Source: Bdellovibrionales bacterium
GTDB lineage: Bacteria; Bdellovibrionota; UBA1018; CAIMNF01
Direction of reading: 5' to 3'
Assembly (NCBI GenBank): GCA_947372355.1
Contig: CANBTI010000001.1
Span: 82,296-123,238 of the forward strand
DNA: 40,943 nucleotides
Part shown: positions 1 to 40,943 of the stretch, piece after piece
Layout of the letters: every line of letters begins with the position of its first letter
Position numbering within the stretch: position 1 is the stretch's first letter
Program-made: the position numbers and the translations under genes
The notes under the pieces: model-generated
The model's input: the letters and a program-made list of their open reading frames with translations, nothing else
Databases searched by the model: none
What the model was told of the DNA's origin: nothing

Positions 1-2977
<2,977 letters not shown>

Positions 2978-2998
2978 TTTATTGATAAGGAATTAAAA

Positions 2999-4009
2999 AT
3001 GATTCGTTCAGAAATTTTAGCAACCGGAATGCATGTGCCAGCAAATTTAGTAAAAAATGATGATTTATCGTCAATGATGGATACATCAGATGAATGGATT
3101 CGTCAGCGCACTGGAATTGAGCAACGTTATTGGGCAGATGCAACCACATCTACTTCAGATCTAGCGGTTGAAGCCTGTAAAAAAGCTTTGTCTAATGCAA
3201 AAGTAGATAAAAGTGAAATCGATATGATCATCGCTGCTACTCTTACACCAGATCATGAGTTCCCTGGATTGGCGTGTTTTGTACAAAAGAAACTTGGAAT
3301 CCCAGGCGTTCCTGCATTAGATATACGTCAGCAATGTACAGGCTTTATTTACAGTATGTCGATTGCTGATCAGTTCATTCGTTCTGGAACCTATAAAAAA
3401 ATTCTCATCGTTGGAGCTGAAATTCACTCAAAAGGTTTAGATAAAACAACAGTAGGCCGCGATGTAACTGTTCTTTTTGGTGACGGAGCTGGAGCAGTAG
3501 TATTAGCAGCAAAAGATGTAGCAGATCCCAAAAAAGATTCTCATATTTTATCCACACATATTCATGCAGACGGAACGTTTGCAGAAGAGCTTTGGGTTGA
3601 AGGTCCAGGATCTGGAGTTGGTGCAGATCGAGTGGATTTTGAAAAATTAAAAGAAGGATATCATTATCCAAAAATGAATGGAAAAGCTGTATTTGTTCAC
3701 GCTGTGAAAAGAATGCCAGAAGTTCTTCAAGAAGCACTGACTGCAAATAATTTAAAACCAGAAGACATCGATTTATTTGTTTTTCACCAAGCAAATCTTC
3801 GCATTAACGACATGGTAGCTAAACAATTTAACATCCCTGAAGAAAAAGTTTTTAACACGATCCAAAAGTACGCGAATACCACCGCTGCAACTATTCCAAT
3901 AGGTTTAGATGAAGCCGTACGTTCAGGAAAATTAAAAAAAGGAATGTTAGTGGCTTCAGCTGCATTTGGCAGTGGGTTCACTTGGGCTTCAGCAATTTAT
4001 CGTTACTAA
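2999..4009 (+). CDS. fabH: 3-oxoacyl-[ACP] synthase III (KAS III, FabH family)
   Basis: Thiolase-fold enzyme that condenses acyl-CoA with malonyl-ACP to start type II fatty acid synthesis. The 336-residue length is right for FabH. The catalytic triad is visible as Cys113 in QQCTGF, His263 in FHQANLRI and Asn293 in ANTTAATIP, and the C-terminal GSGFTWASAIYRY matches the usual glycine-rich end. The triad Cys is followed by TGF where many FabH enzymes have AGF or SGF. It sits between gyrB and gyrA with gaps of 21 and 12 bases, so it must be expressed with gyrase. Other fab genes are not nearby. A specialised FabH-like synthase cannot be excluded, since substrate choice is not readable from the sequence. 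Confidence 0.92.
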   Translation: MIRSEILATGMHVPANLVKNDDLSSMMDTSDEWIRQRTGIEQRYWADATTSTSDLAVEACKKALSNAKVDKSEIDMIIAATLTPDHEFPGLACFVQKKLGIPGVPALDIRQQCTGFIYSMSIADQFIRSGTYKKILIVGAEIHSKGLDKTTVGRDVTVLFGDGAGAVVLAAKDVADPKKDSHILSTHIHADGTFAEELWVEGPGSGVGADRVDFEKLKEGYHYPKMNGKAVFVHAVKRMPEVLQEALTANNLKPEDIDLFVFHQANLRINDMVAKQFNIPEEKVFNTIQKYANTTAATIPIGLDEAVRSGKLKKGMLVASAAFGSGFTWASAIYRY

Positions 4010-4021
4010 TAGGAAATTTTT

Positions 4022-6511
4022 ATGGAAGAAAACAAAGGCATTGTTCAAGTAAATATCGAAGATGAAATGCGTGGAGCATATCTTGATTATGCGATGAGCG
4101 TAATTGTGGGTCGAGCTCTACCAGATGTACGTGATGGATTAAAACCAGTTCATCGTCGTTCACTTTATACAATGTACGATTTAGGTAATACTTATAATAA
4201 GGCCTATAAAAAATCTGCCCGTATTGTCGGTGAAGTGATGGGTAAATACCATCCTCACGGAGATAGCGCGATTTACGACACCATCGTTCGTATGGCTCAA
4301 GACTTTTCACTTCGATATCCATTGATTGATGGTCAAGGTAACTTTGGTTCTGTGGATGGCGATTCTCCAGCAGCTATGCGTTACACCGAAATTCGCATGG
4401 ATAAAATTACCGATGAAATTTTAGCAGATCTTGAAAAAGATACTGTTGATTTCGTTCCCAATTATGATGGTTCTACAAAAGAGCCAAGAGTGCTTCCTAC
4501 TCGTATTCCTAATCTCTTAATCAATGGTTCAACAGGTATTGCTGTTGGTATGGCCACCAATATTCCTCCCCACAATTTGGGAGAAGTATTAGATGCAACT
4601 CTTGCACTCATTAAAGATCCAACCCTTGGTGTGGATGCAATGATGGAACATGTAAAGGGTCCTGATTTTCCAACAGGTGGAATAATTTTTGGTGGAAATG
4701 CTCTAAAACTAGCTTATAAAACAGGCCGAGCAGTAATCACTGTGCGTTCAAAAACAGAAATTGAAACGTACAAAAATGATCGTGAACGCATTATTGTTAC
4801 TGAACTTCCTTACCAAGTAAATAAAGCCCGCCTCATTGAACGCATTGCTGATTTGGTGAATGAAGATAAACTTGAAGGAATTTCTGATATTCGTGATGAA
4901 TCTGATCGTACGGGTATGCGGATTGTGATTGAAATAAAGAAAAACGAAAGTTCAAACATTGTTTTGAATCGTCTTTATAAAATGACCCAACTCCAAGATA
5001 GCTTCGGGATTGCATTACTTGCGATTGATAATTTCCAGCCAAAAATGTTCAATATTCGCGATATGATTCAAGCGTTCATCGAACATCGTAAAGATGTAGT
5101 GATTCGCAGAACTGTATTTGATCTTCGTAAGGCAGAAGCAAGACTCCACATTTTAGAAGGGCTAAAAAGAGCAGTGGAGCAATTGGATGAAGTGATTGCA
5201 CTCATTCGTGCGAGTGCGAATGGTCAAGAAGCTTTAGTTGGATTAATGGGCAAATTTCAATTCAGCCAACTTCAAGCTCAAGCAATTCTTGATATGAGAC
5301 TCCAAAGATTGACGGGTCTTGAAATTGAAAAAATTATTGAAGAGTTTAATGAAGTTTTCAAAATCATTATTGATTTAAAAGATATTCTCGCGAAAGAACC
5401 AAGGGTTCTTGAAATTATTGTAAACGAACTCACTGAAATTCGTGAAAAATATGCGGATGAAAGAAGAACTCAAATCGTAATCGATGAAACCGATAATATT
5501 GATATCGAAGATCTAATTACTGAAGAGCCAACTTTAGTGATGATTACAAGAACGGGTTATATAAAACGCCAAGATCCAAATCAGTTTAGATCTCAGGGTA
5601 GAGGTGGAAAAGGTATCATTGGTGTAACAACCGGTGATGAAGACTTCGTCACTCAGATGTTCCAAACAACTACTCTCACGCACTTATTCTGTTTAACAGA
5701 TAAGGGTCGATTACATGTGGTGAAGGTTTATAAAATTCCAGAAGGAAACAGAACTTCAAAAGGTAAAGCGATTGTAAATTTACTCACGCTTCAGCCAAAT
5801 GAAAAAGTAATGATGATTCTTCCGGTTAAAGATTTTGATGAAAACAAATTTCTCATCATGGGAACTAAAAAAGGAATTATTAAAAAAACAGCGCTCAGTG
5901 AATATAAAAATATTCGAGTTAATGGCATTAATGCTATTTCAATTGAAGAATTAGATGAACTGATGTGCGCTAAAATCACAGACGGTAATCAAGAAATCTT
6001 TATTACCAGTGCTGGTGGTATGAGTATTCGTTTTAATGAAAAAGATGTTCGAGCAATGGGCAGAACTGCTTATGGCGTTTATGGAATGTCACTAGATGAT
6101 GGAGATTTTGTGGTTGGAATGGATGTAATATCTCCAGATCAACCAGCAGATGTACTCGTAGTTTCTGAGTTAGGTTATGGAAAAAGAACCCCTACCAACG
6201 AATACCGCACCCAATCTCGTGGTGGTAAAGGTATTTTAACGATGAAATGTACCGATAAAACAGGAAATTTAGTTTCTGCTCGATTAGTGAACACTAAAGA
6301 AGATTTAATGTTGATCTCTAGCAAAGGAAAACTCATTAGAATTCAGATCAGTGAAATCCGTGAAACAGGAAGAAATGCTCAGGGCGTTCGCTTGATGAAT
6401 GTAGATGGCGGTGAAAAAGTAGTGGCAGTTGAAAATCTTCCAGAATCAGAAGTGGTAGCAGAAGTTACAAGTGATGTAACAACACCATCTGGTGGAGATA
6501 CTACCCACTGA
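4022..6511 (+). CDS. gyrA: DNA gyrase subunit A
   Basis: Breakage-reunion subunit of gyrase, 829 residues. The catalytic tyrosine is Tyr121 in AAMRYTEIR. The quinolone-resistance region reads [20 protein letters not shown]; Ser82 and Asp86 correspond to E. coli Ser83 and Asp87 and are the wild-type (susceptible) residues. The GyrA box QGRGGKG is at 525-531, at the start of the C-terminal DNA-wrapping beta-pinwheel, which marks this as GyrA rather than ParC. The protein ends in a short acidic, Thr-rich tail. ATG 4022 follows AGGAAATTTTT, 12 bases after fabH. The next gene begins 5 bases after the stop. Confidence 0.98.
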
Positions 6512-6516
6512 TTTTA

Positions 6517-7332
6517 GTGCAAACCCGCAAATATCTATCATTAGTTATATTGGGAACAGTTTTAAACGCTTGTTCTAGTCAGTCATCTATATCAGCTCGT
6601 TATTTAACGGCAGAAAAATTATGGACTGAAAAAAAATATGAAGCTTCAGTGGTAGAATTTGATCGTATTGTTAAGGAAAGTCCAGGATCAGCACTTGGCG
6701 TTCAAGCGCTTTGGAGAGCATCGATCACCAGAGCGCTATTTCTAAATGATTATCAAGAAGCATTAAAGGGTTTACAAAGCTTTATTGAACAATCGGCACA
6801 AAATAATTTAATTTTAGATGCACAAAAAGAAATTGGCGAAATTTTATTTAATAAAACTCAACAATATCAATTAGCGATAGAGCATTATGAAAAATTAATT
6901 AAAAGTAAAAAATTTCTAAACGAAGAAGGGTTTTTTCTTTATCGGATATCCAGGTGTAATGCCGCCTTAGGGAAAATTAAAAAAGCGATCAATACAGAAG
7001 AGTTAATTTTATCCAAATTCCCAACCGGAAGTTTAGCTTTAAAAACTAAACTGGATCTCGCACAAAACTGGTTCACGATTGGTGAAATTGAAAAACTCGC
7101 CTATGTTAAATCATTAGATCTATATAAGCAGATTTCAAATGAAACACGAACTAACGATAGAAAAAAATATATTGAAGCACAGTTTGGATCTGCAATAGTT
7201 TTAGAAGAAATGGATCGTCTAGACGAAGCAGTATCTATTTATAAAGAGATCGAATCTGAATATGAAGTTCCAAACGTGGTAAAAATTAGAATTCAAAAAA
7301 TTAATGAGCGAACCAAACGAAAAAAAATATAA
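6517..7332 (+). CDS. TPR-containing outer-membrane-type lipoprotein
   Basis: A 271-residue protein with a lipoprotein signal peptide: a short basic N-region, a hydrophobic stretch and the lipobox LNAC with the lipidated Cys at 19. The rest is alpha-helical with TPR-like repeats (for example 30-55, SARYLTAEKLWTEKKYEASV and following), in a style like BamD/YbgF-type tol or Bam accessory lipoproteins, but I cannot assign it to one of them. The start is a GTG at 6517, only 5 bases after the gyrA stop and with no clear Shine-Dalgarno, which suggests translational coupling to gyrA. Its 3' end overlaps atpZ by 29 bases. Confidence 0.8.
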   Translation: MQTRKYLSLVILGTVLNACSSQSSISARYLTAEKLWTEKKYEASVVEFDRIVKESPGSALGVQALWRASITRALFLNDYQEALKGLQSFIEQSAQNNLILDAQKEIGEILFNKTQQYQLAIEHYEKLIKSKKFLNEEGFFLYRISRCNAALGKIKKAINTEELILSKFPTGSLALKTKLDLAQNWFTIGEIEKLAYVKSLDLYKQISNETRTNDRKKYIEAQFGSAIVLEEMDRLDEAVSIYKEIESEYEVPNVVKIRIQKINERTKRKKI

Positions 7333-7534
7333 ACAACTAGCACTGTTCTCAGTGATTATTGCAGAAGTAGTGATCACTCCGAGTGTTTGTGGAGGAATTG
7401 TTTATTGGCTTTTAAAAGGACATCATTTTCAATTCACACTCTCCATCATTGCAGCACTGGGGGGATTGGTGATCGCGTTTTATCGAATCTTTAAAATTTA
7501 CCGCGTAGATGAGGAGAATCAAAAAAATGGATAG
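7304..7534 (+). CDS. atpZ: AtpZ-like small membrane protein of the ATP synthase cluster
   Basis: A 76-residue protein with two predicted membrane helices (about 12-37 and 44-63), separated by a short loop. The pattern P-x-x-x-G-G-x-x-x-YW in helix 1 and the ending GLVIAFYRIFKIYR match the AtpZ/AtpI family of small proteins encoded upstream of F-type ATP synthase genes, proposed to act in cation handling or c-ring assembly. It starts within the last 29 bases of the lipoprotein gene and overlaps the next gene by 8 bases. No strong ribosome binding site is visible, so coupling is likely. The family call rests on pattern and position. Confidence 0.75.
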   Translation: MSEPNEKKYKQLALFSVIIAEVVITPSVCGGIVYWLLKGHHFQFTLSIIAALGGLVIAFYRIFKIYRVDEENQKNG

Positions 7535-7937
7535 CCTTGCCACACCGCACGAAAGCAAAAAGTTTGTCATCATATTAAGCGCAGTGAGTCTAGCTTGGCT
7601 AATAATCGGGATAGCAGTTCAATTTAGTTCTAGAGAACAGATGTCTGCATTTATTCAAATATTTCTATTTAGCTTTTTAAATTTAATTTTTTTAACCTTA
7701 CTTTTTTGGAACCTTTTCTTTACAGCGCCCCATCTAAAAACGCAGAGCATTAATAAGATTAGAATCATGACTTTAGGGTTTTTTAAGTTGGTTTTTTTAG
7801 CTTTTTTGGCTATAACCTTGAAAAGATTAAGTAATGCATCTTCCACTACTCAATTGATGGGTTTATCCATTATCTGGATTGGTCCTTTAATTTCTGGGGT
7901 GATATTAAAGATGGTTTCAAATTCTAAAAAAAATTAA
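7527..7937 (+). CDS. atpI: AtpI-like ATP synthase accessory membrane protein
   Basis: A 136-residue protein with four hydrophobic helices (about 17-34, 46-64, 84-100 and 113-129), the usual topology of AtpI, which assists F0 c-ring assembly. I chose ATG 7527 over the in-frame ATG at 7509 because GAGGAG (7511-7516) lies 10 bases before it, while the upstream ATG would lie on the Shine-Dalgarno sequence itself. It overlaps atpZ by 8 bases and ends 12 bases before atpB. AtpI sequences diverge strongly, so the assignment relies mostly on topology and on its place directly before atpB. Confidence 0.7.
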   Translation: MDSLATPHESKKFVIILSAVSLAWLIIGIAVQFSSREQMSAFIQIFLFSFLNLIFLTLLFWNLFFTAPHLKTQSINKIRIMTLGFFKLVFLAFLAITLKRLSNASSTTQLMGLSIIWIGPLISGVILKMVSNSKKN

Positions 7938-7949
7938 GGTTTTTATTAC

Positions 7950-8684
7950 ATGCACGAAACACCTGCGCATTCTGAACACGGATTTAATTGGCTTAGTTTG
8001 ATTTTCAGTAATGAAGAAATTCATCATTTTGGACACGTTTATATGACGATTGCCATAATGTTGCTTATTTTGGCCGGTGCTTTTATTGCTAGAATTCAAT
8101 TGAATAAAGCCATCAAAAGAGAAGATGCAGGACTCATCCCTGATTCAAAACTCACGTTCCGAAACTTTTTTGATATTCTTGCTGAAAAACTTTATGGTTT
8201 GGCAGAAACAGTAATGGGAAAGCATAACGCAAAACTGTATTTTCCCATCGTAGGCGTATTGTTTACTTATATTTTTACTTCAAATTTTATCGGAATTATT
8301 CCAGGCTTTTTGCCTCCAACAGATAATCTCAATACAACTTTTGCTTTAGGTGTATTTGTATTTCTTTATTACAACTATGTAGGTATCCGCACTTCAGGAC
8401 TTGCTTACTTTAAACATTTTTTAGGTCCTGTACTTTGGTTATCTCCATTGATTTTATTAGTTGAGATTGCCTCCCACATATTTCGTCCAATATCACTTGG
8501 TCTACGCCTTCGCGGTAATATTATGGGTGACCACGTAGTTTTAGGAATTTTTAATGATCTAACCCCATATGTGATGCCAGCAGTATTTTATGGGATTGGA
8601 TTATTTGTATGTTTGGTTCAAGCGTTTGTGTTTTGTTTGATGACGATGGTTTACATTTCGTTATCAGCAACTCATGATCACTGA
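7950..8684 (+). CDS. atpB: F0F1 ATP synthase subunit a
   Basis: Stator subunit that forms the two ion half-channels next to the c-ring. It has 244 residues with five to six membrane helices. The family signature SLGLRLRGN is at 182-190; Arg186 is the equivalent of the essential E. coli Arg210. The segment FTYIFTSNFIGIIPGFLPPT and the final helix with QAFVFCLMTMVYISLS are also typical. ATG 7950 is preceded by AAGG at about 12 bases. It sits between atpI and atpE. None of the other ATP synthase genes (b, b', delta, alpha, gamma, beta, epsilon) is in the window, so F0 and F1 genes are split. Confidence 0.95.
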   Translation: MHETPAHSEHGFNWLSLIFSNEEIHHFGHVYMTIAIMLLILAGAFIARIQLNKAIKREDAGLIPDSKLTFRNFFDILAEKLYGLAETVMGKHNAKLYFPIVGVLFTYIFTSNFIGIIPGFLPPTDNLNTTFALGVFVFLYYNYVGIRTSGLAYFKHFLGPVLWLSPLILLVEIASHIFRPISLGLRLRGNIMGDHVVLGIFNDLTPYVMPAVFYGIGLFVCLVQAFVFCLMTMVYISLSATHDH

Positions 8685-8730
8685 TCAAGTTTGGGTAGTA
8701 GTAAGTTTCAACAACGAAAGGAAAAATAAG

Positions 8731-9045
8731 ATGAAAGTAAAAACAATTTTGATGACAGTAGCAGGAGTTCTATTCACTGGAATGGCATTCGCACAAGAAG
8801 GAGCTGCTCACGCAGCTTCTGGTAGCATTGGTGATCTAGCTGGTCTAGGCGCAGGCTTGGGCTTAGGTCTAGCAGCTCTAGGTGGTGGAATCGGACAAGG
8901 TAAAACAGCAGCAGCAGCTCTTGAAGGTATTGCACGCAATCCAGCAGCTTCTGATAAAGTTTTCACTCCGATGATTATCGGTCTTGCGTTGATCGAGTCT
9001 CTCGTTCTTTACGCATTCGTTATCGCATTCTTGAAAATCAAGTAA
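8731..9045 (+). CDS. atpE: F0F1 ATP synthase subunit c with N-terminal signal peptide
   Basis: Rotor-ring proteolipid, 104 residues. An in-frame upstream start exists, but ATG 8731 has AAAGGAAAA just before it. Residues 1-21 look like a cleavable signal peptide ending AFA before QEG; the mature part is a two-helix hairpin with the glycine-rich helix 1 (40-57) and the RNP loop (69-71). The ion-binding carboxylate is Glu89. Gln56, Glu89, Ser90 and Tyr94 are spaced like Gln32, Glu65, Ser66 and Tyr70 of the sodium-translocating Ilyobacter tartaricus c-subunit, so sodium binding is possible but not shown. The gene ends just before a strong terminator. Confidence 0.95.
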   Translation: MKVKTILMTVAGVLFTGMAFAQEGAAHAASGSIGDLAGLGAGLGLGLAALGGGIGQGKTAAAALEGIARNPAASDKVFTPMIIGLALIESLVLYAFVIAFLKIK

Positions 9046-9065
9046 GCAATAATTATTAAAAAATT

Positions 9066-9104
9066 AAAAACCCCCGTTAAGTAAATCTTAATGGGGGTTT
9101 TTTT
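9066..9104. terminator. Bidirectional intrinsic terminator between atpE and uvrA
   Basis: Sixteen-position hairpin: AAAAACCCCCGTTAAG (9066-9081), loop TAAAT (9082-9086), CTTAATGGGGGTTTTT (9087-9102), with one G-T wobble. A T-run follows on the plus strand and the A-run gives a T-run on the minus strand, so it can end both atpE and the convergent uvrA transcript. The uvrA stop codon (9103-9105) touches the stem. Confidence 0.93.
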
Positions 9105-11685
9105 ATTTAAGCTTATCTTTTAAAAACGAAGCAATTCTACTTTGTTTAATTTTTGAAACTATTTCTGGGGTTCCTTGTGCAACAATCTTTCCGCCCAGAT
9201 CTCCGCCTTCAGGGCCAAGATCAATAAGATGATCGGCAGCACAGATAACATCAAGATTATGTTCAATGACTATAACTGTATTTCCTTGATTGACTAAGCT
9301 TTGCAAAATTCCTAATAACTTTTTAATGTCATCAAAATGTAAACCAGTGGATGGTTCATCTAAGATGTACAGGGTTTTACCAGTTGATCTTTTAGAAAGT
9401 TCCTTTGAAAGCTTAATTCTTTGAGCTTCACCACCCGATAAGGTGGTTGCGGATTGTCCGAGTTTTATATAGCCAAGACCCACATCATTTAACACCTTTA
9501 ATTTATCTTTAAGTGAAGGAATGTTTTTAAAAAAATCTAGAGCTTCTTCAACCGACATAGATAAAACTTCGGAAATGTTTTTACCTTTATATAGAACTTG
9601 AAGTGTATCGGCTTTGTACCGAGTTCCTCGACAAGTTTCACAGGTGACAAAAGCATCGGGCATAAAGTTCATTGATATTTTCTTTAGTCCGTCTCCACTA
9701 CAGTCATCACATCTTCCACCTTTTACGTTGAAGGAAAATCTTCCTGGTTTAAAAGCACGTAATGAGGACTCTGGAAGTTGAGCATAAAGCGAACGAATAA
9801 AACCAAACATTCCTGTGTAAGTAGCGGGATTAGAGCGAGGAGATCTTCCGATGGGTGCTTGATCGATTTGAATCACCTTATCGATATCACTTAATCCTTT
9901 TGTGATTTTAGCGGTCATTTTAGGAATTTCTGAATCAAAGAAATGATTCAACAATAAAGGGTAAAGTGTATCAATAATGATGGAGCTTTTACCACTTCCA
10001 GAAACACCGGTAATGCAATTAAAAACCCCAAGTGGAATTTCTATGGAAGCATCAACTAGATTATTTAAGTTAACATTTTCAACCTTTAATGTTTTTTTAG
10101 CATCAATCGATCTTCTCTTTTTTGGAGGATTTACTTCTAAACGATGAGAAAGATATTTTCCTGTGATGCTTTCACTGTGACCAATGATCTCTTTTGGGGT
10201 TCCTGAAAATACGATATTTCCCCCCATCACTCCAGCGCCTGGTCCTACGTCGATGATATAATCACTCTCAAACATGGTTTCTTCATCATGTTCAACCACA
10301 ATCACAGTGTTTCCCATATCTCTTAGTCTTTTTAAACTTTGAATGAGTAACTTATTATCTCTTGGATGTAACCCAATCGACGGCTCATCTAAAATGTAGG
10401 TAATACCAACCAGAGAACTGCCTAATTGAGAAGCGAGTCGCATTCTTTGTGATTCACCACCGGAAAGAGAAAAAAGAGGTCGACTGAGTGAAAGATAACC
10501 AACACCAACTCGAGTTAAAAATCCAATTCTCTCGCGAGTTTCTTTGATGAGACCCAAGGCAATTTTTTCTTCGCGCTCATTTAGTTTAATTTTCGAAAAG
10601 TAATCATCTAATCGATCTATGGGGAGAGCACAAACTTGGGATATGTTTTTATCAAATATTTTAAAGGACAAAGATTCTCTAGAGAGCCTCTCACCTTTGC
10701 AGTCCTTGCAAACTTCGTGAAATTCGTAAGAACCCTCAGTTGGCTCATCGTCGGTTTCTTCATTTTCATCTATATTAAATGATTCAAAACCGATCCCATT
10801 ACAACGTTTACATGCTCCCAAAGGACTATTGAAAGAAAAGATTCTTGGTTCAGGCGAAGGTAAATAGATATCACATTTACTACACGCAAAATTTTGCGAC
10901 AAAAAGTGTTCTTTTGTTTTACCGCTGGGTAAGTGTTCAACTAGGGTCAATAATCCCTTTGAAAGCTTTAATCCAAGATCAGTACTTTCAAAAAGTCTTG
11001 ATTGTTGGGAAGTATCTTTCTTTTTTACTACAACTCGATCAATCACTACTTCTATTGTATGTTTATAAGTTTTTTCTAATTTAATCGGATCAGATAAATC
11101 TTTCGTTTCTCCATTGATTCTAACTTTTGAGAATCCTTTTTGTCTCAGAGATAAAAGTTCCTTTTGAAATTCGCCCTTTTTTTCTCTAGCAATAGGCGAT
11201 AATAGACTTAATTTACTTCCTTCGGGATAAGATAAAATTGAATCCACAATTTGTTGTGTCGATAAACTGGTAATCGCATCTCCACAATTAGGACAAAACG
11301 CATGAGAAATCCTAGAAAATAAAACCCTCAAATGATCGTAAACTTCGGTTACTGTACCCACTGTTGAGCGTGGATTATAGGACGTTGTTTTTTGAAGAAT
11401 TGCAATCGTTGGAGATAAACCCACTAACTCGTCTACATCTGGCTTTTCAACTTGTTCCAAAAACTGCCTTGCATAAGTTGAAAAAGTTTCAATATATCTT
11501 CGTTGACCTTCGGCGTGAATGGTATCGAAAGCGAGCGATGATTTTCCAGATCCTGAAGGACCGGTGATCACGGTTAAGGTTCGGTGAGGAATTTTAACGG
11601 TAACGTTTTTTAAATTATGAACCCGCGCACCTTTAATGTGAATTTCGGCATCATTAGTGCGAGGAGTTGAAGTTGATTTTTTCAT
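9103..11685 (-). CDS. uvrA: UvrABC excinuclease subunit A (shortened)
   Basis: Damage-sensing ABC ATPase of nucleotide excision repair. Two ABC modules are seen: Walker A GPSGSGKSS at 42-50 and GVSGSGKSS near 560, and signatures LSGGESQRMRL and LSGGEAQRIKL. Zinc-finger cysteine pairs are present (CPNC near 135, CSKC and CKRC near 270-295, CDDC and CETC near 655-685). The UvrB-binding region after CPNC is present, so this is UvrA1-like. The protein has 860 residues against about 940 in E. coli. Nearly all the difference lies between CKRCNGIG and CKDCKGERL, where about 30 residues, mostly acidic, replace more than 100. The frame there is continuous. The start overlaps the upstream mutase gene by 32 bases. 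Confidence 0.96.
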   Translation of the reverse strand: MKKSTSTPRTNDAEIHIKGARVHNLKNVTVKIPHRTLTVITGPSGSGKSSLAFDTIHAEGQRRYIETFSTYARQFLEQVEKPDVDELVGLSPTIAILQKTTSYNPRSTVGTVTEVYDHLRVLFSRISHAFCPNCGDAITSLSTQQIVDSILSYPEGSKLSLLSPIAREKKGEFQKELLSLRQKGFSKVRINGETKDLSDPIKLEKTYKHTIEVVIDRVVVKKKDTSQQSRLFESTDLGLKLSKGLLTLVEHLPSGKTKEHFLSQNFACSKCDIYLPSPEPRIFSFNSPLGACKRCNGIGFESFNIDENEETDDEPTEGSYEFHEVCKDCKGERLSRESLSFKIFDKNISQVCALPIDRLDDYFSKIKLNEREEKIALGLIKETRERIGFLTRVGVGYLSLSRPLFSLSGGESQRMRLASQLGSSLVGITYILDEPSIGLHPRDNKLLIQSLKRLRDMGNTVIVVEHDEETMFESDYIIDVGPGAGVMGGNIVFSGTPKEIIGHSESITGKYLSHRLEVNPPKKRRSIDAKKTLKVENVNLNNLVDASIEIPLGVFNCITGVSGSGKSSIIIDTLYPLLLNHFFDSEIPKMTAKITKGLSDIDKVIQIDQAPIGRSPRSNPATYTGMFGFIRSLYAQLPESSLRAFKPGRFSFNVKGGRCDDCSGDGLKKISMNFMPDAFVTCETCRGTRYKADTLQVLYKGKNISEVLSMSVEEALDFFKNIPSLKDKLKVLNDVGLGYIKLGQSATTLSGGEAQRIKLSKELSKRSTGKTLYILDEPSTGLHFDDIKKLLGILQSLVNQGNTVIVIEHNLDVICAADHLIDLGPEGGDLGGKIVAQGTPEIVSKIKQSRIASFLKDKLK

Positions 11686-13078
11686 GTCCTATTTTCAGAG
11701 CGGCTTCAGTAAGTGCCGACTCAAAATTTCCTTGAATTGAATCCAATGTTGCTTTTGTTTCAGCCTCAAATCTCATAACAATGACCGGCTGGGTGTTAGA
11801 TGCACGAATCAATCCCCATCCGCTTGAATAATCGACTCTTAAGCCATCAATAGTTGTAATTTTTGCATCACTTCCTGCTTTTGACTGAAGAATGTTTGAA
11901 GCAACTTCGATAAGTTTAAATTTCTTCACTTCTTCACAGTCAATTCTGATTTCTGGGGTGTTCATCACAGGTTTTAAATCTTTTAATATTGAAGAAATAG
12001 TTCCTTCTGAATTTAATAAATAATCGCTTAAAATTTCATATAATCTTGCAGATGAATAAATTGCATCATCAAAGCCAAACCAACGATCCGCAAAGAAAAT
12101 ATGACCAGACATTTCTCCTGCAAGCGCCGCCTTTGTTTCTTTCATTTTAGATTTAATGAGAGAGTGACCGGTTTTCCACATCAGGGCGTTTCCACCATTT
12201 TTAGTGATATCGTTATAGAGGCGATTACTAGATTTAACTTCCGAAATAATGGTTGCACCAGGATTTGTTTTTAAAACAGCTCTAGAAAAAATAATCATTA
12301 ATTCATCACCAAAGATTATTTTTCCATTTTCATCAACAGCACCAATTCGATCTGAGTCACCATCGTATCCAACACCAAAATCAGCTTTGTTTGCTTTAAC
12401 GGATTCCACCAGTGCGGCTAAATTTTTAGGAACGGTAGGATCAGGATGGTGGTTTGGGAATCTGCCGTCTAGTTCACAATATAAAGGAATAACTTCCGCA
12501 CCCATTTTTTGAAATAAAATAGGAGCAACAGTTGCTGCTGTACCGTTTCCAGCATCTAATACAACTTTAAGTTTTCTTTTTGGTTTAATTTGATTTGCAA
12601 CGTAATCAAGATAAGGATTTATAATTTCTTTTAAAACAACCACTCCCTTAGTTCTACTAGTAAACTTACCAGCGATCATCAGGTGTTTTAGTTCTTGAAT
12701 TTGATTCCCATGTAAAGTGTCTCTACCAATTCCTAATTTGAAACCATTATATTCGGCAGGATTATGGGAGCCGGTGACCATAATTGCACCGTTGGTTTCG
12801 TAATGAAAAACAGAAAAATATGTTAGTGGCGTTGGGCAAGTTCCAATATCAATAACGTTTACACCTGCATCCGTTAATCCACGAATGAGTGCCGCAGAGT
12901 ATTCATCACTAGTTAAACGACAATCCCTACCCACGGCAATCGTAAGATTAGAAAGTGCAAGTTTATTAAAAACATACTCAGCATAAGTTAATCCGAGTTG
13001 GTAAGCAAAATCAGCATTTAGCTCTTTACCAGTAATTCCACGAATATCATATTCTCTAAAAATAGTTTCATTAATCAT
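11654..13078 (-). CDS. manB: Phosphomannomutase/phosphoglucomutase (alpha-D-phosphohexomutase)
   Basis: Enzyme that interconverts hexose 1- and 6-phosphates, feeding nucleotide-sugar, LPS and exopolysaccharide synthesis. The 474 residues fit the bacterial PMM/PGM group. The phospho-serine is Ser104 in TGSHNPAEYNGFK; the metal loop is DGDSDRIG; the sugar-binding loop is GEMSGHIFF; the phosphate-binding loop near the C-terminus is RASNTQPVIVMRFEA. The GEMSGH loop favours dual mannose/glucose specificity over phosphoglucosamine mutase, which has GEQSGH. The start ATG overlaps the pdxA stop in an ATGA arrangement, and its 3' end overlaps uvrA by 32 bases. The symbol could equally be algC or pgm. 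Confidence 0.9.
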   Translation of the reverse strand: MINETIFREYDIRGITGKELNADFAYQLGLTYAEYVFNKLALSNLTIAVGRDCRLTSDEYSAALIRGLTDAGVNVIDIGTCPTPLTYFSVFHYETNGAIMVTGSHNPAEYNGFKLGIGRDTLHGNQIQELKHLMIAGKFTSRTKGVVVLKEIINPYLDYVANQIKPKRKLKVVLDAGNGTAATVAPILFQKMGAEVIPLYCELDGRFPNHHPDPTVPKNLAALVESVKANKADFGVGYDGDSDRIGAVDENGKIIFGDELMIIFSRAVLKTNPGATIISEVKSSNRLYNDITKNGGNALMWKTGHSLIKSKMKETKAALAGEMSGHIFFADRWFGFDDAIYSSARLYEILSDYLLNSEGTISSILKDLKPVMNTPEIRIDCEEVKKFKLIEVASNILQSKAGSDAKITTIDGLRVDYSSGWGLIRASNTQPVIVMRFEAETKATLDSIQGNFESALTEAALKIGHEKINFNSSH

Positions 13079-13992
13079 AAATACTCAATTGCCTTTCTGA
13101 TTGCATAAATCATACTACCTGGATCCGCCTTGTTCTTACCCGCTATATCAAATGCGGTGCCATGATCTACTGAAGTCCTAACAAAAGGAAGGCCAAGCGT
13201 TAGGTTTAAAGCATTGCTGAAATCTGAAAGTTTTACAGGAATCAGTCCTTGATCATGGTACTGGGAAATAATAAAGTCGCACCCTTTTTTCTTTTTAACT
13301 CTTTCTTTTTCTAAAGCAAAAAATGAATCAGCAGGATGTGGTCCAGTAATTTCAATTTGTAAGTTATTTCTTTTTGTTAACGACAATGCTTTTTTAATTG
13401 CTGGAATAATAATTTTATTTTCTTCATCCCCTAAGATTCCACTTTCGCCAGCATGAGGATTTAGCCCTAAAACCGCAATTTTTGGTTTTTTCTTCTTAAG
13501 GTGTACTCTACAAAAATGTGCAGCTTGCTCAATGGTAGTCACTATTTTATCGACGGTTATATTTTTTGAAATATCCTTGATCGAGCAGTGATTGGTGACT
13601 AGAGCCACTCTAAACCAATCGTTGGCCAAAACCATGGTTACATTCGATGAATGTGTTAGTTTTGCTAAGAAATCAGTGTGTCCTTTAAAGTTAAATCCAG
13701 ACGCCTGAAGACTCTCTTTGCTAATCGGACCAGTAATCATTGCATGATTTTTTAATAAAGTAATCTTAGCAGCTTTTTCAATTGCCCAAGCAGCTGCAAA
13801 TCCAGAAGTTGAGTTTTTAGGTGGTTCAATAAACTCAACGTTAACTTTTTTAGTAACTTTAAATTTCTTTGCAATGATTAAAACTTTGTAAGATTTAAGT
13901 TCCTTCCAAAGTTTGGCCAGTGCTTTTTGAGTCACTTCAGGACCGATACCCTGTGAGTCGCCAGGAGTGATAACAAGAGTGATCTCATTCAT
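13075..13992 (-). CDS. pdxA: 4-hydroxythreonine-4-phosphate dehydrogenase
   Basis: NAD-dependent enzyme of the DXP-dependent pyridoxal 5'-phosphate pathway. The 305-residue protein carries the family motifs GDSQGIGPE (12-20; GDPAGIGPE in most), GPISKES, GHTDFLA, LNPHAGE, YHDQGLIPVK and SVDHGTAFDIAGK; the histidines of the last, of YHDQG and of GHTDF are the metal ligands. It overlaps the surA frame by 4 bases (ATGA), which repeats the surA-pdxA adjacency of E. coli and supports the identity of both. It overlaps the mutase gene the same way, so the three are translationally coupled. Confidence 0.95.
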   Translation of the reverse strand: MNEITLVITPGDSQGIGPEVTQKALAKLWKELKSYKVLIIAKKFKVTKKVNVEFIEPPKNSTSGFAAAWAIEKAAKITLLKNHAMITGPISKESLQASGFNFKGHTDFLAKLTHSSNVTMVLANDWFRVALVTNHCSIKDISKNITVDKIVTTIEQAAHFCRVHLKKKKPKIAVLGLNPHAGESGILGDEENKIIIPAIKKALSLTKRNNLQIEITGPHPADSFFALEKERVKKKKGCDFIISQYHDQGLIPVKLSDFSNALNLTLGLPFVRTSVDHGTAFDIAGKNKADPGSMIYAIRKAIEYL

Positions 13993-14997
13993 GCAGTTTT
14001 AGAATTAATATGAATATAGTTTAGTGACCTTTGTCTATCGATCCATAACTTAATTTGATGTTGAAACTCGACTTCCAAAAGTTTTCCGCGAAGAGATTCT
14101 TTTTCTTTATCAAAGCCAACGTCTACGTCCTTACCAATTTCTGTGATTTTAATAATAGTAAAACTTGTAGGATCTTCAAACTTTCCCACTTGATTCTTAT
14201 CTTCAGATTTAGAACTTAATAATTTTTGAACTTCTTTTTGAAGTTTTGGAGCCATATCTTGGTAAGAAAGAAATCCTAAATTACCGCCGTTATTTGCACT
14301 TGGATCATCGCTTGATTTTTTTGCCACATCTTCAAAGGCTTGACCTTCGCTTAGACCCTTGATTGCTTGATCGTAGATGTCTTTAGCAAACTTAATGTTT
14401 TTATAATTCTTTTTAGTGATTTTAATTAAAGATAAATTAATAGAACCATGAAAGGTTTTGGAGCCAGATTTGTTTCTATTGTATTCTGTTTTTAATTCGT
14501 CATCTGATACAGCAGCCTTATTTCTGATGTCACGATCAATGAGCTGGCGTTTTGATATTGAGGCGCGCATCAGTTGTTGATAATCATCAAACTGAAACCC
14601 TTCTCTGCTAATTGCGGCACGCAAACCGTCTCTGTTGATATGGAGATTGTTTTGAATGCTGTTTATTTCTTGTTCTAAATCCGCATCTGTTACTGGAAAT
14701 TTATCTAAGATTAATGTTTCTGCTATTAAGAAATCGATGATTTCTAAATCAGATGGGGTTTTTTTTTGATAATTGATCATTGGCAAATAGTGGGTCAACT
14801 TTTACACGAAGTGAAACAAGCGATCTAAATTTTTTAATGTCAGAAAAATAAATTGCTTTCTTGTTTACAATCGCCTCAACACGATCAACTAAGCTGCCCT
14901 GAGGAACCTTAGGAGTAGACGCTTCTTCCGCATTTACAGAGAGAGTAAAAAAGTTAAATAATACGCATAAAAAAAGCAAAAAACCTTGAGTATTCAT
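13989..14997 (-). CDS. surA: SurA-like periplasmic chaperone/parvulin, interrupted by an apparent frameshift
   Basis: Two overlapping frames together make one SurA-type protein. The first (start 14997, closing near 14749) gives a signal peptide, MNTQGFLLFLCVLFNFFTL and onward, then VDRVEAIVNKKAIYFSDI, the typical start of mature SurA. The second runs to 13989 and gives the rest of the SurA N-domain and one parvulin domain (SLIKITKKN, DDPSANNGGNLGF). They meet at a run of nine A bases on the coding strand (14759-14767); eight As would join them into about 335 residues reading LSKKTPSDLEI. It may be a sequencing error, a mutation or a slippage site. SurA escorts outer membrane proteins. ATG 14997 is preferred over in-frame GTG 15000 and TTG 15006. 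The gene overlaps pdxA. Confidence 0.82.
14759..14767 (-). other. A9 homopolymer at the surA frame junction
   Basis: Nine T on the plus strand, read as A9 in surA, followed by CCCC. Left of it the frame reads SKKNPI and stops; the frame offset by one carries on as KKTPSDLEI. Removing one A, or adding two, restores a single frame. Runs of nine or more A are known sites of RNA polymerase slippage and of indel errors in assemblies. Confidence 0.8.
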
Positions 14998-15011
14998 CAC
15001 ACTCAAGGTTT
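14970..15011 (-). terminator. Terminator-like hairpin carrying the surA start codon in its loop
   Basis: Read on the minus strand: AAACCTTGAGT (15011-15001), loop GTGATGAAT (15000-14992), ACTCAAGGTTT (14991-14981), then a T-rich run interrupted by GC. The 11-base stem is perfect. It begins 42 bases after the parvulin stop and looks like that gene's terminator or an attenuator, yet the loop contains the best surA start codon and the T-run encodes the hydrophobic signal peptide. Confidence 0.65.
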
Positions 15012-15052
15012 CTCACACCAGACATTAAATGCCAAGATTGAATTGGTTTTTA

Positions 15053-15871
15053 CTACTCTTTGATCACGCCAGAGTTAATACTTACTTTTGCTTTTTGACG
15101 CAAACCATCTAAATAATGAGATACAATTTCTTGTCTTTTATCATCTAGAATCACGCGTTTTACGTGTTGGCGATCCACTTCTGTCCAATTGTGTTTTCCA
15201 GTTAGTCTAATAAGGTGAAGGCCGAAAGGAGTACGTACAATCCCAGAAATATCTCCAGATTTTCCAAGTTTTAAAGCTGCGCGATAATAGCTAGAGTCTA
15301 AACGATCTTTCATTCTGTAATCTAGATCTCCACCCATTGCGGCACTTGGGTCTTCAGAGTTTTTCTGTGCTGCTTCAGCAAATGAAATTTTACCAGAGCG
15401 AACATCTGCTAGAATTGAATTAAGCTTAGACGTGCCTTTTTTCTCATCTTCAGCGCTTGCTTCTTGAGGAAGAGCAACGAATATGTGGCTTGTACGAACT
15501 TCAGGATTCTTTTCGTACCAATTTTTTGCTTCCGCATCCGAAAGAGTAATTTTTTCAAAATCACTTCCTAATTTTTTTTCTAATACTGCAAAATACAAAA
15601 CATTATTAATTCTTTCGGCAATGATTGGATCTTGATCTAGCTTTAGTTTTTTTGCTTCTTGAATTGCGGCTTCGCGTTTAACCAGTTCATCTATTGCAGC
15701 TTTTTTACTAAGTGAAATTGGAGAACCAGATCGTGCCTGCTCCGCGATACGGGCATTTACTTGTTCTAAAGTAATAACCTTATCATTCACTTTTGCAGCT
15801 TCAGTAACAGCATGCGCAGAAGTAATAGTTAAAATCGAAAGTGAAAGTATCCAAAGATTGATTTTGTTCAT
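15053..15871 (-). CDS. Secreted parvulin-type peptidyl-prolyl isomerase (PpiC/PrsA/SurA-like)
   Basis: A 272-residue protein with a Sec signal peptide (1-21, ending SAHA). A SurA/PrsA-like N-terminal helical part contains KVNDKVITLEQVNARI and RINNVLYFAVLEKKL. One parvulin domain follows at about 123-228, with VRTSHIFVAL, EDPSAAMGGDLDY and RTPFGLHLIRLTGKH. It should act in the periplasm as a folding catalyst for exported proteins. No lipobox is present, so it is probably soluble rather than PrsA-like. It lies between mfd (31 bases) and surA on the same strand; the two adjacent parvulins may share substrates. No clear Shine-Dalgarno precedes the ATG at 15871. Confidence 0.88.
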   Translation of the reverse strand: MNKINLWILSLSILTITSAHAVTEAAKVNDKVITLEQVNARIAEQARSGSPISLSKKAAIDELVKREAAIQEAKKLKLDQDPIIAERINNVLYFAVLEKKLGSDFEKITLSDAEAKNWYEKNPEVRTSHIFVALPQEASAEDEKKGTSKLNSILADVRSGKISFAEAAQKNSEDPSAAMGGDLDYRMKDRLDSSYYRAALKLGKSGDISGIVRTPFGLHLIRLTGKHNWTEVDRQHVKRVILDDKRQEIVSHYLDGLRQKAKVSINSGVIKE

Positions 15872-15902
15872 AAAATCAGTTTAATCAATGATTTCAGGCT
15901 TT

Positions 15903-18900
15903 TCAAACTATATTAGGAGCAATCTTACGGAAAAGTGCTTGAAGTTCAAAAAGTAAGGTTTGAAGGGAGACAAAATCCAGCTTTAAGAGAATTTTTGAAT
16001 CTGGAGTGAGGGATAATCGAGGATCTCTAACAGATTTGGGCCCTACATAGAGCTTCATTACTTCATCAAGGTTAATGAGTGACTGTTTTTTGACGGTAAG
16101 GACGGTCTTGTTTCCCTGAACGTTGAGCGATTCGATTCCAATTTGTTTTAATAAATTTCTTAATCGAATTACCCAAAATAAATTTTGAGACTCCTCGGGT
16201 GGTGCACCAAATCGATCTATCATTTCTTGATACACAGATTCCAGTTGTTGTTCGTTTTTACAGTAAGAAATTTTTCTATAAAGTGAGAGTCTTAATTTTG
16301 AATCTACGATATATTTATTACTAATCTCACATTTTACAGGAACTTGAATTTCAGGCTCAAAGTGGCGGTCCTCTACATCAATAATTTTACCTTTTAATGC
16401 TTGAACGGCTTCATCAAGAAGCTCTATAAATAAATCAAGCCCAATACTAGCTATATTTCCAGATTGTTCTGCGCCTAATAAATTTCCTCCACCTCTAATC
16501 TCTAGATCTTGAGATGCAATATGAAAGCCGCTGCCAAGTTCAACAAACCGTTGAAGAACATCGAGTCTCATTTTTGCTTCTGGAGTTAAGACCCTTTCCT
16601 CATTCACTAAAAGATAAGCAAAGGCTTTTCTATGGCTTCGTCCCACGCGGCCTCGAATTTGGTAAAGTTGGGCCAAACCCAATTTATCAGCGCGATCAAT
16701 TAAAATGGTTCCTGCATTTGGAACATCAATTCCAGATTCAATAATTGTTGTGCACACCAAAACCTGTGTATAACCCTGGTAAAACTCGAGCATTCTTTTT
16801 TCAATTTCGGTTTCATTCATTTGTCCATGAGCGAAGCTTACTTTTGCATGTGGTACTAACTCTTGGATTTCTCGAACTTGATGCTCTATTCCTTGAACTC
16901 GATTGGAGAGGAAAAAGACTTGCCCGCCACGAGCCAATTCGTTTTCAATCGCATTTTTAATTAATTCTGGAGAGTGTTCTGAAACAAAGGTTTTTATTGC
17001 TTGTCGATTGTTTGGAGGAGTTCGAATTAAACTCATTTCTTTAAGACCAGCGAGAGCCATGTTTAAGGTTCGAGGAATCGGAGTTGCTGTAAGTGTTAGG
17101 GTATGAGTATCAGCCTGAATGTCTTTAATTTTTTCTTTATGCTCAACACCAAATCGGTGTTCTTCATCCACGACTAATAATCCAAGCTTATTAAAGGCAA
17201 TATCTTTAGAAAGTAAACGGTGAGTACCGATTATAATGTCAACTTTTCCGGCTTTTAATTCATTTAAAATTTCCGTTTGAGTTTTTTTACTTTTAAATCT
17301 GGAGATAGATTCGACTCTGATTGGAAAGTTTTCCATCCGTTTTTTAAAAGATTGTTCATGTTGAAATGCTAATAATGTAGTGGGAACTAAAACTGCAACC
17401 TGATATCCGCTTTGGACGGCTTGAAACGCAGCACGAATTGCAACTTCTGTTTTTCCGAATCCAACATCCCCACAGACCAATCTGTCTAGCAGTTTTCCTG
17501 ATTCTAGATCCTGAAAAGTTTCTTGAATGGCCTTTAATTGTCCTTCTGTTTCTTCAAATTGAAATTCTTCGCAAAATTCGAAATATTCATCACCAGCTTG
17601 AACAAATTTTGGCCCCTTTAATATGGAACGTTTTGCATAAAGTTCAACTAGGTTAATTGCCAGTTTTTTAGCTGATTCTCTCGCTTTTTGTTTCGCTTTT
17701 TCAAATTGTCCTGTGCCCAACTTATCTAAGGTTGGATTAGCGCCAGCCCCTACAAATTTTTGAATGGCGTTTAGTCTATATACGGGAAGATAAAGCCGAT
17801 CCTGCCCCGAGTATTCGATTAATAGATATTCACCCGTAGAGTTTTCACCCATTTTAATGGTCTCAAGTCCGATAAATTTTCCAATACCGTGGAGTGTGTG
17901 AACGATTAAATCTCCAGCGGAAAGATCTTGTAATGCTGAAAGTGGTTCACTATTTTCACTAAACTTTGGTTTTTGTGAACCTCGACTAGGTTTATTTTTT
18001 TGAGGTTTGTGATGTGTTCCTAAAATTATAGAAGAGGATAAAAAAGCTATTTTTTTCTGATTTAGATTATAAATTAAATAAGAACAATCTGGGTCGAAAT
18101 CAGAAAAAATAGGAACCTTAATCATTCCTTGTTCTTTGAGAGTGTATTTTAAATGTTCTCTAGAACTGATTCCAGAAGCACCAATGAGAATTTCAAAACC
18201 GCCATTAATCCAATCCTCAAGATCGGAAGAGCTGGCGTGTTTAATTTTAATTCTTTCAAATGCTAAATCTACTTTAGAAGAAGGATTAACTTCAAAGAAT
18301 CGATTAAACGAATCATGAGAGATCGAATATAATTGATCAAATTCAGGAACAAGTCTAAATGAACTCTTGTTTTTTTCTTCTTCGCTTTTCTTTAATTGAA
18401 GCTCTTGTTTCACTTGTAAGTTAAATAAATCAGAATTTAAATATATTGAGGAAATGGAGTGAGAGGTTTTTTCTAAATAATCGATTAAAAACCCCGATTT
18501 TTCATATACAAATGGAATCCAAGTGCGAAAGTTTTCTGGTAGATACCCTGATCTTACATTTTCAAATATTGGATCGCGAATTTTTCTAGAAATAGATTTT
18601 GCATCACAAGTTGATTTAATTTTTTCTAAAACGCGCGATGCCTCGTTCCATGGAAAAATCACCTCTTCCGCTGGAGTAATGAGGATGGATGAATCAAGTT
18701 TAATTTTGTTGTTTTCATCTTGAATTGTTCTTTGGGTTTCTGGATGAAAAAAGCGTAAATTTTCAACCACAGTATCAAATAGTTCGATTCTGATTGGAAG
18801 CTGCTCGGTGGGTATAAATACATCGATGATCTCACCACGAATAGAAAACTGCCCAGGCTCTTCCACTAAAGTGCTTTTTACATAACCTAGAGATGAAAGT

Positions 18901-19343
18901 TTTTCTCTTACGAATTCATGTGAGCCTAGATCTTTATTGATCTCAATTGAAAGTGAGTGGTGGTTCCACTCTTCTATTGGCGCTGTGGGTTGAATCCAAG
19001 AGTCGGGTGTGCAAAAGATAATGCTAGGTTTTTTAGAATGGATGAGGGAGTTCAGAGTTCCGAGGCGATCTATTTTTTGTAAAATAGATGAAGTTACAGT
19101 TGAAAATGGGGAGTGTTCCCATCCTGCCCAGACATGAAGCGAGATGTCATCGTTTTTAAGTGATCGAAGGGCCACGTGAAGCTGATCTACTTGTTCTGAA
19201 GAATTTGAGAAAATAATTACCGTTTTATTTTCTTCCGTTACCAATTTTAATGCTTTTAAGCATTGCTCCATAATTAGATCAGATTGGATAAAGAGATGAT
19301 CATCATTTGTAATTGTTGAAGTAGCGTCAATTTTTTGATTCAT
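15903..19343 (-). CDS. mfd: Transcription-repair coupling factor Mfd
   Basis: SF2 translocase that removes RNA polymerase stalled at lesions and recruits UvrA. Its 1146 residues match E. coli Mfd (1148). The N-terminus is the UvrB-like region; the RNA-polymerase-interacting module begins near 470 (DLIVHTLHGIGKFIGLE). The motor has Walker A GDVGFGKTE near 624, DEEH near 724, then TATPIPRTLNMAL, TTIIESGIDVPNAGT and the RecG-like QIRGRVGRSHRKAFAYLL. The C-terminal TRCF domain follows. It is the first gene of the minus-strand cluster that ends with uvrA, its functional partner. A divergent gap of 111 bases separates it from nuoA. Confidence 0.98.
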   Translation of the reverse strand: MNQKIDATSTITNDDHLFIQSDLIMEQCLKALKLVTEENKTVIIFSNSSEQVDQLHVALRSLKNDDISLHVWAGWEHSPFSTVTSSILQKIDRLGTLNSLIHSKKPSIIFCTPDSWIQPTAPIEEWNHHSLSIEINKDLGSHEFVREKLSSLGYVKSTLVEEPGQFSIRGEIIDVFIPTEQLPIRIELFDTVVENLRFFHPETQRTIQDENNKIKLDSSILITPAEEVIFPWNEASRVLEKIKSTCDAKSISRKIRDPIFENVRSGYLPENFRTWIPFVYEKSGFLIDYLEKTSHSISSIYLNSDLFNLQVKQELQLKKSEEEKNKSSFRLVPEFDQLYSISHDSFNRFFEVNPSSKVDLAFERIKIKHASSSDLEDWINGGFEILIGASGISSREHLKYTLKEQGMIKVPIFSDFDPDCSYLIYNLNQKKIAFLSSSIILGTHHKPQKNKPSRGSQKPKFSENSEPLSALQDLSAGDLIVHTLHGIGKFIGLETIKMGENSTGEYLLIEYSGQDRLYLPVYRLNAIQKFVGAGANPTLDKLGTGQFEKAKQKARESAKKLAINLVELYAKRSILKGPKFVQAGDEYFEFCEEFQFEETEGQLKAIQETFQDLESGKLLDRLVCGDVGFGKTEVAIRAAFQAVQSGYQVAVLVPTTLLAFQHEQSFKKRMENFPIRVESISRFKSKKTQTEILNELKAGKVDIIIGTHRLLSKDIAFNKLGLLVVDEEHRFGVEHKEKIKDIQADTHTLTLTATPIPRTLNMALAGLKEMSLIRTPPNNRQAIKTFVSEHSPELIKNAIENELARGGQVFFLSNRVQGIEHQVREIQELVPHAKVSFAHGQMNETEIEKRMLEFYQGYTQVLVCTTIIESGIDVPNAGTILIDRADKLGLAQLYQIRGRVGRSHRKAFAYLLVNEERVLTPEAKMRLDVLQRFVELGSGFHIASQDLEIRGGGNLLGAEQSGNIASIGLDLFIELLDEAVQALKGKIIDVEDRHFEPEIQVPVKCEISNKYIVDSKLRLSLYRKISYCKNEQQLESVYQEMIDRFGAPPEESQNLFWVIRLRNLLKQIGIESLNVQGNKTVLTVKKQSLINLDEVMKLYVGPKSVRDPRLSLTPDSKILLKLDFVSLQTLLFELQALFRKIAPNIV

Positions 19344-19454
19344 CAGGATTGCACTCTTTTAATTGGAACTCTTTTGTAGCTCTCTGTTCTACCTTTCGAA
19401 TAATTTATGATACTGTAAACAAAAGTAATTTGGAAAAAGAAAGGGCTCTATTAG
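19344..19454. promoter_or_regulatory. Divergent promoter region of mfd and nuoA
   Basis: The only non-coding gap between two long divergent gene clusters, so it must hold promoters for both. On the plus strand TATGAT (19406-19411) is a good -10 for nuoA, but no convincing -35 lies 16-18 bases upstream (TCTGTT at 19383-19388 is weak). AGAAAGGG (19439-19446) is the likely nuoA ribosome binding site. I could not pick a clear mfd promoter on the minus strand. Confidence 0.5.
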
Positions 19455-19817
19455 ATGGAATATCTTCCAGTACTGATCATGATGGCAGCAGGAATTTTTA
19501 TTGGCGGAGCCGTGTTAATTTTAACTTCACTTTTAGGACCAAAAGTTCCAAATAAAACAAAAGATTCCGCAATTGAGTGTGGTGTACCCCCCGCTAAATC
19601 GTCAAAAGGGAATCGTGTATCGGTTCGATTTTACTTAGTAGCTATTTTATTTTTGTTATTTGATGTTGAAACAGTTTTTTTCTACCCTTGGGCGGTGATT
19701 TACAAAAAAAGTTTATCAACGGGTAATTTCATCATGTTTGAAATGCTTTGTTTCATTGGCATTTTATTAGTTGGTTATATTTATGTGCTTAGAAAAGGCG
19801 CTTTAGATTGGGAATAG
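19455..19817 (+). CDS. nuoA: NADH-quinone oxidoreductase subunit A
   Basis: Membrane-arm subunit of complex I next to the quinone chamber, 120 residues with three membrane helices (about 5-27, 57-77 and 91-112). The conserved loop IECGVPP between helices 1 and 2, and RFYLVAILFLLFDVETVFFYPW, are diagnostic. It opens the nuoA-N operon, 3 bases before nuoB. The ATG follows AGAAAGGGC in the divergent promoter gap. Confidence 0.96.
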   Translation: MEYLPVLIMMAAGIFIGGAVLILTSLLGPKVPNKTKDSAIECGVPPAKSSKGNRVSVRFYLVAILFLLFDVETVFFYPWAVIYKKSLSTGNFIMFEMLCFIGILLVGYIYVLRKGALDWE

Positions 19818-19820
19818 TTT

Positions 19821-20336
19821 ATGGCAAAAGACGGCGAACTGGACTTTTTTACAACAAGATTTGAAGATGTCATTAATTTTGCGAGAAAAAACTCACTTTT
19901 CCCACTTCCATTTGGAACAAGTTGTTGCGGAATTGAATTAATGTCTACCCTAGCATCGGGATATGATATGGCTCGGTTTGGAGCAGAGGTTGTCCGGTTT
20001 TCTCCACGTCAAAGTGATTTATTGATTGTTGCAGGTATAGTTAATTTAAAAATGGCACCAGTTTTGAGAAATATTTACGATCAAATGGCTGATCCAAAAT
20101 GGGTTATTTCTATGGGCGCCTGCGCATCATCGGGTGGAATATTTAATGTTTATAGTGTTACTCAGGGGATTGATACGGTCATTCCTGTTGATGTTTATGT
20201 TCCTGGCTGTCCTCCAGCTCCCGAAGGTTTATTGAATGCTCTTTTACGTTTGGAAGATAGAATTTCAAAGGGAGACACACACTCTCTCCGCAGAGAAAGA
20301 GCTTTAAAGCACGCTCATTCAGGAGACGCAAAATAA
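19821..20336 (+). CDS. nuoB: NADH-quinone oxidoreductase subunit B
   Basis: Carries the terminal [4Fe-4S] cluster N2 that passes electrons to quinone. The four ligands are visible: adjacent Cys35 and Cys36 in GTSCCGIE, Cys101 in GACASSGG and Cys130 in VPGCPPAPE. At 171 residues it is typical. The C-terminal tail after RLEDRISK is basic and less conserved. Its TAA stop shares one base with the nuoC ATG (TAATG). Confidence 0.97.
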
Positions 20337-20917
20337 TGGATATTAGAAAACCTGTTGCTACGATCTACGGTTATTTTCAAGATAAATTTTCCCCGACATG
20401 GAATGAACAAATTCTAAAATTAAGGGAATCGTATGGTGAGGCAATTGAATTAGTGGTGATGCCTATGGAATCAAACATAGACATGCCAACACTCACGGTT
20501 AAAAAGGAAAAAATTCATGAATTTCTTTCTGATTTAAAAAATAATTATCAATATTCTTTTCTTACTGATTTTACAGCAACAGATGAAAAGGATGACGAAG
20601 AATTTGAGAAAACCAATCATCGCTTTCAGTTGGTATTTCATCTTTTTAATACTGAAACTAAAGCACGCATTAGAGTTAAAGTTAAACTCAGTGAAAATGA
20701 ATCTATAGCAACTTTTATTGATCTATGGATTGGTGCAAATTGGGCTGAACGTGAAATTTTTGATATGTTTGGAATTCAATTTGAAGGGCACCCTGACTTG
20801 AGACGGATTTTAATGGACATGAGATGGGAAGGCCATCCTCTCCGTAAAGATTATCCATTACGCGGATATCAAATATTTTTAACACCAGAACCACTTGATC
20901 CGGAGCTATTAAAATGA
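20336..20917 (+). CDS. nuoC: NADH-quinone oxidoreductase subunit C
   Basis: Peripheral-arm subunit without cofactor that packs against NuoD and NuoB. The 193 residues end with the family signature: WAEREIFDMFGIQFEGHP, then DLRRILMDMRWEGHPLRKDYPLRG. It is a separate gene, not fused to nuoD as in E. coli. It begins on the last base of the nuoB stop codon and overlaps nuoD by 4 bases. Confidence 0.96.
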   Translation: MDIRKPVATIYGYFQDKFSPTWNEQILKLRESYGEAIELVVMPMESNIDMPTLTVKKEKIHEFLSDLKNNYQYSFLTDFTATDEKDDEEFEKTNHRFQLVFHLFNTETKARIRVKVKLSENESIATFIDLWIGANWAEREIFDMFGIQFEGHPDLRRILMDMRWEGHPLRKDYPLRGYQIFLTPEPLDPELLK

Positions 20918-22185
20918 GCGACTCTAAATTTCAAAACGATGTACCTCTTGATATTGCAAGATGGGGCATGCCTTCTCGATTAGATGTTACGATTAAAAAA
21001 GATACAGACGATCTATTTGAAGATTCTAAAATGCTTGTGAATATTGGTCCGACCCATCCTGCGATGCATGGCGCTTTTCGTTGTATGGCAAAACTAAATG
21101 GCGAAGTGATTGAAAAGTCATACTGCGAATTTGGTTACACTCATCGCGCAAAAGAAAAGTTAGGCGAAAACAGAACCTATCATCAGTTCGTGGTTTATAC
21201 GGATCGACTAAATTATTGTTCTGCCTTAATCAATAACGTTACTTATGCAATGTCCGTAGAGAGAATGATGGGAATTGAGGTTCCGGAGCGTACGATTTGG
21301 ATTCGTATGATTTGTGCAGAAATTTCTCGAGTGATTGACCATCTAATTTGTGTAGGCATTAATGCCGTTGATTTGGGAGCCTTTTCATATTTCACCTACG
21401 GTTACCAACAAAGAGAAAGAGCATACACGTTAATTGAAAAACTTTGTGGAGCACGTCTCACCACTTCTTATACAAGAATTGGTGGATTGATGTCGGATGC
21501 TCCAGAGGGTTGGGAAAAAGAAGTTAAGGACTGGGTAAAAGAAACACGCGCGGTTCTAGCTGAAATGGATAAACTTTTAACGGAAAATCGTATTTGGCTA
21601 AACAGAACAAAAGATGTGGCAGTTTTTAATAAAGAACAATGTCTTCAATATGGTTTTACGGGTCCTAATGCGCGAGCGGCTGGTATTAATATAGATTTAC
21701 GTCGGGATCAGCCTTGTATGTTCTATGACAAAGTTGATTTTGAAGTTCCAGTTGCACAAGTTGGAGATGTTTTTGATCGTTACTATGTTCGATTAGAAGA
21801 AATCAAACAATCGCTTAATATCATCACTCAATGTGCTGATCGAATGAAGCCGGGACCAATTTGGTCTGAAGACAAAAGAACGCGCATTCCAGATAAAGAT
21901 GTTGTTTACAATACAATGGAAGGTTTAATTCACCATTTCAAATTCTTCATGAACGGATTTAATGTTCCAAAAGGTGAGGCTTACACCGCGTTTGAGGCTG
22001 CAAATGGTGAGTTAGGATTTTATATTGTGAGCAAAGGTGGCCCAATGGCTCATCGAATGAGAATTCGCTCACCTTCATTTTGGCATTATCAAGGATTAGA
22101 TCCAATGATTAAGGGCGAGTATATCGGTGATCTGGTTGCCGCACTTGGAAGCATAAACGTAATTGCAGGAGAGTTGGATCGATAA
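20914..22185 (+). CDS. nuoD: NADH-quinone oxidoreductase subunit D
   Basis: The 49-kDa subunit that forms the quinone site with NuoB, related to the large subunit of NiFe hydrogenases. It has 423 residues. NIGPTHPAMHGAFR near 44-57 and RVIDHLICVG are conserved, as is the ending GDLVAALGSINVIAGELDR. The usual LHRG near the quinone site reads THRA (GYTHRAKEKL); the histidine and arginine are kept. It overlaps nuoC by ATGA and ends 1 base before the nuoE ATG. Confidence 0.96.
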   Translation: MSDSKFQNDVPLDIARWGMPSRLDVTIKKDTDDLFEDSKMLVNIGPTHPAMHGAFRCMAKLNGEVIEKSYCEFGYTHRAKEKLGENRTYHQFVVYTDRLNYCSALINNVTYAMSVERMMGIEVPERTIWIRMICAEISRVIDHLICVGINAVDLGAFSYFTYGYQQRERAYTLIEKLCGARLTTSYTRIGGLMSDAPEGWEKEVKDWVKETRAVLAEMDKLLTENRIWLNRTKDVAVFNKEQCLQYGFTGPNARAAGINIDLRRDQPCMFYDKVDFEVPVAQVGDVFDRYYVRLEEIKQSLNIITQCADRMKPGPIWSEDKRTRIPDKDVVYNTMEGLIHHFKFFMNGFNVPKGEAYTAFEAANGELGFYIVSKGGPMAHRMRIRSPSFWHYQGLDPMIKGEYIGDLVAALGSINVIAGELDR

Positions 22186-22186
22186 T

Positions 22187-22672
22187 ATGGAAAAACATTT
22201 ATCAGAAAAGTTTTATCTAGCGATGAAAAAATTGGAACCACGCTATCCAAATAAAAAAGCATTGATTCTACCAGCCCTGCATCAGGCACAAGAAGAATAC
22301 GGTTGGCTCCCTAAAGAAGTTTTAGAGGAAATTGGAACCTACATAGGTGTACATCCGGCGCAAATTCGCGAAGTGGCAAGTTTCTACACGATGTACAATT
22401 TGAAACCTGTTGGTAAAAATCATTTAAAAATTTGTACGAATGTTGCCTGCTGTTTGCGTGGTGCTGATGAATTAATGAATTTTGCTGAAAAAAAACTCGG
22501 TATTAAATGCGGAGAAACAACATCCGATGGAATGTTTTCATTGTCTGAAGAAGAGTGCCTTGGTGCTTGCACCACCGCTCCGGCAATGATGGCTAACGAC
22601 GAATACATTGAAGAGCTCGATGTAAATAAATTGAATCATTTCATTGAAAAAATGAAGGTGTTGAAAATATGA
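22187..22672 (+). CDS. nuoE: NADH-quinone oxidoreductase subunit E
   Basis: Thioredoxin-like [2Fe-2S] (N1a) subunit of the NADH dehydrogenase module, 161 residues. The ligand pairs are in CTNVACCLRGADEL and EECLGACTTAPAM. An earlier in-frame start exists at 22163, inside nuoD, but ATG 22187 directly after the nuoD stop gives the usual length and N-terminus, with AGGAGA (22167-22172) about 14 bases upstream. It overlaps nuoF by 4 bases. Confidence 0.95.
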   Translation: MEKHLSEKFYLAMKKLEPRYPNKKALILPALHQAQEEYGWLPKEVLEEIGTYIGVHPAQIREVASFYTMYNLKPVGKNHLKICTNVACCLRGADELMNFAEKKLGIKCGETTSDGMFSLSEEECLGACTTAPAMMANDEYIEELDVNKLNHFIEKMKVLKI

Positions 22673-23943
22673 GACAAAACACATTGTTTGAGCAGCATTT
22701 TTGGAAAGATTCTAATCGATCTTTAGATTACTACCTTCAAAACATGAATGGTTATCAGGCCGCACAAAAAGTGCTGAAAGAAATGAATCCTGATCAAGTC
22801 ATTGAAGAAGTAAAAAAAGGAAACTTACGGGGACGTGGTGGCGCTGGATTTCCAATGGGAATGAAGTGGGGATTTATTCCTAAAGCCTCAGAAAAGCCAA
22901 AATATCTTGTTTGTAATGCCGACGAATCTGAGCCAGGAACCTGTAAAGACAGACAGATCATGCGTTACACCCCCCACTTATTAATTGAAGGATTAATCAT
23001 CGGATCATTTGCAATTGGCTGTAAGCATTCTTATATCTATATTCGTGGTGAGTATGTGAATGAAGCTAAACTCCTAAATGCTGCTATTGAAGAAGCATAT
23101 GAAAAAGGATATTTAGGAAAAAATATTTTAGGTTCAGGTTTTGATCTTGATATTACCGTACACCGTGGAGCGGGTGCATACATTTGCGGAGAAGAAACCG
23201 GACTGCTGAACTCCTTAGAGGGTAAACGTGGTGAACCAAGAGTAAAACCTCCTTTTCCAGCTGTTTCTGGTGCATTTGGATGTCCTACGGCAGTGAATAA
23301 TGTTGAATCAATTGCCAATGTTCCACATTTAATTCGAATGGGTGGAGATGCTTTTGCTCAATTAGGTAAAATTGATAAATCAGGCGGAACAAGACTAATT
23401 TCGTTATCTGGACATGTAAAAAAACCAGGAGTTTATGAAATTCAAGCAGGATCGGTAACTTTAAGGCAAATCATTGAAGATATCGGTGGTGGTATTATTA
23501 ACGATAAAAAATTAAAGGCGGTTATTCCAGGCGGATCTTCCTCCCCTATTTTAACGGCTGATGAAATTGATGTCGTTTATGATGTTGAGCCACTCATGAA
23601 AGTTGGAACCATGATGGGATCAGCTGCAATCATGGTGATTCACGAAGATACAGACTTGGTAAAATTATTACTGAGAATAACGAAATTTTATGCTCACGAA
23701 TCATGCGGACAATGCACCCCTTGCCGTGAAGGTTGTCATTGGATGGAATCAATATTACATAAGATTTTACATGGAGAAGCAAAGCCGACAGATCTCGATT
23801 TATTAGTGGATGTTGCACAAAACATAGGTGGAAAAACCCTCTGTGCGTTGGGTGATGCGGCTGCGGGGCCTGTGATTAGTTTTGTTAAAAAATTTAGACC
23901 AGAATTTGAGTCTTACATCAAGGGACAAAAAAGATATGCCTAA
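22669..23943 (+). CDS. nuoF: NADH-quinone oxidoreductase subunit F
   Basis: NADH- and FMN-binding subunit with cluster N3, 424 residues. The glycine-rich site is LRGRGGAGFPMGMKW, near 54-68, with NADESEPGTCKDR following. GAGAYICGEETGLLNSLEG contacts FMN/NADH. The N3 cysteines are in ESCGQCTPCREGC and, about 40 residues on, TLCALGDAAAGP. It starts in an ATGA overlap with nuoE and ends 8 bases inside nuoG. Confidence 0.97.
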   Translation: MRQNTLFEQHFWKDSNRSLDYYLQNMNGYQAAQKVLKEMNPDQVIEEVKKGNLRGRGGAGFPMGMKWGFIPKASEKPKYLVCNADESEPGTCKDRQIMRYTPHLLIEGLIIGSFAIGCKHSYIYIRGEYVNEAKLLNAAIEEAYEKGYLGKNILGSGFDLDITVHRGAGAYICGEETGLLNSLEGKRGEPRVKPPFPAVSGAFGCPTAVNNVESIANVPHLIRMGGDAFAQLGKIDKSGGTRLISLSGHVKKPGVYEIQAGSVTLRQIIEDIGGGIINDKKLKAVIPGGSSSPILTADEIDVVYDVEPLMKVGTMMGSAAIMVIHEDTDLVKLLLRITKFYAHESCGQCTPCREGCHWMESILHKILHGEAKPTDLDLLVDVAQNIGGKTLCALGDAAAGPVISFVKKFRPEFESYIKGQKRYA

Positions 23944-25357
23944 GTGTACGATCGACGGAAAAGAAGTAGAGTTTAAACCAGGTGAAAATCTAATCACGGT
24001 AGCCAAACGTGCAGGAGTTGAAATTCCTGTGTTTTGTTATCATCCGGGCCTTAGTGTGGTTGCTCAATGTCGGATGTGTTATGTAGAGATTGAAAAAATG
24101 CCAAAATTACAAACGGCATGCTCAACAAATGCTGCTGAAGGAATGGTGGTTAAAACACAAAGTGATCCAGTTGTTAAAGGTAGAGCTGGAACAATGGAGT
24201 TTTTATTGTTGAACCATCCACTTGATTGTCCGATTTGTGACAAAGCTGGAGAGTGTGATCTTCAAGATAATTCATTCGGTCACGGAAGCGCAAACATGCG
24301 CCACACTGAAGAGAGACGCACCTATGTAGACGTTGATATGGGCCCAGTGATTGAAAAAAACATGAATCGTTGTATTCATTGCACGAGATGCATCCGTTTT
24401 GGAGAAGAGGTTGCAGGTATTCATGAAATGGTTGCGATTCAACGGGGAAATAATATTGATATCACCACGATTGATGGAAATCCTTTACAAACAGAATACG
24501 CTGGAAATTATGCAGATATTTGTCCAACAGGGTCGCTAACTCTTCGTGACTTTAGATTTCGCAAAAGAGCGTGGATGTTAAAGAAAACTTCAACCATATG
24601 TGAGGGCTGCTCTAAAGGTTGTAATATGGAAATTCAGCATGAAGGTAATGTCATCTATCGTTGTGTTCCACGTGAAAATCTAGAAATTAATAAGTACTGG
24701 ATGTGTGATGAGGGTCGTATGAATTATCATTATACACAAGACGAAAAGCGTATTTTAAATCCACGCAGTGGAGCAACATTTATTGGTTGGGAAGATGCAA
24801 TTCAAACCTTAAAAGATCAGATTAATGAAAAACCGTTAACGGTATTAGTGGGTAGTGATCTAACTCAGCAAGAATTAGAAAATATTTTAGAATATACTAA
24901 AAACTATCATAAAGGATCGTCAGTATATCACTTTGGTACAGAGGGTGTGTTTACGAGCGCTCAAGATCTTCCAGTAGATAAAATTCTTAAAATGAAAAGT
25001 AAAACTTCAAACTTAAACGGAGCAGAGAAATTAGGCATTAAATCCGTTCAAGAGATGAAGTCTGCTTCAGACGTGGTGCTTGTTTTTGCCGGTGGGCGCG
25101 CAAATGTACAATCTGTAACCAAAAAACTAGAAGGAAAGAAACTAATAGGTATTGGTGTTTATTCATTGAATGAAGCTGAATCTTTTTCGATGGTTCTACC
25201 TAGTCTTTCATTTACAGAAAAAGATGGAACTATTTTTAACCACCAAGGAATAGAACAGAAACTTAAAAGAGCGATACAGCCTAAAAACACAATTAAAGCA
25301 ATTTCAGAAATTTTAATGCTCACTGCAAATAAAAAAGTAAAAGTTGGTGCCAATTGA
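23936..25357 (+). CDS. nuoG: NADH-quinone oxidoreductase subunit G (short form)
   Basis: Iron-sulfur subunit that carries electrons from NuoF toward NuoI. ATG 23936 is chosen because AGGGA (23921-23925) precedes it and it starts the ferredoxin fold (MPKCTIDGKEVEF). Ligands seen: FCYHP with CRMC and TACS (N1b), DCPICDKAGECDLQ (N5), NRCIHCTRCIRFGEEVAG and CPTGSL (N6-type/N4), and CEGCSKGC with a final C 28 residues on (N7-type). The length of 473 residues is far below the 700-900 common for NuoG. The molybdopterin-oxidoreductase-like part is reduced to about 220 residues but keeps its closing motif SFTEKDGTIFNHQGIEQ. No frameshift is visible. Confidence 0.93.
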   Translation: MPKCTIDGKEVEFKPGENLITVAKRAGVEIPVFCYHPGLSVVAQCRMCYVEIEKMPKLQTACSTNAAEGMVVKTQSDPVVKGRAGTMEFLLLNHPLDCPICDKAGECDLQDNSFGHGSANMRHTEERRTYVDVDMGPVIEKNMNRCIHCTRCIRFGEEVAGIHEMVAIQRGNNIDITTIDGNPLQTEYAGNYADICPTGSLTLRDFRFRKRAWMLKKTSTICEGCSKGCNMEIQHEGNVIYRCVPRENLEINKYWMCDEGRMNYHYTQDEKRILNPRSGATFIGWEDAIQTLKDQINEKPLTVLVGSDLTQQELENILEYTKNYHKGSSVYHFGTEGVFTSAQDLPVDKILKMKSKTSNLNGAEKLGIKSVQEMKSASDVVLVFAGGRANVQSVTKKLEGKKLIGIGVYSLNEAESFSMVLPSLSFTEKDGTIFNHQGIEQKLKRAIQPKNTIKAISEILMLTANKKVKVGAN

Positions 25358-26418
25358 ATAATCAAGACGTTCTTTTTATGTTTTTGAAAATAGGAATAGT
25401 GTTGGTTGGATTATTATCAGTAACACCAATCATGCTTTTTGTTGAAAGAAGAGGCTCTGCGCTTTTACAAAATCGATTAGGACCAAATCGTTTTGGCCCT
25501 CAAGGATTGTTGCAGTCAGTGCTTGATGTTTTAAAGTTTATTTTTAAAGAAGATAGAGCTCCAGGTCATGTAAACAAGTTTTATTTTTCTTTAGCGCCAT
25601 TAGTCGTCGTCGTTCCTGCGCTCATGACATTTGCGGTAATCCCATTTGCGGGAAATGATTTTATTATTGCAAATCTAGATGTTGGGATTTTGTACTGTTT
25701 TTCGATCGCTTCTTTAGGTGTGTATGGAATTATTATGGCTGGGTGGGCTTCTAATAATAAGTACTCACTTTTGGGAAGCCTTAGAAGTTCAGCGCAAATG
25801 ATTAGTTATGAATTAACGCTAGGACTTTCAATTGTTGGATTAATCATGATTTTCCAAAGTGTAAAGCTTGGAGACATGGTATCAGCACAAGGTGAAACAC
25901 TGTTTTCAATTGGCGGAATTGATGTGCCTAAATGGGGGATTTTCCTTCAGCCAGTAGGATTTATTCTCTTTTTAGTTTCATCTTTTGCAGAAACCAACCG
26001 TTTGCCATTTGATTTACCAGAGGGTGAAGCTGAGCTAATCGCAGGATATCATCTTGAGTATGGATCGATGCGCTTCGCTCTTTTCATGCTTGCTGAGTTT
26101 GTAAGCATGACTGTTGCTTCTGCGCTTCTTTCAACATTGTTTTTTGGTGGTTGGCAGTATTTACCAGGATTTAGCTGGATTGCTCATCTTTTTTCAGACG
26201 GAAATATTGCTGTTACCTATTTAGTGAGTACTTTATTGCATGGGATTTCATTTGTAATAAAAATAGCTTCATTTATGTGGTTTTTTGTTTGGGTTAGATG
26301 GACATTGCCACGCTTTAGATTTGATCAGTTGATGAATTTTGGATGGAAAGTATTGTTACCACTTGCCCTTCTAAATGTATTTGTAACAGGGCTTCTGATT
26401 TACTTAGGGGTACTATAA
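25354..26418 (+). CDS. nuoH: NADH-quinone oxidoreductase subunit H
   Basis: Membrane subunit linking the quinone site to the proton-pumping arm, 354 residues, eight predicted helices. GSALLQNRLGPNRFGPQG and FAETNRLPFDLPEGEAEL are the conserved cytoplasmic loops. The start appears to be TTG at 25354, overlapping the nuoG stop by 4 bases; the first ATG (25378) would cut 8 residues from helix 1 and is a possible alternative. Confidence 0.95.
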   Translation: MNNQDVLFMFLKIGIVLVGLLSVTPIMLFVERRGSALLQNRLGPNRFGPQGLLQSVLDVLKFIFKEDRAPGHVNKFYFSLAPLVVVVPALMTFAVIPFAGNDFIIANLDVGILYCFSIASLGVYGIIMAGWASNNKYSLLGSLRSSAQMISYELTLGLSIVGLIMIFQSVKLGDMVSAQGETLFSIGGIDVPKWGIFLQPVGFILFLVSSFAETNRLPFDLPEGEAELIAGYHLEYGSMRFALFMLAEFVSMTVASALLSTLFFGGWQYLPGFSWIAHLFSDGNIAVTYLVSTLLHGISFVIKIASFMWFFVWVRWTLPRFRFDQLMNFGWKVLLPLALLNVFVTGLLIYLGVL

Positions 26419-26420
26419 TT

Positions 26421-26864
26421 ATGTTAGCACAAAGAAAAACAGGTTTTTTTAACAAATTTTACTTAGTGGAGATCATTAAGGGCTTAATGATCACCATGCG
26501 TAATATGCTTTTTGCAAAAAGAGCAACCATTCAATTTCCAGAAGAAAGAAGAGATTATTCTGAAAAATTTCGCGGACAACATTATATAAAGTCAGTGAAT
26601 GGAGTAGAGAATTGTACGGCTTGTATGTTGTGTCCTACTGTTTGCCCCGCTGAATGTATTCATATTGTTGCAGGCGAAAGAGAAGATAAAGAAAAATATC
26701 CGATTAAATTTGAAATCGATTCTTTGCGTTGCTGTTTTTGTGGAATGTGCGAAGAGGCTTGTCCAAAAGACGCAATCAAATTGAGTAATATTTATGAAAT
26801 GAGCCAACAAAACAGAACTGTATATGAAAAAGAGTTTTTATTAGAACAAAGAGGGAATAAATAA
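26421..26864 (+). CDS. nuoI: NADH-quinone oxidoreductase subunit I
   Basis: Ferredoxin-like subunit with clusters N6a and N6b, 147 residues. The two motifs are CTACMLCPTVCP and CCFCGMCEEACP. ATG 26421 follows AGGGG (26405-26409) and lies 2 bases after nuoH, whereas the longer frame from 26343 would run inside nuoH without reason. Its TAA shares one base with the nuoJ ATG. Confidence 0.96.
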   Translation: MLAQRKTGFFNKFYLVEIIKGLMITMRNMLFAKRATIQFPEERRDYSEKFRGQHYIKSVNGVENCTACMLCPTVCPAECIHIVAGEREDKEKYPIKFEIDSLRCCFCGMCEEACPKDAIKLSNIYEMSQQNRTVYEKEFLLEQRGNK

Positions 26865-27406
26865 TGGATTGGATCTTTGTAGCATTTATTGTTTTCTCAA
26901 CAATAGCGATTTTAGGATCTCTAATGGTTGTTTTACAAAAAACCCCCGTTTCATCAGCATTCTCATTGGTTTTGGTTTTTTTCTCATTTTCAGGTTTGTA
27001 CGCTCTATTAGGAGCTCACTTTATTGCAGCCCTTCAAATTTTGGTTTATACGGGAGCAATTATGGTTTTGTTTGTATTTGTAATTATGCTTCTTGGTCAG
27101 GATCAACCTACTTCCGATCTTAAAGATTCTTCACTGCTGTTTAAGGGAATTACCCTGCTTGGTGCAATTGGTTTGTTGAATGTTTTACTGCAAGCAGCAC
27201 TTAGTTCTAAAGATATTGTTGGTAAGGGTGTGTATACCGAAGAAAAAATTAATGAAATGGGTGGAAACTTAAAGAGCATTTCGGAAGTGCTCTTCAAAGA
27301 TTACGTTTTTCACTTTGAATTAGTTTCATTTCTAATCTTAGGAGCAATTGTAGCAACAGTGGCTTTGGCCAAGAGAAAAAACTCTCTTTCAGGAGGAGTG
27401 TCATGA
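26864..27406 (+). CDS. nuoJ: NADH-quinone oxidoreductase subunit J
   Basis: Membrane-arm subunit with five predicted helices, 180 residues. The conserved stretch ALLGAHFIAALQILVYTGAI holds the pi-bulge helix seen in complex I structures, followed by MVLFVFVIMLL. It overlaps nuoI by one base and nuoK by four. Confidence 0.95.
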   Translation: MDWIFVAFIVFSTIAILGSLMVVLQKTPVSSAFSLVLVFFSFSGLYALLGAHFIAALQILVYTGAIMVLFVFVIMLLGQDQPTSDLKDSSLLFKGITLLGAIGLLNVLLQAALSSKDIVGKGVYTEEKINEMGGNLKSISEVLFKDYVFHFELVSFLILGAIVATVALAKRKNSLSGGVS

Positions 27407-27705
27407 ATGATCCATGGTTAATGTTAATCGTTTCCTGCACCGTTTTCGTTATTGGATTAATTGGCGTTATTTTTAGAAAAAATCTATTGGTTGTTTTGAT
27501 GTCCATTGAACTAATGTTGAATGCAGTTAATCTTTCATTTGTGGCTTTTTCAAAAATTCACCATGTGCTTGATGGTCAAATAAATGCGTTATTTGTGATG
27601 ACCGTTGCTGCTGCAGAATCAGCGGTAGGACTCGGATTGGTGATTGCAATGTTTAGAACGCTTAAAACGGCGGATTCCGATCAAATCCAGATGCTGAGAG
27701 ATTAA
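27403..27705 (+). CDS. nuoK: NADH-quinone oxidoreductase subunit K
   Basis: Three-helix membrane subunit, 100 residues, the usual size. The two functional glutamates on the proton path are present at Glu36 (MSIELMLNAVNL) and Glu72 (AAAESAVGLGLVIA). A strong Shine-Dalgarno, AGGAGGAG, lies just before the ATG inside nuoJ. NuoL begins 1 base after its stop. Confidence 0.96.
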   Translation: MNDPWLMLIVSCTVFVIGLIGVIFRKNLLVVLMSIELMLNAVNLSFVAFSKIHHVLDGQINALFVMTVAAAESAVGLGLVIAMFRTLKTADSDQIQMLRD

Positions 27706-27706
27706 T

Positions 27707-29554
27707 ATGAGTATATTATTGATCGTTTTATTCCCATTAATTGGTTTTTTAATTAACGGGATCAGATATATAATCAGCACTAAAAAAGGGACAAAAATAT
27801 CAAGTCAACAATCTGGAATGATTGCTACTTTTGCAATGGTTTTATCTTTTTTAGTATCGGTTTATTATTATTTTCAATTTAATGGCCAATCAAATGAAGT
27901 TAAATTAATCGATCAAAATTTATTTTCTTGGATAAAAATAGGTGCATTTCATTTGGATTTTGCATTAAGGCTTGATCCATTGAGTTTACTTTTTTCATTA
28001 ATTATTACTGGTGTTGGATCTTTGATTCACCTTTATTCGATTGGATATATGAAAGAAGATGCTTCGCCTGCAAAATACTTTTCATATTTAAATTTATTTT
28101 GCTTCATGATGCTAAATCTAGTCTTAGGTTCATCCATGCCACATGTATTTTTGGGCTGGGAAGGCGTTGGATTGGCTAGTTATCTGTTGATCGGATATTG
28201 GAATCTTGATGTTGAAAAAGTAATGGCCGGTCAAAAGGCGTTTGTCATGAATCGCATTGGTGATCTTGGTTTTCTAATCGCCATGTTTGTTGCTTACAAA
28301 TATGTAGGTTCCCTTGATTTAATTGAAATCCAGAAATCCACAATGAGTCCATTTGTGGTTACTGTTTTTACTGGATTAGTGTTTTTTGCTTGTACTGGAA
28401 AGTCTGCGCAAATTCCACTTTTCACATGGCTTCCCGATGCGATGGCAGGTCCAACTCCTGTTTCTGCGCTCATCCATGCGGCAACAATGGTTACAAGTGG
28501 CGTTTATCTTTTAAATAGAATTTCTCCATTATTGATTCAAGCCCCACAAGTTTTATCGGTTATTGCTATCGTTGGTGTTACCACAGCATTCATTGCAGCC
28601 ATTATCGCTTGTGCTCAAAAAGATATTAAAAAAATTCTGGCCTACTCTACCATTTCACAGCTTGGATTTATGTTTTTAGCCTGTGGTGTTGGCGCATTTG
28701 ATGCCGGAGTTTTCCATGTGATGACCCATGCATTTTTTAAAGCACTGATGTTCTTAGGTGCTGGAAGTGTGATTCATGCTCTACATGAAGAACAAAATAT
28801 TTTTAAAATGGGCGGATTAAGTAAAAAACTACCCATCACTACGATCACATTTGTAGTGGGATGGGCCGCAATTTTGGGAATTCCTCCTTTTAGTGGTTTC
28901 TTTTCAAAAGATGAAATTATTATTGAATCACTAAACTCACCCTATGGAAATCAAGTGTTGTTTGCTATGGCACTATTAACCGCCTTACTCACAGCATTTT
29001 ATATGACCAGACTATTAGTTTTAGTTTTTTTTAGTCCATCAAGAATGGACAAGGATGTTGAAGAGCATGTTCACGAATCACCGCTGGTGATGACATTCCC
29101 ACTAATTGTTTTGGCTGTTTTATCCTTAATTGGTGGATTTTGGCACCACTCTGAGGGAGCGCACGAAAACTCACAAATGATCATGATTACCAGTGTTGCG
29201 GTAGCGATTCTTTCGGCAGGATTTTCTTTTTATCGATATCGTAAATTCGACAGTGAAGAGCAAACAAATAACTTTATTGAGAATGGTTTGGGAATTAATA
29301 ATTTTTATAACAACTTTTTTGGAAAAGGAGTGACCATTGTTTCAAAGGGGTTGTTTCGCTGGATTGAAGCAGGAATTATTCAAAATGGACTAAAGTTTTG
29401 TACTTGGGCCGTAGAGTTTTCTGGAAATGTGCTTAAGTCGTTTCAGGTAGGTTCAGTTCAGGTTTATCTAATGATGATGGTTTTGTTAGGTTTATCACTC
29501 ATGATTTGGGTTTTACAGGGAGTGATGCATGGGGTGTTAATTTATGGAAAATAA
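27707..29554 (+). CDS. nuoL: NADH-quinone oxidoreductase subunit L
   Basis: Antiporter-like distal proton-pumping subunit, 615 residues. Conserved segments include WEGVGLASYLLIGYW with its key glutamate, GKSAQIPLFTWLPDAMAGPT with the broken-helix lysine, and HVMTHAFFKALMFLGAGSVI. The long C-terminal part fits the lateral helix HL that braces the membrane arm. NuoM begins 11 bases before its stop. Confidence 0.96.
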   Translation: MSILLIVLFPLIGFLINGIRYIISTKKGTKISSQQSGMIATFAMVLSFLVSVYYYFQFNGQSNEVKLIDQNLFSWIKIGAFHLDFALRLDPLSLLFSLIITGVGSLIHLYSIGYMKEDASPAKYFSYLNLFCFMMLNLVLGSSMPHVFLGWEGVGLASYLLIGYWNLDVEKVMAGQKAFVMNRIGDLGFLIAMFVAYKYVGSLDLIEIQKSTMSPFVVTVFTGLVFFACTGKSAQIPLFTWLPDAMAGPTPVSALIHAATMVTSGVYLLNRISPLLIQAPQVLSVIAIVGVTTAFIAAIIACAQKDIKKILAYSTISQLGFMFLACGVGAFDAGVFHVMTHAFFKALMFLGAGSVIHALHEEQNIFKMGGLSKKLPITTITFVVGWAAILGIPPFSGFFSKDEIIIESLNSPYGNQVLFAMALLTALLTAFYMTRLLVLVFFSPSRMDKDVEEHVHESPLVMTFPLIVLAVLSLIGGFWHHSEGAHENSQMIMITSVAVAILSAGFSFYRYRKFDSEEQTNNFIENGLGINNFYNNFFGKGVTIVSKGLFRWIEAGIIQNGLKFCTWAVEFSGNVLKSFQVGSVQVYLMMMVLLGLSLMIWVLQGVMHGVLIYGK

Positions 29555-30983
29555 TCAAGAGTTAACGGCATTATTGATACTTCCTTTACTTGGAAGTTTG
29601 TTGTCATGGTTTATACCAAAAGCAAGTCAAAGGCTGTATGCACTCTTAGTGTCATTTCTGCAATTGGCTACCGGTATATATATCGCAAGTCATGCAAACT
29701 TCACTAAAGGCGGTGGACTTGAGCAAACACTTCCTTGGCTAAGTGATCTTGGCATTCAATTGCAATTAAGACTCGATTCTACTTCAGTTTGGTTTGTGTT
29801 ATTGAGTGGATTTGTATCATTTGTTGTTCTTGGGTTGAAGGGATCTTGGTATCGTAAACAAGCTAGGCTTTTTACTTCTCTATCTTTCTTTCTAATATTT
29901 GCAATGAATACTGCATTTTTAAGTACAAACTTAATTGTGTTCTATCTTGCCTATGAGGCAGTTTTTATACCCATGATTTTAATGGTTGGAATTTGGGGCA
30001 CAAACGCTAAAGCCACCTCAGTGTTCCGATTCTTTTTGATGAGCTTTTTTGGTTCAATATTAATGTTGGTTTCAATATTTTACTTATCTTATTTAAGTTT
30101 TTTAAAAACTGGAAATCTTTCAACCAATCTTGATGATCTGATGAAACTATCAGCCGATTCAAACATTTCACTATCATTGTGTTTTGTTGGCTTTTTATTG
30201 GCATTTGCAATCAAAGTACCCTTGTTTCCATTTCATGGATGGTTAAAAGAAGTTTATGTAAATGCACCCACCCCTGCAACGATTTGGATGTCCTCACTAC
30301 TTTCTAAACTTGGAGTGTTTGGTTTTATTCGTTTTATCGGGCCATTGTTCATGCCAACGTTTGTAGAGTATCAAGGTGTTTTGCTTGCATTGGCGGCTTT
30401 TTCTGTAATATATGCTGCATTTTTGGCAATTCAGGAAAAAAATCCAAAATCATTATTGGCATATTCTTCCATCAGTCATTTAGGTTTTGTCATGCTTGGG
30501 GTATTTTCTTTAAGTGATGCGGGAAGAACTTCCGCAATCGTACTGAGCGTCAGTCATGGATTAACGAGTGCTGTTTTATTCTACTTGTATGATTTGATAG
30601 AAGTTAGAAAAGAAGGCATTTCTATGGATCGTTACTCTGGGATGGCAAGGCAGTACCCAATCCTATTTGTATGTTTGTTTATTGGAGTTTTAGCATCACT
30701 TTCTTTACCAGGAACATTTAACTTTGTGGGTGAGTTTTTAGTAATGTTACACGCCTATCCGGTGAGTGCACTTTGCACAATCTTATCTGGAATTGGCGTG
30801 ATTTTAGGTTCAGTATACATGTTGAAATTCTATCAAAGAATTGGTTTTGGTAAATCTGAAGAAATGACTTCAACTGCTGATATCCATGGATTTGATTTGA
30901 TTGTGGTAATGGTTATTTTAGCGATAATTATATATTTTGGGTTTCAGCCCTCAATTTTCCTCGGAGGAGTTGATAATGTTTGA
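29544..30983 (+). CDS. nuoM: NADH-quinone oxidoreductase subunit M
   Basis: Antiporter-like proton-pumping subunit, 479 residues and about 14 membrane helices. YLAYEAVFIPMILMVGIWG carries the conserved glutamate, and KVPLFPFHGWLKEVYVNAPT matches the central lysine helix. ATG 29544 lies within the last codons of nuoL (11-base overlap), and the gene ends 8 bases inside nuoN. Confidence 0.95.
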   Translation: MENNQELTALLILPLLGSLLSWFIPKASQRLYALLVSFLQLATGIYIASHANFTKGGGLEQTLPWLSDLGIQLQLRLDSTSVWFVLLSGFVSFVVLGLKGSWYRKQARLFTSLSFFLIFAMNTAFLSTNLIVFYLAYEAVFIPMILMVGIWGTNAKATSVFRFFLMSFFGSILMLVSIFYLSYLSFLKTGNLSTNLDDLMKLSADSNISLSLCFVGFLLAFAIKVPLFPFHGWLKEVYVNAPTPATIWMSSLLSKLGVFGFIRFIGPLFMPTFVEYQGVLLALAAFSVIYAAFLAIQEKNPKSLLAYSSISHLGFVMLGVFSLSDAGRTSAIVLSVSHGLTSAVLFYLYDLIEVRKEGISMDRYSGMARQYPILFVCLFIGVLASLSLPGTFNFVGEFLVMLHAYPVSALCTILSGIGVILGSVYMLKFYQRIGFGKSEEMTSTADIHGFDLIVVMVILAIIIYFGFQPSIFLGGVDNV

Positions 30984-32439
30984 TTTAGCAAATCTAGCCT
31001 TACTGGGGCCATGGTTAGTTTTAAGCTTAGGCATCATGGCTACGATGTTAGTGAGTTCAATCAGAATAGAAACAAGATTACCTGCAAAAATAGTTACGAT
31101 TATCACATTGGTTTTAGTGATGATTACCTCCATAGGATTATTTTCTGAAGGAACTAAAACAGTACTAAATGGATACATTGAAATTTCAAAGTTAAGTTGT
31201 ATGACCTTGTTTTTCATGTCTGGCATTAGTTTAATGTTTGTTGTTGGATCAGGCGGTTACTTAAATAAAGAAAAAATTCATATCTCTGATTACTATAATT
31301 TACTTTTATTGATGGTTTTTGGCGCTTCAATTTTAGTAAGTGCAAAAGATCTTTTTGTGATGTTTATTGCGCTTGAGGTGATGTCTTTACCCGCATACGC
31401 ACTTGTTGGTTTTAGAAGGAATGATTCAAGATCAAATGAGGCAGCAATTAAATATTTCATTTTAGGTGGAGCACTAGGCGCCATCTTTTTAATGGGAACA
31501 TCATTTATTTTTGGAGCAAGCGGTTCTACTCAACTAGCTCAAATTTTTGAATGGTCAAAAGGATACAATGGAGACCTTCTCCTTTTTGTTGTTGGACATT
31601 TATTAGTATTATTTGCATTTTTATTTAAAGTTGCAGCTGCTCCGTTTCATTTTTGGAAACCGGATGTTTACGAGGGAGCACCTGTTTCTGTAACGGGATT
31701 AATGGCAACAGTAATCACCACTGCTGCTTTTGTGGTGTTAGTTAGGTTGTTTCATTTGGTAGATTTTCAATCAACTACATTCGCTCCATACCTTGAATCG
31801 CTGAAACAACTCATACGAGTTGTTGCGGTGATGAGCCTGGTTGGAGGTAGTACAGTACTGATTTTACAAAAAAACCTTAAGAGAATGCTAGCCTACTCAT
31901 CCATAAATCACACCGGATACTTACTCTTGGGTCTACTTGGAACTCTGAGTAAGCCAGATCAAATTTATTCAATTTGGTTTTATTTAGCTGGTTATTCAAT
32001 CATCACTTGTGGATTATTTTTAATGTTGAGTCAATCAACCACAACCAATGATCAAGGTTTAGAGCTGGTTGATCTCACTGGATTAATGAAAAAAAATCCA
32101 TACTTTGCCACTGTTTTATCCATCTTTTTCCTGTCCATGGTTGGGATGCCATTTACTGTAGGTTTTTTTACAAAATATACGGTTTTTATGTCTTCTATTT
32201 CAGCTGGTGAAGTTGGATTTGTTGTTATTGCTGCAATTTGTGCGGTGATAGGAGCATATGGATATCTTCGTCCGATTGCCTTAATGGTGATGCGAGATCC
32301 GGATCCTAGTTCAGCATCATTTGTTGGAACGAAGTTTAATCAGGCAATGATCATTATTCTTGCTGCTTTATGTATTATTTTGGGTATTTTTCCACAGGCG
32401 CTAATACAACTTACGAAAGGTCTTGAGCTGATACCTTAA
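30976..32439 (+). CDS. nuoN: NADH-quinone oxidoreductase subunit N
   Basis: Third antiporter-like subunit, 487 residues. LEVMSLPAYALVGFRRND and KVAAAPFHFWKPDVYEGAP are characteristic. I chose ATG 30976 because GGAGGAG (30963-30969) is placed ideally before it; a TTG at 30937 in the same frame would add 13 residues without a ribosome binding site. It closes the nuoA-N set; all 14 genes are present and in canonical order. Confidence 0.95.
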   Translation: MFDLANLALLGPWLVLSLGIMATMLVSSIRIETRLPAKIVTIITLVLVMITSIGLFSEGTKTVLNGYIEISKLSCMTLFFMSGISLMFVVGSGGYLNKEKIHISDYYNLLLLMVFGASILVSAKDLFVMFIALEVMSLPAYALVGFRRNDSRSNEAAIKYFILGGALGAIFLMGTSFIFGASGSTQLAQIFEWSKGYNGDLLLFVVGHLLVLFAFLFKVAAAPFHFWKPDVYEGAPVSVTGLMATVITTAAFVVLVRLFHLVDFQSTTFAPYLESLKQLIRVVAVMSLVGGSTVLILQKNLKRMLAYSSINHTGYLLLGLLGTLSKPDQIYSIWFYLAGYSIITCGLFLMLSQSTTTNDQGLELVDLTGLMKKNPYFATVLSIFFLSMVGMPFTVGFFTKYTVFMSSISAGEVGFVVIAAICAVIGAYGYLRPIALMVMRDPDPSSASFVGTKFNQAMIIILAALCIILGIFPQALIQLTKGLELIP

Positions 32440-32446
32440 AACAAAT

Positions 32447-35221
32447 ATGGCCAAACTTTATGTCATTCGATTTAAAGGACGAAAAGAAAGTCAGCCCCTT
32501 TCAGAATTAGAAGTGAAAGAGCTGATCTTAAGGCATGAGGTTAGGGAGGAGGATGAAATATCCATTCATCCAAACCAATTTTCACTTTCAGCAAATAGTT
32601 ACCCTGAATTTGAGCTTTTTTTCGGCAATGACAACGAAAAAACCTCAATATTTAGTTCAGATAAAAAAGAGATTCAAATACAAGATGAAAAAACCAGGAT
32701 TTTTGAATCAAAAGATTTAGTTTCATCTGATTTTTTAGAATCACCTGACATTCACGAAAGTTTTAAAAATCAAAAAACCACAATTTTTGAAAGACCAAAA
32801 GAGTTGGTTGGGAAAAGCGGAATTAAAAAATCTGTTAAGGTTCCAAAAAAGTCTTTTTTAATTCTAATGCTACTTGCAATTGTTAGTTATGAAATCATGT
32901 TCGAAGATGATGACGACGATGCCAAACAAAAACAATCAGTGGTGATGGTTCCAGTTCGCCCACAATTGCCGGTTTCTACGGGGAGCTTGCCAGACCCCGC
33001 TAGCAGTGAAAAAATCTATATTAAGGGATTAAAGCCTTACTTTGAAGACACTGTTAGTGGTTATAGAAAAGCGGCCGATACATTTCAGTTGGCGTTAAAG
33101 TATGATGGTCAAAATGTAACGGCATTGGCTATGCTAGCTTCTACATATTTAAATTTAATTGATTCATCCAATCAAGATGAAAATACATATTCAGTTATTA
33201 ATAAACTTATTGATCTATCAAAAGTTAAACAGGCAACATCGGTAGAAATTTTGATCGCTGAGGTTGAATTTTTAGCTAATTCAAGAAGGTATGATGCCGC
33301 CATTCAAAAGCTAGTTGAATATTCAAAGGTGGCTGGGAAAATAGACCCGTCTTTATACTATTATATTGGTTGGCTATATTATCTAAAGCACGAAAACTCT
33401 AATGCATTAAAATATCTAAATTTAATTCCTGCAAGTGCATTGCCCATGCCTAAACTTTATTATCTGCGCGGAGTTTTACACGAAGATAATCAAGAGTTTG
33501 ATGAGGCCATTTCAGAATTCAAGCGCGCACTACAGTACAATCCAAAGCACGCCCACTCCATTCTTGGTTTAGTTAGAATTGCAGAAAAAAAGGGTGAGTT
33601 AAAATCGATGCTCAAATTCATCGAGTTTTTAACCGGCAATCCATCCCTGCAATCACCGAAGGAATATATTAGGACATTATTATATAGATCAAAAATAGCA
33701 TTGTTATATAAAAGAACTGATTTAGCAGTTTCTTCATTGAGTCAGGCGTTAGAATTGGATTCGAAAAATGAAGAGTTAAGACTCGAGTATTACACTTTGT
33801 TATCTCAATCGGTGAAAGATAAAAAATATAAAAATTTAGCTCAAATGTATTCTTTGGTTTTAGAGGGAGAGCGATTTTCACACGAAGGAAAAACGCATGA
33901 GGCAATTACCCTTTTCATTCAAGCGAAGGATACATTTCCAGGTTCAGAAATCCCAATTGAGAAAATGGGTGATTTGTTTTATCAAAGCGGTGAGTTTAAT
34001 AAGGCGGCAAGTAATTATAAAGTAGCCATATCACTTAATCCTAAGGCGGTTCACTTATCTGTAAAATTAATTGACTCATGCATTAAAAATAACGACTGGG
34101 ACGAGGCACAAAAATATTTAGCAAAGTTCCGCGGCGTTCCTGCTCTTAAGAGTTCAATTGATCGTCTTGCGGGAGATTTGGCTTCAAAACAAGGCAATAT
34201 ACAGCAGGCGGTTGTATTTTATCGTAAGGCAATGGCGCGAGATTCAATTGATACCGATGTTTATACCGCTTATGCCAATATTTTAAGAAGTTTAGATCAA
34301 TGTAAAGATGCACAGTTTTTTTATTCTGTTGCTCAAAAATTTGATCCTTTTAATATGGATGCAATTCTTGGATCTGCTAAATGTTTATTGAGCACAGACA
34401 ATGTTCAGCTTGCTGTATCTCGAATTCAAGATGAATTGGTGAGATTGCCTAAAGCAAGGGCAGATTTAACGGCAGGAGTTGCTGAAATATATTTGCTTGC
34501 TAACGATGAAGATCGCGCACTCCAGTTTGCAGATCAAGCGATTGATATTGATTCCAATTATCCTGATAGTTACAGGATTAAAGGTTTAATTTTTACTCAT
34601 AAAATGCTTTCGCAAAAAGACGCTAAGAAAAAGGCACTTGAATCATTTAAAGCATATTCAGATAGAAAACCTTCTGATCCAATTGGTTATGTTAGTCGAT
34701 TTGAAATTTTTCTAAAAGACTCAAGTTTTGATCAAGCGCTTGAAGAGTTAAATAGGATTTTTGAGGTTTCTCCACGTTATCAAGAACTACATTTTAGGAG
34801 AGCCCTGCTATTTTCCAAAATGGGTAAAAATAAGGATGCTCTTTCAGAATTAGATGAGGAACTGAAAATTAATCCAAGGTTAGTGAAGGCATTGGATGAA
34901 AAGGGTAATTTACTTTTGCGAATGAATCAGCTGGATGATGCAATGAAATGTTTTGTTAAATCCATGGAAATCAATCCTCAGGGAGCGCCAGCTAAAATTG
35001 GCGCTGGTTATATTAATTTTTTAAAAAGACAATTTCCTTCTGCATTAGCACTCTTTTCAGCAGCACTAGCTTTAGATAAAGGAAATCCTGATATTCATAA
35101 AAAAATGGGAATGGCGTATCGAGATAGCGGAGATTCGCAAAGAGCGGCACAGTCATTTAGAAACTATCTTGATCTTGCTCCAGATGCTCCAGATCGAGAA
35201 GAGTTTGAAAAGTATCGGTAA
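32447..35221 (+). CDS. Single-span membrane protein with N-terminal GYF-like domain and many TPRs
   Basis: A 924-residue protein of unknown role. Residues 1-58 resemble the bacterial GYF_2-type fold (LYVIRFKG, PLSELEVKELILRHEV), a weak match. A linker (60-133) has three copies of [E/Q]KTxIF at 64-69, 81-86 and 109-114. A membrane helix follows at about 136-152, then five aspartates (154-158) and a Pro-rich stretch. From about 190 to the end there are a dozen or more TPR-type helices (for example YLRGVLHEDNQEFDEAISEF). The basic linker before the helix puts the GYF-like part in the cytoplasm and the TPRs in the periplasm. It begins 7 bases after nuoN without a clear Shine-Dalgarno. GYF plus TPR layouts occur in gliding and envelope machines, but function is not assigned. 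Confidence 0.8.
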   Translation: MAKLYVIRFKGRKESQPLSELEVKELILRHEVREEDEISIHPNQFSLSANSYPEFELFFGNDNEKTSIFSSDKKEIQIQDEKTRIFESKDLVSSDFLESPDIHESFKNQKTTIFERPKELVGKSGIKKSVKVPKKSFLILMLLAIVSYEIMFEDDDDDAKQKQSVVMVPVRPQLPVSTGSLPDPASSEKIYIKGLKPYFEDTVSGYRKAADTFQLALKYDGQNVTALAMLASTYLNLIDSSNQDENTYSVINKLIDLSKVKQATSVEILIAEVEFLANSRRYDAAIQKLVEYSKVAGKIDPSLYYYIGWLYYLKHENSNALKYLNLIPASALPMPKLYYLRGVLHEDNQEFDEAISEFKRALQYNPKHAHSILGLVRIAEKKGELKSMLKFIEFLTGNPSLQSPKEYIRTLLYRSKIALLYKRTDLAVSSLSQALELDSKNEELRLEYYTLLSQSVKDKKYKNLAQMYSLVLEGERFSHEGKTHEAITLFIQAKDTFPGSEIPIEKMGDLFYQSGEFNKAASNYKVAISLNPKAVHLSVKLIDSCIKNNDWDEAQKYLAKFRGVPALKSSIDRLAGDLASKQGNIQQAVVFYRKAMARDSIDTDVYTAYANILRSLDQCKDAQFFYSVAQKFDPFNMDAILGSAKCLLSTDNVQLAVSRIQDELVRLPKARADLTAGVAEIYLLANDEDRALQFADQAIDIDSNYPDSYRIKGLIFTHKMLSQKDAKKKALESFKAYSDRKPSDPIGYVSRFEIFLKDSSFDQALEELNRIFEVSPRYQELHFRRALLFSKMGKNKDALSELDEELKINPRLVKALDEKGNLLLRMNQLDDAMKCFVKSMEINPQGAPAKIGAGYINFLKRQFPSALALFSAALALDKGNPDIHKKMGMAYRDSGDSQRAAQSFRNYLDLAPDAPDREEFEKYR

Positions 35222-35223
35222 AT

Positions 35224-35559
35224 TTATTCTGCCTTTTTATTTAGAAGTAACCCTTTAGCGGGAGAGTGGTCTGTGTGATAGCGAGATGAAAGGCCCGGTG
35301 AGGTTGGGGCGGTTTCTGGGTTTTTGTGTTCATAAAAACCAACCACAACTTCTGTCATTCCTGATTTTTCTAACTCTGAAACCACAGATAATTTAGGTTT
35401 TTTTTGATTGCTTTCGTCACTCGGATTCTCGTCTTTTGGGTGTTCCGGGGGTCGCTCATAGGCCATTCCGCTCCCTGAGCTTGCGCCGGGATCGTTTTCC
35501 ATGCTTTTTGAAGCCCTCACAAGGCTTAGTTTTGGCGGAGCGTTTACCTTATTAATCAA
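35224..35559 (-). CDS. Small hydrophilic protein of unknown function
   Basis: I do not recognise this 111-residue protein. The open frame extends up to 35703, but the likely start is TTG at 35559, since GAGG lies 6-7 bases before it and a good promoter (35577-35604) would put the transcript start between; the upstream frame crosses that promoter. The protein is charged and Pro/Ser/Asn-rich, with no signal peptide or membrane helix. Two related motifs, PPKLSLVRAS near residue 8 and KPKLSVVSELEKSG near 55, flank a disordered acidic stretch, and VVVGFYEH follows. An internal ATG (MENDPGASSG) is an alternative start. It converges on the TPR gene with only 2 bases between the stop codons. Confidence 0.55.
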   Translation of the reverse strand: MINKVNAPPKLSLVRASKSMENDPGASSGSGMAYERPPEHPKDENPSDESNQKKPKLSVVSELEKSGMTEVVVGFYEHKNPETAPTSPGLSSRYHTDHSPAKGLLLNKKAE

Positions 35560-35576
35560 GAGTTTACCTCTATAAT

Positions 35577-35604
35577 AGTATACCAAATAACTCAAATAAT
35601 GCAA
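35577..35604 (-). promoter_or_regulatory. Candidate sigma-70-type promoter of the small unknown gene
   Basis: On the minus strand, TTGCAT (35604-35599) and TATACT (35582-35577) are separated by 16 bases, matching 4 of 6 and 5 of 6 consensus positions. It lies just upstream of GAGG and the TTG start at 35559, which gives a very short leader. Confidence 0.55.
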
Positions 35605-35619
35605 CGCCCCATTATTATC

Positions 35620-35665
35620 TTGCCGACAATACCCCAAATAAGGTATAACCTGTTGTATTAAGAGG
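35620..35665 (+). promoter_or_regulatory. Candidate promoter and ribosome binding site of the SPT-like gene
   Basis: TTGCCG (35620-35625) and TATAAC (35644-35649) are 18 bases apart; AGAGGA (about 35660-35665) is placed well for ATG 35675. A perfect TATAAT also occurs at 35571-35576 but has no good -35 and would give a leader of about 100 bases. Confidence 0.45.
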
Positions 35666-35674
35666 AATTTTTCT

Positions 35675-36940
35675 ATGAGCAATAAGAATGATTTATTTTC
35701 CAAGTGTTACCGTTTTGAAGATGCAAAGAAGCTTCAGGCAATGGGCCTATATCCTTACTTTCGCCAAATCACTGGTTCTACTGGTAACAATGTAAGCTCA
35801 AATGGCAAACGCCAAGTGATGATTGGATCAAACAATTACTTAGGACTCTCTCATGATCCAAGAGTGATGGAAGCTGCAAAGGCTGCTGTTGATAAATACG
35901 GAACGGGCTGTACTGGATCTCGTTTTTTAAATGGAAATTTAGATATTCATGAAGAGCTAGAAGCTCGCCTTGCTAAATTCGTAGGTAAAGAAGCGGCGAT
36001 TTGTTTTTCTACTGGATTTTTTGTTAATCAAGGAACATTGGGCGCACTGATTGGTCGTAGTGACGTAATTTATAGCGATCGCGAAAATCATGCATCCATC
36101 GTTGAGGGTACTCAAGTTGCCCTTGGTGATACGATTAGATTTAAACATAATGACATTGCTGATTTAGAGCGTGTTCTTAAAAATTCTCGCGAAAAATACG
36201 ATGGTGCAATGATTGTTGCTGATGGCGTATTCTCTATGTCTGGGGATATTTTAAATTTACCTCCAGTAATTGAATTGGCTAAAAAATATAACTGTAAACT
36301 TTATGTAGATGATGCCCACGCATTGGGTGTTTTGGGAAGTCACGGACAAGGGACTGGCCAACATTTCGGAATGCATAATGATATTGATTTAGTGATGGGA
36401 ACTTTCTCTAAATCATTTGCTACTAACGGTGGATTTATCGCAGGTACTGCTGATGTGATTCATTATATTAAGCATAAGGCGCGCCCGTTTATTTTCTCTG
36501 CAGCAATGAGTCCAGCTGCAACTGCAACTGCGCTTCGTTGTTTGGATATTATGGAAACAGAAACTCATCATATCGAAAACTTGCGTAAAAACGCCGCATA
36601 TATGAGCAAAAACTTAAAGGCGATGGGTTACAATACGCTGAATAGCCAAACTCCAATTATTCCTCTTTTGATTGGTGATGATGCGGCTGCATTTGCGATC
36701 ACGCAACAATTGTTTGAAGAGGGTGTGTTCATGACCCCAGTAGTTCGCCCAGCAGTTCCAGAGGGTTGCTCACTACTTAGAACTAGTTACATGGCTTCTC
36801 ACACCATGGATGATTTAAACTATGCTCTTGAGCATCTTGAAAAAGTGGGTAAAAAATTTGGCGTTCTTGGAAATCCAGAAAACACTGAGCGTTTAAATAA
36901 ACTAGCAACTGAAAATTTCGGTGCTCATTCCATTGCGTAA
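35675..36940 (+). CDS. spt: Serine palmitoyltransferase-like alpha-oxoamine synthase
   Basis: PLP enzyme of the alpha-oxoamine synthase family, 421 residues. The PLP lysine is Lys246 in MGTFSKSFATNGG; the cofactor aspartate is in YVDDAHALGVLG. Family members include BioF, Kbl, HemA and SPT. Here GLYPYFRQITG, GTGCTGSRFLNGNLDIHEELE and ICFSTGFFVNQ match from memory the bacterial SPTs of Bacteroides type better than BioF or Kbl, so the likely reaction is serine plus acyl-CoA to 3-ketosphinganine, the first step of sphingolipid synthesis. Sphingophosphonolipids are known in Bacteriovorax (formerly Bdellovibrio) stolpii. No other sphingolipid gene is nearby. RuvC begins 9 bases after the stop. Confidence 0.75.
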   Translation: MSNKNDLFSKCYRFEDAKKLQAMGLYPYFRQITGSTGNNVSSNGKRQVMIGSNNYLGLSHDPRVMEAAKAAVDKYGTGCTGSRFLNGNLDIHEELEARLAKFVGKEAAICFSTGFFVNQGTLGALIGRSDVIYSDRENHASIVEGTQVALGDTIRFKHNDIADLERVLKNSREKYDGAMIVADGVFSMSGDILNLPPVIELAKKYNCKLYVDDAHALGVLGSHGQGTGQHFGMHNDIDLVMGTFSKSFATNGGFIAGTADVIHYIKHKARPFIFSAAMSPAATATALRCLDIMETETHHIENLRKNAAYMSKNLKAMGYNTLNSQTPIIPLLIGDDAAAFAITQQLFEEGVFMTPVVRPAVPEGCSLLRTSYMASHTMDDLNYALEHLEKVGKKFGVLGNPENTERLNKLATENFGAHSIA

Positions 36941-36949
36941 TTTCAACGC

Positions 36950-37519
36950 ATGATTATTTTGGGTGTTGATCCAGGATCAAGATTTCTCGGATATGGTTGC
37001 ATTGAAAAAAATGGAAATCAATTTCGAGTGATATGTCACGGAACGGTACATCTTTTTCATAAAGAGTATAAAAACATTCCTGTAGATGAAACCACTCCTT
37101 CTCGATTGAAGGAAATCCATGAAAAGCTTTCTGAAATTATTATCAAATATAAGCCAACGATTATGGCGGTTGAAAAAGTGTTCTTTGCAAAAAATGCGGT
37201 TTCAGCGTTAAAGCTAGGCCAGGCCCGCGGAGTTGTTTTGCTTACCGGTGCTCTTCATGATTTAGAGATCCATGAATATGCGGCTACAGAGGTTAAAGGA
37301 TTAGTTACGGGGTATGGTCGCTCCGATAAAGCACAAGTGGCTAAAACTCTTCAAATGATCTTAGGACAACAAGAGTTTGATACTCTAGATTCCTCCGATG
37401 CTTTATCCATAGCTCTTGCTCATGCGCTGATGCTTCGTCCCGGTAATGAAAAAAAGTCAAAAATACCGGCTAAAAAAACGCGATCTTTAAAAAGCTTAGC
37501 TGAAAGTTTAAAGCGTTGA
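36950..37519 (+). CDS. ruvC: Crossover junction endodeoxyribonuclease RuvC
   Basis: Holliday junction resolvase with an RNase H fold, 189 residues. The four acidic active-site residues are visible: Asp7 in GVDPG, Glu75 in VEKVFFAKN, and Asp147 and Asp150 in DSSDALSIALAHA. It has a lysine-rich C-terminal extension (KKSKIPAKKTRS) beyond the usual end. It starts 9 bases after the SPT-like gene and leads the ruvC-ruvA-ruvB set. No strong ribosome binding site is visible. Confidence 0.96.
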   Translation: MIILGVDPGSRFLGYGCIEKNGNQFRVICHGTVHLFHKEYKNIPVDETTPSRLKEIHEKLSEIIIKYKPTIMAVEKVFFAKNAVSALKLGQARGVVLLTGALHDLEIHEYAATEVKGLVTGYGRSDKAQVAKTLQMILGQQEFDTLDSSDALSIALAHALMLRPGNEKKSKIPAKKTRSLKSLAESLKR

Positions 37520-37550
37520 AATGTGACCAAACTTGCGAGAGCATCACTCT

Positions 37551-38204
37551 ATGCTTTCGTATTTATCTGGAGTAATTAAAGAACGTCAAAATGGTGAAAT
37601 GATTCTTGCTGTTGGCAGCGAAAATACAGGCTGGGTCGGTTATCAAGTTCGAACTCCAGATCATCCTCGCTATGAACCACTCCTTCCGAATGAAAAAGCA
37701 GAAGTTTATATTTATTCACACATTAGAGAAGACGCATTTGATCTATATGGTTTTATCAATGCGGGTGAAAAAAATCTTTTCACTACCCTACTTTCTGTTT
37801 CAGGAGTTGGTCCAAAATTAGGATTAGGACTACTTTCTCACACAGACGCACCAACGTTGATCAACATGATTTTAAGTGAAGACAAAGCGGCTCTCACAAA
37901 TATTTCTGGAGTAGGAAAAAAAACAGCAGAGCGAATGGTGTTAGAACTTAAAGATACAATTCAAAAGAAACAAGAACAGGGATTTTTTGGAAAACTAAAC
38001 TCTGGAAAAACGACCGCTGCTCATTCTGGATTATCAGCATCGAGCACTTTGTTTATGGAAGCTTACTTGGCATTACAGGGACTTGGGTTTAAAGAATTTC
38101 AAGCAAAACAAATGGTCGAACAAGCAATTAGAAAAAACGCATCTCTGAATGCACCAAGCACAAAAGTAGAAGACATTATTAAACACGCGCTTCAGGCGAA
38201 CTAA
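37551..38204 (+). CDS. ruvA: Holliday junction branch migration protein RuvA
   Basis: Tetrameric junction-binding protein, 217 residues. The N-terminal OB fold starts MLSYLSGVIKER; two helix-hairpin-helix motifs are SVSGVGPKLGLGLLS and NISGVGKKTAERMV. The C-terminal RuvB-contact domain (about 165-217) follows a low-complexity linker. ATG 37551 fits the RuvA N-terminus, with GAGAG (37537-37541) before it; a TTG at 37533 in frame would add six residues. Confidence 0.95.
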   Translation: MLSYLSGVIKERQNGEMILAVGSENTGWVGYQVRTPDHPRYEPLLPNEKAEVYIYSHIREDAFDLYGFINAGEKNLFTTLLSVSGVGPKLGLGLLSHTDAPTLINMILSEDKAALTNISGVGKKTAERMVLELKDTIQKKQEQGFFGKLNSGKTTAAHSGLSASSTLFMEAYLALQGLGFKEFQAKQMVEQAIRKNASLNAPSTKVEDIIKHALQAN

Positions 38205-38213
38205 GAGGTAAGC

Positions 38214-39239
38214 ATGGAAGATAGATTGATTTCTGGTGAAGAAATTACTAATGAACGAAGCGAAATTCAGGTGGAGCAAACCCTTCGTCCTCAACAGCTT
38301 GAAGAATACATCGGGCAAGAATCGGTACGTGAAAAAATTTCTTTATTCATAAAAGCAGCAAAACAGCGCGGAGATGCGCTAGATCATGTATTGCTTGCGG
38401 GTCCTCCGGGTTTGGGTAAAACCACTCTTGCTCAAATTATTGCGCGTGAAATGGGCTCACAAATTCACATCATTACTGGACCGACCGTTGAAAAAAAGGG
38501 TGATCTTGCAGCGGTGCTTACCAATCTTCAGCCCGGAGATGTTTTATTTATTGATGAGATTCATCGGTTGCACATGGCGATTGAAGAAGTTCTTTATGGG
38601 GCCATGGAAGATTTTAAATTAGATCTCATTATTGGTCAGGGCCCTTCGGCTCGAACCATTAGAATTGATCTTCCTCGATTCACACTTGTGGGCGCCACCA
38701 CTCGCACAGGATTACTATCGAGCCCACTTCGTGGACGTTTTGGTGTGGAGATGCGACTTGATTTTTATTCGCACGAAGATCTTGCTAAAATTGTGATGAG
38801 ATCAGCTCGCCTGTTAAATATTAACATTGAAAATGCGGGTGCAATTGAAATTGCAAAACGATCAAGAGGAACTCCAAGAATTGCAAATCGATTAATTAGA
38901 AGAGTGAGAGATTTTGCGCAAGTAAAGTTCAAGTCTGTTACTGGTTTTGATATTGATAAAGTTACCGTTGATCAAGCTCTTCGTTTGTTTGAGGTGGATG
39001 AGCGTGGTTTAGATTCAATGGATCGAAAACTGCTGACCTCAATGATTGAAAAATTTGATGGTGGTCCTGTGGGCATTGAAACTCTTTCAAGTATGCTCTC
39101 AGAAGAGCGAGATACCATTGAAGAGGTTTATGAGCCCTTTTTGGTTCAAGAGGGATTTATTCAACGCACACCTCGCGGAAGAGTGGCTACCGCACTAGCC
39201 TTTTCACATTTGGGATTCCCACCAAAGCCAATCGTCTAA
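38214..39239 (+). CDS. ruvB: Holliday junction branch migration ATPase RuvB
   Basis: AAA+ hexameric motor that drives branch migration with RuvA, 341 residues. Walker A is GPPGLGKTT, Walker B is FIDEIHRL, sensor 1 is [13 protein letters not shown] with the arginine finger in RGRFG, and a winged-helix C-terminus ends [27 protein letters not shown] precedes ATG 38214, 9 bases after ruvA. It is the last gene before a 185-base gap. Confidence 0.97.
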
Positions 39240-39240
39240 G

Positions 39241-39270
39241 TGTATACAAACGTGCACAGTTGTTGTGCAC
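39241..39270. promoter_or_regulatory. Palindromic sites upstream of lpxC (candidate activator or operator site)
   Basis: TGTATACA (39241-39248) is a perfect 8-base palindrome and is followed by the inverted repeat GTGCACA, loop GTTGT, TGTGCAC (39252-39270). No T-run follows, so a terminator for ruvB is unlikely. The dyad is centred about 145 bases before the predicted sigma-54 start site, a typical distance for enhancer-binding protein sites. Confidence 0.45.
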
Positions 39271-39379
39271 ACTTAGTTACAGTTATTCGGATTCAAAAAA
39301 ACAGTCAAATCAATGGCAAAAAAATCAGCATAAACACTTGAAATTAAAAGATAATTTTAATTTATTCAATATTGCGTTA

Positions 39380-39395
39380 TGGCACAAGCATTGCT
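39380..39395 (+). promoter_or_regulatory. Sigma-54 (RpoN) promoter of lpxC
   Basis: TGGCAC (39380-39385), five bases AAGCA, then TTGCT (39391-39395): an exact match to the core TGGCAC-N5-TTGCW, with GG and GC spaced as required. The predicted start site is near 39406, leaving a leader of about 19 bases that includes GAGGGA (39412-39417) before ATG 39425. The rest of the gap (39271-39379) is AT-rich; TTGAAA at 39338 has only weak -10 partners. Confidence 0.72.
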
Positions 39396-39424
39396 GTATT
39401 CATGATGAGTCGAGGGACTAAATT

Positions 39425-40366
39425 ATGGAAGATAACTCTATCTATCAAAAAACAGTGCGTAAGGATGTCACCATTGAAGGTGTTGGCTTACATTCTGGAA
39501 AGCCTGCAAAGTTAGTGATCAAACCAGCTCTTCCTAATGCTGGAATAATTTTCGTACGCACAGATCTTGAAAAGCCAGTCACCATCCCTGCTTCTTATGA
39601 GTTTGTAACTCAAACTAAATTGGCAACCACCATTGGTCGCGACCAAGCAAAAATTTCTACTGTTGAACATCTTCTTTGTGCTCTGAAACTCATGCAAATT
39701 GATAACGCTATGATTGAAGTTTCTGGCCCTGAAGTTCCAATCATGGATGGTTCCGCCGCTCCATTCTGCAAAGCGATTGCATTGGCTGGGGTGCGCGAAG
39801 AAGTATCAGCACTTAGAAAAGTAGCTATTTTACGTAAAAGAATTGAAGTTCGTAAGGGTGATAAAATTGCACTAATCGAACCATCTACTCGTTTTCATAT
39901 TAACGCTAGAATCGAATGGAATCATCCTGCAATTGGCACTCAATCATTTGAGTACACTGTGGGTGAAACTGATTATCAAGAAGTTGCAAGTGCACGCACC
40001 TTTGGTTTTATGAAAGATGTTGAGGCACTTAAGAAAATGGGTCTCGCTTTGGGTGGATCATTTGATAATGCTGTGGTGATGGACGAAGAAAAAGTTTTAA
40101 ATTTAGAAGGACTTCGTTACGCAGATGAATTTGTTCGCCACAAAGTTCTCGATGCAATCGGAGATTTTGCACTTTCTCCAGTTCAAGTGATGGGTGATGT
40201 GACGTTGGTTAAAGCCGGTCATGAAATGCACTCAGAGCTCATTCATGCAATTTTTTCTAATCCAGATAACTTCGAAGTGGTAACGATTGAAGAGGCTATT
40301 ATTGAAGAAGAGAGCCTAGGTGTATTGGAAACGAATTGGGCAGCAGTTCTTCAAAGAACCTATTAA
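39425..40366 (+). CDS. lpxC: UDP-3-O-acyl-N-acetylglucosamine deacetylase
   Basis: Zinc amidase for the committed step of lipid A synthesis, 313 residues. The zinc ligands are His82 in VEHLLCAL and His239 with Asp243 in RHKVLDAIGD. The catalytic histidine region GHEMHSEL, the glutamate-bearing loop VPIMDGSAAPF and the start GVGLHSGK are all typical. It stands alone behind its own sigma-54-like promoter rather than in a cell-division or lpx operon, and the next gene is over 100 bases away. Confidence 0.96.
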   Translation: MEDNSIYQKTVRKDVTIEGVGLHSGKPAKLVIKPALPNAGIIFVRTDLEKPVTIPASYEFVTQTKLATTIGRDQAKISTVEHLLCALKLMQIDNAMIEVSGPEVPIMDGSAAPFCKAIALAGVREEVSALRKVAILRKRIEVRKGDKIALIEPSTRFHINARIEWNHPAIGTQSFEYTVGETDYQEVASARTFGFMKDVEALKKMGLALGGSFDNAVVMDEEKVLNLEGLRYADEFVRHKVLDAIGDFALSPVQVMGDVTLVKAGHEMHSELIHAIFSNPDNFEVVTIEEAIIEEESLGVLETNWAAVLQRTY

Positions 40367-40468
40367 AAATAGCCACAATCCTGACGCTAAATTCATCCAT
40401 GGGAACTCCTTATTTTTTAAACTATAATGTTTAATATACCGAAAGGTTAATACATAAGGAGACCTTCA
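40367..40468 (+). promoter_or_regulatory. Gap after lpxC with a candidate promoter for the small RAMA-like gene
   Basis: TATAAT is present at 40423-40428; the best -35 is TGGGAA at 40400-40405 (17-base spacing), a poor match. TAAGGAG (40456-40462) is a strong Shine-Dalgarno for ATG 40469. I see no terminator for lpxC in this gap. Confidence 0.45.
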
Positions 40469-40768
40469 ATGAGTAAGAAAAAAGGCAAATTCGATCTAAC
40501 AAAACTGGTACACGATGGCTTTATCAAGGACGGAGAAACTTTTAGTTTCGTCAGTGATCCAACAAAACAATTCACGGTTCAAAAACAACCTAATAACGAA
40601 TATAAAATTAAAACAGCTGCGGGAACAACCACTGTGCATGCTTTTGCACAAACATGCTTAGGACAAGAACCACCTAACCATGCATCCTATTGGTTTAAAA
40701 ACAGCAAAGGTGAAACCATGTATCAAATATGGCAAGCTGACTGCGAAGAAGATCAATACGCAGCATAA
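40469..40768 (+). CDS. Small RAMA-like domain protein, function unknown
   Basis: A 99-residue soluble protein with a basic N-terminus. The order LVHDGFIKDGETFSFVSD, a beta-rich middle, VHAFAQTCLG and a final YWFKNSKGETMYQIW resembles the RAMA domain (often found with restriction or methylation enzymes), in which LLxAGLLxPGDxL, a PSxAA helix and a WxxW stretch occur in that order. The match is by eye only. It is monocistronic, with a strong ribosome binding site before it and a hairpin terminator after it. Two cysteines (63 and 91) and the acidic CEEDQ tail are notable. Confidence 0.7.
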   Translation: MSKKKGKFDLTKLVHDGFIKDGETFSFVSDPTKQFTVQKQPNNEYKIKTAAGTTTVHAFAQTCLGQEPPNHASYWFKNSKGETMYQIWQADCEEDQYAA

Positions 40769-40792
40769 ATAGTACAGTTATAAATTTATATC

Positions 40793-40830
40793 ATGGCCTC
40801 ATTCCTTACGGGAGTGGGGCCATTGTGTTT
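40793..40830 (+). terminator. Probable intrinsic terminator after the RAMA-like gene
   Basis: Thirteen-position stem ATGGCCTCATTCC (40793-40805), loop TTACG, GGAGTGGGGCCAT (40811-40823), with two wobble pairs, followed by TGTGTTT. The stem is strong but the T-tract is imperfect. It lies 25 bases after the stop codon. Confidence 0.65.
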
Positions 40831-40863
40831 GCATGGATTCGTTTTTTATGAGAAAAATTTCTT

Positions 40864-40943
40864 ATGGAAAACAATTCAAAAAACACTGAATTCAGAGTTG
40901 AAAAAGATACTTTTGGTCCGATCAATGTGCCGGCAAATCAATT
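40864..40943 (+). CDS. fumC: Class II fumarate hydratase, N-terminal fragment
   Basis: ATG 40864 opens a frame still open at the window end. The 26 residues seen include FRVEKDTFGPINVPANQ, which matches the start of FumC (fumarase/aspartase family, where the motif runs on to LWGAQT). Fumarase hydrates fumarate to malate in the TCA cycle. Aspartate ammonia-lyase begins similarly, so the call is probable rather than certain. Confidence 0.75.
   Translation, partial: MENNSKNTEFRVEKDTFGPINVPANQ

Follow-up and report, generated by a model that had tools for sequence, protein, structure and literature searches.

Which form of RNA polymerase transcribes lpxC, and at whose command, is the question raised by the region that separates this gene from ruvB in an uncultured Bdellovibrionales bacterium. 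According to the available part of one report (PMC3333781), E. coli and Pseudomonas regulate lpxC mainly at the protein level. For the stretch of DNA analysed here (40,943 nucleotides, contig CANBTI010000001.1, assembly GCA_947372355.1; hereafter the window), the initial annotation had proposed a quite different arrangement, namely a near-ideal sigma-54 (RpoN) element, TGGCAC-N5-TTGCT at 39380–39395, directly before lpxC, with the consequent need for an ATP-driven activator. The letters, the position and the identity of lpxC were confirmed, and the comparisons described below suggest that the whole intergenic region (39240–39424) is a complete sigma-54 promoter of lpxC with two enhancer sites, likely driven by an NtrX-like protein; the probability of this reading is put at about two in three.

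The lpxC gene (39425–40366, + strand) codes for a protein of 313 amino acids that scores 336 bits against TIGR00325 (cut-off 187) and matches PF03331 with an E-value of 1.2e-99. Its upstream neighbour is the open reading frame of ruvB (38214–39239, + strand; PF05496 and PF05491), and the region between them, 39240–39424, contains every control element proposed here. The −24/−12 element, TGGCACAAGCATTGCT (39380–39395, + strand), lies 45 bp upstream of the lpxC ATG and shows the GG-N10-GC spacing within the TGGCAC-N5-TTGCW pattern, the GG being at 39381–39382 and the GC at 39393–39394. The geometry of sigma-54 promoters is well established and places a predicted transcription start at about 39406 (39405–39407, + strand), 24 bases 3' of the second G of the GG. 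The resulting leader would be 19 nt long and would contain a Shine-Dalgarno-like GAGGGA (39412–39417, + strand), with 7 bases between it and the ATG at 39425. Elsewhere in the window, at least three genes of NADH dehydrogenase (complex I) are found at 22669–29554 on the + strand (PF01512, PF00146, and PF00361), and a small protein encoded after lpxC (40469–40768) weakly resembles the RAMA domain (21.9 bits, below the cut-off of 35.2).

Taken alone, the match at lpxC is only suggestive. A single copy of TGGCAC-N5-TTGCW is present in the window, where shuffles lead one to expect 0.06 (6 of 100 shuffles reach one), and the 2.73 Mb of the genome contain 10 copies against one of the reversed pattern; by these counts a single match is only moderately unlikely by chance. 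What makes the one before lpxC decisive is its conservation across the class. The genome, which is 93% complete in 125 contigs and whose nearest named relatives mostly bear the title Bdellovibrionales, does code for the sigma factor (rpoN; PF04552, E-value 2.5e-66; TIGR02395, 449.9 bits, cut-off 277). No relaxed sigma-54 site is present within 350 bases upstream of its ntrY or its rpoN. Four of the nine other strict matches in this genome (L004, L005, L009, and L011) lie 28–70 bases before genes whose products begin like exported proteins or lipoproteins, and the remaining ones fall within frames or have no near gene.

Conservation was followed through 58 genomes of the class: the one under study, 11 others from its genus and, outward from there, a further 1 from the family, 42 from the order, and 3 from the class. 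A match to lpxC was found in 52 of them, and GG[CT]A[CT]-N5-TTGC is present upstream of lpxC in every one of these 52 (a first set of 50 regions plus G048 and G051, added later); dinucleotide shuffling of the 50 regions produces the same pattern in 0.66% of cases. The elements lie about 15–75 bases before the extrapolated lpxC start, and are kept before lpxC genes with as little as 43% identity to the query. Conservation of the GG, the A, and the TTGC is not independent of the search, since the pattern itself fixes these letters; at the other positions of the 50 regions, a C follows the GG in 47, a T precedes the GG in only 18, and a T follows the TTGC in 35, while the spacer and the flanks otherwise vary widely. 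The element is thus a sharp footprint rather than shared background. In a set of 80 lpxC loci, the strict pattern matched in 13 (L042–L051, L054, L064, and L067), of which L042–L051 appear to come from genomes already among the 58. Beyond the phylum, two Desulfobacteraceae genomes carry TGGCACGGGCTTTGC before lpxC, with a TGTG-N10-CACA dyad that is perfect in L064 and 7/8 in L067, and two Desulfomicrobium genomes carry TGGCAT-N5-TTGA together with an intact NtrX; no strict site was present among these 80 loci in those titled as alpha- or gammaproteobacteria. Some titles should be taken with caution: the lpxC of L042 (CALPVV020000008.1) is 85% identical to that of the window and a genome search places it in the window's own genus, so the title Nitrosovibrio sp. 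Nv4 looks wrong, and the title Klebsiella pneumoniae of L057 may be mislabelled too.

Upstream of the element, the class shares a second feature. Dyads of the form TGTG-N10-CACA are found about 100–220 bases upstream of the sigma-54 element, and those of the window sit just behind the ruvB stop, where putative activator site 1, TGTATACAAACGTGCACA (39241–39258, + strand; centre at about −156), and putative activator site 2, TGTGCACACTTAGTTACA (39264–39281, + strand; centre at about −133), each fit 7 of the 8 positions and are 23 bp apart. A pair scoring at least 14/16 is present in 42 of the 52 regions (40 of the first 50 and both of those added later, G048 and G051, with scores of 14 and 16) against 0.22% of shuffles, for a spacing of 22–37 bp that was chosen after inspecting the regions; a perfect single dyad is present in 29 of the 50 regions against 0.62% of shuffles. 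Within the window's own genus (11 genomes) the two dyads start 23–25 bp apart; elsewhere the figure is 31–37 bp, with one exception (L149, 23 bp), and the difference between clades thus amounts to about one helical turn. Within the genome, site 1 is the sole exact match to TGTRNAC-N4-GTRCACA, and the only dyad pair (one pattern, up to two mismatches) is the one at lpxC. A regulon defined by the dyad was considered and rejected: the 80 matches with up to two mismatches compare with 92 for the reversed control, so there is no genome-wide dyad signal, and only the lpxC pair stands out. The dyads look like enhancer sites for a sigma-54 activator. Beyond the class they do not separate groups, genomes with an intact NtrX scoring 6–8 of 8. 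In five Bdellovibrio genomes (G059, G086, G091, G095, and G097; L402–L406) a perfect dyad is found 283–286 bases before lpxC, yet there is no sigma-54 site.

Several other explanations of this region have to be weighed. That the element is a chance match kept by shared descent and devoid of function is hardly credible, in spite of the shuffles that reach one exact match per 41 kb, because it persists in 52 of 52 regions despite drifting spacer and flanks and lpxC identities down to 43%, a footprint that already contradicts chance. Transcription by sigma-70 in place of sigma-54 was rejected: the promoter scan found no sigma-70 promoter in 39240–39424, and no conserved one emerged from the 50 regions, whose mean best score (8.70) equals that of the shuffles (8.61). 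A softer version, in which basal lpxC expression comes from a sigma-70 promoter or by read-through out of ruvB and sigma-54 adds the inducible part, is rather unlikely. In its favour, lpxC usually ranks among the essential housekeeping genes, and single relatives have good sigma-70-like matches (e.g., TTGACG-N17-TATTAT in L031); the sigma-70 scores speak against the promoter half of this proposal and leave read-through aside. The dyads, for their part, could be read as a terminator or attenuator of ruvB, given that the inner halves of those in the window (GTGCACA-N5-TGTGCAC) can pair and that a terminator-like inverted repeat was called at 39272–39252 on the − strand. This is very improbable, as no + strand terminator was called at the dyads and the change of spacing by about one turn between clades, with each dyad kept, should break the inner pairing, whereas it would fit a bound protein. 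On these comparative signs, control of lpxC by sigma-54 through a real and functional element, as the initial annotation had held, is very probable: the element recurs in all 52 regions, rpoN is present and a sigma-70 promoter is not conserved.

The identity of the activator is a harder matter. The genome has 19 matches to the Sigma54_activat domain, 12 of them with E-values of 1.3e-39 or lower. One of these proteins, L122 (G000:C3:52270-53670), is encoded away from lpxC and combines a receiver, an AAA+ sigma-54 domain, and a Fis-type HTH (PF00072, PF00158, and PF02954). Its best NCBIfam family is NtrX (NF051870), with 499 bits; it is termed NtrX-like because this lies under the 600-bit equivalog cut-off. 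Its best PDB match by sequence is 5m7n, named nitrogen assimilation regulatory protein. The adjoining kinase has HAMP, PAS, HisKA, and HATPase domains, and its NtrY_N score is 21.0 bits in this genome (cut-off 23.2) and 33.1 bits in G016. An NtrX-like protein is found in 51 of the 58 genomes, the one under study included (E-values of 1e-140 or lower). The seven with no match at 1e-140 (G004, G005, G021, G023, G047, G050, and G052) are mostly incomplete, although G005 is 97% complete, and five of them, G005 among them, have the sigma-54 site. In a Desulfobacteraceae genome, an NtrX-like regulator gene directly follows lpxB (L312:1480-4080, − strand), a physical link between NtrX and lipid A synthesis; in that same genome lpxC has the site and a 7/8 dyad (L067).

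Other activators were examined along with it. An activator encoded beside lpxC was discarded, as tblastn with 11 activators of the genome found none in 80 lpxC loci while the positive control was found. In G055 and G057 an activator does lie within 9 kb of lpxC, and these too were set aside: L167 pairs reciprocally with none of the activators of this genome, and L229 belongs to the L127 type. The same applies to L130, which we take to be GlrR-like by its resemblance, and which has no reciprocal best hit among the matches listed in G002 (98% complete, site present). The activators of eight relatives were gathered through a Walker A or GAFTGA filter among the matches listed, a filter by which L133 of this genome and, in B. 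bacteriovorus, the decayed NtrX dropped out of the reciprocal comparisons. Among these listed matches, three of the 12 own proteins, L122 (NtrX), L129, and L131, have reciprocal best hits in all eight genomes. B. bacteriovorus kdesi, whose lpxC has no site, retains reciprocal best hits of the L123, L124, L127, L128, and L131 types among its 10 motif-bearing activators, whereas the best match of L122 in that set differs in its DNA-binding domain and L129 finds no reciprocal partner there.

The evidence that points to NtrX is its co-variation with the lpxC site. Among the 66 genomes in which both genes were read, a sigma-54-like site precedes lpxC in 45 of the 48 with intact NtrX motifs by a relaxed pattern, which was defined after the sites were seen and turns up in 2–3% of shuffles, and in 37 of the 48 by the strict one, against 0 of the 18 with degenerate motifs by either pattern. 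When G048 and G051, read later, are added, the intact group becomes 47 of 50 and 39 of 50. Outside the 58 relatives, the proportions are 14/17 (relaxed) and 6/17 (strict) against 0/18 (Fisher p of 3e-7 and 0.008, respectively). These counts cover 31 of the 50 class genomes with the site, those in which NtrX motifs were read, and the NtrX of G065 was assigned by place and HTH only. G006, G032, G048, G051, and G090 were left out because the region upstream of lpxC was unread at that point, G058, G064, G067, and G070 (from a set of 17 genomes) for having no clear NtrX, and G075 and G099 for having no NtrX match. Of the latter six, G058 combines a strict site with a perfect dyad and G064 shows a weak site, whereas G067, G070, and G075 have no site and G099 has no lpxC match. 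Three genomes with an intact NtrX have no relaxed site (G066, G088, and G074), and the strict site of G078 is 144 bases upstream of lpxC. The same pattern is seen within the B. bacteriovorus order alone, where NtrX was found in 27 of 29 genomes and both genes in 26: the 10 with intact motifs have 5 strict and 9 relaxed sites (four with TTGT at −12), and the 16 with degenerate motifs have none of either kind. On the LpxC tree, the state of NtrX changes at least 6 times and that of the site at least 7 times. A conservative independent-pairs test found four pairs on supported branches, of which 3.1 on average go in the same direction and 0 in the opposite one, with a median p of 0.25; this is non-significant and points the same way as the co-variation, in a test that reaches 0.05 only with at least six differing pairs.

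The loss of the motifs can be followed best in B. bacteriovorus. In strain kdesi and four near genomes, the lpxC site is absent and the sigma-54 machinery of NtrX has decayed. The B. bacteriovorus protein, found with L122 as query, has GAMPGV instead of GAFTGA and IAE instead of LDE at Walker B; its gene is preceded by a kinase gene and followed by one whose start resembles that of the prolyl-tRNA synthetase located next to ntrY in the present genome. Since 10 of the 11 strong activator matches in kdesi keep G[AS]FTGA and NtrX alone has lost it, the decay there is specific to NtrX. In total, 19 of the 71 NtrX proteins read are degenerate (L320, L327, L375–L379, L387, L389, L391–L393, and L395–L401), and the HTH of all 19 is still NtrX-like, 9–17 of 27 positions being equal to the own protein (mean of 14.8, against 17.8 for the 52 intact ones). 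Judging by these motifs, the 19 decayed proteins probably act without sigma-54.

An activator other than NtrX working on the same promoter and enhancers, for instance an L129-type response regulator or a single-component activator, is unlikely. In its favour, L129 and L131 likewise occur in each of the nine genomes compared, and L129, as said, is without a reciprocal partner in the motif-bearing set of B. bacteriovorus; furthermore, NtrX binding to the dyads is putative, and the tentative NtrX motif in the available part of a published study, GCA-N9-TGC (PMC7240162), differs from TGTG-N10-CACA. On the other side, decay of NtrX goes together with loss of the lpxC site (a comparison run for NtrX alone), and among the motif-filtered activators of B. 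bacteriovorus, which has no site, those of the L123, L124, L127, and L131 types have their motifs intact. NtrX is the best-supported guess for the activator of the lpxC promoter, and a fairly probable one. The initial suggestion that an ATP-driven activator is needed also gains by these results, through the upstream dyad pairs and the co-varying NtrX-like AAA+ regulator. By contrast, its further suggestion of a tie to growth phase or to a predator's life-cycle switch gains no support from these results, which give no sign of predation.

If the NtrX reading is followed, the promoter would comprise, from 5' to 3', the two enhancer sites after ruvB, an A+T-rich spacer, the −24/−12 element, and the 19-nt leader. 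Sigma-54 RNA polymerase would wait on the element as a closed complex; a phosphorylated AAA+ activator, most likely the NtrX-like regulator encoded beside an NtrY-like membrane kinase, would bind both TGTG-N10-CACA dyads and, by looping of the DNA, drive the opening of the promoter at the expense of ATP. In this way lpxC, and hence the flux towards lipid A, would track the signal of the activator. In its broadest form, which is tentative and may well be wrong, this reading would make NtrYX and sigma-54 an old, dedicated switch for lpxC in Bdellovibrionota and at least some Desulfobacterota, with promoter and activator decaying together in several lineages, B. bacteriovorus included: the lpxC site would have been lost, and NtrX would have lost its ATPase and GAFTGA motifs and kept its receiver and DNA-binding domains. 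The alphaproteobacterial NtrX, which to our knowledge has no GAFTGA motif and affects the envelope independently of sigma-54, would be another remnant. If all this is true, a whole class of bacteria gates lpxC through sigma-54, and its lipid A synthesis depends on an ATP-driven activator. The co-variation would provide NtrYX, whose role as a two-component pair is unsettled, with a concrete candidate for a direct target, testable in vitro, and it offers an explanation for the NtrX proteins that have no sigma-54-contacting motif (19/71).

Among the open-licence papers listed, no sigma-54 control of lpxC in Bdellovibrionota was found, nor NtrX as sigma-54 activator of lpxC, and no precedent was seen there for the class-wide conservation, the twin sites or the NtrX link; the main text of a 2025 survey of sigma-54 regulons mentions neither lpxC nor lipid A nor Bdellovibrion- (PMC12316311). 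The kind of control is nevertheless not new, since it is known in D. vulgaris. In this bacterium, the sigma-54-dependent regulator DVU2934 has lpxC (DVU2917) as its single target, according to the portions available of two reports (PMC3333781; PMC4641369), and its validated motif before lpxC was described, in the accessible text of the former, for only two of the other genomes scanned, D. vulgaris Miyazaki and D. desulfuricans G20 (PMC3333781). DVU2934 is an NtrC-family response regulator for which lpxC was the single DAP-chip target, and here the dyad pair (one pattern) is found only at lpxC. On the other hand, DVU2934 belongs to another phylum and its operon also codes for a kinase and an HD-GYP regulator, whereas the regulator proposed here stands beside an NtrY-like kinase. 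Alphaproteobacterial NtrYX provides a second parallel, sharing the NtrX family, control of the cell envelope, and a change of lpxC RNA when ntrYX is lacking. In Rhodobacter sphaeroides, loss of ntrYX raises lpxC RNA 8.8-fold, and the study, having found no NtrX site before lpxC, regards the effect as indirect (PMC7240162); a 2025 review, in the part available, likewise lists lpxC among dozens of other genes and describes inhibition of its transcription by NtrYX in two alphaproteobacteria (PMC12444477). In R. sphaeroides, then, lpxC RNA goes up without NtrYX, whereas direct sigma-54 activation is proposed here. In Leptospira, a −24/−12 element has been predicted before lpxC as well (PMC12655853), in this case in another phylum, as a prediction only, and with the lpxC activator unnamed in the available text. 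Finally, sigma-54 has been viewed as a controller of the bacterial exterior, in the part available of an earlier work (PMC3162934), and the strict matches of the present genome that lie before exported-like genes (4/9) fit this theme.
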